DNA of 48,852 nucleotides, from positions 1-48,852 of the forward strand of contig JAQXFO010000018.1 in assembly GCA_029005135.1 (NCBI GenBank). The letters are read 5' to 3'. The notes beneath the pieces were generated by a model. That model did not search any database and was not told the origin of the DNA. It saw only the letters and a list, made by a program, of their open reading frames with translations. Origin of the DNA: Lachnospiraceae bacterium. Its GTDB lineage: Bacteria; Bacillota; Clostridia; Lachnospirales; Lachnospiraceae. Positions 1-48,852 of the stretch are shown here, piece by piece (positions within the stretch are counted from its first letter, which is position 1; every line of letters starts with the position of its first letter). Position numbers and translations under genes: made by a program.

Positions 1-74
1 GACTGATTTATAGAATCTTAACCGCTTACGAAACAGAGAAAGGAGTCCCTCGAGGAGACTTCTTTTTTTGTGCC
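1..74 (+). repeat. Copy of the small-peptide unit 3' tail (truncated by window edge)
   Basis: Positions 1-60 are identical to 774-833, which is the 3' untranslated tail and terminator of the 19-residue peptide unit at 690-749. The match continues with small changes to about position 74. The window therefore appears to start inside the tail of another copy, whose coding part would lie to the left. That upstream part is not visible. Confidence 0.85.
40..69 (+). terminator. Intrinsic terminator of truncated peptide unit
   Basis: AGGAGTC at 41-47 pairs with GACTTCT at 57-63 with one G-U pair, followed by a T run to 69. It is the same hairpin as the terminator at 813-842. Confidence 0.8.
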
Positions 75-81
75 GTTTTCG

Positions 82-150
82 TCACGCGTTCTTCATCACT
101 TCCCACAAGACACACACCGGTAAAAGCAGAATACATATCACAGTCAACAT
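82..150 (-). CDS. 22-residue hydrophobic peptide ORF
   Basis: A short open frame reads ATG at 150 to TGA at 82. A strong Shine-Dalgarno, GGAGG, lies 6 bases upstream (157-161). The peptide starts MLTVICILLLPVCVLWEV and ends in K-N-A, so almost all of it is one hydrophobic helix with a short basic tail. It sits about 58 bp downstream of, and on the same strand as, the membrane protein at 208-528, and may be a small membrane peptide of that operon. No known family was recognised. Short frames with a Shine-Dalgarno can occur by chance, so translation is an inference. Confidence 0.45.
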   Translation of the reverse strand: MLTVICILLLPVCVLWEVMKNA

Positions 151-207
151 AGAACACCTCCATAAAAAATCTAAAGCGTTAGATACCGGAACCGCCGCGC
201 ATTTTTC

Positions 208-528
208 TTACGATTTCAGACTTCTCCTGATCACCACCAGAATCGCAATGACAACGAAGAGTCCCACCCATGGCAGCGTGATCACAAGCGCAGGGCTAAA
301 TAGCATAGCCGATATGACCCCCATGAAGACAATGGTAAGGAAGAAGGCCAGGTTATCGAGAACGCGCCATACCTTCACCTCCCGCCCGTCGGTGTCATGA
401 CCATGCTCAGCCGGCTTCCGGCCGCCGGCACGGCTGTCCCCGGAAGTTCTCATTACCTCCATGTCCATATAGCTGTCAAAGGCATCGTGGCTGCCGCTGC
501 CATTCCAATCCATACCAAAATCTTCCAT
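208..528 (-). CDS. Small two-helix membrane protein, unknown function
   Basis: This 106-residue protein has an acidic and polar N-terminal half (about residues 1-50, rich in D, S, G and M). Two hydrophobic helices follow (about 57-75 and 80-99), and the end is basic (RRSLKS), which suggests cytoplasmic ends on both sides of a membrane hairpin. AGGAGG lies just upstream of the ATG, so the start is well supported. A 22-residue hydrophobic peptide frame follows on the same strand. No enzymatic motif or recognised family is visible; it could be an accessory or stress membrane protein. Confidence 0.8.
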   Translation of the reverse strand: MEDFGMDWNGSGSHDAFDSYMDMEVMRTSGDSRAGGRKPAEHGHDTDGREVKVWRVLDNLAFFLTIVFMGVISAMLFSPALVITLPWVGLFVVIAILVVIRRSLKS

Positions 529-621
529 ACCGCTGCCTCCTGTTTCCCCGGCGCTTTATTATATCTATTTTGTATTATTTGTTCATTATAATACATATTT
601 CACATATTTCTTTGTTCGCTG

Positions 622-689
622 TATTATCATATCAGAAACAAGGAAACAACTTCCTATCATACCAATACCAAATGAAAGGAGATCCTGTT
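622..689 (+). promoter_or_regulatory. Conserved 5' region of peptide unit A (-10 like TATTAT plus leader)
   Basis: Positions 622-689 align without gaps to 2567-2634 with only 5 mismatches in 68 bases; further upstream the two loci share no clear alignment. The block starts with TATTAT, a plausible -10 element, and contains a small GGAA/TTCC inverted repeat. It ends with GAAAGGAG seven bases before the ATG. The abrupt start of similarity at TATTAT suggests promoter plus transcribed leader. Confidence 0.6.
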
Positions 690-749
690 ATGAAGATCAA
701 ATCATTCCTGAAAGACTATTACGAATCCTTCTACGGCGTTCGCTTCTGA
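690..749 (+). CDS. 19-residue peptide, copy A
   Basis: The frame encodes MKIKSFLKDYYESFYGVRF and stops with TGA. A good Shine-Dalgarno (AAAGGAG) precedes it and an intrinsic terminator closes the unit at 813-842. A second copy at 2635-2694 differs at six bases: three silent, one stop-codon swap (TGA/TAA) and two conservative replacements (K4R, S12A). That pattern fits selection on the peptide. The sequence is basic at the N-terminus and aromatic in the second half (YY, FY, RF), with no signal peptide or cysteine. It does not match any pheromone, toxin or leader peptide I know. The unit stands alone, pointing away from the genes on either side. Confidence 0.65.
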   Translation: MKIKSFLKDYYESFYGVRF

Positions 750-773
750 TTCACGACAGACGAACAGACGGCT

Positions 774-847
774 GACTGATTTATAGAATCTTAACCGCTT
801 ACGAAACAGAGAAAGGAGTCCCTCGAGGAGACTCCTTTTTTTGTGCC
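774..847 (+). repeat. Repeat of window-start tail sequence
   Basis: This is the 3' tail of peptide unit A. Positions 774-833 match 1-60 exactly and similarity continues through the T run. It shows that the cassette to the left of the window and unit A are recent duplicates, while the tail of unit B (2695-2790) is unrelated in sequence. Confidence 0.85.
813..842 (+). terminator. Intrinsic terminator of peptide unit A
   Basis: AGGAGTC (814-820) pairs with GACTCCT (830-836) around CCTCGAGGA, followed by seven T residues. It lies 64 bases after the peptide stop. Confidence 0.85.
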
Positions 848-957
848 TCCGCCTTCCTTCGGGCATTGTCATTGTCTCTCAGAAGCTGTCCAAAAGAACG
901 CCCCCAAAAGTGCCAATCACGCCAAATTCACGCTTCCGGCTCATTTTCGCCTTTTCT

Positions 958-2256
958 CTACGGCTGGCAGCGCTGACAGGGCTGATACCCCTGTGCGATC
1001 ACTTCCTCCCGCGTCCCGGTAAAATACGCCTTATTCTTCTCCTTCATTTCCTTCACACTGTCGCAAGCGGGCCTGTGAAAACGGTGCGTGTTCGTATTCA
1101 GGACGTACGACAGCTCTGACTCGCTGCCACTGTCACCGGCCGGAACGGCAGTGCCGCCAGCCTCCGACGGTTCCGTCTGTGAGGCCGGGGTATTTTCCTT
1201 TTCCAGGGCGATCGTCAGTTCATGCCCGTCGGAGGTGATGGTGATATCACCGTTTGTGTCTGTTCGGAAAACAGCCGCCCCCGCCGCTTCCAGGCGCTTC
1301 ACCACGCTGTTGTCCGGCAGGCCGTAGCTATTGCCGCTGCCCACGGAAATCACCGCGATTGACGGATCCACCGCCTGAAGGAAGGCCTCCGTCGTCCCGG
1401 TTTGGCTGCCGTGATGGGCAGTCTTGAGCACATCGGCCCGGAGATCCTCACCGCGAAGCAGCATCGCCTCCTCCGACGGCTGCTCCGCATCTCCGGTAAA
1501 GAGAAAGGACGTCTCCCCGAAGGTCACCTTCAGCACGATCGAGGTATCGTTGACGCTGCTGCCCTCGTTAACCCCCAGGATAGCGACGGAAGCCGCTCCC
1601 AGTGCATATTGATCGCCGACCGAAGGCACTGTGATGCCGCCGCCGTTTTGCTCCGCATAGGTTTTAAAATGCTGAAAGACCTCCCCCTCATAATCCGTCA
1701 CGGGGCACAGCGTCAGATCCGCCGTCGTGTAACTGAGCGCACCGGCGAGGCCGCCGATATGATCTTCATGGGCATGACTGGCCACAAGCAGGGACAGCTT
1801 CGGGACCTGAAGATCCTTCAGCACCGTATAGATCAGGCTCGAAGCTTCCCGGCCGCCGCCATCGATCAGCATATAGTGGCCATCGCAGCAGACAAGCGCG
1901 GCATCCGCCTGCCCCACGTCAAGAAAACGCACCCACAGGGAGGAACCCTCCGGCAGCGCTTCCGCCGTCGAATCCGGTTCCGTGGTATCTGCCGGCTCAA
2001 TGGTCGGGTTATCTGCCGGTTCCGATTCAGACGCCGTCTCCGATTCCGATTCAGACGCCGTCTCCGGTTCCGATGCCATCGCCGAAATCGCTGCTTCGGC
2101 CGAGATCGCCGGCTCCTTTTCCGCCGACGACACCTCACCGCGGCACCCGGACAGCATAAGACAGGCCGTGAAGACGACCGTCAGCAGGGCCGCCGCCGGC
2201 CGCCGGGCCTTCCCGGTTCGCTCTTTTCTGTTTTTTTGACAATATCTGATCGGCAT
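958..2256 (-). CDS. ComEC-like metallo-beta-lactamase-fold lipoprotein
   Basis: A secreted, membrane-anchored MBL-fold hydrolase of about 432 residues. The start at 2256 is chosen over an in-frame ATG at 2388, because a promoter-like pair (2317-2345) and a minus-strand hairpin lie between them. It opens with a basic region and a lipobox LSGC (Cys38), then a Ser/Glu-rich repetitive linker (ASESESETASESEP) encoded by imperfect DNA repeats near 2000-2090. The MBL domain carries SHAHEDH for metal binding, plus FTGDAE and AHHGS, as in the hydrolase domain of ComEC/Rec2. The C-terminus (about the last 50 residues, from YVLNTNTHRFHRP to CQRCQP) has a conserved C...CxxC pattern typical of small zinc-ribbon-like or Ada-like tails on Firmicutes nucleases. 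Substrate is unknown; extracellular nuclease or phosphodiesterase activity is plausible. Confidence 0.9.
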   Translation of the reverse strand: MPIRYCQKNRKERTGKARRPAAALLTVVFTACLMLSGCRGEVSSAEKEPAISAEAAISAMASEPETASESESETASESEPADNPTIEPADTTEPDSTAEALPEGSSLWVRFLDVGQADAALVCCDGHYMLIDGGGREASSLIYTVLKDLQVPKLSLLVASHAHEDHIGGLAGALSYTTADLTLCPVTDYEGEVFQHFKTYAEQNGGGITVPSVGDQYALGAASVAILGVNEGSSVNDTSIVLKVTFGETSFLFTGDAEQPSEEAMLLRGEDLRADVLKTAHHGSQTGTTEAFLQAVDPSIAVISVGSGNSYGLPDNSVVKRLEAAGAAVFRTDTNGDITITSDGHELTIALEKENTPASQTEPSEAGGTAVPAGDSGSESELSYVLNTNTHRFHRPACDSVKEMKEKNKAYFTGTREEVIAQGYQPCQRCQP

Positions 2257-2316
2257 ATCTCTGACTGTAACTCTGCTTTTTATCTTGAATACTTTGTTGA
2301 CCTGAAAACAAAAATC

Positions 2317-2345
2317 ATTATAGTGCCTGTCAACACGGATTTCCA
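2317..2345 (-). promoter_or_regulatory. Candidate promoter of the MBL lipoprotein
   Basis: On the minus strand TGGAAA (2345-2340) and TATAAT (2322-2317) are 17 bases apart. Transcription would start near 2310, about 55 bases before the chosen ATG at 2256. Confidence 0.55.
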
Positions 2346-2378
2346 GCTTCCGCTCCCGGGGAAAACGACAAAGAAAAC

Positions 2379-2406
2379 GGGAGCGCATCGTTCAGAATGC
2401 GCTCCC
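2379..2406 (-). terminator. GC-rich hairpin, weak minus-strand terminator
   Basis: GGGAGCGCAT (2379-2388) and ATGCGCTCCC (2397-2406) form a perfect 10 bp stem. On the minus strand it is followed by GTTTTCTTTG. It lies upstream of the MBL promoter and may insulate that gene from leftward transcripts. Confidence 0.5.
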
Positions 2407-2455
2407 GCTCACCGTGTCAGACCCGGCTGCCTGATCTCCTGATGCGATTCCCGTA

Positions 2456-2481
2456 CAAAAAGGGACTGCTGCGGCAGTCCC
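2456..2481 (-). terminator. Minus-strand intrinsic terminator
   Basis: GGGACTGC/GCAGTCCC form an 8 bp stem (2462-2481), with five T residues following on the minus strand (2461-2457). It probably stops leftward transcription from the YjiH-like gene at 2805-4142 before it reaches the MBL gene. Confidence 0.7.
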
Positions 2482-2566
2482 TTCCCGGCAAGATGCGTAT
2501 CTTATTATATCTTTTTTATATCATAATAAACTTCTTATAGTTTTTTACTTTTCCCTTCATTCGCGT

Positions 2567-2634
2567 TATTATCATATCAGAAACAAGGAAACAACTTCCA
2601 TTCATACCCATATCAAATGAAAGGAGAGCCTGTT
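2567..2634 (+). promoter_or_regulatory. Conserved 5' region of peptide unit B
   Basis: Gapless counterpart of 622-689, with TATTAT at 2567-2572. In this copy TTTACT lies 17 bases upstream and could serve as a -35. The Shine-Dalgarno GAAAGGAG is conserved. Confidence 0.6.
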
Positions 2635-2694
2635 ATGAAGATCAGATCATTCCTGAAAGATTATTACGAAGCCTTCTATGGTGTTCGCTTCTAA
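2635..2694 (+). CDS. 19-residue peptide, copy B
   Basis: The frame encodes MKIRSFLKDYYEAFYGVRF and stops with TAA. It aligns gaplessly with copy A (690-749) together with 68 bases of leader, 11 mismatches over 128 bases in total. Similarity ends at the stop codon, so the 3' tail and terminator (2758-2784) are different in sequence but equivalent in form. Independent conservation of leader, reading frame, length and a downstream terminator supports a real gene. Function is unknown; a signalling peptide, small membrane-binding peptide or leader function are all possible. Confidence 0.65.
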   Translation: MKIRSFLKDYYEAFYGVRF

Positions 2695-2757
2695 GTCAGC
2701 AGCAAACAGCAGCAGCCTGACACGATTTTAAAAATCCATACCGTTTTCATACAAAGG

Positions 2758-2784
2758 AAGAAGCCTGCAGCGGCTTCTTTTTTT
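2758..2784 (+). terminator. Intrinsic terminator of peptide unit B
   Basis: AAGAAGCC (2758-2765) pairs with GGCTTCTT (2772-2779), followed by T residues to 2784. It is 64 bases after the peptide stop, the same distance as in unit A. Confidence 0.85.
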
Positions 2785-2804
2785 GCGGCCGCGGTGAATC
2801 CCTG

Positions 2805-4142
2805 TCAGAATATCAGCTGCGCAATGGGGCAGACGATCAGGAAGGAAATGATCGTGCGCTCGAGGTAGATCACGAACATCTCAAAGAGGTTGACCGGCAG
2901 TCTGGAAGCCAGGATGAGGCCGCCGACCTCCGACAGGTAGAGCACCTGCGTGACGGAGACGACCGCCACGATAAAGCGGGTCATGGCACTGACACCGGCG
3001 CCGGCGATGAGGATCGACGGTGTGAACATATCCACAAAGCCGACAATGACGGTAGACGCCGCCTCCGCCGCTTCCGGCACCCCGAGGAGGGACAGGAAGG
3101 GCTTGAAGGGCAGGCCGAGCCAGGTGAAGACCGGCGTTTTGTTGGCGATCAGAAGGGCGATCGTGCCGATGCACATGACGGTAGGCAGCACACCGAACCA
3201 CATTTTGGCGGAATTCAGTACCCCGCTTTTCAGGAATTCGCCCACGCCTTTGTGTTCGGAGACACGCTTCATCGCCAGGGCCATGCCGTATGCACGGCTG
3301 TTCTTGTATCCCGCCGGGATCGTTTCCGCCATCTTCCGTCCTTCCTTCAGATAGGTATCCGGCTTACGGCTGAGCGGCCATATCCGCGGACAGATCAGGG
3401 CGCAGACAATACCCACCAGGACGATCACCAGATAGTAGATGCCGAACATTTCCACAAGTCCCACCTGGTCGAGCACGACAAGGCTGAAGGTGATGGAGAC
3501 CGCCGAAAATGTCGTCGCGATGACGGAGGCCTCCCGGGCGGAATAAAAACCGCCCTCATACTGGTTGCAGGTTAACATAACACCAAGGGTGCCGTCACCG
3601 ATCCAGGAAGTGATGCAGTCGACCGCCGCGCGGCCCGGCACCGTGAACACCGGGCGCATGATCTTCGTCAGCAGCGCTCCGATGTATTCCAGCAGACCGA
3701 AGTCCAGAAGGAGCGGCAGCAGCAGCCCCGCCATGACGAAGATAATGACCAGCGTACACAGAAGGTCATTGAGAATAAAACCGCCCTGATCACCGTCGGC
3801 TATCACCGCAAGCCACCCTGTCTCCGGTCCAAGATAGGCAATCCAGCAAAACAGGCAGCCCAGCACGCGCACCACGGTCCAGAAGGGCGTCGTCGAAAAG
3901 GTCTCCTTCAAAAGGCGGCTGTTCTCGATGAAGGCCGGCCCGAAAAGGGCGAAAACCGACATCACAGCCGAGACCGTCAGAATCAGCGTACACAGAAGAG
4001 GCAGGTAAGCACCGACCGCACCGGCAATGATATCGGCGATGATTTTGACGATCACCGTCCAGCTGCCGTCGTATTTCACCGGAATCATAAAGAGAAGGAC
4101 ACCGGCCAGGGAGGGAATGACAAAGAGACATTTGTTTTTCAT
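2805..4142 (-). CDS. YjiH-like multi-pass membrane protein (nucleoside-recognition 'Gate' type)
   Basis: A 445-residue protein with about ten hydrophobic helices. It resembles the YjiH family, whose members contain nucleoside-recognition/Gate domains related to the spore maturation proteins SpmA and SpmB. Supporting features are the long helical repeats with GDGTLGVMLTCNQYEGGFYSAREASVIATTFSAVS in the centre (key block GxYSxREASVIAT) and FVDMFTPSILIAGAGVS near the C-terminus. The transported solute is unknown for this family. The gene stands alone on the minus strand, with a terminator at 2456-2481 downstream and thioredoxin divergently transcribed upstream. Confidence 0.8.
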   Translation of the reverse strand: MKNKCLFVIPSLAGVLLFMIPVKYDGSWTVIVKIIADIIAGAVGAYLPLLCTLILTVSAVMSVFALFGPAFIENSRLLKETFSTTPFWTVVRVLGCLFCWIAYLGPETGWLAVIADGDQGGFILNDLLCTLVIIFVMAGLLLPLLLDFGLLEYIGALLTKIMRPVFTVPGRAAVDCITSWIGDGTLGVMLTCNQYEGGFYSAREASVIATTFSAVSITFSLVVLDQVGLVEMFGIYYLVIVLVGIVCALICPRIWPLSRKPDTYLKEGRKMAETIPAGYKNSRAYGMALAMKRVSEHKGVGEFLKSGVLNSAKMWFGVLPTVMCIGTIALLIANKTPVFTWLGLPFKPFLSLLGVPEAAEAASTVIVGFVDMFTPSILIAGAGVSAMTRFIVAVVSVTQVLYLSEVGGLILASRLPVNLFEMFVIYLERTIISFLIVCPIAQLIF

Positions 4143-4308
4143 CAGACTCAGCCTCGTTTCTTCATAGTCACAGCTTCTCTATCATACCAGAAGACCTCCC
4201 CGGAACACAATCCCGTAACAAAAGCACAGACTTTTTCCGTGTATTGCGTTATGATAGAACCATCAAAGCAACATCCCGCTGTACAGATCATAAAAGGAGG
4301 ATACTGTT

Positions 4309-4620
4309 ATGTCAGTGATTACGGTAACAAAAGAAAATTTTGAAGCTGTTGTGTTGAAAGCCGACCGTCCGGTACTGCTGGATTTCTGGGCTTCCTGGTG
4401 CGGCCCCTGCCGTATCGTCAGCCCTATCGTGGATGAGATCGCCGAAGAGCGCTCCGACATCATCGTCGGCAAGATCAACGTGGATGAGGAATCGGCTCTG
4501 GCCTCTGAATTCAGCATCATGAGTATCCCGACGCTGGTGGTCGTCAAGGACGGCCGTATCGTCAATCAGGCCGTCGGCGCCAGGCCGAAGGCGCAGATTG
4601 AGGCGCTGCTGAACAGCTGA
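4309..4620 (+). CDS. trxA: Thioredoxin
   Basis: A cytosolic disulfide reductase of 103 residues, the normal size of a single thioredoxin domain. The active site WCGPC is at residues 30-34, preceded by the typical LLDFWAS strand. The cis-proline loop SIPTLVV and the C-terminal G-A-R-P-K follow in family order. AAAGGAGGATACTGTT precedes the ATG. It is divergent from the YjiH-like gene and convergent with nrdD, sharing a bidirectional terminator with it. Thioredoxins can reduce class I/II reductases, but class III NrdD normally uses formate, so proximity to nrdD need not be functional. Confidence 0.97.
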   Translation: MSVITVTKENFEAVVLKADRPVLLDFWASWCGPCRIVSPIVDEIAEERSDIIVGKINVDEESALASEFSIMSIPTLVVVKDGRIVNQAVGARPKAQIEALLNS

Positions 4621-4717
4621 GCCATCCGATGCTCAAGACCGCAGCATACCCGCCCGCCGCTGTGATCGACCTCAACGACGGGCGCTGTGCTGTCACGGCA
4701 CCGTGTTTCTTAACAAA

Positions 4718-4763
4718 AGAAGGTGCTGCGAAGGAGATCCTTTCTCTTTCGCAGCACCTTTTT
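4718..4763. terminator. Bidirectional intrinsic terminator between trxA and nrdD
   Basis: AAGGTGCTGCGAA (4720-4732) pairs with TTCGCAGCACCTT (4748-4760). T runs occur on both strands, so it can serve both convergent genes. Confidence 0.85.
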
Positions 4764-4816
4764 ATGCCTTCGCGGCTTTTTCTTTTGTATTCTCTAAGGC
4801 TTGACAGCGGCCGGCT

Positions 4817-7000
4817 TTACAGATGCAGCACGCGGTCCGTGATTTCCTGCGTTCTGCCCTGATTCCAGAACTGCGTGCCGATATAGCCGCAGGTTCTTCT
4901 GGCGACGAACATCTTGTCCTGGTCGGTGTTGCCGCAGTTCGGGCAGCGCCAGATCAGCTTGCCGTTCTCATTTTCCTTGATCTCGATCTCACCGTCGTAG
5001 CCGCAGGCTTCGCAGTAATCGCTCTTGGTGTTGAGCTCGGCGTACATGATGTTGTCATAGATGTACTTCATAACGGACAGCACCGCCGGAATGTTGTTCT
5101 GCATGTTCGGCACTTCCACGTAGCTGATGGCGCCGCCCGGTGACAGCTTCTGGAAATCGGCCTCAAACTTCAGCTTGCTGAAGGCGTCGATCTGCTCCGT
5201 GACATGAACGTGATAGCTGTTGGTGATGTAGTTCTTGTCGGTCACACCCGGAATGATGCCGAAGCGCTTCTGCAGGCACTTGGCGAACTTGTAGGTGGTG
5301 GATTCCATCGGCGTGCCGTAGACGGAATAGCTGATATTCTCGGCTTCCTTCCACTCGCGGCACTTGTCGTTCAGACGCTGCATCACCGCCAGCGCAAAGG
5401 GCTTGGCCTCCGGATCGGTATGGGACTTGCCTGTCATACGGACGCACATCTCGTACAGACCGGCATAGCCAAGGGACAGAGTCGAATAGCCGCCGTACAG
5501 CAGCTTATCGATCTTCTCGCCTTTATTCAGACGGGCGATGGCGCCGTTCTGCCACAGGATCGGAGCTACATCGGAAATGGTGCCGCGCAGTCTTTCGTGA
5601 CGGCAGCGCAAGGCCCGGTGGCACAGCTCAAGACGTTCGTCGAGGACCTGCCAGAAGCGATCCATATCGCCTTCGGCGGTGCAGGCCACGTCGACCAGGT
5701 TGATGGTCACGACGCCCTGATTGAAACGGCCGTAGAACTTGTGGGTGCCGTCTTCATTTCTCTGGGAATCCTCCACCGTCAGGAAGGAGCGGCAGCCCAT
5801 GCAGGGGTAAACGTTGCCGTTCTTGTATTCCTTCATCTTCTTGGCGGAGATGTAATCCGGCACCATACGCTTGGCGCTGCACTTGGCGGCCAGTTCCGTC
5901 AGGTACCAGTACGGAGAATCTTCGGTGATATTGTCTTCATCCAGCACGTAGATCAGCTTCGGGAAGGCCGGTGTGATCCAGACTCCCTTCTCGTTCTTGA
6001 CGCCCTGCATACGCTGGATCAGGACTTCCTTGATGATGGCCGCCAGATCCTCCCGGGTCTGGCCTTCCGGCACCTCGTCAAGATACATGAACATCGTAAC
6101 GAAGGGGGCCTGACCGTTGCAGGTCATCAGGGTGATGAGCTGGTACTGGATCGTCTGAATGCCCTTGACGATCTCTTCGTGCAGGCGCATCTCCGTGATC
6201 TTGTTGATGATGGCGTCATCCAGCGGCTCGCCGCAGGCATTGCGCTCTTCGATGATGGAGGCGCGGATCTTGCGGCGGCTGACATCCACAAAGGGCGCCA
6301 GATGGGACAGCGTGAAGGACTGGCCGCCGTACTGGTTGGAGGCGACCTGGGCCACGATCTGGGTGGTCACGTTGCAGGCGGTGTGGAAGCTGTGCGGTCT
6401 CTCGATCATGGTCTCGGAGATGACGGTGCCGTTCTGCAGCATATCCTCCAGATTGATCAGGTCGCAGTTATGCTCGCGCTGGGCAAAATAATCGGAGTCG
6501 TGGAAATGAATGATGCCCTGTTCATGGGCCTGGACAATCTCCTCCGGCAGCAGGATGCGGCGTGTCAGATCTTTGCTGACCTCGCCGGCCATATAGTCGC
6601 GCTGGGTGGAATTGATGACCGGGTTCTTGTTGGAGTTCTCCTGTTTGACCTCCTCGTTGGCCTGATCGATCAGGGCCAGGATGCCGTCATCCGTGGTGTT
6701 GGACTTGCGGGCCAGGTTTCTCTTATAACGGTAACGGACGTACTTCTGGGCCACTTCAAAACCGCGCATCTCCATGATGCCCGTCTCGACCATATCCTGG
6801 ATATCCTCGACGTTGACGGCATGGGTGGATTCCGCCACACGTTTGGAAATATTGTCGGCAATGGCCTTGATCTGGTATTCATTCATCTGATGAATGCGGT
6901 CAACCTCGTTGTTGGCCTTCTCAATGGCGCGGATGATCTTCTCCTCATTGAAGGAGACCTCCTCGCCGCTTCTCTTGATGATATTCGTCTTAACTTCCAT
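4817..7000 (-). CDS. nrdD: Anaerobic (class III) ribonucleoside-triphosphate reductase
   Basis: A 727-residue glycyl-radical enzyme that reduces NTPs to dNTPs without oxygen. The N-terminus (about residues 5-90) is an ATP-cone regulatory domain (IIKRSGEEVSFNEEKI). The catalytic barrel follows, with GCRSFL among its loops. The C-terminal zinc site uses Cys663, Cys666, Cys686 and Cys689, and the glycyl-radical loop RTCGYIG (radical Gly about 705) is 22 residues from the end. GGGGAGTG precedes the ATG. The activase NrdG, usually the next gene, is absent; a terminator follows instead. Tandem NrdR boxes lie upstream (7034-7081). Confidence 0.97.
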   Translation of the reverse strand: MEVKTNIIKRSGEEVSFNEEKIIRAIEKANNEVDRIHQMNEYQIKAIADNISKRVAESTHAVNVEDIQDMVETGIMEMRGFEVAQKYVRYRYKRNLARKSNTTDDGILALIDQANEEVKQENSNKNPVINSTQRDYMAGEVSKDLTRRILLPEEIVQAHEQGIIHFHDSDYFAQREHNCDLINLEDMLQNGTVISETMIERPHSFHTACNVTTQIVAQVASNQYGGQSFTLSHLAPFVDVSRRKIRASIIEERNACGEPLDDAIINKITEMRLHEEIVKGIQTIQYQLITLMTCNGQAPFVTMFMYLDEVPEGQTREDLAAIIKEVLIQRMQGVKNEKGVWITPAFPKLIYVLDEDNITEDSPYWYLTELAAKCSAKRMVPDYISAKKMKEYKNGNVYPCMGCRSFLTVEDSQRNEDGTHKFYGRFNQGVVTINLVDVACTAEGDMDRFWQVLDERLELCHRALRCRHERLRGTISDVAPILWQNGAIARLNKGEKIDKLLYGGYSTLSLGYAGLYEMCVRMTGKSHTDPEAKPFALAVMQRLNDKCREWKEAENISYSVYGTPMESTTYKFAKCLQKRFGIIPGVTDKNYITNSYHVHVTEQIDAFSKLKFEADFQKLSPGGAISYVEVPNMQNNIPAVLSVMKYIYDNIMYAELNTKSDYCEACGYDGEIEIKENENGKLIWRCPNCGNTDQDKMFVARRTCGYIGTQFWNQGRTQEITDRVLHL

Positions 7001-7033
7001 GCTTTTACACTCCCCACTTATGCAAACGAGATA

Positions 7034-7081
7034 TTACTAAATATTGTTTGTCCCGTCATGATGTTTCACTATATATTGTGC
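7034..7081 (-). promoter_or_regulatory. Tandem NrdR boxes in the nrdD promoter
   Basis: Two sites match the NrdR box core CwAtATaTwG: CTAAATATTG (box 7034-7049) and CTATATATTG (box 7066-7081). Their equivalent positions are 32 bases apart, about three helical turns, as is usual for NrdR pairs. The second box overlaps a plausible minus-strand -10 (TATATA) whose -35 would be TTGCGC. Repression of nrdD when dNTP/ATP is high is inferred from the family. Confidence 0.85.
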
Positions 7082-7217
7082 TTTTATACTATAGCGCAAA
7101 CACCACATCTTGGGAAGAGGAAAAAAAGCGAAAAAGTGACAAGTTTTTTCCGGCATTTTCTGGCAGAATCAACCATGGCCCGCTGCCGCCGGCGTCAGGG
7201 GAAAAATGCGCCTTTCG

Positions 7218-7247
7218 TTGGCATTTGCGGGAGCACCGTTGTATAAT
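7218..7247 (+). promoter_or_regulatory. Promoter of the YhhQ/VUT-like transporter
   Basis: TTGGCA (7218-7223) and TATAAT (7242-7247) are 18 bases apart. Transcription would begin near 7254, leaving a leader of about 70 bases that excludes the earlier in-frame ATG at 7206. Confidence 0.8.
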
Positions 7248-7254
7248 ACAACGC

Positions 7255-7296
7255 GGAGCACAGCTCCCAAGCAGTTCGGGTCCGATATCCTGCTTG
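7255..7296 (+). promoter_or_regulatory. Structured leader of the YhhQ/VUT-like transporter
   Basis: Two adjacent hairpins are visible: GGAGC/GCTCC (7255-7267) and CAAGCAG/CTGCTTG (7268-7274 with 7290-7296), followed by an A-rich tail and the Shine-Dalgarno. Genes for queuosine-precursor transport are often under preQ1 riboswitches. The sequence does not match the preQ1-I or preQ1-II cores as I know them, so this is only a candidate regulatory leader. Confidence 0.35.
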
Positions 7297-7325
7297 TAAA
7301 ATATAAAACCAAAGGAGAAAAAAAT

Positions 7326-8054
7326 ATGTTAAGGAAAGAACTCGAAGACTACAAGATCCTGCTGCGCAATGTGCCGTCTCTGACGGTGTCTGTTTTTATC
7401 GTCAGTGTGATCGGCATGAACCTGCTGGCCAACAAGGAGTTGTTTGCCGTGCGCTATCTGGCCCTTGACTGCGGCTTCTGCCTCAGCTGGATCTCATTTC
7501 TGTGCATGGACATGATCTGCAAGCGCTTCGGCGCCCGGGCCGCCGCCAAGATCTCGATCCTGGCTCTGGGTATGAACCTGGCGGTCTCCCTCGTGTTCAA
7601 GCTTCTCTCGCTCTCACCGGGCATGTGGGGTGAATATTACACCACCGGCCTCCCGGCCGTGAACGACGCCCTCAACGCCACCATCGGCGGCAGCTGGTAC
7701 GTCGTCCTGGGCAGCAGCATCGCGATGCTGACCTCATCCCTGTGCAATGCCTTCCTGAATCAGGCGATCGGCAGAAGGCTGAAAACGGATGATTTCCGGG
7801 CCTTTGCCGTCCGCTCCTATATATCCACCGCTGCGGCCCAGTTCATCGACAACCTGGTCTTTGCGGTGATCGTTTCCCTGCATTTCTTCGGATGGACCTG
7901 GATCCAGGTCTTCGTCTGCTCCCTGACCGGTGCGGCGATGGAGCTCCTGTGCGAGGTGATCTTCAGCCCCATCGGGTATCGTGTCAGCCGTCAGTGGGCG
8001 GCCGAAAAGGTCGGTGAGCAGTATCTCACCTATGCCGGCGCCGAGCGCGCCTGA
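7326..8054 (+). CDS. VUT/YhhQ-family transporter, possible queuosine precursor uptake
   Basis: A 242-residue membrane protein with about six hydrophobic helices. It resembles the vitamin-uptake-transporter/YhhQ family, whose members import queuosine precursors such as preQ0 or preQ1. Family-like features are the DCGFCLSWISFLCMDMICKRFGARAA segment (polar D and CM-D around helix 2-3) and the late SYISTAAAQFIDNLVFAVI and FSPIGYRV blocks. The start at 7326 is set by AAAGGAG eight bases upstream and by the promoter at 7218-7247. The unknown gene at 8099 follows after 44 bases and is probably cotranscribed. Confidence 0.8.
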   Translation: MLRKELEDYKILLRNVPSLTVSVFIVSVIGMNLLANKELFAVRYLALDCGFCLSWISFLCMDMICKRFGARAAAKISILALGMNLAVSLVFKLLSLSPGMWGEYYTTGLPAVNDALNATIGGSWYVVLGSSIAMLTSSLCNAFLNQAIGRRLKTDDFRAFAVRSYISTAAAQFIDNLVFAVIVSLHFFGWTWIQVFVCSLTGAAMELLCEVIFSPIGYRVSRQWAAEKVGEQYLTYAGAERA

Positions 8055-8098
8055 GCCTGACCGCCATCCGTCAGGCTCTGATGACAGGAGGTAGTGTC

Positions 8099-9448
8099 AT
8101 GTCTGTCAATATCGATATCCGGCGTCAGGACCCGCACGCACCCATGCCCTCAGTCCCCGAGCTGGCCGCCCTGACCGGGCTGGCCTACGGCAGAATCGAC
8201 CGGAATTACAAGCTGGTTCCCGGCGAGATCGATGAAGATACCACGCTTTTTGATCCCGGCTGCATCGGACGCGGCTTCGAGGTCGCCATGGAAGAGGATG
8301 TCTATCATCTGACGCTGCCCCTGCCCTCAACCCCCTGTGAAATTGACCGTTTTTATACCCTGGTGAAGATGTTGTCCCTGCGCCTGGGCGCCACCTGCTT
8401 CCGGCGGAACGGCCAGCTGGCCCTGCCGGAGGACTGTGACGGTTTCATCGACGACGATTATGCCGCCTCGGAGCAGGCCCTTCTGCAGTTGGATAATGCG
8501 ATCCGCAGCGGAGAAAAGACGCATATCTATGTCTTTGCCGCGATGAACCCCATCGACCTGGCGCTGCCGGAGATCGACGCCATCGCCGGGACGCCGGAGG
8601 GCTTCGAAGACTTCCTCAACCGGACTCAGCAGAAATCGATCTGGTATGCCGAGCCGCGCTTCTTCCGCCGCGACGACAACACCGTCTTCGGCGTCTACAC
8701 CATCGCCGAGCAGGTGCCCACCGTCGTGGGACTGGTACCGGAGCTGCCGTTTCCGGCCAATATCACCGTGGATTCCTGGTATGTGATGCTCCCGGAAAAT
8801 AATGTCGTCCCCTACGATATCTTCATCAACTTCAGCGAGGAGGCGGATGTCTACGACAGCCGCCATATCATCGTCAAGCTCTCCGAATCCATGATCAATA
8901 CCATCGCCGAAGAGGCCGCCGTCGATCCGATGACGCAGGCACCGGTACAGGGAGGCTACCGCGGCCATATTATCGATGATATCCGCGGTCACCGCGATAA
9001 GATCTGCCGCAAGCATCTGAACACGGAAACACTGGCCGCGGCCAGCCATATGGCGGTCTTCCTCCTCTGGATAATCCGCCATGACATGCTGAGCGACGAG
9101 CTTCTGGCAGAAAGACCCGATCTGCCGGCCCTCGCCGAAGACACCGCGGTGGACCTGCGCACCCTCATCCGGGACGACCCTCTCTTCGACGGCCGCCTCA
9201 AAGCCTCGCATTTCAATGCCGCCGGCCGTCTGTTCGCTCTGGCCTACTATGTCTTCGACACGGATGACGGCTACCCGGCCTGTGTCGATGCTTTTGCCGA
9301 GACTTGTCTGGGAAAGGACGCTGTCAATGACCCGCTCTATCAGGACGAGGCCTATCTCTTCCTGCCCTATGATGATGCTTATATCCGCGGCCTGTCGGAG
9401 GCCATCGACGAAGCCTATGAGGCCTATCTGTCACCACCGCTGATTTAA
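8099..9448 (+). CDS. Unknown 449-residue cytoplasmic protein
   Basis: The start at 8099 follows AGGAGG by 9 bases; an earlier in-frame ATG at 8081 lies before that Shine-Dalgarno and is rejected. The protein is acidic, without signal peptide or membrane segment, and rich in D, E, Y and P. It has an N-terminal half with alternating strands, a middle region with a HIIDDIRGHRDKI helix, and an aromatic/acidic C-terminus (DDAYIRGLSEAIDEAYEAY). I recognise no catalytic motif or family with certainty. It is probably cotranscribed with the transporter at 7326-8054 and ends at a bidirectional terminator (9456-9519). Confidence 0.8.
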   Translation: MSVNIDIRRQDPHAPMPSVPELAALTGLAYGRIDRNYKLVPGEIDEDTTLFDPGCIGRGFEVAMEEDVYHLTLPLPSTPCEIDRFYTLVKMLSLRLGATCFRRNGQLALPEDCDGFIDDDYAASEQALLQLDNAIRSGEKTHIYVFAAMNPIDLALPEIDAIAGTPEGFEDFLNRTQQKSIWYAEPRFFRRDDNTVFGVYTIAEQVPTVVGLVPELPFPANITVDSWYVMLPENNVVPYDIFINFSEEADVYDSRHIIVKLSESMINTIAEEAAVDPMTQAPVQGGYRGHIIDDIRGHRDKICRKHLNTETLAAASHMAVFLLWIIRHDMLSDELLAERPDLPALAEDTAVDLRTLIRDDPLFDGRLKASHFNAAGRLFALAYYVFDTDDGYPACVDAFAETCLGKDAVNDPLYQDEAYLFLPYDDAYIRGLSEAIDEAYEAYLSPPLI

Positions 9449-9455
9449 AAAGAAT

Positions 9456-9519
9456 AAAAAAGATCCCGAACCGCTGCCGCGCTGCCTGTGGGCATGGAGG
9501 CTCAGTCCGGGATCTTTTT
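9456..9519. terminator. Bidirectional terminator between convergent genes
   Basis: AAGATCCCG (9460-9468) pairs with CGGGATCTT (9508-9516), with A and T runs on both flanks. It serves the unknown gene at 8099-9448 and the nucleoside hydrolase at 9529-10509. Confidence 0.8.
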
Positions 9520-9528
9520 GTTTTTTCG

Positions 9529-10509
9529 CTATTCCGCCATCAGGCAGCGGTCGATGAGGTCCAGATCCGCTTCCGACGCGCCGAGCACACGACGGAAGAA
9601 GAGGCGGAAGAAACGGGCCGCATCCGTGTCCGTCATCACCGCCGCGTTGGCCTGCCTGTGATAATAGGCCTTTTCATCGACGACACACTGGCCGCGGCAG
9701 ATGCCGTCGCGGGCCACGGCGGTATAGGCTTCGATGCCGCGGCACATCCCGTGATCGAGGAAATACGCCACCGCCAGAGGGTCGTTGACGATACAGCCGA
9801 TCAGGCGCTCGGACTTCCAGTGAAAATCAAAATAGCTGCCGGTGATTTTGCGGATAAAGGCGCCTTCTCTTGGATTCAGCCGCTCCATCAGGGACAACAG
9901 AGACGGCGTCAGCACGATCCGCCGCGTCACATCCAGACCGATCATGGTGATATGGCCGCCGCTCTTTGCCAGATGGTCGTACACCAGGGCCGCCGCGTCG
10001 GGATCGCACCAGTAATTGAATTCCGCCACCGGTGAAATGTTCCCGTGACTTTTGAAGCTGCCGCCCATCGACACCAGCTCCTCGATGGCATCGAAGCTTT
10101 CGGGGCTTTCCATAATAAGCTGAGCCAGGTTCGTCATCGGGCCCAGGGCGATGACGGAGCAGCCGCCCTTTCCCAGTTCCTCCTTAAGAAAATCCAGCGC
10201 TGTCCGGATGTCTGGGGCGCCGGGCACCTCCGGCAGGTCGCTGCCGCCCAGGCCGTCGCAGCCGTGCACCGGCTTGGCATTGACAAAGGGCACCTTCAGG
10301 GGCCTGTCGGCACCGAGACAGACCGGGATATCCGGACACCCCATATGGTGCAGGACCTTTTTGACATTGCTGAAACAGGATTCCAACGGACAATTGCCGG
10401 CGGTCAGCGTAATACCGGCCAGCTCGATCTCCTCCGAGCGCAGAGCCAGCATGATGGCCATGCTGTCATCGATGCCCGGATCGCAGTCTATGATCACACG
10501 TCTCTTCAT
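9529..10509 (-). CDS. Inosine/uridine-preferring nucleoside hydrolase family protein
   Basis: A 326-residue cytosolic enzyme expected to cleave the N-glycosidic bond of ribonucleosides, giving base plus ribose. The calcium-binding signature DCDPGIDD is at residues 8-15. The family blocks IALGPMTNLAQ and VSMGG follow, as does the late NDPLAVAYFLD acidic site. Length is typical of IunH enzymes. AGGAGG precedes the ATG and overlaps the end of the upstream DUF624 gene, whose stop is two bases before this start, so the two are an operon. Base preference cannot be read from the sequence. Confidence 0.93.
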   Translation of the reverse strand: MKRRVIIDCDPGIDDSMAIMLALRSEEIELAGITLTAGNCPLESCFSNVKKVLHHMGCPDIPVCLGADRPLKVPFVNAKPVHGCDGLGGSDLPEVPGAPDIRTALDFLKEELGKGGCSVIALGPMTNLAQLIMESPESFDAIEELVSMGGSFKSHGNISPVAEFNYWCDPDAAALVYDHLAKSGGHITMIGLDVTRRIVLTPSLLSLMERLNPREGAFIRKITGSYFDFHWKSERLIGCIVNDPLAVAYFLDHGMCRGIEAYTAVARDGICRGQCVVDEKAYYHRQANAAVMTDTDAARFFRLFFRRVLGASEADLDLIDRCLMAE

Positions 10510-10511
10510 CC

Positions 10512-11141
10512 TTATGCCTCCTGTTCTTCTTTCGGCTCCAGCTTTTTGAAGACTTTACTGTAGAATAGCGCGCACAGGGCCCCCGGCCCGGCCAGACCGA
10601 AAAGCAGGATCGTCGGCACGGAACGATAGCCCAGGATATAGATCACCAGAAGCGGCGACAGGCTGCACAGTGTCATGGCGAAGGTCCGCGGGAATTCCGC
10701 GAAGACCAGCAGGAAGGCATTTCTCAGCGTGCCGCCAATGGTATTTTCAAAATGTGACAGCAGCGGGAAAACATACTGCAGCATCATGAAGACAAAGATG
10801 ATAACGCCGATCAGAATCAGCTTCATCAGCATCGGGAAAGCCGTCCCCATCACATTGATCAGGCGAAGATCCACATAGAAGAGGACCGCAATGCCCAGCA
10901 CGATCAGCCAGATGAGCGTGGCCTGTCTGAAATTCGCCTTGAAGGACTCCCAGAAGCTCCTGCGGACGAATTCCACCTCGCGGCGGACGACCTTGAGCAG
11001 CACGTTGTGCATCGCCGTCAGGGAAGCGCCGGCCGTCACCACCGGCAGGCAGAAGATCAGCGCCAGAAAATTCACATACATCAGCTCCGTCATGATGATC
11101 AGCACCTTGCGGACGATGTTGTCGCCTTTGAACAGATTCAT
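10512..11141 (-). CDS. DUF624 (YesL-like) membrane protein
   Basis: A 209-residue protein with about five hydrophobic helices. It resembles DUF624/YesL proteins, which often lie in carbohydrate- or glycoside-use operons next to ABC sugar transporters. The opening MNLFKGDNIVRKVLIIMTEL and the LPVVTAGASLTAMHNVLLKVVR block are characteristic. The start at 11141 is chosen because AAAGGAGA lies ten bases upstream; longer in-frame extensions cover that site. It is immediately upstream of, and cotranscribed with, the nucleoside hydrolase, suggesting a shared role in nucleoside or sugar use. No ABC transporter is present here. Confidence 0.82.
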   Translation of the reverse strand: MNLFKGDNIVRKVLIIMTELMYVNFLALIFCLPVVTAGASLTAMHNVLLKVVRREVEFVRRSFWESFKANFRQATLIWLIVLGIAVLFYVDLRLINVMGTAFPMLMKLILIGVIIFVFMMLQYVFPLLSHFENTIGGTLRNAFLLVFAEFPRTFAMTLCSLSPLLVIYILGYRSVPTILLFGLAGPGALCALFYSKVFKKLEPKEEQEA

Positions 11142-11304
11142 AGATCGGCTTTCTCCTTTTATGTTCATATCCCCGTGCGGGCCGCCCCGGCAGGTAAGCT
11201 TATCATACGCCGCCGGGCCCGCTTCTGTCAAAAAAAGCCGCCGTCTATGTCTCGTTATCGTTCTGAAGCCGCGGCTCGCCCCGGCGGCAGGCGGCAAAAA
11301 AGCG

Positions 11305-11337
11305 CAAAAAAAATCCGGCCCCTCAGGACCGGATTTT
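11305..11337 (-). terminator. Intrinsic terminator at the end of the catabolic island
   Basis: AAAATCCGG (11310-11318) pairs with CCGGATTTT (11329-11337), and the minus strand continues with a T run. It lies just after the aspartate-dehydrogenase-like gene and ends the seven-gene leftward transcript. Confidence 0.85.
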
Positions 11338-11354
11338 CTACGTGTTGATCAGGC

Positions 11355-12104
11355 TCAGACAAACAGGAAGCTGCCTGTCTCGCCGCCCAGCACCTTCTTC
11401 ATGCTGGCCACGGCCGAGTACGGGGTGTACTTGCCGGTGACGCCGCCTGTGGAGAAGCTGCTGATATTCAGTTCAAAATGAATGCCTTCGCCGTCAACGA
11501 TGATCTTATGGGTGTTGGTGTTGACGGACGGATCGGCAATGATGCGGGACTGCGTTTTGTCGAAGCCGATGCCGGCCAGAGCGACGGCGGCATGGACGTT
11601 GACATTGCGCGGATAGGCTTCGCAGGCGCCGCGGGTGCTGCCCTCATAGAGCACGGTCACCGTCTCATCGGTGCGGCCGAGGCTCGCGGGGCTCTTGGTT
11701 GTCTCGATGGAAACGGAGGTGATCAGCTCGCGGCCGTCAGCAATGCCGTCGATGCCCAGAATCGCACCGTGGGGCAGGAAGACCCGGTGGCCGTAAGCGG
11801 CCATCAGCTCCTTGACGTGATCATAGAAGGCCTGATCGGCAAAAGCCGTGACCGAGAACAACATCAGGTCGCAATGCTTCAGAATACTGTCGATGTTGGC
11901 CTTCAGAACGGCGGAGGTGGCGGATTCGATAACCAGATCCGTCGTCTTAAGAAGCGCCTCGTCAGCCGATGACACCACCGGGCAGGGAGCTTCGCCGTCA
12001 AAGACAATATCCTGAATGAAGCTGACCTCGTGACCTTCCATCGTCAGCAGCTCGTTAAGCATCTTGCGGCCGATCTTGCCGCAGCCCAAAAAACCGACTC
12101 TCAT
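11355..12104 (-). CDS. Aspartate dehydrogenase-like protein (NAD(P)-dependent)
   Basis: A 249-residue oxidoreductase of the L-aspartate dehydrogenase/DUF108 type. The N-terminal Rossmann motif GFLGCGKIGRKM binds NAD(P). The middle carries LPHGAILGIDGI and the C-terminal substrate domain carries STRGACEAYPRNVNVHAAVA, matching the family's substrate-site block. Members interconvert L-aspartate and oxaloacetate plus ammonia, or feed iminoaspartate to NAD synthesis. No nadA or nadC is nearby; two aminotransferases are, so a catabolic deamination role is more likely. AAGGAGAAATCAT precedes the ATG. Last gene of the island. Confidence 0.85.
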   Translation of the reverse strand: MRVGFLGCGKIGRKMLNELLTMEGHEVSFIQDIVFDGEAPCPVVSSADEALLKTTDLVIESATSAVLKANIDSILKHCDLMLFSVTAFADQAFYDHVKELMAAYGHRVFLPHGAILGIDGIADGRELITSVSIETTKSPASLGRTDETVTVLYEGSTRGACEAYPRNVNVHAAVALAGIGFDKTQSRIIADPSVNTNTHKIIVDGEGIHFELNISSFSTGGVTGKYTPYSAVASMKKVLGGETGSFLFV

Positions 12105-12142
12105 ATGATTTCTCCTTACAAATGACTGAAGCGGCTGTCTTG

Positions 12143-13360
12143 TCAGCGATAGCGCTGAATGATCTCCAGCGTTCTGACGATGGCGTCATGGGCCTTCTTC
12201 GGATCCTGAGAGAAGTTCAGACGGAAATGCTCCGTGAACTGCGGGCCGAATTCCGTACCCGGTGTGACGGTGACGTTGGCCTGTGTTCTCAGAATCTTGA
12301 CGAAATCGCCGATGCTGACCTTAAGGCCTTCCACGTGCGGGAAGATGTAGCTGCCGCCTTCGGTCGGGCGGACGGTAATGCCCGGCACCGAGCGGAACAG
12401 CGCCAGCAGATCGTCGCGGATGGCCTGATGTGCCTTCACGCGCTCATCCAGCCAGCCTTCCGGCTCCTCGAACCAGTTCCTGAAGACATACTGGCAGTAA
12501 CCGGCACAGCGCAGGGACACGATGGCCTGCAGCTTTTCCATACGGGTGATGAGCTTCGGAGAACCGAAGGCCACCCCCAGACGGAAGCCGGACAGCGACT
12601 CGGTCTTGGACGGCCCGATGATGGTCAGCAGATTGTCCGGATTGACGATATTCTGAGCTCTCAGATGGGTGTATTCACGGTTATCGAAGATCTGACGGGA
12701 ATACAGTTCATCGACGATGACAGTGGCGCCGTATTTTTCCGCCAGGCGGGAGATCTCGAGGATCTCTTCGCGGGAGTAAATGGCACCGGTCGGGTTGTTC
12801 GGGTTGGAGAACTCGAAGAGGGTGACGCCGTCCCTGAAGGCCTGCTCCAGCTCGGCCAGATCAAGACCGGCCTTGCCTTCCTTCTCACCCTTCATGTAGT
12901 CCATGTGAATCGGGTACAGCTCGCCGTCAAAGAATTCCACCAGCTTTCTGTTGGCGAAATAGTCCGGTTCAACGATGGCGACCTTGTCGCCGCGGCCGAT
13001 CACGGCACCCATGGCCAGGAACAGGGCACCCTGGGTACCCGGTGTCAGGATAATGCCGTCATCGGCAGAGACGGGAGCCCCTGTGAAAGCGGCCAGCTTG
13101 CGGGCCAGATCCTCGCGGAGCGCACCGGCGCCGCGGTATTCGGTATAAGCCTGATGGCCGCCGATGGCATAGCCTTCGCTGAACAGTTCCAGAGAGCCCG
13201 GTGTCGGCTCATGGGCATCCACGTCGCCATGGGAGAAGTCCACCGGCACACCGTCAATCTTGTCGCCGATGAGCGGCAGATCCACCTTCTTCTGGCGGCC
13301 TTCCTGGCCCGGGGCATTGTCACAGCCCAGTTTTGCAAATTTATCTTCAATAGCACTCAT
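12143..13360 (-). CDS. Class I/II PLP-dependent aminotransferase
   Basis: A 405-residue fold-type I enzyme. SNPNNPTG, VDELYS and the PLP-lysine block GPSKTESLSGFRLG are in family order, and the late Arg region HFRLNFSQ would bind the substrate carboxylate. The ATG at 13360 is preferred over a TTG at 13369, because GGAGA is nine bases from the ATG but abuts the TTG. The N-terminus is about 20 residues longer than usual (KVDLPLIGDKIDGVPVDFSHGDVDAHEP). Substrate is not predictable. It lies between the class V aminotransferase and the aspartate-dehydrogenase-like gene in one leftward operon. Confidence 0.9.
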   Translation of the reverse strand: MSAIEDKFAKLGCDNAPGQEGRQKKVDLPLIGDKIDGVPVDFSHGDVDAHEPTPGSLELFSEGYAIGGHQAYTEYRGAGALREDLARKLAAFTGAPVSADDGIILTPGTQGALFLAMGAVIGRGDKVAIVEPDYFANRKLVEFFDGELYPIHMDYMKGEKEGKAGLDLAELEQAFRDGVTLFEFSNPNNPTGAIYSREEILEISRLAEKYGATVIVDELYSRQIFDNREYTHLRAQNIVNPDNLLTIIGPSKTESLSGFRLGVAFGSPKLITRMEKLQAIVSLRCAGYCQYVFRNWFEEPEGWLDERVKAHQAIRDDLLALFRSVPGITVRPTEGGSYIFPHVEGLKVSIGDFVKILRTQANVTVTPGTEFGPQFTEHFRLNFSQDPKKAHDAIVRTLEIIQRYR

Positions 13361-13395
13361 GTTTTTCAATCTCCTCTTAATCTCAGTTCACGGCA

Positions 13396-14478
13396 TCACT
13401 CGGCGTCCAGCTCGGCCTTGACTTTTTCGGCAGCATACAGGAAAGCGGCGATATCGGTCTCGGACACATACCCCATCGTACCGACGCGGAAGGTGCTGCT
13501 CATCAGATGAGCCTGGCCGTTGTAGATCGTGATGCCGTATTCTTCCTTCAGACGTCTGACAAATTCCGGCGCCTTGTCGTAGGCGAAGGTGTTGACAGAC
13601 TTGGAGGCATAGCGCTTATCCTTGGCAAAAAGCTCGATGCCGATCTTATGGAGGCCTTCCACCACCATGGCAGACAGTTTGGAATTGTGGGCGATGACAT
13701 TGTCGATACCCTGCTCCACGATCATTTTCACGCTCTCATTCAGACCGATGATGGCGTAAATGGCCGGTGTCCAGGGCTGCTGGCCCTTGCGGCCCATGTC
13801 GCGGGCGGAGGTCAGATCAAGATAGAAGGTGGGCAGCGTGGAGGTCTCGGTGGCCTTCCAGGCCTTGTCGCTCAGGCAGATCACGGCGGTGCCCGGTGCG
13901 CCCATCAGCGCCTTCTGGGAGCTGGCGAAGGCCACGTCCACATGCCAGTCGTCCATGGCGAAATCAATGGCGCCGATACCGGAGACGGTATCCACCACCA
14001 GGAGGGCGTTGGTGTCCTTCAGAGCCTCACCGAAGGCCCGGATATCGGAGGTAACACCGGTGGCGCTTTCGTTGTGGACCACAAAGACGCCCTTGGTATT
14101 CTCGGTCACATAGGGCATGACATCTTCCGGTGTAGCCACCTCGCCGTCCGGCTTGGTGATGCGGCGGACATTCAGGCCGTAGGTCTCGGCCATGCGGGCC
14201 ATACGCTCGGAGAAGACACCCAGCACGACGCAGATCACTTCGTCGCCGGCGCTGAAACAGTTCTGGATCGAGGCTTCCATGGCGGAGGTGCCGGAGCCTG
14301 TCAGGACCATCACGTCATTTTTTGTCTTGAAGACCTTCTTGAGATTCTCCGTCAGTTCCAGGGAAATGTCTTCGAATTCCTGGGAGCGATGGAAAATGAT
14401 CTGGCGGTTCATGGCGGCCAGTTCCCTCTCCGGGATGGTCGTCGGTCCGGCCATCAGCATAATATTTTTGTTGTACAT
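13396..14478 (-). CDS. Class V aminotransferase (serine/alanine-glyoxylate type)
   Basis: A 360-residue PLP enzyme resembling alanine-glyoxylate and serine-pyruvate aminotransferases. It starts MLMAGPTTIPERELAAM, the AGPT opening of this group. LTGSGTSAMEA binds the cofactor phosphate, VDTVSGIGA holds the PLP-binding Asp, and SSQKALMGAPG contains the PLP lysine. The final RVGTMGYV carries the carboxylate-binding Arg. Length is normal. It is the fifth gene from the promoter of the seven-gene island. Amino donor and acceptor are unknown; glyoxylate or pyruvate as acceptor is the family default. Confidence 0.92.
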   Translation of the reverse strand: MYNKNIMLMAGPTTIPERELAAMNRQIIFHRSQEFEDISLELTENLKKVFKTKNDVMVLTGSGTSAMEASIQNCFSAGDEVICVVLGVFSERMARMAETYGLNVRRITKPDGEVATPEDVMPYVTENTKGVFVVHNESATGVTSDIRAFGEALKDTNALLVVDTVSGIGAIDFAMDDWHVDVAFASSQKALMGAPGTAVICLSDKAWKATETSTLPTFYLDLTSARDMGRKGQQPWTPAIYAIIGLNESVKMIVEQGIDNVIAHNSKLSAMVVEGLHKIGIELFAKDKRYASKSVNTFAYDKAPEFVRRLKEEYGITIYNGQAHLMSSTFRVGTMGYVSETDIAAFLYAAEKVKAELDAE

Positions 14479-14544
14479 ACTCTCTCTCTTTCCTTGATCA
14501 GATAGACTTGTAAAGCGATTTTCTTATCCGTCGGAGCCGCGCTC

Positions 14545-15516
14545 TCAGATGAGAAGCCTGCCGTCCTTCATGACGTATTCGCCGTCGATCTCGATATCCG
14601 GATTGCGGTAGACGCAGTCAATGTGGACACCGGCGGTGTTCTCGCCGCCCTGATCGGCGTTGTGGCCGAAGCCGAAGTGGCAGGTGCCGTAGGCGCCTTC
14701 GTCCTCGAGCATGGAGCCCTTGAGAACGCCCTTGTCGTTAAGGCCCATGCCGAACTCGGCCAGTACGCGGTTGGCGTCGTTGGTCTCGATCTTCAGCAGC
14801 TGACGGAAGGTCTCCGCCTGCTTGCCGCCGATGAATTCGGCGATCTTGCCGTCCTTGATGACCAGCTTGACTTCCTCGGTGATCACGCCGATCTCCGGCA
14901 TCGGGATGCTGCCGTCCACCACCACGACACCCTGTGTCAGGTTCTCGATGGGAGAGACGTTGACCTCAATGTTGGGCGGGGAGCCCCAGGTGCCCGGTGT
15001 ACGGCAGACGCCGGAAACCTCGTTGCCGACGCGCCCTTCGCAGTGAACCGTCACGTCGGTGCCGGCCTTGGTGGTGATATGGATCACGTTGGCAGCCGTC
15101 AGACGATCTTTCATGTTCTGCACCGTCTTGTAGATCTCCAGGAAATCGGCATCCAGAGCGCCGCCCTTCATCATGTCGCGGGTATAATCCGGCATGCTGA
15201 TGAAGCGGACGCCGTGTTCATTGGCCGTTTCACGGGCCTTGGAATGAGACAGTGAGAATTTTGTCGGTGCGAAGACAACATCCACGCCCAGCATGGCTTT
15301 GGCGATGGCTTCCGTCGGATCTTCACCGTGAGTGCTTCTCGGCTCCATAATGGCGATCGTGTATTCGGCACCGATGCTCTTGACGGCATAGGCCAGAGCC
15401 TTGGCGATGTCTATATTGTCGGTGTCGCAGACGATCAGGGCACGTTCATCGCTCTTGAGCCCGGCATTAATCTGAGCCAGCCGAAGGGCGCCGTGGACCA
15501 TTTCAAGATCTTTCAT
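14545..15516 (-). CDS. M29 aminopeptidase / NicX-like metalloprotein
   Basis: A 323-residue protein of the aminopeptidase T (M29) superfamily. That group also includes 2,5-dihydroxypyridine dioxygenase NicX. The C-terminal metal-binding region is present (CHFGFGHNADQGG and AGVHIDCV), as is an acidic E in the central GRVGNEVSG block. At 323 residues it is shorter than typical M29 peptidases (about 400) and closer to NicX-like proteins, so peptidase activity is uncertain. GAGGTAATCAAC precedes the ATG. In this operon it could hydrolyse or open a ring in a catabolic intermediate. Confidence 0.75.
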   Translation of the reverse strand: MKDLEMVHGALRLAQINAGLKSDERALIVCDTDNIDIAKALAYAVKSIGAEYTIAIMEPRSTHGEDPTEAIAKAMLGVDVVFAPTKFSLSHSKARETANEHGVRFISMPDYTRDMMKGGALDADFLEIYKTVQNMKDRLTAANVIHITTKAGTDVTVHCEGRVGNEVSGVCRTPGTWGSPPNIEVNVSPIENLTQGVVVVDGSIPMPEIGVITEEVKLVIKDGKIAEFIGGKQAETFRQLLKIETNDANRVLAEFGMGLNDKGVLKGSMLEDEGAYGTCHFGFGHNADQGGENTAGVHIDCVYRNPDIEIDGEYVMKDGRLLI

Positions 15517-15573
15517 GTTGATTACCTCAATATCAAAAAGCTAAATCAGCGAATTACCCTTGTCAAAGGCGGA

Positions 15574-16701
15574 TCACAGTTTGACGATCCGGCCGGTTTC
15601 AGCCGAGCGATAGATCGCGTCGGTCAGCTGCTGGACGCGGAAGCCATCCTCGAAATTCGGATGCGTGTCGCGGCCGGCGGCCACGGCACTGACGAAATCG
15701 TACAGGCTGGCGATATGATACCGGCTCCAGGCAATGGTCACACGGGGCGGCGGGAACACGGCTTCGCCGCCGTATTTCTGTGTGGTCTCGATGGCCTTGA
15801 AACCGCCGTAGCCGCCTGTGGGCTCCTTCGGATCTTCGTTATTGTAGTAATAAATGACATTTGCGTTGGTGTGGTCGAACTTGACCGCGCCCTTCGTGCC
15901 GTAGACTTCAAAGGTCAGGTCGACACCGGAGCCCGCTGCCACCTGAGACAGAAGAAGCGTGCCCATGGCGCCGTTTTTGCAGTTGAACTGAACGTTGATC
16001 AGATCTTCGATCTCCACATCCTTCATCTCTGCCGGATTGTCGCGAAGCGGACGTTTTTTGAAATAGGTCTTCTGCTGGGCGAAGACATCATCGACCTCGC
16101 CGATCAGATAGCGGATCATATCCAGCGCATGGGTGCCCATGGCGTAAAGAACGCCGCCGCCGGACATGGCCTTGGTGGACTGCCAGCTGATGGGACGGTT
16201 CGGATCCAGGAACTCGCAGCCGTAATATTTGAAGTTGAAATTGATGATGTCACCGATGCCTCCCTCGTCAATGATCTGCTTGGCGCGGATAATGGCGGGC
16301 ACAAAACGGTATTCAAAGGTCACGCGGTTGACTTCGTGATACTGTGTTTCCTCGATGGTGCGCATGACTTCCTCGGCGGTGGCCAGATCGGTCGTCAGCG
16401 GCTTTTCGCAGTAGATCGGCTTATGCTTGGCGATGGCCTTGACCAGCGCTTCCTTATGCACAAAGTTGGGCGCGCAGATGTCGATAATATCGATATTGTC
16501 ATCTTCCAGCATCTCTTCCGCACTGGTGTAATATTTTTCAAAATCCACCGGAGCCCCGACAGGTCTGACCACATCGGCTACGGCATACAGTTTGACTCTG
16601 ACATCCGTATTGTAATAATAGCGGATATTATCATAGGCCATCGCGTGCATACGTCCCATATAGCCGAAGCCGACCATACCGACATTAAGAACTTTACTCA
16701 T
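15574..16701 (-). CDS. Gfo/Idh/MocA-family oxidoreductase
   Basis: A 375-residue NAD(P)-dependent dehydrogenase. The Rossmann motif VGMVGFGYMGRMH is at the N-terminus and EKPL (CEKPLTTDLA), with the catalytic Lys, about residue 100. The later MGTHALDMIRYLIG helix carries the conserved D and H of the active site. The start is set at 16701 by GAAAGGATGCTGTC upstream. Family members oxidise sugars, inositols and also some amino-acid-derived substrates. Its presence between peptidase-like and M20 genes suggests oxidation of a released intermediate. A 10 bp hairpin (16730-16753) lies just upstream. Confidence 0.9.
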   Translation of the reverse strand: MSKVLNVGMVGFGYMGRMHAMAYDNIRYYYNTDVRVKLYAVADVVRPVGAPVDFEKYYTSAEEMLEDDNIDIIDICAPNFVHKEALVKAIAKHKPIYCEKPLTTDLATAEEVMRTIEETQYHEVNRVTFEYRFVPAIIRAKQIIDEGGIGDIINFNFKYYGCEFLDPNRPISWQSTKAMSGGGVLYAMGTHALDMIRYLIGEVDDVFAQQKTYFKKRPLRDNPAEMKDVEIEDLINVQFNCKNGAMGTLLLSQVAAGSGVDLTFEVYGTKGAVKFDHTNANVIYYYNNEDPKEPTGGYGGFKAIETTQKYGGEAVFPPPRVTIAWSRYHIASLYDFVSAVAAGRDTHPNFEDGFRVQQLTDAIYRSAETGRIVKL

Positions 16702-16729
16702 GACAGCATCCTTTCTCACATGACGCTTT

Positions 16730-16753
16730 TGACCGACGGTTTCCCGTCGGTCA
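16730..16753 (-). other. Intercistronic hairpin inside the catabolic operon
   Basis: TGACCGACGG and CCGTCGGTCA form a perfect 10 bp stem with a 4-base loop between the M20 and Gfo/Idh/MocA genes. No T run follows on the minus strand (TCAAAAGCG), so it is more likely an mRNA processing or stability element than a terminator. Confidence 0.55.
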
Positions 16754-16846
16754 TCGGCATATCAAATTTTTCCTATATAATTATACAAATAAAGCGCAAA
16801 AATACAATTTTTATTTGCCCGAAACCCTCTGAAAACCGCGGTTTAT

Positions 16847-17995
16847 TTACTTAAGGGCTTCTAAAATCGTCATGGCGTAGACGCGGGAGGCCTCATCCAG
16901 TTCGGAGATCTTGATGTATTCGTTCGGCATATGGGCCAGCAGACCGGTGCCCGGGCCGTAAAGAACGGTCGGAATATGGGCCACATTGGTCAGGAAGTCG
17001 GCATCGTCGTGCTGCGGTGTGCCGTAGAACGGGCAGTCGAGACCCAGATCAGCGTGGGCCTGGGCGATGGCCTTGACGATATCGGCATCCTCGTCGACGA
17101 TGGACGGGTTGGAGTCGTATGTCAGCTCCAGCGTGGCGTCGAAGGACGGATCCTCGGCCTTCAGTTTTTTGAAGATCTCTTCGATCTGACTGCAGAACAG
17201 AGCGCTGTTCTCACCCGGCACCGTGAAGCGGGAAACACGCAGGGAGCAGGTATCCGGCACGACGGAGGAGCGGGCACCGCCGGTGATGACACCCGGGTTG
17301 ATGGAGCCGCTGCCGGTCCACTTGTTGACACCCGGCACGATCTTATCGAGCTCGTCGATGACGCGGCACATCATCTTGATGGCATTCTTGCCTTCATAGG
17401 GGGTGGCACCGTGGGCACCGACGCCGTGGGTGGTGATCATGACTTCCAGCATACCTTCGCAGGCCAGGCAGACATGAAGGTCAGTGTCTTCGCCGTTAAC
17501 GGCCATGTCGCCGGTGAAGCCGTCGCACAGAGCCTTGTAGGTGCCCTTGCGGCTGACATTCTGAACTTCCTCTTCCACCGGATACATCAGGCAGATCTCG
17601 CCGGCAAAGTCGGCGCCGGCCTGCAGGACGGCGTAAGCAGCTGTGATCTGGGCACCGATGGCACCTTTGCAGTCTGTGGAGCCGCGGCCCCAGATCTTAT
17701 CCTCTTCGATAAGACCGGACAGCGGATCGCTGTCCCAGCCGGTACCCAGTTCCACGGTATCCAGATGGCTGTTGAAGATCAGGCGCTTGCCCGGACGTTT
17801 ACCCTTGACATAGGCAAAGAAGTTGCCGTGGCGGTCGATTTCGCATTCAAAACCGAGTCTGGTGCAGTAATCCATCAGGAAGGCGGCCAGTTTAGCCTCG
17901 TTGCCGCTGACGCTCTCGATCTTAACCATATCGGAAACAAGCTGCAGCATCATGCCGCGGTTTTCGGCGACCTTCTGTAAAACCAGTTCTTTCAT
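16847..17995 (-). CDS. M20-family metallohydrolase (ArgE/DapE/YgeY-like deacylase)
   Basis: A 382-residue di-metal amidohydrolase. The first metal motif NSHLDTVE is near residue 75, GRGSTDCKGAIG supplies the bridging Asp, and PVEEE the catalytic and metal-binding Glu pair. QHDDADFL is near the C-terminus. This layout is seen in acetylornithine deacetylase, succinyl-DAP desuccinylase and YgeY-type hydrolases. The ATG at 17995 has GGAGGT ten bases upstream; an earlier in-frame ATG lies inside that Shine-Dalgarno. It is the second gene after the NRAMP-like transporter, so it is a good candidate for the first cytosolic step on the imported compound. Confidence 0.9.
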   Translation of the reverse strand: MKELVLQKVAENRGMMLQLVSDMVKIESVSGNEAKLAAFLMDYCTRLGFECEIDRHGNFFAYVKGKRPGKRLIFNSHLDTVELGTGWDSDPLSGLIEEDKIWGRGSTDCKGAIGAQITAAYAVLQAGADFAGEICLMYPVEEEVQNVSRKGTYKALCDGFTGDMAVNGEDTDLHVCLACEGMLEVMITTHGVGAHGATPYEGKNAIKMMCRVIDELDKIVPGVNKWTGSGSINPGVITGGARSSVVPDTCSLRVSRFTVPGENSALFCSQIEEIFKKLKAEDPSFDATLELTYDSNPSIVDEDADIVKAIAQAHADLGLDCPFYGTPQHDDADFLTNVAHIPTVLYGPGTGLLAHMPNEYIKISELDEASRVYAMTILEALK

Positions 17996-18086
17996 AATAA
18001 TATGTACCTCCATAGTAATACCAGGCGTTCCCTCGGAAGGTCACTTCGTCAGGAACGTCTGGCAGATTACAAGTCTTATGCGGTTA

Positions 18087-19343
18087 TCAGCCGGCGATCA
18101 TCGCCATGACCTTCGGGATAACGGTGTTGATAAAGGTATTCAGAGCAAAGACCAGTGTCAGAGCCGTCACGATACCGAAGACGACATTCTGGACTGCGTT
18201 GTTTTTGTACTTGCCCATGAAATCCTTGCGGTTGCAGAGGATCCAGCTGAGGATGAAGACCAGCGGCAGAGCAACGCCGTTCAGAGCCTGGGCCAGAATG
18301 ATAAGCTGTGTCGGTGAAGAACCGGAGATGCCGATAATCAGCAGCGGAACGGCGAAGACCAGAACCGTAATGAGCATGTTGTGCGGTGCCCTCGGGTCAT
18401 CGCTCATATCAAAAGCCTTCGGCAGCAGCATGTTGTGCAGAGAGATCTGATAAATAACCGATGAGAAAGCGGCAGCAAACAGACCGACGGAGAAGAACAC
18501 ACCGGCGAAGCGGCCAAGGAGCGGTGTCAGCTGAGCAGCCATATCACCGGCGGACTTGACTTCGATGCCGGCCGGATTCAGCAGGGTGGCTGAGCAGATG
18601 ATGATGGAGCCTGTGATCAGGAAGGTCACGACCATGTTGAAGCCAAGGCCGAAACGGCTTGTCTTGATCAGTGTGCCGACTTCGTTTTCGGCGACATTGC
18701 CGTATTTCTTGCGCAGGAATGAAGAATAACCGAGAACCAGGTTCGGGGTAACGGTGGTGGCCAGCAGTGACAGGGCCAGAACGGCGTTGCCGCCCGGGAT
18801 CTGGAAGGAGAAGCCTTCGCTGAACATCTTGCCGACCGGCACATGGCAGGTCAGAGCGGTGATGACGAAAGCCAGAACCATCAGGATGATCAGGACCTGA
18901 TTGATGTTCTCAATGATGTTGTATCTCTTCATCAGGATAACAGCCAGGGCCAGAACAGAGATGATCGCGGCCCAGAGCAGGTTGGATGTGCCCGGGAAGA
19001 AATACTGCAGCGCCATAGAGGCACCGGACAGGTTGCCGGCCTGGAAGGCGATGGAACCGACCAGAATAACGATGTAAAGGAAGATGGCCCAGCCTTTACC
19101 GATGTGAGTTCTGATACCGGTCATAACGTCCTGACGGCAGCCGAGGGCAATACGGGCACCCGGTTCCTGGAAGAAATAAGCGATAACGCAGGCCAGCAGG
19201 ATCAGCCAGAGGCTGGCGAAGCCGTAATTGGCACCCTGCGTAGAGGCAGTTGTGACAGTACCCGGACCGATGATAGCGGCAGCCATGATGGCGCCCGGAC
19301 CAAGGCTCTTGACGTAGTCAAGGAATGTGAGCTTTTTTTCCAT
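18087..19343 (-). CDS. NRAMP-fold transporter lacking canonical metal-binding residues
   Basis: A 418-residue protein with about eleven membrane helices and clear resemblance to the NRAMP/MntH family. In NRAMP metal transporters helix 1 carries DPGN and helix 6 an A-x-x-M-P-H motif that bind Mn2+ or Fe2+. Here helix 1 reads GPGT (residues 26-29) and helix 6 reads ATTVTPN (195-201), so the Asp, Asn, Met and His are all replaced. It is first in an operon of amino-acid-type catabolic enzymes, so it may import an organic substrate rather than a divalent metal. GGAGGAATTTTC precedes the ATG; the promoter is at 19407-19435. Confidence 0.88.
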   Translation of the reverse strand: MEKKLTFLDYVKSLGPGAIMAAAIIGPGTVTTASTQGANYGFASLWLILLACVIAYFFQEPGARIALGCRQDVMTGIRTHIGKGWAIFLYIVILVGSIAFQAGNLSGASMALQYFFPGTSNLLWAAIISVLALAVILMKRYNIIENINQVLIILMVLAFVITALTCHVPVGKMFSEGFSFQIPGGNAVLALSLLATTVTPNLVLGYSSFLRKKYGNVAENEVGTLIKTSRFGLGFNMVVTFLITGSIIICSATLLNPAGIEVKSAGDMAAQLTPLLGRFAGVFFSVGLFAAAFSSVIYQISLHNMLLPKAFDMSDDPRAPHNMLITVLVFAVPLLIIGISGSSPTQLIILAQALNGVALPLVFILSWILCNRKDFMGKYKNNAVQNVVFGIVTALTLVFALNTFINTVIPKVMAMIAG

Positions 19344-19363
19344 GAAAATTCCTCCTTATAAAT

Positions 19364-19397
19364 AAAAAAACAAAGGTGCCCTTGCGAGCTCCTTTGC
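19364..19397 (-). promoter_or_regulatory. 5'-end hairpin with T run in the island leader
   Basis: On the minus strand CAAAGG (19396-19391) pairs with CCTTTG (19376-19371) and is followed by seven T residues (19370-19364), just before the Shine-Dalgarno of the NRAMP-like gene. With a start site near 19400 it would form at the very 5' end of the mRNA. It could attenuate, or simply protect the transcript. Confidence 0.5.
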
Positions 19398-19406
19398 ACG
19401 ATATCC

Positions 19407-19435
19407 ATTCTATAAAATTTTCCTTAATTTTTCAA
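19407..19435 (-). promoter_or_regulatory. Promoter of the seven-gene catabolic island
   Basis: TTGAAA (19435-19430) and TAGAAT (19412-19407) on the minus strand are 17 bases apart, each one base from consensus. It faces away from the LysR genes, the usual layout for a LysR-controlled operon. Confidence 0.75.
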
Positions 19436-19449
19436 TGTTTTTTTTCATT

Positions 19450-19462
19450 TGCAGAATTCGCA
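19450..19462. promoter_or_regulatory. Candidate LysR binding site (T-N11-A)
   Basis: TGCAGAATTCGCA is a T-N11-A site with inverted TGC/GCA ends. It lies about 15 bases upstream of the -35 of the island promoter, in the shared intergenic region. LysR regulators usually bind such sites around -60. Confidence 0.5.
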
Positions 19463-19549
19463 TTTTATGATATTTTATAACCATTAAGTTATGTTCGGAA
19501 TCTGCAATTCAAAATCTGCTGTCCGGAAAGAAGGGCCTGGAGGTATGTC

Positions 19550-20425
19550 ATGACGATCCAAACACTTCGCTGTTTCCGTGAGATCGCCGAGCGCGGCAGT
19601 ATGGCCCGTTCGGCCGCCGTGCTGGGTGTCTCCCAGCCCTACCTGAGCAAGACGATGAAAAGCCTGGAGAAGGAACTCGGCACGACCCTCTTCGTCCGGG
19701 AGGGACGACATCTGACGCTGAGCCGCAGCGGCAGCCTCTTCTATCCGTATGTGTGCACAATCCTGTCCGCGGCTGAGGATGCCGGCAGAGCACTGCGAAA
19801 AAGCCTTGAAGCCCACGCCCGCCTGACGGTGACGACCCTCAACATGGCCCGTCTGCTTCCCGATTTCCTGGCAGAATTCAGCATCCGTCACCCCGATATC
19901 GATTACACCCTCAAGAATTTCCGCTCCGTCGACACTGTCGCGCCGGAATCCGACTGCCTCATTCATGCCTCCCGGGAGGCCCTTCAGAAGTTTCCGGCGT
20001 CGGAGCCCCTCTTCGAGGAGGAATGTCTGATCGGCATGAGCGTTCGCCATCCGCTGGCAGCCAGGGATATCCTGACGGTCGAGGATCTGGCGGGTGAGCA
20101 GTTTCTGATGCTCCGCCGCGACAACACTCTGGGCGAACTGACACGGGATTATCTGAACAGCCTCGGCCTGGGCACCCGGGCCCCCGCCATCTGCGACAGC
20201 CAGGTCATGCTGGCGACCCTGGTCAGCGAAAACATGGGCCTGGCCATTTTCCCGGGCCGCACCTGGACCATCAACCAGCGCCGCTTCACCCTGAAGAGAC
20301 TCAAAGGGCACCGGCTGTCCCGGACGATCTACCTGTCTATGCCGGACAAGACGCCGCGGGAGGAGACCCTGGTCTTCTGCCGTGAATTCAAAGACTTCTG
20401 CCGCCGACTCCCGGAGGAAACCTGA
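19550..20425 (+). CDS. LysR-family transcriptional regulator (first of two)
   Basis: A 291-residue protein. The N-terminal winged helix-turn-helix (residues 3-60) reads CFREIAERGSMARSAAVLGVSQPYLSKTMKSLE, with the family pattern A..L..SQP..S..I..LE, followed by GTTLFVR. The rest is a periplasmic-binding-like effector domain. GGAGG lies 7 bases before the ATG. It is divergent from the NRAMP-like catabolic island and overlaps the second LysR gene by one base (TGATG), so the two are translationally coupled. It probably activates the island in response to a pathway compound. Confidence 0.92.
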   Translation: MTIQTLRCFREIAERGSMARSAAVLGVSQPYLSKTMKSLEKELGTTLFVREGRHLTLSRSGSLFYPYVCTILSAAEDAGRALRKSLEAHARLTVTTLNMARLLPDFLAEFSIRHPDIDYTLKNFRSVDTVAPESDCLIHASREALQKFPASEPLFEEECLIGMSVRHPLAARDILTVEDLAGEQFLMLRRDNTLGELTRDYLNSLGLGTRAPAICDSQVMLATLVSENMGLAIFPGRTWTINQRRFTLKRLKGHRLSRTIYLSMPDKTPREETLVFCREFKDFCRRLPEET

Positions 20426-21312
20426 TGGAAACCGATCATCTCTACTATTTTAAACGTGTGGCCGAGCTGGGCTCCCTGACCCAGGCCGCCCGTGAGCTGT
20501 CTTTAACGCCGTCGACGCTGAGCCGGCTTATTCAGCGTCTTGAAAATGATCTCGGCGTGCCGCTTTTCAATCATGCCGGCCACAGTCTGACCCTCAACGA
20601 TAACGGGCATCTGCTGCTCCGGCGCGTCAATCAGATCCTGCCGCTGATCAACCAGACCCGGAGGGACCTCCTCGATACCGGCAGCGGAACGCAGAGCGTT
20701 TCCATCAACATGCTGAACGGCAACGGCATTTTTCCGGAGCTTCTGACCGCTTTCCAGGAAAAATACCCGTCGATCCGCATCGACATTTCCCGCTTTGATC
20801 ACGGCGACATCGTCAACACCGACTGCGAGATCTTCATCCACGACTCCGACAAGACGGCCCGGACGCTGCCGTCCCGGCGTCTTTTTACCGAGGAGTGCTA
20901 TATCGGTGTCTCGCGGCAGCATCATTTTGCGGAAATGGCCGAGGTGCCCTTCCGTTCTCTGGCCGCCGAGCCCTTCATCGTCCTCAACGAGGAGAATCCG
21001 CTGGGCCGCCTGACCCGCAACTTTTTCAAAAAGACGGCCATCAATCCCAGGATCATCATGACCTGCGACAACCAGGTGCTGGTCTCCTCCTTCGTGGCGC
21101 TGAACATGGGGATCGCCTTTTTCCCGTCCCTGACCTGGCAGACGGAAAACGCCCCCATCGTCATCAAGCCGGTCAGCGGCTATCCGATGGTGAGGACGCT
21201 CTATATCACCACGCCGACGCGCAAATGTTCACCCGCCGCGGAGACCTTCCGCAATTTTGCCTTATCTTATCTGAAGCATCTCAATCATCTGCCGACCCGT
21301 CACGCCAGATAG
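20425..21312 (+). CDS. LysR-family transcriptional regulator (second of two)
   Basis: A 295-residue LysR regulator with an N-terminal HTH (YYFKRVAELGSLTQAARELSLTPSTLSRLIQRLE) and GVPLFNHAG. Its effector domain is clearly related to that of the first LysR: both share E-E-C-x-I-G, the N-x-L-G-x-L-T-R/D block, and M-G-x-A-F-F-P-x-x-T-W near the C-terminus. The pair therefore looks like a tandem duplication. The start codon overlaps the previous stop. Its 3' end overlaps the convergent patatin gene by 13 bases. Confidence 0.9.
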   Translation: METDHLYYFKRVAELGSLTQAARELSLTPSTLSRLIQRLENDLGVPLFNHAGHSLTLNDNGHLLLRRVNQILPLINQTRRDLLDTGSGTQSVSINMLNGNGIFPELLTAFQEKYPSIRIDISRFDHGDIVNTDCEIFIHDSDKTARTLPSRRLFTEECYIGVSRQHHFAEMAEVPFRSLAAEPFIVLNEENPLGRLTRNFFKKTAINPRIIMTCDNQVLVSSFVALNMGIAFFPSLTWQTENAPIVIKPVSGYPMVRTLYITTPTRKCSPAAETFRNFALSYLKHLNHLPTRHAR

Positions 21313-22205
21313 GCTTTCAGGTCTGAAAGAACCGCTTCCCCGGTTCGGCGGCCGATGTCATAAACCCGCTGCAGTTCGTCCGGGTCCTTCTCCGATGCCC
21401 CGATACGCAGACTTTCCGGCGGACGGATCACAAAGATCTGTCCGCTTTTTTCCTTTTTTTCGATATAGGCCATCGTCTCGTTGTAGACCCGGGGCCTGTC
21501 CTCAACCGCAGCCGCCAGCGCCGGATAGCGTCTCAACAGCCGGCGGTAAAGGGGCATCAGAGCCTTCTGCTTCTTGCGGTAGCCCTTCGGCTGCGTCAGA
21601 AGCACCACATTTTTCGTATAGCCCAGCGATTCGAAGAAGCGCAGGGGCACGGAATCGGCGATGCCGCCGTCCAGATAGAGTCCGCCGCCGATCCTGACCG
21701 GCCGCGACACGATCGGCAGGGACGCCGAAGCGCGGAACCACTGCAGATCCTCTCCCTCGCCCGTATCCAGACGCTGATAGACCGCCCGTCCGGTGGCCAC
21801 ATCGGTCGCCGCCGCATAGAAGGCCATCGGATCCGCCTGATAAGTCTTAGTATCGAAAATATCCAGCTCCTGCGGCAGGATGCGATAGCAGAAATCGGCA
21901 TTATAGAGATCCCCTGTCAGCAAAAGCGAGCGGAGGGAGCAGTACCGCTTATCGCGGCAATAGGTCTTATTGTAGCGCAGCGCCCGGCCGATCTGATGAG
22001 ACTTGAAATTGCAGCCGAAGGCCGCTCCCGCCGAGACGCCGATGGCACCGTCATAGGTGATGCCCGCCTCCAGCATGACATCGAGGACGCCCTCCGTGAA
22101 CATCCCGCGCATGGCGCCGCCCTCCAGGATGAGGCCGGTTTTCACAGCCGGGACGGGGGAAGCCGCCGTATCGGCAAGGGGCATGGTTTTTGTGATATCC
22201 GTCAT
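21300..22205 (-). CDS. Patatin-like phospholipase family protein
   Basis: A 301-residue serine hydrolase of the patatin/RssA type. LEGGAMRGMF forms the oxyanion loop near residue 28. The nucleophile elbow GVSAG is near residue 60 and the catalytic Asp lies in DGGIADSVP near residue 185, so the Ser-Asp dyad is complete. No signal peptide or membrane helix is visible, so it is likely cytosolic. Close relatives in Firmicutes are predicted esterases or phospholipases without known physiological substrates. The gene is convergent with the second LysR gene and divergent from the surface protein. Confidence 0.9.
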   Translation of the reverse strand: MTDITKTMPLADTAASPVPAVKTGLILEGGAMRGMFTEGVLDVMLEAGITYDGAIGVSAGAAFGCNFKSHQIGRALRYNKTYCRDKRYCSLRSLLLTGDLYNADFCYRILPQELDIFDTKTYQADPMAFYAAATDVATGRAVYQRLDTGEGEDLQWFRASASLPIVSRPVRIGGGLYLDGGIADSVPLRFFESLGYTKNVVLLTQPKGYRKKQKALMPLYRRLLRRYPALAAAVEDRPRVYNETMAYIEKKEKSGQIFVIRPPESLRIGASEKDPDELQRVYDIGRRTGEAVLSDLKAYLA

Positions 22206-22304
22206 AGTGTGTCACTCTTTTTCGTATAAGTCTTACACTTTTTTGTGTCTTGCCTTACCTTACCACATCTGCTGCCAATTCGGAAAGAATGTCGTAGTCC
22301 GTCC

Positions 22305-22346
22305 TTGACAATGTCGATTGGTACAGTCGATAATGTTATTAATCGA
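22305..22346 (+). promoter_or_regulatory. Promoter and overlapping palindrome of the surface protein
   Basis: TTGACA (22305-22310) and GATAAT (22329-22334) are 18 bases apart. TCGAT and ATCGA (22327-22346) form an inverted repeat across the -10, a plausible operator. Confidence 0.65.
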
Positions 22347-22397
22347 TTACTTTTTCAAACAGATATCAGTTCTGTTGTCTATTAGGAGGGAATACCT

Positions 22398-24953
22398 TTG
22401 AAAAAACGCTTTCTGATCGCTCTGCTGACCGGCTGCCTTGCGGCGGCTTTGCTGCCGGCGACGGCCATGGCGGAGACTGTCAATACCATACCTTATGAAG
22501 ACTGGGACAGCGGCCTGAAACAGACCGTATCAAAGTCCTGCGCCGCCGCGACGGTGGTGAGCAGCAGCGACACGACCTGGGGCGATGACGGCTGCGACGG
22601 CTGGTATGTGGTCAACGGCAATGTGACCGTCGCCGAACGTATCGTCGTCAGCGGCAATGTCCATCTGATTCTGGCGGACGGCAGCGCCCTGACAGCCTCG
22701 AAAGGCATTCAGGTACAGGATACCGACGATGACTGCACGAACGGCAGTCCCAATGGGCTGACCATCTACGGTCAGGCCGGCGGCACAGGCAGTCTGACCG
22801 TCCCGATGTTAACGGGAGATGACGCCGCCATCGGCGGAACCAAGGGTGTCACGGGTGCCTGCGGCACCGTCACCATCAACGGCGGCATCGTTAACGTCAA
22901 CGGCAAATTCGGTGCGGGTATCGGCGGATATGCCAACATCAACTCCAGCGTCGGCGGCGTCGGCTACATCGGCGGCGCCGGCGGCACCATCACCATCAAC
23001 GGCGGTACCGTCACAGCCACCAGCGGCTGGAGCGCCGGCATCGGCGGCGGCCGCGGCGACCTGACCCGTCACGGCGGTATCATCACCATCAACGGCGGTT
23101 TCATCAAAGCCTCAAGCCGATACGCCGCGAGCATCGGCGGCGGCCAGCTTCTGACAAATCGGGATACCGTCTGTGAGAACGGCGCCGATGTCACCATCAG
23201 CGGCGGTATCATTGATGCCACCGGCTACTCCGGCCGCAGCATCGGCAACGGACAAAACGGCTATTCATGGCATGTTCCCGGCAAAACCGGCACCTTCACG
23301 ACCACGCCAAACGGCAATGCGGTGATCTTTGCCGACAGCATTTCGGATAAGAGCGATAAGGAGAACTGGAGCGGTATCATTTTCGAGGGCAGCAAAGGCG
23401 AGCTCTACGGCAGTACCGTGACCCCCTGCGGTGATTTCACCGTCGGAAGCGGAAAAACACTGACGATCGGCAGTGAAAAGACGCTGGTCAACAGTCACAC
23501 CATCCACGTCGAGGGAACCGTCGTCAACAGCGGCACCGTCACCAATACCGGAAAAATCTATGTGGACGGCTCCTTCAACGGCACGGCGGACAACCTCTAT
23601 TATCCCCTTACCCTGGTCAAAGCCTCAATCGACAGCGACATTTTGTCCCTCTTCAAAGACAAAAACTATGTCAAGGTCGGCACAGAAGGCATCAAACTCA
23701 CGTATGATACGCCTGAGGCAGGTCTTCGGTTTGATAGCTGGGAGGTTTCGCCCAAAGACGCTTTGAGCATCGGCGCTGACAGCATCTTCACCATGCCTCA
23801 GGTAAATCTTACCATAACCGCGCTGTATACCGGCAAGTTCTATACCGTAAGCTTTGATTCCGCCGGCGGCAGTGCCGTCCCCGACAGAACCGGCCTTCTG
23901 TGGCATGATACGGTACTGGGCGGTGAAACCGCCCCCACCAGAGATACCTGGGAATTCACCGGCTGGACATACGGCAAGACACCTGTCTCAGAGACAACGC
24001 TTTACAGTGATCTTGCCTCTGACGATGAGGAAATGAAGCTGACGCTTACCGCCATGTGGAAAGACGTCACCGCCCCCGTGATCACCGGTCTCGAGGACAA
24101 CAAGGTCTACTGTTCCGAACCGACCGCGACCGTCACAGACAACAGCGGCCTTGACGGCCTCACCGTCACCGCAGCGGACTCACCGGTCGTGCTCAGCAGC
24201 GCCGGGACATTCACCCTGTCGGCATCCGACAGCGCACAGGAAATCATCATCACGGATGCGGCGGGCAATCAGAAGAAACTGACTGTCACCGTCAACAGCG
24301 GTCACCGCGGTGGAACGCCGACCTGCACAGAAAAGGCCTCCTGCCAGTACTGCGGCGAAGCCTACGGCGATGTGGACATCACCCACCACGTTACGATTAA
24401 TTATGAATCTGCCGTCGAAGCCACTGTGACCGCAGCCGGCAGCATCGAGCACTGGTATTGTGACGCTTGCGGCCGCTTATTCTCCGATGAGGACGGAAAA
24501 AATGTCATCACGGCAGAAGATATCGTCACACCGAAGCTCCCGCCGTCCATCATTGAGGGCACGGGACAAAGCGTATTTTCCGGTGAAAAAAAGGCCCTGT
24601 CCTTCACCTCCAACGCTGCGTATGCCGATTTCTATCACGTCGAACTGGACGGAAAAACCCTCTCCGCCGATAATTACACCGTCAAAGAGGGCAGTACGAT
24701 CGTTACGCTGAAGGCGGATTGTGTCGCGGCCCTGGCCGTCGGAGAACACACCATCGGCATTGTCTCCGAGAGCGGCACGGCGGTGACCACGTTTGTCGTC
24801 AACAACCGCGCCGTGCCGTCCCCGCAGAATCCTCAAAATCCGAACAGTCCGGATACCGGAGACAACAGTTGTCTGCCTCTGTGGATAATGCTCCTCCTCG
24901 TCAGTGCCGGCCTTCCGACAGCCGTTTACAGAAGAAGGCGCTCCGCACGATAA
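22398..24953 (+). CDS. Secreted, sortase-anchored surface protein with Gly-rich repeats
   Basis: An 851-residue cell-wall protein starting at TTG, with AGGAGGG seven bases upstream. The signal peptide spans residues 1-25 (cleavage after AMA). Residues about 130-290 hold four repeats of the type TITINGGTVTA, each followed by an AxIGGG loop, which predict a right-handed beta-helix. An InlB/Flg_new-type repeat follows (YTVSFDSAGGSAVP to LTALW, about 475-555), then Ig-like domains and a CxxC pair region. The C-terminus has a Pro/Asn spacer, SPDTGD, a hydrophobic helix and RRRRSAR, a variant LPxTG sorting signal. No sortase gene is in the window. Adhesion or glycan binding is possible. Confidence 0.9.
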   Translation: MKKRFLIALLTGCLAAALLPATAMAETVNTIPYEDWDSGLKQTVSKSCAAATVVSSSDTTWGDDGCDGWYVVNGNVTVAERIVVSGNVHLILADGSALTASKGIQVQDTDDDCTNGSPNGLTIYGQAGGTGSLTVPMLTGDDAAIGGTKGVTGACGTVTINGGIVNVNGKFGAGIGGYANINSSVGGVGYIGGAGGTITINGGTVTATSGWSAGIGGGRGDLTRHGGIITINGGFIKASSRYAASIGGGQLLTNRDTVCENGADVTISGGIIDATGYSGRSIGNGQNGYSWHVPGKTGTFTTTPNGNAVIFADSISDKSDKENWSGIIFEGSKGELYGSTVTPCGDFTVGSGKTLTIGSEKTLVNSHTIHVEGTVVNSGTVTNTGKIYVDGSFNGTADNLYYPLTLVKASIDSDILSLFKDKNYVKVGTEGIKLTYDTPEAGLRFDSWEVSPKDALSIGADSIFTMPQVNLTITALYTGKFYTVSFDSAGGSAVPDRTGLLWHDTVLGGETAPTRDTWEFTGWTYGKTPVSETTLYSDLASDDEEMKLTLTAMWKDVTAPVITGLEDNKVYCSEPTATVTDNSGLDGLTVTAADSPVVLSSAGTFTLSASDSAQEIIITDAAGNQKKLTVTVNSGHRGGTPTCTEKASCQYCGEAYGDVDITHHVTINYESAVEATVTAAGSIEHWYCDACGRLFSDEDGKNVITAEDIVTPKLPPSIIEGTGQSVFSGEKKALSFTSNAAYADFYHVELDGKTLSADNYTVKEGSTIVTLKADCVAALAVGEHTIGIVSESGTAVTTFVVNNRAVPSPQNPQNPNSPDTGDNSCLPLWIMLLLVSAGLPTAVYRRRRSAR

Positions 24954-24973
24954 AACACCCCGCCATCTATCCC

Positions 24974-25010
24974 CTCCTGTCAGGACCGGGCTTCTGACAG
25001 GAGTTTTTTT
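24974..25010 (+). terminator. Intrinsic terminator of the surface protein
   Basis: CTCCTGTCAG (24974-24983) pairs perfectly with CTGACAGGAG (24994-25003), followed by seven T residues. The Shine-Dalgarno of the next gene (GAGGAAAAGG) begins three bases later, so that gene depends either on read-through or on a promoter within the terminator region. Confidence 0.9.
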
Positions 25011-25024
25011 ATGAGGAAAAGGTT

Positions 25025-25984
25025 ATGTCTCACCAGAATACCGCTGCCGACGAGGCAGCCCGCTCTTTTTTCAGAAAAACACCCGTGGTGCTCCTGATGG
25101 CAGCCATCTGCTGCCTGCTCTGGGGCTCTGCCTATCCGGCCATCAAGATCTGCTACCGTCTCTTTTCCATCACTGCCGACGATACCGCCGGCCAGATCCT
25201 GATCGCCGGCATCCGCTTCTTCGCCGCCGGAATCCTGGCACTGACCATCGGCAGTCTGACCCGGCGTCAGCTGCTGCTTCCCCGGAAGAGTTCCTGGGGC
25301 AGCATCATCGTCCTCTGCCTGTTTCAGACAGTCATTCAGTATATTTTTTTCTATGTCGGCCTGGCTCACGCCGACGGCGCCAAATCCGCCATCATCAATG
25401 CCTGCAGCGCTTTCGTCGCCATCGGCCTCTCCACGCTGGTTTTCCGCCAGGAAAAGCTGACGCCGGTCAAGGTCTTCGGCTGCATCCTGGGTATCCTCGG
25501 CGTCATCGTCGTCAATATCAACTTCAGCGGTTTTACCTGGGACTTTTCGCTGACCGGCGAGGGCTTTATTCTGCTCTCTGCCGTCACCTACGGCTGCTCT
25601 TCTGTCTTCCTGAAACGCTTTTCGGCCAAGGATGATCCCGTCATGCTCAGCGGCGCCCAGTTTGTGATGGGCGGCCTGATCCTCATCGTCATCGGTCTTG
25701 CGGGCGGCGGCCGTGCCGTCCCGACTTCGGCAGGAGCCCTGGTTCTGCTGACCTACATGGCTTTCCTGTCCGCCGCGGCCTATTCGCTGTGGGGAGTGAT
25801 CCTCAAATACAATCCGGTCTCAAGAATCGCTGTTTTCAGTTTTCTGACACCGGTCTTCGGCTTTATCCTCTCCTGTCTGTTTCTTGAGGACAGTGCCGCC
25901 TCTGCCGGACTTCGCAGCGTCATCGCGCTGATCCTCATCTGCATCGGCATCTACATTGTCAATCGCGCCCCGCAGGAGAACTGA
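25025..25984 (+). CDS. EamA/DMT-family transporter
   Basis: A 319-residue inner-membrane protein with ten hydrophobic helices in two EamA repeats (about residues 18-155 and 175-315). The opening CLLWGSAYPAIK is characteristic of the family, as is the PVFGFILSCLFLEDS block near the end. Members export amino acids or other metabolites. The gene follows the surface protein on the same strand, directly after its terminator, and is convergent with folT (5-base gap). Substrate is unknown. Confidence 0.9.
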   Translation: MSHQNTAADEAARSFFRKTPVVLLMAAICCLLWGSAYPAIKICYRLFSITADDTAGQILIAGIRFFAAGILALTIGSLTRRQLLLPRKSSWGSIIVLCLFQTVIQYIFFYVGLAHADGAKSAIINACSAFVAIGLSTLVFRQEKLTPVKVFGCILGILGVIVVNINFSGFTWDFSLTGEGFILLSAVTYGCSSVFLKRFSAKDDPVMLSGAQFVMGGLILIVIGLAGGGRAVPTSAGALVLLTYMAFLSAAAYSLWGVILKYNPVSRIAVFSFLTPVFGFILSCLFLEDSAASAGLRSVIALILICIGIYIVNRAPQEN

Positions 25985-25989
25985 CGGCC

Positions 25990-26529
25990 TTATACCGCCG
26001 CATCCGTCTGCCGCGGCACGAGTCTGGCGATCAATGTCAACACGCCGTAGGAAATCACGATGTCAATCGGCAGCATGATGGCATTGGACAGGATGCGGCC
26101 CGGCAGCATGGCCCAGAGCCCTCTGCCGTTCAGGATCAGAAGCCAGAGGCTGTTGAGTCCGATATTGACAAAAAGCTTCACCAGGAACTGGGCCAGAGCG
26201 ATCCTTGCCCAGCTGATCCGGCGGCGGTACAGGATCCCGCCGTAAATGGCGGCACCGACCATCGCCGACAGCGTAAAGCCGGGGAAAAAGGTGCCGGTCG
26301 GCACCAGCATGTATTTGACGATATCCATGACGCCGCCAAAGACGGCGCCGGCAGCCGGACCGAAGAGGAAGTCCACGATCAGGTTCGGCGTAAAGGAAAA
26401 GCCGATACGGATATAGTCACCGATCTTAATCGTGGCCACGTAGTTGAGAACAATGGCCAGTGCGCCCATCATGCCGCAGATGGCCACGGTTTTGACACTT
26501 TTGAATTCCCGCAGTGATTGTCTGAACAT
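25990..26529 (-). CDS. folT: ECF transporter S-component, folate (FolT-like)
   Basis: A 179-residue membrane protein with about six helices. It resembles the substrate-binding S-component of energy-coupling-factor folate transporters. KTVAICGMMGALAIVLNYV provides the A-x-x-x-A helix 1 that contacts the EcfT scaffold, and GFSFTPNLIVDFLFGPAAGAVFGGVMDIV is the conserved substrate-binding region. The start at 26529 is set by AAAGGAGGG upstream. The identification as FolT rests mainly on the tetrahydrofolate riboswitch directly upstream. The shared EcfA/EcfA'/EcfT module is not in this window. Confidence 0.88.
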   Translation of the reverse strand: MFRQSLREFKSVKTVAICGMMGALAIVLNYVATIKIGDYIRIGFSFTPNLIVDFLFGPAAGAVFGGVMDIVKYMLVPTGTFFPGFTLSAMVGAAIYGGILYRRRISWARIALAQFLVKLFVNIGLNSLWLLILNGRGLWAMLPGRILSNAIMLPIDIVISYGVLTLIARLVPRQTDAAV

Positions 26530-26531
26530 AA

Positions 26532-26585
26532 AAAAGCCCTCCTTTTTGCAGCATTTTTCCACGAAACCACATAAAGGGGGCTTTT
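26532..26585 (-). promoter_or_regulatory. Expression platform: hairpin burying the folT Shine-Dalgarno
   Basis: AAAAGCCCCCTTT pairs with AAAGGAGGGCTTTT with one bulge, and T residues follow. The hairpin includes the AAAGGAGG ribosome-binding site, so it can act as terminator and as translation block. Confidence 0.75.
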
Positions 26586-26602
26586 ACGCCTTCATTATGC
26601 AG

Positions 26603-26702
26603 CAGCGGGATGCGGAAACGACACCGCAAGGGGCCTGCCCTTTTCGTCCGTCTGTCAACTCCCTGTACAGACAGCACTTAACGCGTCGGATCCTACTCTG
26701 CT
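26603..26702 (-). promoter_or_regulatory. Tetrahydrofolate (THF) riboswitch
   Basis: Read on the minus strand, the conserved blocks occur in the class order: AGAGTAGG, GCGTTAAGTG, ACAGGGAGTTG, GGACGAAAAGGGC, CCTTGCGGTGTCG and CCGCATCCCGCT. The ends pair GCAG/CTGC as P1. It lies between hicB and folT and should lower folT expression when reduced folates are abundant. Confidence 0.92.
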
Positions 26703-26730
26703 TTCTTTTTCGATTGTCAACGATACCGGG

Positions 26731-27009
26731 TTATTCGTCCCAGCCCTCATAGAAACGGAAATGGACACTGATCTGCCGGGCAATCTGATTCTCGGAAAGA
26801 GGGATCTCCTCCAACTCGCTGATCAGCGGCATGCACGGCTCATCCTCCTCCAGCTCCACGCGGATCCAGTCATCCTCGGCGTTGCGGGCGTTGCGGATCA
26901 CTTCTTCTAATGTCTCGCCGGCCACGGCGATCCCGTCGAGATCCGGAAACATACCGGTATAGCTGCCGTCTGCCTGTTTTGTGAAGACGGCCGGGTAAGT
27001 AAATGTCAT
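26731..27009 (-). CDS. HicB-family antitoxin-like protein (no HicA partner)
   Basis: A 92-residue protein with the degenerate RNase-H-like HicB fold. YPAVFTKQADGSYTGMFPDLDGIAVAGETLEEVIRNA is the typical HicB start, in which the acidic F-P-D-L-x-G loop is diagnostic. HicB antitoxins neutralise the mRNA interferase HicA; no HicA-like frame (about 60 residues) is seen on either side. The C-terminus has no obvious DNA-binding helix. CAGGAGAGACAGC precedes the ATG and a strong promoter is at 27046-27073. It appears to be cotranscribed with the THF riboswitch and folT. Confidence 0.85.
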   Translation of the reverse strand: MTFTYPAVFTKQADGSYTGMFPDLDGIAVAGETLEEVIRNARNAEDDWIRVELEEDEPCMPLISELEEIPLSENQIARQISVHFRFYEGWDE

Positions 27010-27045
27010 GCTGTCTCTCCTGTTTCTGAAATATCACTACAGGTC

Positions 27046-27073
27046 ATCATAACACAAAATACCGTTTTTTCAA
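27046..27073 (-). promoter_or_regulatory. Promoter of hicB (and probably folT)
   Basis: TTGAAA (27073-27068) and TATGAT (27051-27046) on the minus strand are 16 bases apart. It lies directly after the P-type ATPase stop. No -10 element follows the TTGACA at 26719-26714, so folT may depend on this promoter. Confidence 0.65.
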
Positions 27074-27076
27074 CCG

Positions 27077-28951
27077 TCAGACCTCCCTGACCCGCAGGCA
27101 GCGAATCGCGTTGAGGACGCACAGCACCATGACGCCGACATCCGCGAAGATCGCCAGCCACATGCTGCCCAGGCCCACCGCTGTCAGCAAAAGGCAGGCC
27201 AGTTTAACGGCAATGGCAAAGACGATATTCTGGCGGACGATGCGCAGGCACTTGCGGGCAATGCGGATCGCCTTGGCAATCTTGGCCGGATCGTCGTCCA
27301 TCAGAACCACATCCGCCGCCTCTATCGCCGCATCGGAGCCCAGGGCTCCCATCGCCATACCGACATCAGCCAGCGACAATACCGGTGCATCATTGATGCC
27401 GTCACCGACAAAGGCCAGTTTGTCACCGCCGGCGGATTCCCGGAGAAGTGTTTCCACCCGGGATACCTTGTCGCCGGGAAGAAGACCGGCATGAACCTCT
27501 GCGATGCCGACCTCCGCCGCCACCGCTTCCGCCACCCCGGCCACGTCGCCGGTCAGCATGACGATCCGGCGGACACCGGCTCTCTTCAGGTCATCGATCG
27601 CCTCGCGGACACCCTTTTTCAATTCATCGGCGATCACAAGACAGCCCTCATACCGGCCGTCAACCGCCACATGGACGAGGGTGCCCGCCGCCTGACGATC
27701 CGGGCAGTCAATACCTTCTTGTGTCATCAGCTTCCGGTTGCCGGCCAGAACACGACGGCCGTCAACACAGGCAATCACGCCGGCACCGCTGATCTCCGTC
27801 ACGTCCGTGACACGGGACAGATCGGGTTCCTTCCCCCAGGCCCTGACGATGCTCCGGCTGATGGGATGACCGGAACGGCCTTCCGCCAGCGCCGCGATCT
27901 CCAGAAGCGCCTCACGGTCCATGCTGTTGTCACAGACATCGACCACTTCAAAATTCCCGCAGGTGAGGGTGCCTGTCTTGTCAAGCACCACGGTTCTGAC
28001 CTTTGACAGGGTCTCCATATAATTGGAGCCCTTGATCAGAATACCGACCGAACCGGCACCGCCGATCCCGCCGAAGAAGCTCAGCGGTATGCTGACGACG
28101 ATCGCGCACGGGCAGCTGACAACCAGGAATGTCAGGCCGCGGTAGATCCAGCTGCTCCACGCCGCCGGCTGTCCCAGCAGCAGCAGGATAAGCGGCGGCA
28201 GCACCGCCAGCGCCAGCGCGCTGATACAGACGACCGGCGTGTAAATACGGGCAAATTTGGTAATAAACTGTTCGGACTGCGATTTCCGCGAAGCGGCATT
28301 TTCCACCAGATCGAGGATCTTCGAGGCGGTGGATTCCCCGAATGCGCGGGTGGTGCGGATCCGGATCACGCCGGAGGTGTTGATGCTGCCGCTGAGAACC
28401 GCCGTGCCGGGTTCGGCGCGGCGCGGTACGCTTTCACCGGTCAGAGCCGTGGTATCGATATACGATTCCCCCTCTTCGACAATGCCGTCGATGGGAATCT
28501 TTTCCCCGGGGCTGACCGTGATGACCGTCCCAACCTCAACATCATCGGGATCGACCCTCTCCGAACGGCCGTCCGTCTCCACCACGGCATAATCCGGGCG
28601 GATATCCATCAGGGCAGCGATGTTGCGGCGGCTTCGGCCGACGGCATACATCTGAAAAAATTCACCGATCTGATAGAACCACATGACGGCCACACCTTCT
28701 TTATAATCGCCGACGCACATGGCACCGATCGTCGCCGCCGCCATCAGAAAATTCTCATCAAAGACCTGGCGGTTCGCGATACCGGCGGCCGCCGAAGTCA
28801 GAACATCATAGCCAACGATAAGATACGCCGCCAGATACAGCGCCAGGCGGACCAGGCTGCCCTTGTCCAGCGGCAGCAGATTCACCAGCAGCAGGATCGC
28901 CGCCGCGGCTATGATGCGTATCAGATTTCGCTTCTGCTTCCTGCTCATCAT
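27077..28951 (-). CDS. Heavy-metal P1B-type ATPase (Zn/Cd exporter type)
   Basis: A 624-residue membrane pump that exports divalent metal using ATP. The actuator motif TGES (ALTGESVP) and the metal-site CPC in helix 6 (VVSCPCAIVVS) are present. So are the phosphorylated Asp324 in DKTGTLT, the HP motif GHPIS, and GDGINDAPVLSLADVGMAMG. The last helices carry a Lys and an Asp-Val-Gly (FADVGVMVLCVLNA) typical of the Zn/Cd subgroup. It has no N-terminal HMA domain; a separate HMA protein is encoded 5 bases upstream. Two ATGs (28951, 28948) follow GAGGTGA. A promoter and ArsR-type operator lie upstream of the pair. Confidence 0.95.
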   Translation of the reverse strand: MMSRKQKRNLIRIIAAAAILLLVNLLPLDKGSLVRLALYLAAYLIVGYDVLTSAAAGIANRQVFDENFLMAAATIGAMCVGDYKEGVAVMWFYQIGEFFQMYAVGRSRRNIAALMDIRPDYAVVETDGRSERVDPDDVEVGTVITVSPGEKIPIDGIVEEGESYIDTTALTGESVPRRAEPGTAVLSGSINTSGVIRIRTTRAFGESTASKILDLVENAASRKSQSEQFITKFARIYTPVVCISALALAVLPPLILLLLGQPAAWSSWIYRGLTFLVVSCPCAIVVSIPLSFFGGIGGAGSVGILIKGSNYMETLSKVRTVVLDKTGTLTCGNFEVVDVCDNSMDREALLEIAALAEGRSGHPISRSIVRAWGKEPDLSRVTDVTEISGAGVIACVDGRRVLAGNRKLMTQEGIDCPDRQAAGTLVHVAVDGRYEGCLVIADELKKGVREAIDDLKRAGVRRIVMLTGDVAGVAEAVAAEVGIAEVHAGLLPGDKVSRVETLLRESAGGDKLAFVGDGINDAPVLSLADVGMAMGALGSDAAIEAADVVLMDDDPAKIAKAIRIARKCLRIVRQNIVFAIAVKLACLLLTAVGLGSMWLAIFADVGVMVLCVLNAIRCLRVREV

Positions 28952-28956
28952 TCACC

Positions 28957-29175
28957 TCAGAAAAAAATCTCACAGTCTTTTTCTATCTTGCGGCAATTCT
29001 TCAGGACCTCCGCCATAACGGTATCGCAATCGGCGCCTTCCTCGAATTCCACCTTCATCTTCAGCGTCATGAAGGTCACGACGGCATCTCTGACACCGGG
29101 TGTCTTCTTCGCCGCTTCCTCCATCTTAGCCGCACAGTTGGCACAGTCCACTTCGATCTTATACGTTTTCTTCAT
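28957..29175 (-). CDS. Stand-alone heavy-metal-associated (HMA) domain protein
   Basis: A 72-residue protein made of one HMA ferredoxin-like domain. The metal-binding CxxC (CANC) is at residues 15-18, in the usual loop after strand 1. It matches the N-terminal metal-binding domain normally fused to P1B ATPases. Here it is a separate gene whose stop lies five bases before the ATPase start, so it probably delivers metal to the pump or regulates it. An acidic C-terminal half includes further cysteines (CDTV, NCRK, DCEI) that could add metal ligands. Confidence 0.92.
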   Translation of the reverse strand: MKKTYKIEVDCANCAAKMEEAAKKTPGVRDAVVTFMTLKMKVEFEEGADCDTVMAEVLKNCRKIEKDCEIFF

Positions 29176-29212
29176 AAACTTTTCCCTCTCCTGAATACGA
29201 TCGTTTTTAGAC

Positions 29213-29238
29213 TTGAATATATGAGCAAATATTCATCT
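29213..29238 (-). promoter_or_regulatory. ArsR/SmtB-type operator
   Basis: The imperfect inverted repeat TGAATATATGAGCAAATATTCAT is typical of ArsR/SmtB operators (12-2-12 form, core TATATGA/CAAATATTCA; described here over 29213-29238). It overlaps the expected start site of the HMA/ATPase promoter, so bound repressor would block transcription. Confidence 0.75.
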
Positions 29239-29245
29239 ATTACTT

Positions 29246-29273
29246 ATTGTACCACGCCTTTTGCCTCTGTCAA
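29246..29273 (-). promoter_or_regulatory. Promoter of the HMA-ATPase operon
   Basis: TTGACA (29273-29268) and TACAAT (29251-29246) on the minus strand are 16 bases apart. The ArsR-type operator lies immediately downstream. Confidence 0.8.
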
Positions 29274-29317
29274 GATGCGTTTGGGACATTGCCGGCAGGT
29301 CTGCGGCGGCGTGTTCT

Positions 29318-29346
29318 TGAAGCCGAAAAAGAAATACGTTACAATA
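29318..29346 (+). promoter_or_regulatory. Promoter of the DUF554 gene
   Basis: TTGAAG (29318-29323) and TACAAT (29341-29346) are 17 bases apart. A start near 29353 rules out the long upstream extension of the DUF554 frame. Confidence 0.7.
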
Positions 29347-29414
29347 ATGAAAGTCTGCTGTTTGGCACAACAGCCTGGAAAAACAGTCGTTTGATGAAAA
29401 TGAACGGATACGTT

Positions 29415-30131
29415 ATGTTTGGATTGGGAACTATTATCAATACACTGGCCGTCCTGGCCGGCAGCCTCATCGGCCTGGGGCTGAAAAAAGGGATGAAACC
29501 GCGCTTTCAGGAAATTCTGATCAGCGCCTGCGGTCTCGGCTCTCTGTTTATCGGAGCCTCCGGCGCCATGGCCGGTATGCTGACCTTCACGGACGGCACC
29601 TTCGGCACCCAGGGCGGCATGCTCCTGGTGGCCTCTCTGGTCATCGGCGGTCTGCTCGGCGAAGCCCTGAACATTGAACAGAAAATGGACAGCCTCGGCG
29701 AAAAACTGAAGAAACTCTTCCGGGCCGACGGCGACAACCGTTTCGTGGAAGGCTTCGTCAGCACTTCTCTGGTGATCTGCGTCGGCGCCATGGCCATCGT
29801 CGGGGCCATGCAGGACGGTCTTTCCGGTGATTACAGCACCCTGGCCGTCAAAGCGATCCTTGACCTCGTCATCGTCATCGTCTTTGCCGCCGGCTACGGT
29901 CCCGGCGTCGCCTGCTCCGCCATCCCGCTCTTTCTCTATCAGGGCGCGATCACGGTCGCCGCGCATTTTGCCGGTGCCTTTGTTCCCCAGCCGATGATCG
30001 ACGATCTGAGTTTTGTGGGCTCTGTCCTTATTTTCTGCGTCGGCGTCAATCTGGCCTTCGGCAAAAAGTTCAAGGTCGCGAACCTGCTGCCGGCCCTCCT
30101 TGTCCCCGTCGCCTGGTACTTTATCTTCTGA
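29415..30131 (+). CDS. DUF554 (YdfK-like) membrane protein
   Basis: A 238-residue protein with about seven hydrophobic helices. The opening MFGLGTIINTLAVLAGSLIGLGLKKG is the usual N-terminus of DUF554 proteins, which supports the start at 29415; in-frame ATGs at 29394 and 29400 are possible. Other family-like blocks are FVSTSLVICVGAMAIVGAMQDGLSGD and the late LIFCVGVNLAFGKKFKVANLLPAL. The Shine-Dalgarno is weak. Function of the family is unknown. The gene is convergent with arsR, ending four bases from it. Confidence 0.85.
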   Translation: MFGLGTIINTLAVLAGSLIGLGLKKGMKPRFQEILISACGLGSLFIGASGAMAGMLTFTDGTFGTQGGMLLVASLVIGGLLGEALNIEQKMDSLGEKLKKLFRADGDNRFVEGFVSTSLVICVGAMAIVGAMQDGLSGDYSTLAVKAILDLVIVIVFAAGYGPGVACSAIPLFLYQGAITVAAHFAGAFVPQPMIDDLSFVGSVLIFCVGVNLAFGKKFKVANLLPALLVPVAWYFIF

Positions 30132-30135
30132 CAGT

Positions 30136-30495
30136 CTATTCCTCGATATGCTCCAGACCGCAGCCGATGATCGTACGGACATGATCATCGGACAGTGTGT
30201 AGAAGATCGAACGGCCTTCCCGGCGGCTCCTGACCAGGTTGGCCTGCTTGAGGATCTTCAGCTGATGGGATATGGCCGACTGCGTCATGCTCAGCGTCTC
30301 CGCCAGATCACAGACACAGATCTCATTGTCAAAAAGCGCATACAGGATGCGGATGCGCGTCGAATCTCCGAACACTTTGAAAAGCTCCGCCAGATCGCAG
30401 AGCTCATCCTCGTCCGGCATCATCTCCAGTGCCTTGAGGATCCGGTCCCGGTGCAGTTCGTTATCATCGCAGTGTTCTACATCACAGATTGCCAT
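30136..30495 (-). CDS. ArsR/SmtB-family metal-sensing repressor
   Basis: A 119-residue winged-helix repressor. The motif ICVCDLAETLSMTQSAISHQLKILKQANLV contains the ELCVCDL-type metal loop and the recognition helix. The acidic N-terminus with CDVEHCDD and the C-terminal DDHVRTIIGCGLEHIEE (His and Cys/Glu-rich) offer alpha3N- or alpha5-type metal ligands as in CadC/CzrA. AAAGAGGAAAAAT precedes the ATG at 30495. It probably controls the HMA-ATPase operon about 1 kb away, across the convergent DUF554 gene, because the matching operator lies there. Confidence 0.9.
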   Translation of the reverse strand: MAICDVEHCDDNELHRDRILKALEMMPDEDELCDLAELFKVFGDSTRIRILYALFDNEICVCDLAETLSMTQSAISHQLKILKQANLVRSRREGRSIFYTLSDDHVRTIIGCGLEHIEE

Positions 30496-30621
30496 ATTTT
30501 TCCTCTTTTTCTCATACATCCGCAGTTGCCGGCGGCGGGCTTTCCGCCGCTTTTCTGCTATAATCATACCAGCGGGGCCTCAGGGCGCCCGATCACACAA
30601 CTTACCGGAAAGGAACTGCCC

Positions 30622-31107
30622 ATGGAAATCGAACGGAAATATCTGATCACGGCGCCGCCGGTCGATCTGGCCGCCTGCCCGCACCACATCATCGAGCAGG
30701 GATACCTCTGCACCGATCCGGTCGTCCGCATCCGCCGCGAGGACGACACCTTCTACCTCACCTATAAAGGCCGCGGCCTGATGGCCCGCGAGGAATACAA
30801 CCTGCCGTTGTCAGCCGAAGCCTACGCCCATCTTCTGCCGAAGATCGACGGCTGCCTCATCGCCAAGACCCGGTATCTTATTCCCCTCGATAATGGCCTC
30901 ACCGCAGAGCTGGATCATTTCAAAAGTCCTCTTTCGGGGCTTTATCTGGTCGAGGTGGAATTCCCGGATATCGCCGGTGCCGACGCCTTTGTGCCGCCGT
31001 CATGGTTCGGGCAGGAAGTGACGGAGGATCCCTTCTATCATAATTCCGCCATGAGCCGGCTGGATCCTTCTACATCCGCCGCGTCTTCTCGGCCGCCGCG
31101 CGGATAG
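30622..31107 (+). CDS. CYTH-domain protein (triphosphate tunnel metalloenzyme family)
   Basis: A 161-residue protein starting MEIERKYL, the ExExK signature of CYTH/triphosphate tunnel enzymes. Alternating R/K and E pairs along the beta-strands follow (VRIRRED, YLTYKGRG, KTRYLIP, AELDHF, YLVEVEF), forming the tunnel that binds inorganic triphosphate. Bacterial members are often triphosphatases; adenylate cyclase activity is less likely. GGAAAGGAACTGCCC precedes the ATG. Its last 38 bases overlap the convergent proC gene, and its last residues (SAASSRPPRG) may be a by-product of that overlap. Confidence 0.92.
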   Translation: MEIERKYLITAPPVDLAACPHHIIEQGYLCTDPVVRIRREDDTFYLTYKGRGLMAREEYNLPLSAEAYAHLLPKIDGCLIAKTRYLIPLDNGLTAELDHFKSPLSGLYLVEVEFPDIAGADAFVPPSWFGQEVTEDPFYHNSAMSRLDPSTSAASSRPPRG

Positions 31108-31864
31108 CACTCATCACGGTGCCGCGGAAGGCCCCGTCTTCAAGGGCTTCGACGCCTTCGATCGTCGAACCGCCGGGGCTCGTCACCTGATCCTTGAGTT
31201 CTCCGGGATGACGGCCGCTCTCCAGCACCATTCTGGCCGAACCGAGCAGGGCCTGGGAGGCCAGACGATAGGCCAGTTTCCTCGGCACGCCCTCGGCGGT
31301 ACCGGCATCGGCCAGCGCTTCAATAAACATATACACATAGGCGGGGGTGCAGCCCGAGACGATGCCGGCGGCATCGAAGATTTTCTCCGGCACCTCTTCC
31401 GCCAGTCCGAAAGCTGTCAGGATATTTTCCGTGACGGCTTTTTCTTCGTCCGTCACCCGTTCACCGGCCATCCAGACACTCATGCCCTCGCCGACCATCG
31501 CCGGCGTATTCGGCATCACGCGCACGATGGCCTTGTCCTCACCGAGTTTCTCCCTGAGATAGGCCATGGAACGGCCCGCCGCAATGGAAATGATCAGATG
31601 GGACGGTGTCAGAACATCGCGAATCTCATCGATGACCGCATCCATCATCTGAGGCTTGACAGCCAGAACGACCACATCGCCGTCTCCGGCCGCCGACGCA
31701 TTATCCGGCGTCGTCATGATACCCCAGGTTTCTTCCGCCCGGCGCCGCGTCGCCTCCGACGGTGCCGAAGCTGTGATATCCCCGGCCACGGCCCGGCCGC
31801 TCTTCAGAAGACCGTCGATGATGGCGCCGGCCATATTGCCGCATCCGATAAATGATATTTTCAT
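31070..31864 (-). CDS. proC: Pyrroline-5-carboxylate reductase
   Basis: A 264-residue cytosolic enzyme for the last step of proline synthesis, reducing pyrroline-5-carboxylate with NAD(P)H. The Rossmann motif FIGCGNMAGAIIDGL is at the N-terminus. VLAVKPQMM and the conserved RVMPNTPAMVGEG follow. The C-terminal signature VTSPGGSTIEGVEALEDG completes the family pattern. Length is normal. AAAGGCGGTTATCT precedes the ATG. It overlaps the convergent CYTH gene. No proA or proB is in the window. Confidence 0.96.
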   Translation of the reverse strand: MKISFIGCGNMAGAIIDGLLKSGRAVAGDITASAPSEATRRRAEETWGIMTTPDNASAAGDGDVVVLAVKPQMMDAVIDEIRDVLTPSHLIISIAAGRSMAYLREKLGEDKAIVRVMPNTPAMVGEGMSVWMAGERVTDEEKAVTENILTAFGLAEEVPEKIFDAAGIVSGCTPAYVYMFIEALADAGTAEGVPRKLAYRLASQALLGSARMVLESGRHPGELKDQVTSPGGSTIEGVEALEDGAFRGTVMSAIRAAAEKTRRM

Positions 31865-31945
31865 AGATAACCGCCTTTCCCGGACAGCGGCCCTCTTCCG
31901 GCCCCGCCCACTTCTTATCTGTCCTTCCGGACGGCACCGATGCCG

Positions 31946-33034
31946 TCAGTCGGGAAGCTGTATCCCATCGGCCGTCAAAATATCGGCCGACACATAATAA
32001 CGCTCTCTCAGAGAGTAGGCGCTGGTATTAAAGAAATTATCCAGCATCTCCGCGGCCGCCAGGGCGACCCGCTCCGGTGATCTGACGACAGCGGCCGCCA
32101 CGCGGCCTTCCTCCACCAGAGACGCGATGTCATCCGATTCGCCATTCAGACAGATCACCGTCACGTCTGTCCTCCCGGCGCCTTCCACCCCCTGCACCGC
32201 ACCCACGGTCTGGGCATCGCCGGCACAGACGATCGTCCCGATCTCCGGATGGTCGGCCAGATAAGCCGCCGTCAGAGCCGCCGCCTCCGCCGCATCATCA
32301 GTCTTCTGTATCTCTTCGCCGGCGCAGTCGGCACCGGCTGTCCGCCTGACGGCATTCTTATAGAGGTCGGACAGATCTGAGGCCAGGCTGTCATTCTCGG
32401 CGCCGCGCAGGAGCAGATAGGGTCTGCCGCCGTCACGTTCCGTCAGCCAGTCCGCCAGATCCGGAATACGCTCCGCCTTGTTGGTAATGATCTGTCCGGC
32501 CGCCGCGCCGCTGACATCCAGTTCACGGCCCACCAGAACCGTCGGCACGCCGGCTTCCCTCGTCTCGCGGACGGAGGCCAGCGTCTCTGTCTTATCCATG
32601 TTGCTGCAGACAACGGCCCGGGCTGCGTAAGCAGCCGCTTCGGCGAAGGCTGCCGTCTGCTTCCCGATGTCATCATCGCAGACACGAACCGTCACATCAT
32701 AACCGCGCCCGATCAGAGCCTGCGTCAGCACTTCGCGGCCCTCCGCAGAAAATCCGCTGTCCGTCGGTATGATGATATAGATCATCTGATGAATGCCGCC
32801 GGCCGCCCCGCCGGAAGCCGACCCGGACGGCACGGTACCGGACTCTGCCGGTGCCGTCTCCAGAATCCCGTCAGACGCCCCATTGACTTCTTCAGGCACA
32901 AGGCCGCCGCCGCTTTCCTGTGCCGCCACGATGTCCCGGCTCCTGATCACCGGGCCGCTGCCGCAGCCCGTCGTCAGAACAGCCAGACACAGAATAAGGA
33001 CTGCCGCCGCCTGTCTCAGGCATAATCTCTTCAT
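31946..33034 (-). CDS. Sugar-binding-type periplasmic/solute-binding lipoprotein
   Basis: A 362-residue lipoprotein. The signal peptide ends in a lipobox TTGC (Cys24), followed by a Gly/Ser/Ala-rich linker to about residue 80. The rest resembles the ribose/LacI-type type I binding fold: YIIIPTDSGFSAEGREVLTQALIGRGYDV for the first lobe, GVPTVLVGREL, and ADHPEIGTIVCAGDAQTVGAVQGVEGAGR as the typical second-lobe block. No ABC permease or ATPase is adjacent, so it is an orphan receptor or sensor. Promoter at 33092-33120. Confidence 0.85.
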   Translation of the reverse strand: MKRLCLRQAAAVLILCLAVLTTGCGSGPVIRSRDIVAAQESGGGLVPEEVNGASDGILETAPAESGTVPSGSASGGAAGGIHQMIYIIIPTDSGFSAEGREVLTQALIGRGYDVTVRVCDDDIGKQTAAFAEAAAYAARAVVCSNMDKTETLASVRETREAGVPTVLVGRELDVSGAAAGQIITNKAERIPDLADWLTERDGGRPYLLLRGAENDSLASDLSDLYKNAVRRTAGADCAGEEIQKTDDAAEAAALTAAYLADHPEIGTIVCAGDAQTVGAVQGVEGAGRTDVTVICLNGESDDIASLVEEGRVAAAVVRSPERVALAAAEMLDNFFNTSAYSLRERYYVSADILTADGIQLPD

Positions 33035-33091
33035 ATAAGATCCTCAGATGCCCCCGTCTGTGCGCCGCTGCCGCGATGCGGAGGCGGCTTT

Positions 33092-33120
33092 ATTATAGCA
33101 TACTTTGAAATTCCGGTAAA
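33092..33120 (-). promoter_or_regulatory. Promoter of the solute-binding lipoprotein
   Basis: TTTACC (33120-33115) and TATAAT (33097-33092) on the minus strand are 17 bases apart. Confidence 0.65.
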
Positions 33121-33137
33121 TTTTGCCCCTTCAGGGC

Positions 33138-33165
33138 TTGAAATATCGAACGTATGTTCTATAAT
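33138..33165 (+). promoter_or_regulatory. SOS promoter with LexA box
   Basis: TTGAAA (33138-33143) and TATAAT (33160-33165) are 16 bases apart. Between them CGAACGTATGTTCT (33147-33160) matches the Bacillus-type LexA/DinR box (CGAAC-N4-GTTC). LexA binding here would block RNA polymerase directly. Confidence 0.9.
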
Positions 33166-33241
33166 AATCAGTACAACAGCCGCCGTCAAGTCTCCCATTT
33201 ACCCAAAACAGACTGCTTTTTATTCTAAGGAGCCGAATTCT

Positions 33242-33517
33242 ATGGAGAATACGATCATCAATGTACCGATCCAGGCGATCTCCGTCTGCAGTACGATCGG
33301 CGATATGACACCTCTTCGTTTTCGCTATGAGGATGACCGCCATCAGCTGCAGACTGTCTGCATTTCCCGCGTCATCGCGGTCAAGCCGACGGTCCTGGCC
33401 GGCATCAACTGTCTGGAGTACACCTGCGCCGCCGACTGCGGCGGCATCGAGAAGCTTTGTATTCTTAAGTATAATGTTCTGAATCACACCTGGATTCTGG
33501 TCCGGATGCTCAGCTGA
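33242..33517 (+). CDS. Unknown 91-residue protein, SOS-controlled, upstream of Y-family polymerase
   Basis: A 91-residue soluble, probably all-beta protein (MENTIINVPIQAISVCS). A charged middle block (PLRFRYEDDRHQLQTVCISRVIAVK) is followed by three cysteines (NCLEYTCAADCGG) and a hydrophobic C-terminus. AAGGAGCCGAATTCT precedes the ATG. It is the first gene after the LexA-controlled promoter, and its stop lies one base before the polymerase start, so the two are tightly coupled. In other Firmicutes a small YolD-like protein often occupies this place, but the sequence does not look like YolD. Function unknown; a polymerase accessory role is inferred only from position. Confidence 0.85.
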   Translation: MENTIINVPIQAISVCSTIGDMTPLRFRYEDDRHQLQTVCISRVIAVKPTVLAGINCLEYTCAADCGGIEKLCILKYNVLNHTWILVRMLS

Positions 33518-33518
33518 T

Positions 33519-34805
33519 ATGAACCGGCCGATCTACTACCATGTCGATGTCAACGCCGCCTTCCTGAGCTGGGAAGCCGCCCGCCGTCTCCACGACCGTC
33601 AGGATACCCTGGATCTGCGGACGGTTCCCGCCGTTGTGGGAGGCAGCGAGAAGACCCGTCACGGAATCGTTCTGGCCAAGTCCACGCCGGCGAAAGCCTT
33701 CGGCATCAAGACGGGCGAAGCCCTTGTCTCGGCCAGGGAAAAATGTCCCGGCCTCATCATCGTCCCGCCCGATTACCCGCTTTATGTCTCCTGCTCGCGC
33801 CGCCTGATGCGTTATCTGCGCCGCTTTTCCGCCGCCATCGATCAATATTCCATCGACGAATCCTTCATGACGATGACCGGCTGCGAGCATACCCTCGGGC
33901 AGCCCGTCCTCTTCGCCGACGAGCTCCGCCAGATGATTGCCGACCACTTCGGCTTCACCGTTAACATCGGTGTTTCCTCCAATCGTCTGCTGGCTAAGAT
34001 GGCCGGCGAGCTCAGGAAGCCCAACCGGACCCTGTCGCTGTTTCCCGAAGAGATTCCGGAAAAGCTCTGGCCGCTGCCTGTCGGTGACCTGTTCTTTGTC
34101 GGCCGGGCCACGACGCACCGTCTTCTGAAGCTCGGCATCACCACCGTCGGTGAATTAGCGGCGTCTGACCCCGATATGCTGGCCGCCCACCTGAAATCCG
34201 CCGGCCGTCTGATCCACGAGCTGGCCAACGGCCGCGATACCGACCTTTTTCTGACCAATATCGACGAGAACAAGGGATACGGCAACGCGGTCACCGTACC
34301 CGCCGATCTGACGGACAGCGATACCGCCGACGCTTACCTGCTCAGTCTGGCCGAGACCGTCGGGGCGCGTCTGAGAGCCGACGGCATGAAGGCCCGCTGT
34401 GTCGCGGTTTTCGTCTGTACCTGGGAATTTGAGCGGTTTTCCCACCAGAGGATGATGATCTCCCCCACCGATGTCACCTATGAGCTGTACCGTACCGCCG
34501 TCTCTCTCCTCCGGGAGGTCTGGCACGGCGACCCGATCCGGCAGATAGGCATCCGGACAAGCTGTCTCACCCACGAAGAAGCCTATCAGTTCAGCCTCTT
34601 CGATCCGATCCGGCACGACAAACTGATGAAGGTCGACCGCGCCGTGGATGATATCCGCCGGCGCATGGGGGAAAATGCCGTCATGCGGGCCTGCTTTCTG
34701 AAGGCGCCCGTCAAAAATATGGCCGGCGGTCTCGATGCCTCCCGGCGCACCGGCATCACCAAGGCCATCCCCGATATGTTTCCCGATGAGGTCGACGACG
34801 TTTGA
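33519..34805 (+). CDS. dinB: Y-family DNA polymerase (DinB/Pol IV-like)
   Basis: A 428-residue translesion polymerase. YHVDVNAAFLSWE supplies the first catalytic Asp and YSIDESF the Asp-Glu pair. The fingers (VVGGSEKTRHGIVLAKSTPAKAFGIKTGEA) and the thumb helix-hairpin-helix (VGRATTHRLLKLGITTVGELA) are in order. The little-finger domain runs from about residue 240. The C-terminus beyond residue 400 is short and has no clear beta-clamp motif. The TGA of the 91-residue upstream gene and this ATG are one base apart; both lie under the LexA-box promoter. Confidence 0.93.
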   Translation: MNRPIYYHVDVNAAFLSWEAARRLHDRQDTLDLRTVPAVVGGSEKTRHGIVLAKSTPAKAFGIKTGEALVSAREKCPGLIIVPPDYPLYVSCSRRLMRYLRRFSAAIDQYSIDESFMTMTGCEHTLGQPVLFADELRQMIADHFGFTVNIGVSSNRLLAKMAGELRKPNRTLSLFPEEIPEKLWPLPVGDLFFVGRATTHRLLKLGITTVGELAASDPDMLAAHLKSAGRLIHELANGRDTDLFLTNIDENKGYGNAVTVPADLTDSDTADAYLLSLAETVGARLRADGMKARCVAVFVCTWEFERFSHQRMMISPTDVTYELYRTAVSLLREVWHGDPIRQIGIRTSCLTHEEAYQFSLFDPIRHDKLMKVDRAVDDIRRRMGENAVMRACFLKAPVKNMAGGLDASRRTGITKAIPDMFPDEVDDV

Positions 34806-34891
34806 CTCCAGACCGTCAGGCCGCTATCATGATAAAAAACAACCCTCATACCGGGCAGGTTTTCGCCTCTTCCCGGGCAGCGGAGGTATGT

Positions 34892-35500
34892 ATGATGACT
34901 CAACAGATTCTCTATATCCACGGCAAAGGCGGCAATGCCGAAGAAGCGGCACATTACCGGCCGCTCTTTCCAGGCTGCCGTGTGATCGGCTTTGATTATC
35001 GGGCGCAGACGCCATGGGAAGCCTCAGACGAATTTCCCTGTCTCTATGACCGGTACTGCCGCGATCACGCTGATGTCACTCTGATCGCCAACAGCATCGG
35101 GGCGTATTTTGCCATGTGTGCCCTGAGCGAAAAGCCCATAGCCCGGGCGTTGTTCATTTCACCCATCGTCGATATGGCACGCCTCATAACCGACATGATG
35201 TCCTGGGCTCAGGTCACCGAAGAGAGCCTTGAAAAACAGAAGACGATACCTACCGCCTTCGGCGAGACCTTATCCTGGGACTATCTCTGTTATGTCCGGG
35301 AGCATCCCCCGGCATGGTCTGTCCCCACCCGCATTTTGTACGGCGGGCGGGACACTCTGACTTCCCGGAAAACCATTGATGCCTTTTCAGCCCGCACCGG
35401 GGCTTCCCTCACCGTCATGGAAGACGGGGAGCACTGGTTCCACACGGCAGAGCAGCTGGCCTTTCTGGATCACTGGATCCGTGAAGGCTCCGATCCGTGA
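34892..35500 (+). CDS. Small alpha/beta-fold hydrolase
   Basis: A 202-residue protein. The N-terminal ILYIHGKGGNAEEAAHY is the oxyanion-hole region, and NSIGAYFAM the nucleophile elbow (G-N-S-x-G variant, Ser near residue 66). RILYGGRDTLT and GEHWFH hold the acid and the catalytic His near the C-terminus, so the triad looks complete. GGAGG lies 5 or 8 bases before two possible ATGs (34892 and 34895). It follows dinB by 86 bases on the same strand. Substrate is unknown; carboxylesterase or peptidase-like activity is typical of such small members. Confidence 0.85.
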   Translation: MMTQQILYIHGKGGNAEEAAHYRPLFPGCRVIGFDYRAQTPWEASDEFPCLYDRYCRDHADVTLIANSIGAYFAMCALSEKPIARALFISPIVDMARLITDMMSWAQVTEESLEKQKTIPTAFGETLSWDYLCYVREHPPAWSVPTRILYGGRDTLTSRKTIDAFSARTGASLTVMEDGEHWFHTAEQLAFLDHWIREGSDP

Positions 35501-35694
35501 CCGTCCCCGTGGGCGTCCTTTTCGGCAAGGTCTGCATCATCTGGAATTTCACCGATCTGAGCAGCGGCAAGGCCATGGAAACGGCTCTCATCATTGCGGC
35601 AGCAGTGGCGGGGATCTATATCCTCTACTATGTCATTACCTGCCGCATTGCCTGCCGTCACGTGATCTGCGGCGGCGGTGAAAACTCCCTTTGA
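35497..35694 (+). CDS. Short single-helix membrane protein with Cys tail (uncertain)
   Basis: The frame starts with GTG overlapping the stop of the hydrolase by four bases, with GAAGG upstream. An internal ATG at 35575 would give only 39 residues. Either form has one membrane helix (ALIIAAAVAGIYILYYVI) followed by C-R-I-A-C-R-H-V-I-C-GGG. This loosely recalls the small Cys-rich FeoB-associated membrane proteins, but no feo genes are present. A terminator follows at 35703-35756. It may be a minor coupled gene; the evidence is moderate. Confidence 0.4.
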   Translation: MTVPVGVLFGKVCIIWNFTDLSSGKAMETALIIAAAVAGIYILYYVITCRIACRHVICGGGENSL

Positions 35695-35702
35695 ACAATA
35701 AA

Positions 35703-35756
35703 ACCTGCCGGCAGAGGTGCTCTGATAGCCTATCACTCTGTCGGCAGGTCTTCTTA
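35703..35756. terminator. Bidirectional terminator between convergent transcripts
   Basis: ACCTGCCG/CGGCAGGT plus GCAGAG/CTCTGT form a long stem (35703-35749). The T-rich flank is better on the minus strand, so it mainly suits dapL, and secondarily the rightward hydrolase unit. Confidence 0.75.
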
Positions 35757-35835
35757 ATGAAACACTGTGATGCGCCATAACCGGAGGGGCTTGACCCTCT
35801 CCTTCTTTTGTTCTTTTTTATTGTCCTCTTCCTTT

Positions 35836-37050
35836 TTACAGGGTCCGGATGCGATCCAGGGCGGCGCGGGTATTCTCGTGCGTCCCGAAAGCTGTCAGGC
35901 GGAAATAGCCTTCACCGTGGGCGCCGAAGCCGCTGCCCGGCGTACCGACCACGTGGGCCTTTTCCAGAAGATAATCGAAGAAATCCCAGGACTTCATGTC
36001 ATCCGGGGTCTTCAGCCAGATGTACGGGGCATTGACACCGCCGTAAGCGGTATAGCCCATAGCGGTCAGGCCCTCGCGGATCAGCCGGGCATTTTCCATG
36101 TAGTAACCGACCAGTTCGCGGATCTCGGCCTTGCCGGCTTCGCTGTAGCAGGCCTCACCGGCACGCTGGACGATGTAGGGCGCCCCGTTGTACTTGGTGC
36201 CGTGGCGGCGGGCCCACAGGCTGTTCAGAGACACATCTCCGCAGGTCAGAGCCTTCGGCACGACCGTAAAGCCAAGACGCAGACCGGTAAAACCGGCATT
36301 TTTGGAGAAACTGCGCAGCTCGATGGCGCAGGTCTCTGCCCCGTCGCATTCGTAGATGCTGTGCGGCAGGGTCTCATCGGCGATGTAGGCTTCATAGGCG
36401 GCATCGTAGATGATCAGGCTGCCGTTTTTATTGGCATAATCGACCCATGTCTGCAGACGTTCCCGGGTGATGGCCGCACCCGTCGGGTTGTTCGGGAAGC
36501 ACAGATAGATGATATCCGGCACCTCGGACGGCAGTTCGGCCACAAAATCATTGTCCGCCGTGCACGGCAGATATATCACGCGGCTGTAATTGCCGGCAGC
36601 CGGATCAAACAGGCCGGTGCGGCCAGCCATGACATTGGAATCCACATAAACAGGATAAACCGGATCGCAGACAGCGATGCGGCAGTCGTCGGAGAAGATC
36701 TCCTGAATATTGCCGGAATCACATTTAGCCCCGTCGGAGACAAAGATCTCGTCGGCGGAAATATCGCAGCCCCGGGCCTTGTAATCGTTATCCGCAATGG
36801 CGCTTCTTAAAAATTCATAACCCAGATCCGGCGCATAGCCGCGGAAGGTCTCGGCAGAAGCCATCTCATCGACAGCCTTGTGCAGCGCAGTGATCACGCT
36901 CGGCGGCAGCGGCTGGGTGACGTCGCCGATGCCCAGGCGGATGACCGGCACATCGGGATTGGCCGTCTGGAAAGCGCTGACCTTGCGGCCGATGGTGGAG
37001 AACAGATAGCTGCCCTGCAGATTCAGATAATTCTCGTTAATCCTGTACAT
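35836..37050 (-). CDS. dapL: LL-diaminopimelate aminotransferase
   Basis: A 404-residue PLP enzyme converting tetrahydrodipicolinate plus glutamate directly to LL-diaminopimelate, the short lysine/peptidoglycan route found in Clostridia and others. [24 protein letters not shown] and [12 protein letters not shown] are diagnostic openings of Dap[21 protein letters not shown] and the PLP-lysine block [15 protein letters not shown] follow. The ATG at 37050 has GAAGGGGATTTTT upstream; a TTG at 37065 is less likely. It overlaps dapF by 14 bases, and DapF acts on its product. Confidence 0.96.
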
Positions 37051-37900
37051 AAAAATCCCCTTCAAACACTTCTTCGGCCGGTCCGGTCATATAGACGGGA
37101 TGACCCTCCCCGGCCCATGCGATAATCAGCTCTCCGCCGCGAAGACCGACGGTGACCGGGCTCTTCACCCGGCCGTTGATGATGCCGGCCACAGCCGAGG
37201 CGCAGGCACCTGTCCCGCAGGCCATCGTCTCACCGGAACCACGTTCCCAGACGCGCATCCGCATGTGATGCTCGTCGACAACCTGAATAAACTCTGTATT
37301 AATCCGGTCGGGAAAACGCCGGTGGTTCTCGAAGTGAGGCCCGATCGCTTCCAGATCAAGGGTCATAGGATCCTCTTCCATAAAAATGACGCAGTGAGGA
37401 TTGCCCATCGAGACTGCCGTCATCCGGTACAGCTTGCCCTGTACGCTGATGGGGCTGTCGATAAGAACCGCCTCCGGCGCAAAATCGCAGGTCTCATCGG
37501 GCACGGCCGGTATGCGGGAGGCCTCCAGGATCGGTTCTCCCATATCTACGCGCACCGTTTTCACACGGCCGTCCTCGACATTCAGCTGCAGCTGTTTGAT
37601 GCCGCTGCCGGTCTCCACCCGGATCGACGTCCTGTCCGTCAGATGATGATCGTACACATACTTGCCGACGCAGCGGATGCCGTTGCCGCACATCGCCCCC
37701 AGACTCCCATCCAGGTTATACATGATCATGCGGAAATCCGCCTTGTCCGAGGGGGCGATCAGAATAAGACCGTCCGAACCGATACCCTTATGACGATCAC
37801 TGACCTTAACCGCGATCGCCGGGGCATTTTCCAGCGGTGTCTTCGTCACATCCACATAAACATAATCGTTGCCGCAGCCGTGCATTTTAGTGAAGTGCAT
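37037..37900 (-). CDS. dapF: Diaminopimelate epimerase
   Basis: A 287-residue enzyme interconverting LL- and meso-diaminopimelate for lysine and peptidoglycan. [15 protein letters not shown] opens the protein as usual. The two catalytic cysteines lie in MCGNGIRC and ACGTGACAS, with GNPHCVIF between them. ATAGGAGTTTAGCG precedes the ATG at 37900. It overlaps dapL; together they form the two-step DapL-DapF route. An inverted repeat with possible promoter sequence (37929-37970) lies upstream. Confidence 0.97.
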
Positions 37901-37928
37901 CGCTAAACTCCTATTAATACAATATGGG

Positions 37929-37970
37929 AAAAAGTATACCACCGTTGGCTTTTCCTGTCGTATACTTTTT
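37929..37970. repeat. Inverted repeat between polyprenyl synthase and dapF
   Basis: AAAAAGTATAC (37929-37939) and GTATACTTTTT (37960-37970) are perfect inverted copies. On the minus strand it could act as a weak terminator for the polyprenyl synthase. TATACT in the left arm could be the -10 of dapF, with ACGACA 17 bases upstream. Confidence 0.55.
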
Positions 37971-37975
37971 CGGAT

Positions 37976-39097
37976 TCATTTTTCTCTTTTTTTCATATAA
38001 CCGATGAGGCCCCGCAGGAGTTCCCTGTCATTTTCCGTCAGGAAATCCATGGTCTCCACCGCCGACGAGGCCCGGTCAAAGCACCGCGCCATCTCATTTT
38101 CCGCATAGGCCGCGGCACCGGATGTCTCCAGGATGCGGCGCACCTCCGCCAGAGTCTCCTCCGTGATCACGGCACGCCCGTAGATCGCCGACAGAGCCTG
38201 CCAGGCCTCCGGGCAAAACAGACGGACATAGGCATAGAGGATCGTCTGCTTATACTCCGAGATATCCGAGCCCACATCCTTGCCCAGCTTAGCCTGATCG
38301 GCGAAAACCCCGAGGATATCATCCTTGATCTGGAAGGCAGCACCGATATCATCCGCCGCCTCATCCACCGCGGCCATCCGCTCCGGACTCATGCCGCCCA
38401 GGAGCATACCCAGATGGAGAGGTCCCAGCACCGAATAGCGGGAGGTCTTGAGATGATAAATATCCCATACCGCCGTCATTAAAATGTCCGCCCGCCGGTC
38501 ATCCGCAAGGGCCGGATCGCTGATCTCACAGGGCAGCACCACATCCAGCATCTCCCCGCGGACGGTATCCAGAATCACCTGCTGAAAATAAGACAGCACC
38601 TCCGCCAGGCGCGGATGACCGGCATAGCGGCGGGCGATCTCGGCCGACGAAGCGGCAATCAGATAATCCCCGGCACAGATGGCCGCGCCTTCCGCGATGC
38701 GAGCCGGTGTGTCCTTCTCGGCAGGCGGCGTGATGCCGCGCCCGGCCAGGGATTCCTCATAGCGCAGCGGAATCGTCTTCTTGCCCCGGCGCTGCCCGGC
38801 CCTGTCGATGATATCGTCATGGATCAGCACGCCGGTCTGGAAGATCTCGAAGGCCAGTGCTGCCCCGTCGCTGGGGGCGGTGTCCGCATGCCCGGCCAGG
38901 CGGTAACCCAGATTGACCAGAACGCCCCGAAGCATCTTGCCGCCGGCGTTGAGATCCGCCATCGCCTCCATAAAAGGCTTCAGAAATACCTGCGTTTCCG
39001 CTGTCAGTGTGTTGTTGTATGCGGTCAGGCCCTTCGACAGACGCGCTGCCGCCCCGCGGTAAAAGTCCTGAAAGGCGTCCTTGTTGTTATTTGCCAT
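37976..39097 (-). CDS. Polyprenyl (farnesyl/geranylgeranyl-type) diphosphate synthase
   Basis: A 373-residue trans-isoprenyl synthase. The first aspartate-rich motif is HDDIIDRAGQRRGKK and the second is QIKDDILGVFAD (DDxxD and DDxxG forms). GGKMLRGVL marks the substrate Lys/Arg region. It is longer than typical FPP synthases (about 300), with insertions around the RITPPAEKDTPARI loop. The ATG at 39097 lies inside the end of uppS (11-base overlap), so it is translationally coupled to it. It probably makes the allylic primer for UppS. Chain length cannot be assigned. Confidence 0.9.
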   Translation of the reverse strand: MANNNKDAFQDFYRGAAARLSKGLTAYNNTLTAETQVFLKPFMEAMADLNAGGKMLRGVLVNLGYRLAGHADTAPSDGAALAFEIFQTGVLIHDDIIDRAGQRRGKKTIPLRYEESLAGRGITPPAEKDTPARIAEGAAICAGDYLIAASSAEIARRYAGHPRLAEVLSYFQQVILDTVRGEMLDVVLPCEISDPALADDRRADILMTAVWDIYHLKTSRYSVLGPLHLGMLLGGMSPERMAAVDEAADDIGAAFQIKDDILGVFADQAKLGKDVGSDISEYKQTILYAYVRLFCPEAWQALSAIYGRAVITEETLAEVRRILETSGAAAYAENEMARCFDRASSAVETMDFLTENDRELLRGLIGYMKKREK

Positions 39098-39788
39098 TAT
39101 TGATCTGTACCTTTTCGTAATAATCCAGGGCTTCCTGCATATCCGCCTGTGAAAAATCCGGCCACAGAACATCCGTAAACCAGATCTCGGCATAGGTCGT
39201 CTGCCACGGAAAGAAATTCGAGAGGCGACGATTGCCGCCGGTGCGGATCACCAGATCCATATCCGGGATCCCCGCCGTATCCAGATAGCCGGCAAAAAGT
39301 TCTTCATCCAGCGACGCCACCGCCGCCCTGCCGTCACGCACATCGGCGGCAAAGGCTGCTGCAGCACGGAGGATCTCATCCCGGCCTCCGTAGCTGATGG
39401 CGACCTGCACCGTCAGACTCCGGCAGTGAGCCGTCATATCCTCGGTGCGGCGGACCGTTTCCCGGGCTTCGGGATCCAGCCGGCTCTTATCGCCGACGAT
39501 GATCATGCGGATATCCCGGGAAATACAGGTGTCCACTTCATTGATGAAGAAATTTTCCATGAGTTTGAAAAGCCCCGAGACCTCCTCCTGGGAACGCTGC
39601 CAGTTTTCTGTCGAAAAGGCGTACACCGTCAGGTAGCGTATCCCCGCCTCCTGACACCATTTGCAGGCATTGATGAAGGTATCGACACCCTTTTCGTGGC
39701 CGTTGAGGACCGAAGCCAGCATATGCTTCCGCGCCCAGCGGCGGTTGCCGTCCATGATAATACCCAGATGTGTGACTTTATTATCCAT
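39087..39788 (-). CDS. uppS: Undecaprenyl-type cis-isoprenyl diphosphate synthase
   Basis: A 233-residue cis-prenyltransferase that extends farnesyl diphosphate for the lipid carrier of cell-wall precursors. LGIIMDGNRRWA carries the catalytic Asp13 and the phosphate-binding loop. YLTVYAFSTENWQRS follows as the substrate pocket. The C-terminal RTGGNRRLSNFFPWQTTYAE corresponds to RTSGExRLSNFLLWQxAYxE, with an unusual GN in place of the common SGE. Length is normal. It is coupled to the downstream polyprenyl synthase. Confidence 0.93.
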   Translation of the reverse strand: MDNKVTHLGIIMDGNRRWARKHMLASVLNGHEKGVDTFINACKWCQEAGIRYLTVYAFSTENWQRSQEEVSGLFKLMENFFINEVDTCISRDIRMIIVGDKSRLDPEARETVRRTEDMTAHCRSLTVQVAISYGGRDEILRAAAAFAADVRDGRAAVASLDEELFAGYLDTAGIPDMDLVIRTGGNRRLSNFFPWQTTYAEIWFTDVLWPDFSQADMQEALDYYEKVQINNGK

Positions 39789-39813
39789 AACAAAAACTCC
39801 AAAAAGGCTTCGC

Positions 39814-41748
39814 TTATTTCATTGACCCAAACAGGCCGCGGAAGACGGAACGGCCCACCTGAGAGCCGAAGGAACGGGCGCCGGAACGGATCGCCGACTC
39901 CGCGGCCTTCTCCAGTATCGAGCTGCCGCTTTTTTTCTTCTTTTCCGCTGCCGCCGCTTCCCTGGCGGCTTTGGCCGCTTCCTTCTCAGCCTTTCTGGCG
40001 GCCGCTTCCTCAGCGCGAACTTCCGCTGCCGTGCGGTTTCCGCCCAAAGACGCCGCGGCGGACGGCGCAGCACCGGCGCGGGAGACGCTCTCCCGTGTGC
40101 CGGCGGGCTCATCGGCATCCCGGCAGGCTGCGGCGGCCAGGGCCATGATCGTGCGGCTCTCATAATTCACCCGGAGGCCCTGCTGCCTCAGCGCATCGGC
40201 CCGGGCCGACGCGGCACCGGCGGCCGCAGACGCCGCCTGTGCCTTGGAACGGGAATTCAGATATTCGATATAGGCAGCCTCGTAGGCGGCATCCTCCACC
40301 TGCTTCTCCGGGGAGGCGTTCTGAACAGCCGCCGGGGAAGAACCGGCATCCGGCGATGCCGCTGCCCCCGGGAAGCCCGCTGCACTCTGACCTTCCGGCG
40401 CGGACCCGCCCTCTTCCTCAAAAGGAACCTCTGCCGGCTGAACGGCCGCCGCATTCTGTCTGGCGGCCCGGCATACCAGGAGCTCATAGGCCGATTCTCT
40501 GTCGATGACACGGTTATATTTCAGATCTGTCTGACTCTCCAGAATCATACGGCTTCTCACCTCATCCGGCGCGGCGCCCATCAGGCTCTGCGGCGGCAGA
40601 ATAAAGGCCCGCTCCACCATCCGTGGTGCCCCCTTTTCATCCAGGAACTGCACCAGGGCTTCGCCGGTGCCGCAGGAGAGGATCGCCTCGGCCGTATCGA
40701 AAGCCGGGTTGCTGCGGAAGGTATCCGCGGCCGCCTTCAAAGCCTTGAGCTCGCTCTGGGAATAAGCCCGCAGCGCATGCTCGATGCGGTTGCCCAGCTG
40801 GGCCAGGACAGTATCGGGCACATCGGCCGGATTCTGTGTCACGAAGAAGATACCGACACCCTTGGAGCGGATCAGGCGGATGACCAGTTCCACCTTCTCC
40901 AGCAGCTGACGGGAGGCATTTTTAAAAAGAAGATGGGCCTCGTCGAAGAAGAAGACAAAGCGCGGCTTCTCCGGATCACCGATCTCCGGCAGAAGCTCAT
41001 AAAGCTCGGACAGAAGCCACAGCAGGAAGGCGGCATAGAGCCGCGGCTGCAGGAAAAGCTTCTCGCAGTTCATATCGTGAATCATGCCGCGGCCGTCGGG
41101 GGCGCAGGTGATCCAGTCCCGAAGATCCAGAGCCGGTTCGCCGAAGAAAAGAGCGCCGCCCTGATCCTCCAGCTGCAGGAGGGATCGCTGAATGGCCCCG
41201 ATGCTGGCGGAGGATATCTGACCGTAGGACAAACGATAAACGTCGGCGCGTTCACCGACATACTGAATCAGAGCCCGGAGATCCTTCAGATCCAGCAGCA
41301 GAAGGCCCTCATCGTCCGCGATGCGGAAGGCCAGGCTCAGGACGCCGGCCTGGGTCTCGTTGAGATCGAGGATCTGGCTCATCAGCAGCGGCCCCATTTC
41401 CGAAACAGACGCCCGGACAGGCGTGCCCTTCTCGCCGAACACATCCCAGTAGCAGGTCGGATAAGCTTTATACGTAAAGCCGGCCTCCGCCAGGCCGAAG
41501 CGTTCGATGCGGCTGCGCATATTTTCGGAATCCTCGCCGCACAGACTCATGCCGGACAGATCGCCCTTGATATCCGAGATAAACACCGGGACACCGGCAT
41601 CGGAAAAGGCCTCCGCCAGCACCTTCAGTGTGATCGTTTTGCCGGTACCGGTAGCCCCGCAGATCAGTCCGTGCCGATTGGCCATGCGGGGAAGAAGATA
41701 CTGCCTGTCATTGTTTTTGGCTATCCAGATCTTGCTGTCGCTATACAT
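39814..41748 (-). CDS. HerA-like/DUF853 ATPase with Ala-rich C-terminal extension
   Basis: A 644-residue P-loop ATPase. Walker A GATGTGKT is near residue 35, and Walker B is FVFFFDEAHLL, followed by the sensor block FFVTQNPADVP. These features fit the DUF853/HerA-FtsK group of predicted DNA-translocating ATPases. Beyond about residue 440 lies a long low-complexity region rich in A, S, E and K, with a probable coiled coil (ARKAEKEAAKAAREAAAAEKKKK). The end reads SFGSQVGRSVFRGLFGSMK, a common tail in this family. No NurA nuclease is adjacent. Promoter at 41812-41840. Confidence 0.88.
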   Translation of the reverse strand: MYSDSKIWIAKNNDRQYLLPRMANRHGLICGATGTGKTITLKVLAEAFSDAGVPVFISDIKGDLSGMSLCGEDSENMRSRIERFGLAEAGFTYKAYPTCYWDVFGEKGTPVRASVSEMGPLLMSQILDLNETQAGVLSLAFRIADDEGLLLLDLKDLRALIQYVGERADVYRLSYGQISSASIGAIQRSLLQLEDQGGALFFGEPALDLRDWITCAPDGRGMIHDMNCEKLFLQPRLYAAFLLWLLSELYELLPEIGDPEKPRFVFFFDEAHLLFKNASRQLLEKVELVIRLIRSKGVGIFFVTQNPADVPDTVLAQLGNRIEHALRAYSQSELKALKAAADTFRSNPAFDTAEAILSCGTGEALVQFLDEKGAPRMVERAFILPPQSLMGAAPDEVRSRMILESQTDLKYNRVIDRESAYELLVCRAARQNAAAVQPAEVPFEEEGGSAPEGQSAAGFPGAAASPDAGSSPAAVQNASPEKQVEDAAYEAAYIEYLNSRSKAQAASAAAGAASARADALRQQGLRVNYESRTIMALAAAACRDADEPAGTRESVSRAGAAPSAAASLGGNRTAAEVRAEEAAARKAEKEAAKAAREAAAAEKKKKSGSSILEKAAESAIRSGARSFGSQVGRSVFRGLFGSMK

Positions 41749-41811
41749 AGATCAACGCTTCCTTTCTGTTCTGTGCGGGAATCAATAAAAAAGCAGACTT
41801 ACTCAGTTCCC

Positions 41812-41840
41812 ATTATATAGAATCCGAATAAGCCTGCCTA
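41812..41840 (-). promoter_or_regulatory. Candidate promoter of the DUF853 ATPase
   Basis: TAGGCA (41840-41835) and TATAAT (41817-41812) on the minus strand are 17 bases apart, giving a leader of roughly 55 bases. Confidence 0.55.
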
Positions 41841-41858
41841 CAAGGCATTTTCCAAAGA

Positions 41859-42341
41859 TCAGCCGAAAATTCCGTAGGCGATCAGACTCATGATCGTCGC
41901 CGCCAGTGCTATGCCGCACAAAATGGCAGCCGTGGCCTTCTTCAGATCGATCTGGAGCAGCGCCGCGATCAGCGCCCCGGTCCAGCCGCCGGTACCCGGC
42001 AGGGGAATTCCGACAAAGAGCAAAAGGCCCATAAACTCCGCCTTCCGGATATTGTCTGACTTGTTCATCGCCTTGGTCTCCAGATGCGTGACCAGACCGC
42101 CGAAGAGACGGGTCGGCCTCAGCCAGTTGAAGATCTGGCGGATGAAAAGCAGAATGAACGGTATCGGTAGGATATTGCCGATAACCGAGAAAAGGATGGC
42201 CTCGCCCAGCGGCAGCTGCAGAAGCCGGGCCAGCGGAATGCCGCCCCTCAGCTCGATCAGCGGCAGCATGGAGGTGATGAGCACCGCCGCCTGCGGGGGC
42301 AGAAAATCAAGATGGACTGCAAACCATTCGGCAAAATTCAT
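41859..42341 (-). CDS. COG2426-type small multidrug-export-like membrane protein
   Basis: A 160-residue membrane protein with four or five helices. It resembles the COG2426 'putative small multi-drug export' family. SMLPLIELRGGIPLA and the later LFVGIPLPGTGGWTGALIAALL are its two conserved re-entrant-like blocks, similar in style to DedA proteins. Its ATG overlaps the stop of hisC by four bases, so the two are coupled. Transport function is unproven for the family. Confidence 0.9.
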   Translation of the reverse strand: MNFAEWFAVHLDFLPPQAAVLITSMLPLIELRGGIPLARLLQLPLGEAILFSVIGNILPIPFILLFIRQIFNWLRPTRLFGGLVTHLETKAMNKSDNIRKAEFMGLLLFVGIPLPGTGGWTGALIAALLQIDLKKATAAILCGIALAATIMSLIAYGIFG

Positions 42342-43390
42342 GACAGAATCTCCTTCAGTGCGCGGAACAGCCGGTTCATCTCATCATCCGTCCCGATGGT
42401 GATGCGCAGGTAATTGCTGATGCGCGGTTTGTCGAACCAGCGGACATAAATGTGACGCTTTCTCAGCTCGTCGAAGAGCTCCTTCGCCGAACGCTCCGGA
42501 TGCGTCACAAACATGAAGTTGGCCAGCGACGCATCAAAACGGAAGCCCAGCTCGCGGAAGCGATCCTCGGCGCGGCGGCGGGTCTTGATTATCTTCTGAC
42601 AGCAGCTGAGGAAATACCGGTCATCCGCCACAGCCGCGCAGCCGATCTCGATGGTCGGACGGTTCATGGTGTAGGAATTGAAGCTGTACTTGACATCGTT
42701 GAGACAGCGGATCAGCTTCTCATTGCCCATGGCGTAGCCGATACGCATGCCTGCCAGGCTCCGGGACTTGGAGAAGGTCTGGACCACCAGCAGGTTCTCA
42801 AAACGGTCGATCAGAGACAGGGCACTCTCGGCGCCGAAGTCCACATAGGCCTCATCCACGACCACCAGGCTGTCCGGGTTGTGCTCGACGATATCCTCGA
42901 CGACCTCGATCGGCAGCGCCGCCCCCGTCGGGGCATTCGGATTCGGGAAAATGATGCCGCCGTTCGGGATCCGATAGTCCGCCGGATTGATGTGGAAGTC
43001 CTCATCCAGCGGAATGCAGCGATAGGGAATACGGAACAGGCCGGCCCAGACATCGTAGAAGCTGTAGGTGATGTCCGGGAAAAGAATCGGCTTGTCGGAA
43101 TTGAAGAAGGTCAGGAAAATCATGGCCAGCACATCATCCGAACCGACGCCGGCAAAAACCTGGGAATCCTTCAGACGATAATGCATCGCCAGGGCGTGAA
43201 CCAACGCCCCCGCGGTCGGATCCGGGTAGCGGCGCAGGCGGCCGCAATCCATATCCTTCAGGGCCTTCTCCACCATCGGTGACGGCGGGTAGGGATTCTC
43301 GTTGGTGTTCAGTTTGAGCATCTGCGGGTCGTTCGGCTGTTCGCCGGGGGTATAGGGCTCGCAGGTTCTGACATTATCAAGCCAGCTCAT
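42338..43390 (-). CDS. hisC: Histidinol-phosphate aminotransferase
   Basis: A 350-residue PLP enzyme for histidine synthesis, transferring an amino group from glutamate to imidazole-acetol phosphate. KLNTNENPYPPSP opens it as in HisC. GVGSDDVLAM, FPNPNAPTG, VDEAYVDFG and the PLP-lysine block TFSKSRSLAGMRIG follow. The end carries YLRITIG with the substrate Arg. GAAAGGATATGCCC supports the ATG at 43390. Other his genes are not in the window. It has its own promoter and an intrinsic terminator in its leader. Confidence 0.93.
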   Translation of the reverse strand: MSWLDNVRTCEPYTPGEQPNDPQMLKLNTNENPYPPSPMVEKALKDMDCGRLRRYPDPTAGALVHALAMHYRLKDSQVFAGVGSDDVLAMIFLTFFNSDKPILFPDITYSFYDVWAGLFRIPYRCIPLDEDFHINPADYRIPNGGIIFPNPNAPTGAALPIEVVEDIVEHNPDSLVVVDEAYVDFGAESALSLIDRFENLLVVQTFSKSRSLAGMRIGYAMGNEKLIRCLNDVKYSFNSYTMNRPTIEIGCAAVADDRYFLSCCQKIIKTRRRAEDRFRELGFRFDASLANFMFVTHPERSAKELFDELRKRHIYVRWFDKPRISNYLRITIGTDDEMNRLFRALKEILS

Positions 43391-43419
43391 GGGCATATCC
43401 TTTCACAAAGCCATACGGC

Positions 43420-43447
43420 AAAAAATGGCTGCCGGTGACGGCAGCCA
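43420..43447 (-). terminator. Terminator inside the hisC leader (candidate attenuator)
   Basis: TGGCTGCCG (43426-43434) and CGGCAGCCA (43439-43447) pair perfectly with a four-base loop, and six T residues follow on the minus strand (43425-43420). It ends the aldo-keto reductase transcript, but it also lies downstream of the hisC promoter. Confidence 0.85.
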
Positions 43448-43488
43448 ATATGGTTTCTGTTGCAAAACGGTCTTGATTACCGTCTCTG

Positions 43489-43518
43489 AGTATAAAACAG
43501 AGACGGATTCTGTGTCAA
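43489..43518 (-). promoter_or_regulatory. Promoter of hisC
   Basis: TTGACA (43518-43513) and TATACT (43494-43489) on the minus strand are 18 bases apart. The start site near 43482 places the terminator at 43420-43447 within the leader. Confidence 0.75.
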
Positions 43519-43519
43519 A

Positions 43520-44725
43520 TCATCGCTTCCCGGTGCGGAACATCCCCTTCGAGACGAAACGGGCGATCTTATAGATCGGGTTTTCCATCACGCGGGCCGT
43601 CTCCGCCAACTTCTCCCGGATCGGGATTTTCTGGGGACAGAGCTTTTCACAGCGGCCGCACTGACGGCAGAGGGAAGCATAGCTTTTTTTCGCCCGGAGC
43701 GTTGTGGTCATCAGATACTCCCGTTCACTGGAGAACCAGCCATCCACGGCCCGGTTATTGTAGTGACGGAAGCAGCCCGGAATATCCACGCCAAAGGGGC
43801 AGGGCATGCAGTAGCCGCAGCCGGTGCAGGGCACCTTGATCTTGGCATCCACGATGGCGCGCACCTCTTCGATCACCGCGCGGTCACGGTCATCGTACAT
43901 CCCGATGCGGGCCGTCCCGGCGATGCGCATGTTTTCCTCCAGCATCGGCATCTCGCCCATACCCGACAGAACGCAGGCAATCTCCTTCTGGTCATAGAGC
44001 CAGTTGAGGCCCCATTCCGCCGGCGAGGCCGCTTCGCGTATCCCCGCCTCGCTCCGCCAGGTGGGCACGCGCTGGGACAGCAGCTTTTTCGCCTTCTCCG
44101 GCAGACCGACCGTCAGCCGGCCGCCGCGCAGAGGCTCCATGATGATCACGGGAATGCCCAGTTCATAAGCCCTCTGAACGCCGCGGCGTCCCGCCTGGGA
44201 GTTCTCATCCATATAGTTGTACTGGCACTGGCAGAATTCCCAGGGATAGGCCTCCAGAAGTTCAATGAAAGCATCGGCATTGCCGTGGAAGGAAAAACCG
44301 ATATGGCGGATCTGACCGGAAGCTTTCTTCTCCTCCAGCCACTTGTCCACACCCATGGCCTTCAGCTTATTCCAGATATCCACATCCGGCAGCATATGCA
44401 TGAGCATATTGTCGATATAATCCGTCTGAAGACGTTTCAGCGACGTCTGAAAGAGCTTCTCCAGCGTATCCAGGTTCTTGATCAGATAGTGAGGCAGCTT
44501 TGTCGCGATCCGGACCGACTCCCGCTTGTGATGTCTGGCCAGGATCTCGCCCAGCGCCTCCTCGGAACCGGTGTAAATGTACGCCGTATCAAAATACGTG
44601 ATCCCGCCCTCGATGGCTCGCAGAACCAGCTTCTCGGTCTCTTCCATATCGATGTGGCCGCCCTTTTTCGGGAACCGCATACAGCCATAGCCGAGAAGGG
44701 ACATCCCCAGTGCGCGTTGTTCCAT
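43520..44725 (-). CDS. Aldo/keto reductase with C-terminal 4Fe-4S domain
   Basis: A 401-residue oxidoreductase. Residues 1-290 form an aldo/keto reductase barrel: LGYGCMRFP, the catalytic YFDTAYIYTGSE (Asp and Tyr), GFSFHG, and YDQKEIACVLSGM near the end. The C-terminal domain has two cysteine clusters, CTGCGYCMPCPFGVDIP and CRQCGRCEKLCPQKIP, binding two 4Fe-4S clusters. This fused form is common in anaerobes and may use ferredoxin-like electron transfer. It lies 12 bases after the NUDIX gene on the same strand, so the pair is an operon. Confidence 0.95.
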   Translation of the reverse strand: MEQRALGMSLLGYGCMRFPKKGGHIDMEETEKLVLRAIEGGITYFDTAYIYTGSEEALGEILARHHKRESVRIATKLPHYLIKNLDTLEKLFQTSLKRLQTDYIDNMLMHMLPDVDIWNKLKAMGVDKWLEEKKASGQIRHIGFSFHGNADAFIELLEAYPWEFCQCQYNYMDENSQAGRRGVQRAYELGIPVIIMEPLRGGRLTVGLPEKAKKLLSQRVPTWRSEAGIREAASPAEWGLNWLYDQKEIACVLSGMGEMPMLEENMRIAGTARIGMYDDRDRAVIEEVRAIVDAKIKVPCTGCGYCMPCPFGVDIPGCFRHYNNRAVDGWFSSEREYLMTTTLRAKKSYASLCRQCGRCEKLCPQKIPIREKLAETARVMENPIYKIARFVSKGMFRTGKR

Positions 44726-44737
44726 AGCCGGCCTCCT

Positions 44738-45352
44738 TTACAGTGTCTCACGGAGGAACGCAAAGGGCTCCTCATCATGGATGAAATGCATCAGCGACAT
44801 GGCGCAGGTCATGGCGGCCTTCTCCTCTCTCAGGATACGGCGCGCTTCCTCCCTGTCCGCCAGGATCACCTCGATCTCCTCCCCGGATTCCAGGTACTTG
44901 TCGGTGATCTCGCCTTCGCCGAAGCCGTAGACAAAGGCCACGCACTCGTCTGTCATGCCGACGGTCATATAGTAGGGTTTCTCAAAGCCGACGGGCACTT
45001 CGATCGGCGTCATCGTCAGGCCGGTCTCCTCCTTCGCCTCGCGGACAGCGCTGTCGCGATAACTTTCGCCCTTCTCGCACAGCCCGGCCGGCAGCTCGTA
45101 AATATAATCATCGATGGCGAAGCGATACTGCCGGACCAGCACGATGCGGTCCTTCTTCTCGCCGTACAGCATATAGATCATCACGCCGTCGGGATGGTCA
45201 TCCCGCGTCCTGATCTTGAGTTCATCGGCGTTCTTCGCCCGGGACGAAACAAAATAGCGTCCCGGCTTGCCCGTCTTCTTGATTGTCTCCAGCTCGTATA
45301 AATTAACGAAGCGATTCTCTGTTTTCTGTGTGATGCCGGTAATCTGACCCAT
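44738..45352 (-). CDS. NUDIX hydrolase (ADP-ribose pyrophosphatase type)
   Basis: A 204-residue enzyme with a complete NUDIX box, G-L-C-E-K-G-E-SYRDSAV-REAKEETGL (GX5EX7REUXEEXGU). The VLVRQYRFAIDDYIYELPAG lead-in is characteristic of ADP-ribose/sugar-nucleotide pyrophosphatases. GAAAGGAGCACCGTACC precedes the ATG. It is the first gene of a two-gene unit with the Fe-S aldo/keto reductase. The exact substrate cannot be read from the sequence. Confidence 0.92.
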   Translation of the reverse strand: MGQITGITQKTENRFVNLYELETIKKTGKPGRYFVSSRAKNADELKIRTRDDHPDGVMIYMLYGEKKDRIVLVRQYRFAIDDYIYELPAGLCEKGESYRDSAVREAKEETGLTMTPIEVPVGFEKPYYMTVGMTDECVAFVYGFGEGEITDKYLESGEEIEVILADREEARRILREEKAAMTCAMSLMHFIHDEEPFAFLRETL

Positions 45353-45391
45353 GGTACGGTGCTCCTTTCGCCGCGATACCGCGGCTTGTTA

Positions 45392-46021
45392 TCACCGTTT
45401 TACCAGAGAACTGATTCTCTTGTAAAGGAAAAATGTCAAAACCGACGTGGCCAGGCCCTTGATCAGATTGAAGGGAGCCACACACAGAGCCACAAAGCCG
45501 AAGACACTGTCGACACTGCCGTTGACAGCCGTACCGGCAGCCACGATCGCTTCCATCCCGCCGAAGGCCGCGGCATACATCGGCAGCAGCACGAAGGCAT
45601 TGAGAAGCATACCGGCCAGTGTCATCGTCAGGGTACCGGCGATCATGCCGAGGACGGCGCCCTTGCGGGTTCTCTTGAAGTGGTAAATGATGCCGGCCGG
45701 CAGGACGAGGGCGCAGCCGACGGCAAAATTCGCCACCTCGCCGACAAAGGCGGTGGAGGTGCCCTTAATGATAAGCTTAACGAGAATCTTGACCAGCTCG
45801 ATGACCATGCCGGACACCGGACCGAGGGCAAAGGTACCGATCAGAACCGGAACCTCACTGAAATCCAGCTCATAGAAAGGCGGAGCGATAAAGGGCAGCG
45901 GGAACTCAAAATACATCAGTACCGCCGCCACGGCGCTGAGCATACCGATCAGAGCGACCTTTCTGACATTGAGGCTTTTGCCGGCCTTGTTATCTGTTTT
46001 GACTGCTGTTGTTTCTGACAT
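45392..46021 (-). CDS. ribU: ECF transporter S-component, riboflavin
   Basis: A 209-residue membrane protein with six helices. It resembles RibU, the riboflavin-binding S-component of ECF transporters. VRKVALIGMLSAVAAVLMYFEFPLPF is the N-terminal A-x-x-x-A helix plus first loop. DFSEVPVLIGTFALGPVSGMVIELVKILV is the conserved binding block. GAGGAGGATTTCATC precedes the ATG at 46021. An FMN riboswitch with its own terminator is directly upstream, which fixes the substrate class. The EcfA/T energising module is elsewhere. Confidence 0.95.
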   Translation of the reverse strand: MSETTAVKTDNKAGKSLNVRKVALIGMLSAVAAVLMYFEFPLPFIAPPFYELDFSEVPVLIGTFALGPVSGMVIELVKILVKLIIKGTSTAFVGEVANFAVGCALVLPAGIIYHFKRTRKGAVLGMIAGTLTMTLAGMLLNAFVLLPMYAAAFGGMEAIVAAGTAVNGSVDSVFGFVALCVAPFNLIKGLATSVLTFFLYKRISSLVKR

Positions 46022-46067
46022 GATGAAATCCTCCTCATATAAAATGAAATGAAACAGGGATTCCACG

Positions 46068-46097
46068 AAAAAACCCCCGAATCTGACGATTCGGGGG
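46068..46097 (-). terminator. Riboswitch-controlled terminator before ribU
   Basis: CCCCCGAATC (46074-46083) and GATTCGGGGG (46088-46097) pair perfectly, and six T residues follow on the minus strand. It is the expression platform of the FMN riboswitch. Confidence 0.9.
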
Positions 46098-46129
46098 CAG
46101 CATGATCATAAAGAAAATTATGATAACCT

Positions 46130-46267
46130 GATGCTCTTCTTTCATCCAGACTATACTGTCGGTATCGGAATTCACTGTCGTGTCACCGATTCGGCCCGAA
46201 GGCTCGCGGACTATACCGCCGGTACGGAATTACACCCGTCCCCGAAGAACCCTGTTAAGTTGCATCA
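46130..46267 (-). promoter_or_regulatory. FMN riboswitch (RFN element)
   Basis: On the minus strand the RFN landmarks appear in order: TTCGGGGACGGGTG, AATTCCGTACCGGCGGTATAG (first part), a P4 arm, GGTGACACGACAGTGAATTCCGATACCGACAGTATAGTC (in pieces) and GGATGAAAGAAGA. GATGC and GCATC at the ends extend stem P1. FMN binding should favour the terminator at 46068-46097 and reduce ribU expression. Confidence 0.95.
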
Positions 46268-46288
46268 GCCTGACCGGCTGACATTTTC

Positions 46289-46316
46289 ATTATACGCCTC
46301 CGCCATCATCTGTCAA
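46289..46316 (-). promoter_or_regulatory. Promoter of the FMN riboswitch-ribU unit
   Basis: TTGACA (46316-46311) and TATAAT (46294-46289) on the minus strand are 16 bases apart. Both elements match consensus exactly. Confidence 0.85.
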
Positions 46317-46528
46317 GCCACCGCGCCGGGAGGGGTAATTCTGATAAATTTGTGAACTTTGCTGATATCCGCCTTTCTCCCTTGTCAAAGTTCCTTTCGT
46401 GTGACATAATATTACAGAAATATTAATTGAACGCATCACTTTATTTCATTTTTTGTTTCATAATCGAAAACGACACGGCGCACGCCTATCCGCCGTGCCG
46501 GGCAGTGATATCAGAAAGGCCAATCACA

Positions 46529-47911
46529 TTGAAAAAAAGAATTCTCTGTCTCTTTCTGGGACTGTCGCTGGCGCTGACCGGCGCCCTTCCGGTCCTGGCC
46601 GATCAGGAAAGCGATCTTCAGGAACAGAAAGATAAAAACAGTGCCATACTCAACCAGACCATGGATTCCCTGAATCAGACGCAGGACGCGCAGGATACAC
46701 TGACTCAGGAAATCAGCACCCTGGATAACGATCTTGTCAATCTCATGTCGAACATCTCTCTGCTGGAGGCCGACATCGCCGATTCCGAACAGAAGCTGGC
46801 CGAAACCACCGTACAGCTCGGCGAAGCCCAGGAACAGTGCGATACCCAGTACGGTGACATGAAGACCCGTATCCAGTACATTTACGAAAATGATTCCAGC
46901 ATGACCTGGCTCTCCTTCATCGCCGGCGCGAATTCCCTCGAGGACTTCCTCAACCGTGTCTTCTACACGCAGGAGCTCAACGAATATGATCGCCGCCAGC
47001 TGGAAAGCTTCAAAGGCACCGTCGCCGAAATCACCGAGCTCAAAACGAACCTGGAATACCGCACCGAAGAGCTGGCCGAGGAAGAGATCTCTCTCAACAA
47101 CCAGAAAGATCAGCTGAATACGGCTCTGGCCGAGAAGAAGCAGCAGTCCGATAACTACGAAGCCGAGATCGCTGCCCTTCAGGAAAAGGCCAACGCCCTG
47201 ACAGCCGAGATCGCCGAGCAGAATGCCCAGCTTCTGAAGATCCAGGAAGAAAAGCGCCGCGCTGCCGAAGAAGCCGCCCGCAAGGCTGCCGAGGAGGAAG
47301 CCCGCCGTCAGCAGGAAGCCGCCAATAATAACAATAACAATAACAACAGTAATCCCGGCAATACCGGCAATACCGGCAGCACCAATACCGGCAATCCGGG
47401 CAGCAGCGGAGGTCCCTCCACACCGGCTCCGTCCGGCGACGCCGCCGCCAGAGCGCTGGCCCTGGCCAATCAGTACGCCTCCGGCAGTCCTTATTACAGC
47501 CGCGTTCTCAGTGCCAACACCGAAGCCGCTGCCAACCAGTATGCCGGCATCGGCCAGACGCTCGCCAACTTTGCCTGCCAGTTCGTCGGCAATCCCTATG
47601 TGGTCGCCGGTGAAAGCCTGACCCACGGTGCCGACTGCGCCGGCTTCGTCAAAGCCGTCTACGCCAACTTCGGTGTCCACTTCGACCGCAACCTTGAGCT
47701 GTACAACCTGATGGGCACGGCCGTCTCCTTCAACGATATGATGCCGGGCGATGTCATTCTCTACTCCGCCGGCGGTGCCATCGGCCATGCCGCTATCTAC
47801 ATCGGCAACAACACGATCGTCAATGCCTCTTCCCCGGAAGTCGGCATCTGTGTCAGATCACCTGCCAACTACCGCAATATCGTCTCAATCAGAAGATTCT
47901 TCTGTTATTAA
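46529..47911 (+). CDS. Secreted coiled-coil NlpC/P60 peptidoglycan hydrolase (CwlO-like)
   Basis: A 460-residue cell-wall endopeptidase. The chosen start is TTG at 46529, with GAAAGG upstream and a clear signal peptide (MKKRILCLFLGLSLALTGALPVLA). A long coiled coil follows (about residues 25-270), as in the PcsB/CwlO group. The linker is rich in Asn, Gly, Thr and Pro (about 280-320). The C-terminal NlpC/P60 domain has catalytic Cys370 (DCAGFVK) and His420 (GHAAIYIG), with a polar third residue near NASS. It would cut stem peptides of peptidoglycan. Coiled-coil members are often controlled by FtsEX, which is not in the window. Confidence 0.93.
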   Translation: MKKRILCLFLGLSLALTGALPVLADQESDLQEQKDKNSAILNQTMDSLNQTQDAQDTLTQEISTLDNDLVNLMSNISLLEADIADSEQKLAETTVQLGEAQEQCDTQYGDMKTRIQYIYENDSSMTWLSFIAGANSLEDFLNRVFYTQELNEYDRRQLESFKGTVAEITELKTNLEYRTEELAEEEISLNNQKDQLNTALAEKKQQSDNYEAEIAALQEKANALTAEIAEQNAQLLKIQEEKRRAAEEAARKAAEEEARRQQEAANNNNNNNNSNPGNTGNTGSTNTGNPGSSGGPSTPAPSGDAAARALALANQYASGSPYYSRVLSANTEAAANQYAGIGQTLANFACQFVGNPYVVAGESLTHGADCAGFVKAVYANFGVHFDRNLELYNLMGTAVSFNDMMPGDVILYSAGGAIGHAAIYIGNNTIVNASSPEVGICVRSPANYRNIVSIRRFFCY

Positions 47912-47918
47912 AAAGAAA

Positions 47919-47944
47919 AAAGAAGCCGCAAGGCTTCTTTTTTT
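47919..47944 (+). terminator. Intrinsic terminator of the NlpC/P60 gene
   Basis: AAGAAGCC and GGCTTCTT (47920-47927 with 47932-47939) pair around GCAA, followed by a T run to 47944. Confidence 0.9.
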
Positions 47945-47967
47945 GTGCTCAAAGGGGTCGTGCGGCT

Positions 47968-48188
47968 CAGGCGGGGGTATTGGAAGTGCATAGGGTATAG
48001 AATAGATGAATACGCGGTGATGGACTGCGGTTAACACGTCGCTCTGCTCTTGCTTCGCGTCGGTTTCGCTCGTGCCGCCCGCAGCTCAGGCGGGGGTATT
48101 GGAAGCGCATAAGTATAGAATAGATTAATACGCGGTGATGGACTGTGGTTAACACGTCGCTCTGCTCTTGCTTCGCGTCGGTTTCATT
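47968..48188 (-). repeat. Two ~119 bp direct repeats, inverted relative to the right-hand array
   Basis: The block beginning CAGGCGGGGGTATTGG occurs at 47968 and again at 48087, with over 100 bases nearly identical. Landmarks shared by both copies are ATACGCGGTGATGGACTG, GGTTAACACGTCGCTCTGC and CTTGCTTCGCGTCGG. Read on the minus strand they show the same landmarks as the 143 bp units further right (GAAGCAAG, GTTAACCGCA, CCGCGTATT). No plausible gene is visible here. Confidence 0.85.
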
Positions 48189-48241
48189 CGCGCAGGCTTA
48201 CGTCACGATAGTAGCGTTTGTGACGACGCCTGCGCGGAAAC
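48181..48241. repeat. Long palindrome between the two repeat arrays
   Basis: CGCGCAGGC (48189-48197) pairs with GCCTGCGCG (48228-48236) and, further in, CGTCAC (48201-48206) with GTGACG (48220-48225). GTTTC/GAAAC lie just outside. This is the turning point where the repeat family switches orientation. Confidence 0.8.
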
Positions 48242-48852
48242 TCGCGAAGCAAGGCGGCGCTCCTACCGTTAACCGCATGTCCATACCGCGTATTTCTGTT
48301 CAAGGCACTATGGTATTCCAAAAGCCCCACCGCCGAGGAGCCGTGGAGCGGCAGGAGGCCCGGAAGAGGCGCCCGCGCGGAAACTCGCGAAGCAAGGCGG
48401 CGCTCCTACCGTTAACCGCATGTCCCTACCGCGTATTTCTATTCAAGGCACTAAGGTATTTCAAAAGCCCCACCGCCGAGGAGCCGTGGGACGGCAGGAG
48501 GCCCGGAAGAGGCGCCTGTGCGGGGACTCGCGAAGTCAGGCGGCGCGCCTACTGTTGGCCGCATGACCCTGCCGCGTATTTCTGTTCAAGGCACTATGGT
48601 ATTCCAAAAGCCTCACCGCCGAGGAGCCGTAGGGCGGCAGGAGGCCCGGAAGAGACGCCTGCGCGGAAACTCGCGAAGCAAGGCGGCGCTCCTACCGTTA
48701 ACCGCATGTCCCTGCCGCGTATTCTTGTTCAGGGCACGATGGTATTCAAAAAGCCTCCGCCGATGAGCCGCAAGGTGGCAGGAAGCCCGGAAGGGGGAGC
48801 CTGTGAGGGGGCAAGCGAAGCAAGGCGTCGTGCCTGCCGACAACCGCATGTC
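48231..48852 (+). repeat. 143 bp tandem repeats (at least 4.3 copies, continuing past the window)
   Basis: The landmark CTCGCGAAGC recurs at 48241, 48384, 48527 and 48670, exactly 143 bases apart, and in changed form at 48812. Each unit contains GTTAACCGCATGTCC, CCGCGTATTTCTGTTCAAGG and GGCAGGAGGCCCGGAAG in the same order. Because 143 is not a multiple of three, a coding explanation fails. The last units are more divergent. The region 47945-48852 holds no gene that I can support. Confidence 0.9.

Follow-up and report, generated by a model that had tools for sequence, protein, structure and literature searches.

What could two short and nearly identical units, each holding a frame of only 19 codons, be making in a Lachnospiraceae bacterium, and what could control them? 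The units lie near the start of the window, by which we mean the whole stretch of DNA analysed (48,852 nt; assembly GCA_029005135.1, contig JAQXFO010000018.1, positions 1–48,852, forward strand). The answer we think probable is that a translated micropeptide, activated by a LysR-type regulator, works intracellularly as an amphipathic helix that engages a partner, where we infer the binding of the regulator, the activation, the inducer, the partner, and the place of action.

The Two Units in the Window

The preliminary description of this DNA had aligned the two units without gaps, 622–749 against 2567–2694, with 11 mismatches in 128 bases, and had given each its own Shine-Dalgarno sequence and its own terminator. 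All of this was borne out, with the hairpins and T runs lying 62–63 bases past the stops (Table 1) and a consensus scan listing both hairpins on the minus strand only. The frames are identical at 54 of 60 positions, the six differences being three synonymous changes, a TGA/TAA stop swap, K4R, and S13A, again as first read. The flanks diverge more, since only 62 of 98 aligned columns past the stop and 47 of 85 ahead of the -10 are identical. Chance is excluded as the origin of the pair because, in a search of their own genome, the copies match each other at E 1.3e-48. What the earlier reading had overlooked was a repeat at the contig start, a LysR-type box upstream of each unit, and the regulator itself. 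Because of this repeat, the contig may start inside a third unit cut by the assembly.

An attenuator leader peptide was rejected: the next long frames (958–2388 and 2805–4142) are on the minus strand, and a hairpin ends each unit. As regards the antisense RNA of a type I toxin, minus-strand promoter-like sites occur in AT-rich stretches. The frame between the units (958–2388, minus strand) encodes, in our own reading, a metallo-beta-lactamase-like protein with a relative just upstream of the Kineothrix regulator (L086, L209), and elsewhere in the window, two riboswitches exceed the Rfam gathering scores, FMN (46130–46253) and THF (26601–26702), both on the minus strand.

Table 1. Features of the two units and of the contig start (positions in the window).
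Feature	Position	Strand	Basis
Putative LysR-type box, unit 1, ATATCTATTTTGTAT (ATAT-N7-GTAT)	561–575	+	aligns in position with the boxes of the 14 other promoters
Promoter, unit 1: -35 TTCACA, 17 bases, -10 TATTAT	599–627	+	10/12 consensus bases; conserved block
Inferred start region and 5' leader, unit 1; Shine-Dalgarno AAAGGAG 675–681	628–689	+	63/68 bases (622–689) as in unit 2
Frame 1, MKIKSFLKDYYESFYGVRF	690–749	+	19-codon frame; selection analysis
Terminator hairpin and T run, unit 1	812–842	+	fold; consensus scan hairpin (minus strand)
Putative LysR-type box, unit 2, ATATCTTTTTTATAT (ATAT-N7-ATAT)	2507–2521	+	promoter alignment
Promoter, unit 2: -35 TTTACT, 17 bases, -10 TATTAT	2544–2572	+	9/12 consensus bases
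Inferred start region and 5' leader, unit 2; Shine-Dalgarno AAAGGAG 2620–2626	2573–2634	+	copy comparison
Frame 2, MKIRSFLKDYYEAFYGVRF	2635–2694	+	19-codon frame; selection analysis
Terminator hairpin and T run, unit 2	2758–2784	+	fold; consensus scan hairpin (minus strand)
Repeat of the 3' end of unit 1	1–67	+	99% identical to 774–840

A Family of Micropeptides

Within the genus, a search with the 19-residue peptide found only the window's two copies, and DNA searches of the genus set (42 genomes including its own) and of phage records found no match outside the window. In the wider family (397 genomes), querying with the peptide and then with a five-row profile uncovered true relatives in G196, G357, G165, and G405, with four copies in G405. 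These searches gave many weak matches (31 genomes at E ≤ 3 and 183 at E ≤ 1), from which only the retrieved loci with short frames were inspected, several of them being Shine-Dalgarno coincidences ahead of other genes. A fixed-length pattern run on named genomes returned 33 stretches and added members in Kineothrix sp. MSJ-39, in two Lachnospiraceae with MKKIMEKVN[KE]FFDEYYKSFAEKF, and in Lachnospiraceae Tb.RUG.147, along with copies in tandem, two in Flintibacter muris and three in an uncultured bacterium; stretches among the 33 lacking the Shine-Dalgarno sequence and the core were judged by eye to be chance. L067, a pattern match lacking a box, was dropped on the same ground. The viral matches to the pattern (10 stretches) were mostly pieces of larger frames, L011 and L013 being short, and a relatedness check of 73 pattern stretches confirmed none of them. 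Distant members with weaker sites came from inside and outside the genus: G005 (E 4.3e-10; MKFFKEIASFLKVYGDQFENHMYIGK), G307 (8.1e-6), G027 (1.6e-5; MKLISRIEQYLEAMYKECAVKTDMKF, adjoining a regulator), and G001 (0.004; MKKLIAAVKAFCLTYGDMFTDHMASGRKG).

Peptides of this build thus far comprise 17–29 residues around a core that is roughly FL-x-x-YY-x-x-F, and they are present in Lachnospiraceae other than this one and in Flintibacter, some in multiple or tandem copies. It is this core that is common to them; the RF ending to which attention had been drawn is not a family trait, as other members end in HLG, AK, EKF, or HREAK. Relatives of at least 20 residues (the window's 19 being too short to scan) matched no convincing family in NCBIfam, Pfam, or PHROGs, the best matches being NCBIfam SHP2/SHP3 (E 1.6), Pfam DUF6900 (E 0.096), and a PHROGs entry (E 0.13). 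A profile search of the PDB gave no useful match, and tblastn of one relative against plasmids gave none.

Some members are followed by a second short frame. In Lachnospiraceae UBA1753 (L074, L075, L076), this frame, M[LI]KLIKVIEAALVGSHESFR, is complete in two copies and interrupted by an N gap in the third, and in G005 and G307 (L175/L190, L171), the second frames have a VRKLxKRGL stretch in common.

A Conserved Promoter Block

The 15 promoters first aligned, those of both window units included, form a near-gapless block of about 90 bases made up of an ATA[CT]-N7-[GA]TAT box, a TATTTCACA-like -35 region, and a -10. The box begins 111–168 bases ahead of the called start codon in these 15 loci and is of the ATAT variant in the window. 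An interrupted dyad near -65 with a promoter downstream of it gives the block the look of a putative LysR-type activated promoter, an architecture that we regard as strongly supported. In the part of the source consulted, CatM is reported to prefer ATAC-pyrimidine-N5-purine-GTAT, a preference that the box fits in most members (PMC6628147).

A promoter-only model, built from sequence with the frame excluded, was run on the 397 genomes, and at E ≤ 1e-8, it found 28 places in 21 genomes. Because the model was trained on loci found via the peptide (10 of the 28, among them the window's units at 555–642, E 1.8e-11, and 2500–2587, E 1.3e-10), counts are also given without the training loci or genomes. 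A family peptide lies downstream of 12 of the 18 new sites (G047, G210, G176, G120, G077, G397, G082, G234, G255, G127, G273, and G330), MLKKLEKFFEEYYAEFLHREAK being an example. The scan with the peptide pattern, run on 16 of the 19 new sites with E ≤ 2.2e-8, matched at 12; as a control, the pattern, which was devised after the peptides had been seen, matched 586 of 59,815 stretches. The six new sites without a peptide comprise two ahead of DUF1275-like genes (G413, G108) and four with short transcripts, namely G357:C4 (with a 10-codon frame), G218:C2 (ahead of purC), G345, and the window genome's third site, G000:C26:15781–15865, which has a 13-codon frame of another kind. Here and below, names of neighbouring or target genes that lack profile-library support are our own readings of translations.

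A second model (R2), run on 28 genomes with related regulators, gave peptides and short transcripts as its strong sites and then a sharp drop; most of these strong sites had also served to train it. The weaker sites (E 1e-8 to 1e-5, and those of the second model) are mostly ahead of other genes, which by their translations include DUF1275, pyrG, a leuC-like gene, an acetyltransferase, NADH:flavin oxidoreductase, and purA, or have no recognisable gene after them; they were not counted as members. Both Faecalicatena contorta genomes (L220, L221) have a secondary site ahead of an NADH:flavin oxidoreductase-like gene.

Peptide or Small RNA?

Is the frame, then, what matters in the transcript? One explanation, which we consider unlikely, is that the transcript is a regulator-controlled small RNA or a dual-function RNA in which the frame is secondary. 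It would account for the leader of the window units being conserved like the frame, for the four promoter sites that lead to short transcripts without the peptide, and for whole-unit folds with z-scores of -2.0 and -2.2, much of which comes from the terminator. Against it, a synonymous excess over expectation was found in five of six pairs of related frames, the same residues are kept despite divergent DNA, tandem frames each have a Shine-Dalgarno sequence of their own (L089, L092), and Rfam gave no match at threshold on the units, with one sub-threshold match between them.

The six pairs of frames, picked by hand with only one UBA1753 and one L092 comparison among the possible pairs, gave 24 synonymous and 19 non-synonymous differences, where 18.9% synonymous would be expected (P 7.8e-8). 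The first three pairs gave 11 and 3 (P 1.4e-6), the window pair 3 and 2, and the G307–G005 pair 8 and 12; a contrary result was the UBA1753 pair, with 0 and 2. We regard the frame as strongly supported, and the earlier proposal of a peptide missing from annotation holds, with a frame under purifying selection and, for relatives of at least 20 residues, no match to a family. It had also been proposed that homologues which keep the leader and lose the frame would speak for an RNA: such a loss was seen, though at the smaller part of the promoter sites (G345, G357:C4, G218:C2, and G000:C26).

In both window units, the Shine-Dalgarno sequence is predicted to pair with the leader; reading a few other leaders of the family by eye showed no such pairing. 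Many transcripts of the family would start with a purine-rich TCAxCAAAGGAA-like stretch (by eye), possibly a 5' stabilising, Shine-Dalgarno-like element.

A LysR-Type Regulator Accompanies the Peptide

A gene for a LysR-type regulator adjoins the peptide in 7 of the 14 distinct first loci (20 stretches before repeats were merged). Of the 12 new peptide loci, 10 have it adjoining, and the other two (G120, G330) have it on another contig. Linked sites are divergent from the regulator in 13 of 14 cases, including the peptide-less G345 and G357:C4; among the named loci, Kineothrix and Flintibacter have the regulator and the peptide on one strand, and L092 is convergent. With thresholds of E ≤ 1e-80 for the regulator (22 genomes) and E ≤ 1e-8 for the site (21 genomes), the 397 genomes divide into 18 with both, 4 with the regulator only, 3 with the site only, and 372 with neither (Fisher 1.5e-24); without the six training genomes, the numbers are 13, 4, 2, and 372 (Fisher 3.7e-19). 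The four genomes with a regulator and no strong site are G169 (a weak partial site), G239 (where the contig end cuts the site), G398 (with a stop in the frame), and G414.

In NCBIfam, the regulator matches CidR, AlsR, CynR, and GltC best, with 159.7 bits for CidR as against its cut-off of 415, and the regulators of L017 and of the window genome both score below the curated NCBIfam cut-offs for CidR, AlsR, and GltC. CatM and BenM are among its best solved relatives. The likeness to CidR, AlsR, GltC, CatM, and BenM lies in the ATAC-N7-GTAT box and the often divergent target, whereas here the scores are far under the cut-offs and the main strong target is a micropeptide rather than an enzyme operon.

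In the window genome, the candidate regulator (G000:C26:21242–22117), assigned by tree and box type, is on another contig than the units and is 41% identical to the reference. A quick tree with open forks places it in a clade of 11 with the peptide-linked regulators of Flintibacter, the uncultured bacterium, and G027, and with those of G005 and G001, whose genomes carry unlinked peptides; no peptide was seen adjoining the five other regulators. The boxes of this clade are, by eye, mostly of the ATAT type. Nor was a peptide seen beside the regulators of G345, G169, and G414, or beside those of G020, G029, and G041, which are nested in the peptide-linked clade.

How and Where the Peptide Might Act

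The reading of a regulator controlling a micropeptide is based on the co-occurrence, on the promoter block in 15 loci, on the peptide at 12 of the 18 new sites, and on the selection on the frame. Counting against it are the 6 peptide-less sites among those 18, the regulators without a peptide, the 41% identity of the window genome's regulator, the frame pairs with 0 and 2 and with 8 and 12 changes, and the window's own peptides, which are not significantly amphipathic (p 0.16 and 0.18). In the family, the helical moment is above the shuffled mean in all 31 distinct peptides and at p < 0.05 in 13.

On this basis, each unit would be transcribed as a single gene for a micropeptide that is translated, has no leader, and is able to form an amphipathic helix with the aromatic FL-x-x-YY-x-x-F core. 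The box, about 65 bp ahead of the start, would be bound by a LysR-type relative of AlsR, CidR, and GltC, which would activate the promoter when its metabolite is present. The peptide would then work intracellularly as a small regulatory protein, its helix docking on a partner enzyme, on a transporter, or at the membrane. A tiny protein acting on a metabolic enzyme has a parallel, by size and description rather than by sequence, in the archaeal sP26 of Methanosarcina mazei, 23 residues long and reported, in the part of the paper available, to interact with glutamine synthetase (PMC11957540).

Could the peptide instead be exported and work extracellularly, whether as a signal or as an amphipathic peptide active on membranes? 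Phenol-soluble modulins are short leaderless amphipathic helices, and the peptides here resemble them in being amphipathic, leaderless, small, and often multicopy. They differ in that no modulin-type exporter was seen to recur beside the genes and that the regulator is of another family. Of 30 neighbourhoods, the regulator is present in 21 and the next family, of MATE type in our own reading, in 5, so that no exporter recurs widely. Together with a net charge that ranges from -3 to +4, this makes export quite improbable. A signal role, which had been raised as a possibility, is not favoured because no gene other than the regulator recurs in more than 5 of the 30 neighbourhoods; membrane activity, raised with it, may hold, the peptides being amphipathic. 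A type I toxin in the form of a membrane-spanning peptide was rejected, as charged residues occur throughout and there is no long hydrophobic run.

We know of no LysR-type regulator that binds a peptide. The remaining idea, that the peptide serves its own LysR-type regulator as a feedback ligand, in the way that RopB responds to leaderless communication peptides, has in its favour the divergent regulator–peptide pairs, which resemble the RopB loci, where, in the part of the source consulted, a regulator gene is likewise accompanied by a divergent tiny leaderless peptide gene (PMC10518010). It is, though, a very improbable one: copies of the peptide are also unlinked and multicopy (G405, G120, G330, G357, and the window), and G345 retains the regulator and the promoter, not the peptide. 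Membership of the RopB system itself was rejected, since that system, as described there, has hydrophobic peptides of 8–9 residues and an Rgg-type receptor, whereas the peptides here have 17–29 residues and are charged and the neighbour is of LysR type (PMC10518010).

What the regulator might sense is only suggested. Because weak boxes precede genes read as purA, gdhA, and amtB in a genome of the window's genus (G020; model matches at E 4.9e-4, 7.6e-4, and 2.5e-3), a nitrogen regulator is suggested; the weak-box loci in this genus are L138–L140, L178, L179, L194, and L195, and a related regulator there adjoins what reads as glnB.

Significance

To our knowledge, no LysR-type regulator has been described with a micropeptide as its main strong target, which, if true here, would be unusual. 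A literature search, in which subscription journals were thinly covered, found no description of the peptide family or of a LysR-controlled micropeptide, and the part consulted of a paper on short Blautia producta proteins does not mention LysR (PMC10715070). Genes of this size escape annotation and rarely get a regulator assigned. Tentatively, and with considerable doubt, the pair might be seen as a dedicated regulator–micropeptide module of anaerobic Firmicutes, in which a sensor of nitrogen or central metabolism would have as its main output, in place of an enzyme, an amphipathic peptide of about 20 residues that tunes an assimilation enzyme or transporter post-translationally. With the regulator, box, promoter model, and peptide core that the comparison yields, the family can be annotated across the Lachnospiraceae and tested genetically.

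Follow-up and report, generated by a model that had tools for sequence, protein, structure and literature searches.

Do the short, repeated units near the start of contig G000:C18 each form a gene for a 19-residue peptide, as the original prediction proposed, or is the reading frame incidental to an RNA or to a copied piece of DNA? The window studied is the whole contig (48,852 bases), part of a genome of 2.15 Mb in 88 contigs. Gene callers apply length cut-offs that exclude peptides of 19 residues, which makes a well-marked, multi-copy orphan of this kind a useful test case for how many tiny genes go missed.

Organisation of the repeated units

Units 1 (599–842) and 2 (2544–2784) both lie on the plus strand among minus-strand genes, and each comprises a promoter, a leader, a 19-codon frame and a terminator hairpin. 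A consensus scan identified the promoters TTCACA-17-TATTAT (599–627, 10/12) and TTTACT-17-TATTAT (2544–2572, 9/12). Transcription of unit 1 would start near 634, and its leader (634–689) differs from that of unit 2 (2579–2634) at 5 of 56 positions; the core of the unit 1 leader, ATCAGAAACAAGGAA (631–645), is common to phage leaders. The Shine-Dalgarno (SD) sequence AAAGGAG is present in both copies (675–681 and 2620–2626), in each case eight bases 5' of the ATG. The frames, MKIKSFLKDYYESFYGVRF (690–749) and MKIRSFLKDYYEAFYGVRF (2635–2694), were read from the sequence and compared with each other; their product is MKI[K/R]SFLKDYYE[S/A]FYGVRF, 19 residues in both units. Folding placed terminator hairpins at 812–842 and 2758–2784, each followed by seven T in the sequence and beginning about 62–63 bases past the stop codon; a simple terminator scan called these hairpins on the minus strand only. 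The original prediction had given the same two frames, an SD for each unit and a terminator about 64 bases downstream, all of which were confirmed. The marks of a stand-alone gene (own promoter, SD, start, stop, terminator and a frame kept between copies) can all be read at this locus. SD-led tiny frames are in themselves not rare: the plus strand of the contig has others, for example of 3, 9, 22 and 28 codons.

The neighbouring minus-strand genes are a 106-codon frame without Pfam match (208–528) and, as assigned by Pfam, those for a metallo-beta-lactamase-fold (Lactamase_B) protein (958–2388) and a Gate-domain protein (2805–4142). An attenuator leader peptide was ruled out, because the next genes (958–2388 and 2805–4142) are on the minus strand and no same-strand gene lies downstream. 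The Lactamase_B-fold protein has a C-terminal Ada-type metal-binding match, and its true start may be near 2255, with a lipoprotein-like signal and a promoter match just upstream (2345–2317). Between unit 2 and this gene are minus-strand hairpins with T runs, one at 2455–2490 (recognised by eye) and one at 2375–2410 (from the terminator scan); RNA from the Gate gene might cross unit 2 in antisense and then end at these hairpins. The Gate gene is present in 3 of the 41 other genomes of the genus, one copy being partial with a stop, and no unit adjoins it in those three genomes.

The original prediction had missed a third unit, which makes the observation slightly larger than first reported. Positions 1–74 (+) are 99% identical to 774–847 and so represent the 3' end and terminator of a unit 0 that the contig edge truncates and whose frame is absent from the assembly examined. 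A DNA search of the other contigs of the same genome, in which 7 of 11 candidate places were scored, found no front half of unit 0; a collapsed near-identical copy is likely to lie behind the contig break.

Conservation between units 1 and 2

The gap-free alignment of the two units between the -10 box and the stop codon spans 128 columns and contains 11 mismatches, as first described, and the BLAST E value of 6.7e-49 for copy 2 places the likeness far above chance. By region, mismatches number 0/6 from the -10 box to the transcript start, 5/56 in the 5'UTR (8.9%) and 6/60 in frame and stop (10.0%). An ungapped comparison gave differences at 42/59 positions upstream, 9/29 in the promoter, 31/62 in the 3'UTR and 19/36 in the terminator region. 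A three-segment fit placed the conserved block from 615 or 622 to 747, with support for its end at 744–753, an end that coincides with the stop codon (747–749).

Four of the six changes in the frame are silent, as had been claimed, when the stop swap is counted (D9, Y15, G16 and TGA/TAA), and the other two, K4R and S13A, are conservative. The silent changes are not proof of coding by themselves: in 9.4% of simulated trials, 5 random substitutions altered no more than two residues and introduced no stop. Synonymous sites are almost as conserved as the leader, which points to constraint or homogenisation also at the RNA or DNA level.

The 3'UTRs of units 1 and 2, judged by their identity of 31/62 (50%) against a mean of 16.6 and a maximum of 31 in 5,000 shuffles, are still related. 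Two histories would explain this: an old duplication with selection on the front, or later homogenisation of the front. Leader and frame might also form a cassette that was duplicated or converted as a relic, in which neither RNA nor peptide matters. The 99% identity between the tails of units 0 and 1 indicates that copying was recent in part, and such a relic would also fit the few synonymous changes and the presence of the units in one genome only among those searched. We nevertheless think it improbable, given that neither unit has lost its promoter, SD, stop or terminator and that the 3'UTRs, related yet 50% diverged, make the duplication of units 1 and 2 an old one unless the front was converted.

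Search for relatives

The original prediction knew of no family for the peptide, and none was found by peptide, DNA, core-pattern or profile searches. The genome samples used overlap, each species is represented by a single genome, and the draw of 397 genomes covers 334 genera. The translated search of the 19 residues that had been proposed as a check returned only the two own copies in 61 genomes (own and 60 others). With the unit DNA, only three places, all on the own contig, were identified in 99 genomes (own and 98 others), in a search that gives some match at E <=10 in every genome; the best match elsewhere (G076, E 5.2e-4) is within a coding-like stretch and was taken as chance. A degenerate pattern of the peptide core with at most one mismatch, applied to 397 genomes (own and 396 others), found the own two copies and 22 other places, none of them peptide-like in form. 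All 22 have one mismatch, and 16 lie within open frames of at least 217 codons; L036, L042, L046, L047, L049 and L051, in open frames of at most 46 codons or broken by stops, were rejected as not of the peptide's form. The core occurred at five places in genome contigs, all within open frames of 387–522 codons, and FYGVRF-stop with one mismatch gave six places beyond the own units in 42 genomes of the genus, none with the peptide.

A profile of both units, run with strict filters over 395 genomes (own and 394 others), scored the own two at 134–135 bits and the next match at 23 bits, some match at E <=1 being obtained in 282 genomes. Eleven weak profile matches were read: seven marked SD-led starts belonging to longer genes, L413, L414 and L417 were without such a start, and L429, with a 25-residue frame (MKSISFLKDG...) overlapping an open frame of 316 codons, was taken as chance. 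The 45-aa in-frame extension had no relative in the protein database, and plasmids gave no match. Protein collections rarely keep frames this short. Within the genomes searched, the putative gene is restricted to this lineage; the lack among them of a homologue for a cross-species selection test counts against reading it as a micropeptide gene.

A promoter-leader module shared with phages

Comparison with viral sequences showed that the leader is not confined to this peptide. Two phage records gave the first hint of a shared leader, and the arrangement of a -10 box, three bases and ATCAGAAACAAGG stands before unrelated phage genes too. Viral contigs contain at least 120 stretches with the 15-base core (reversed-pattern control, 118). 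A -10 box with at most one mismatch lies 0–8 bases from the core in 20 of the 118 usable matches among those listed (control, 5 of 116) and exactly three bases from it in 13 of the 118 (control, 0 of 116), near-duplicate contigs, for example, L132 and L146, being included among the core matches.

Outside the own genome, a set of 21 places with -10 box and core was assembled, of which 20 are phage or viral and one is bacterial; L146 repeats L132, L233 repeats L155, and three frames run off the sequence. A -35 box with at most two mismatches is present 16–18 bases 5' of the -10 box at 20 of these places, counted as the best of four spacings and without a shuffle control, and is an exact TTGACA in 11. 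An SD-led start follows the leader in 19/21, the start at L175 being a doubtful TTG. The bacterial place, L106, is one of the two misses, yet has a GGGGG-led 208-codon frame. Two leader copies (L136 and L234) occur on one 48-kb contig. Eight downstream products were compared with PHROGs, resulting in one amidoligase family, two families of unknown function and five without a match. The consensus of 17 leaders (leaving out L106, L146, L233 and L405) is TTGACA, about 17 bases, TATAaT, three bases and ATCAGAAACAAGGAAaACa, in which the -10 box and core were fixed by the search, and the -35 box and the bases past the core were not. A recurrent phage module, TTGACA-17-TATAAT/TATACT-N3-ATCAGAAACAAGGAAAAC, is found before unrelated genes (L103, L104, L115, L116, L117, L132, L136, L155, L167, L170, L175, L177, L179, L234, L406, L407 and L408).

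The exact 33-base leader was absent from the viral contigs searched. With up to two mismatches it was found in 8 of 397 genomes, the own included, and only L106 among the eight other places was promoter-like. The -10 box plus leader with one mismatch occurred in 8 of 200 genomes, again including the own, with seven other places; at three of these (L120, L123 and L125) an SD-led start follows. In the genus outside the own genome there are 14 leader places, all with two mismatches; no leader match with fewer was found in the 41 other genus genomes, and none of the 14 places has a -35 box with fewer than two mismatches.

The own genome holds 24 places within two mismatches of ATCAGAAACAAGGA, and three of these have a -10 box (at most one mismatch) at three bases, namely units 1 and 2 and G000:C26:15780-15801 (L127, L366). 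The last of these is intergenic; its TTCACA-17-TATGAT and leader are followed by 13 codons reading MTRISPDIHLVII and then by a hairpin with T after it, and the 19-residue peptide is absent. On these comparisons, the leader is a general promoter and transcript-start module and not part of a peptide-specific unit; it also precedes unrelated genes, so that its conservation says little about the 19-residue peptide. The titles returned by a literature search with the leader string held no description of it, which does not prove the leader undescribed.

RNA folding and properties of the peptide

According to the original prediction, copies that keep the leader and break the frame would argue for a small RNA. 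The G000:C26 copy does keep promoter, leader and terminator without the frame; taken alone it does not favour a small RNA, because phages keep the leader before ordinary genes. Such a regulatory RNA of about 210 nt, with the frame incidental or secondary, would act through its conserved leader and frame, either by pairing with targets or by protein binding. Leader and frame are about equally conserved, and the two transcripts are more stably folded than shuffled sequences (z -2.85 and -2.39, to which the terminator hairpin contributes), but a conserved block ending at the stop codon, phage leaders that precede SD-led starts and the absence of any Rfam match for the units at gathering score leave it rather unlikely. 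Elsewhere on the contig, Rfam identified only an FMN riboswitch (46130–46253, minus strand) and a THF riboswitch (26601–26702, minus strand), each just upstream of a same-strand gene for an ECF transporter substrate component (45392–46066 and 25990–26562, respectively).

Pairing occupies most of the ribosome-binding site in the fold model, which gives unpaired values of 0.18 and 0.23. The unit 1 leader folds at -9.2 versus -4.5 for shuffles, whereas that of unit 2, at -7.5 versus a mean of -6.6, hardly beats them, so that gating of translation is uncertain. A mostly paired SD on an mRNA of about 210 nt, repeated copies and a restricted distribution would suit a type I toxin-like module, that is, an mRNA for a toxic micropeptide with a sequestered ribosome-binding site under antisense RNA control; E. 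coli zorO-orzO, a duplicated type I locus, provides a precedent. Two sequence tests speak against this idea, which we consider to have only a slim chance: antisense promoters on the 3' sides did not rise above background, the best scoring 9 and 8 of 12 where shuffled sequences reached maxima of 8.0 and 8.0 on average, and the mean hydrophobicity of residues 1–15 is about zero, indicating no membrane-spanning stretch of the kind a hydrophobic toxin would have.

The hydrophobic residues I3, F6, L7, Y10, Y11, F14 and Y15 fall at helical spacing. This accords with the earlier suggestion of a signal or membrane-active peptide, but the helical hydrophobic moments of 0.43 and 0.46 are matched by 6.1% and 9.1% of shuffles, and the suggestion is at most hinted at by the data. 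The small size, the aromatic character, the monocistronic layout and the several copies would suit a secreted or cell-surface signal peptide, or its precursor. It appears very improbable in view of the lack of a signal sequence by eye and of any peptide transporter, maturation enzyme or RRNPP/Rgg-type receptor by Pfam in 38 scanned frames of the contig, though a partner gene may lie farther away. A RiPP precursor was rejected on the same absence of a maturation enzyme among the 38 frames scanned, on a contig that ends beside unit 0.

Interpretation and comparison with known systems

The best reading is a lineage-specific micropeptide gene, with a regulatory RNA next, and we put it forward tentatively, as an explanation that in its entirety falls a little short of an even chance. 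The step in which the 19-residue frame is translated is, judging from sequence features, probable. A translated peptide is preferred because conservation ends with the stop codon and because the leader precedes SD-led starts at most of the places compared outside the own genome. Each unit would be a one-gene mini-mRNA of about 210 nt, with the architecture taken from the sequence and its transcription and translation presumed. A sigma-A-type promoter would start the transcript near the A of AGAAACAAGG, the short phage-type leader would carry AAAGGAG, partly paired in a small hairpin, and the 19 codons would be translated ahead of the terminator. The peptide may fold as a short, aromatic-rich amphipathic helix with the seven hydrophobic residues on one side and a GVRF tail, and might conceivably bind a membrane surface or a partner protein. 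Extra copies could raise the dose or permit separate control.

The reusable leader is a wider lead than the peptide. Being common to phages and unrelated host genes, it could be used to search these bacteria for start sites and for small genes that have gone unnoticed. A bolder proposal, which we regard as quite doubtful, is that TTGACA-17-TATAAT/TATACT-N3-ATCAGAAACAAGGAAAAC constitutes a reusable phage and host expression system, here fronting host micropeptides at at least three sites, which would act during expression of phage genes with the same leader or compete with those genes for a leader-reading factor; no description of such a system was found.

Tandem or duplicated type I toxin loci include Ldr and Ibs. 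The units resemble loci of this type, zorO-orzO among them, in their short mRNA, sequestered SD and repeated copies; unlike them, they have no hydrophobic span and no antisense promoter above background. Phenol-soluble modulins, at about 20 residues and with helix-like hydrophobic spacing, are alike in length and spacing, whereas the present peptide is aromatic and not aliphatic and its moment is not significant against shuffles. C-terminal tails of Peripla_BP_2 (PF01497) proteins carry KDYYExFYG or a one-change variant, here found in a stand-alone peptide and not in a domain tail. A KDYYExFYG-like core was seen near the C-end of long frames at L038, L039, L040, L055, L057 and L059, and the three proteins tested (L039, L057 and L059) all belonged to PF01497; one PF01497 protein of the own genome was read and is without the core. 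We treat this likeness as a curiosity, because the family is so large and the search pattern forces the match. The phage leaders (Roseburia phage Shimadzu, LR596903, 5' of orf29; MT835516) have the same -10 box, three bases, core, SD and start. In phages the leader is followed by genes of 32 to 305 codons (the L175 start being doubtful), with mostly 39–54 bases from core to ATG, whereas here that distance is 59 bases and a 19-codon frame and a terminator follow.
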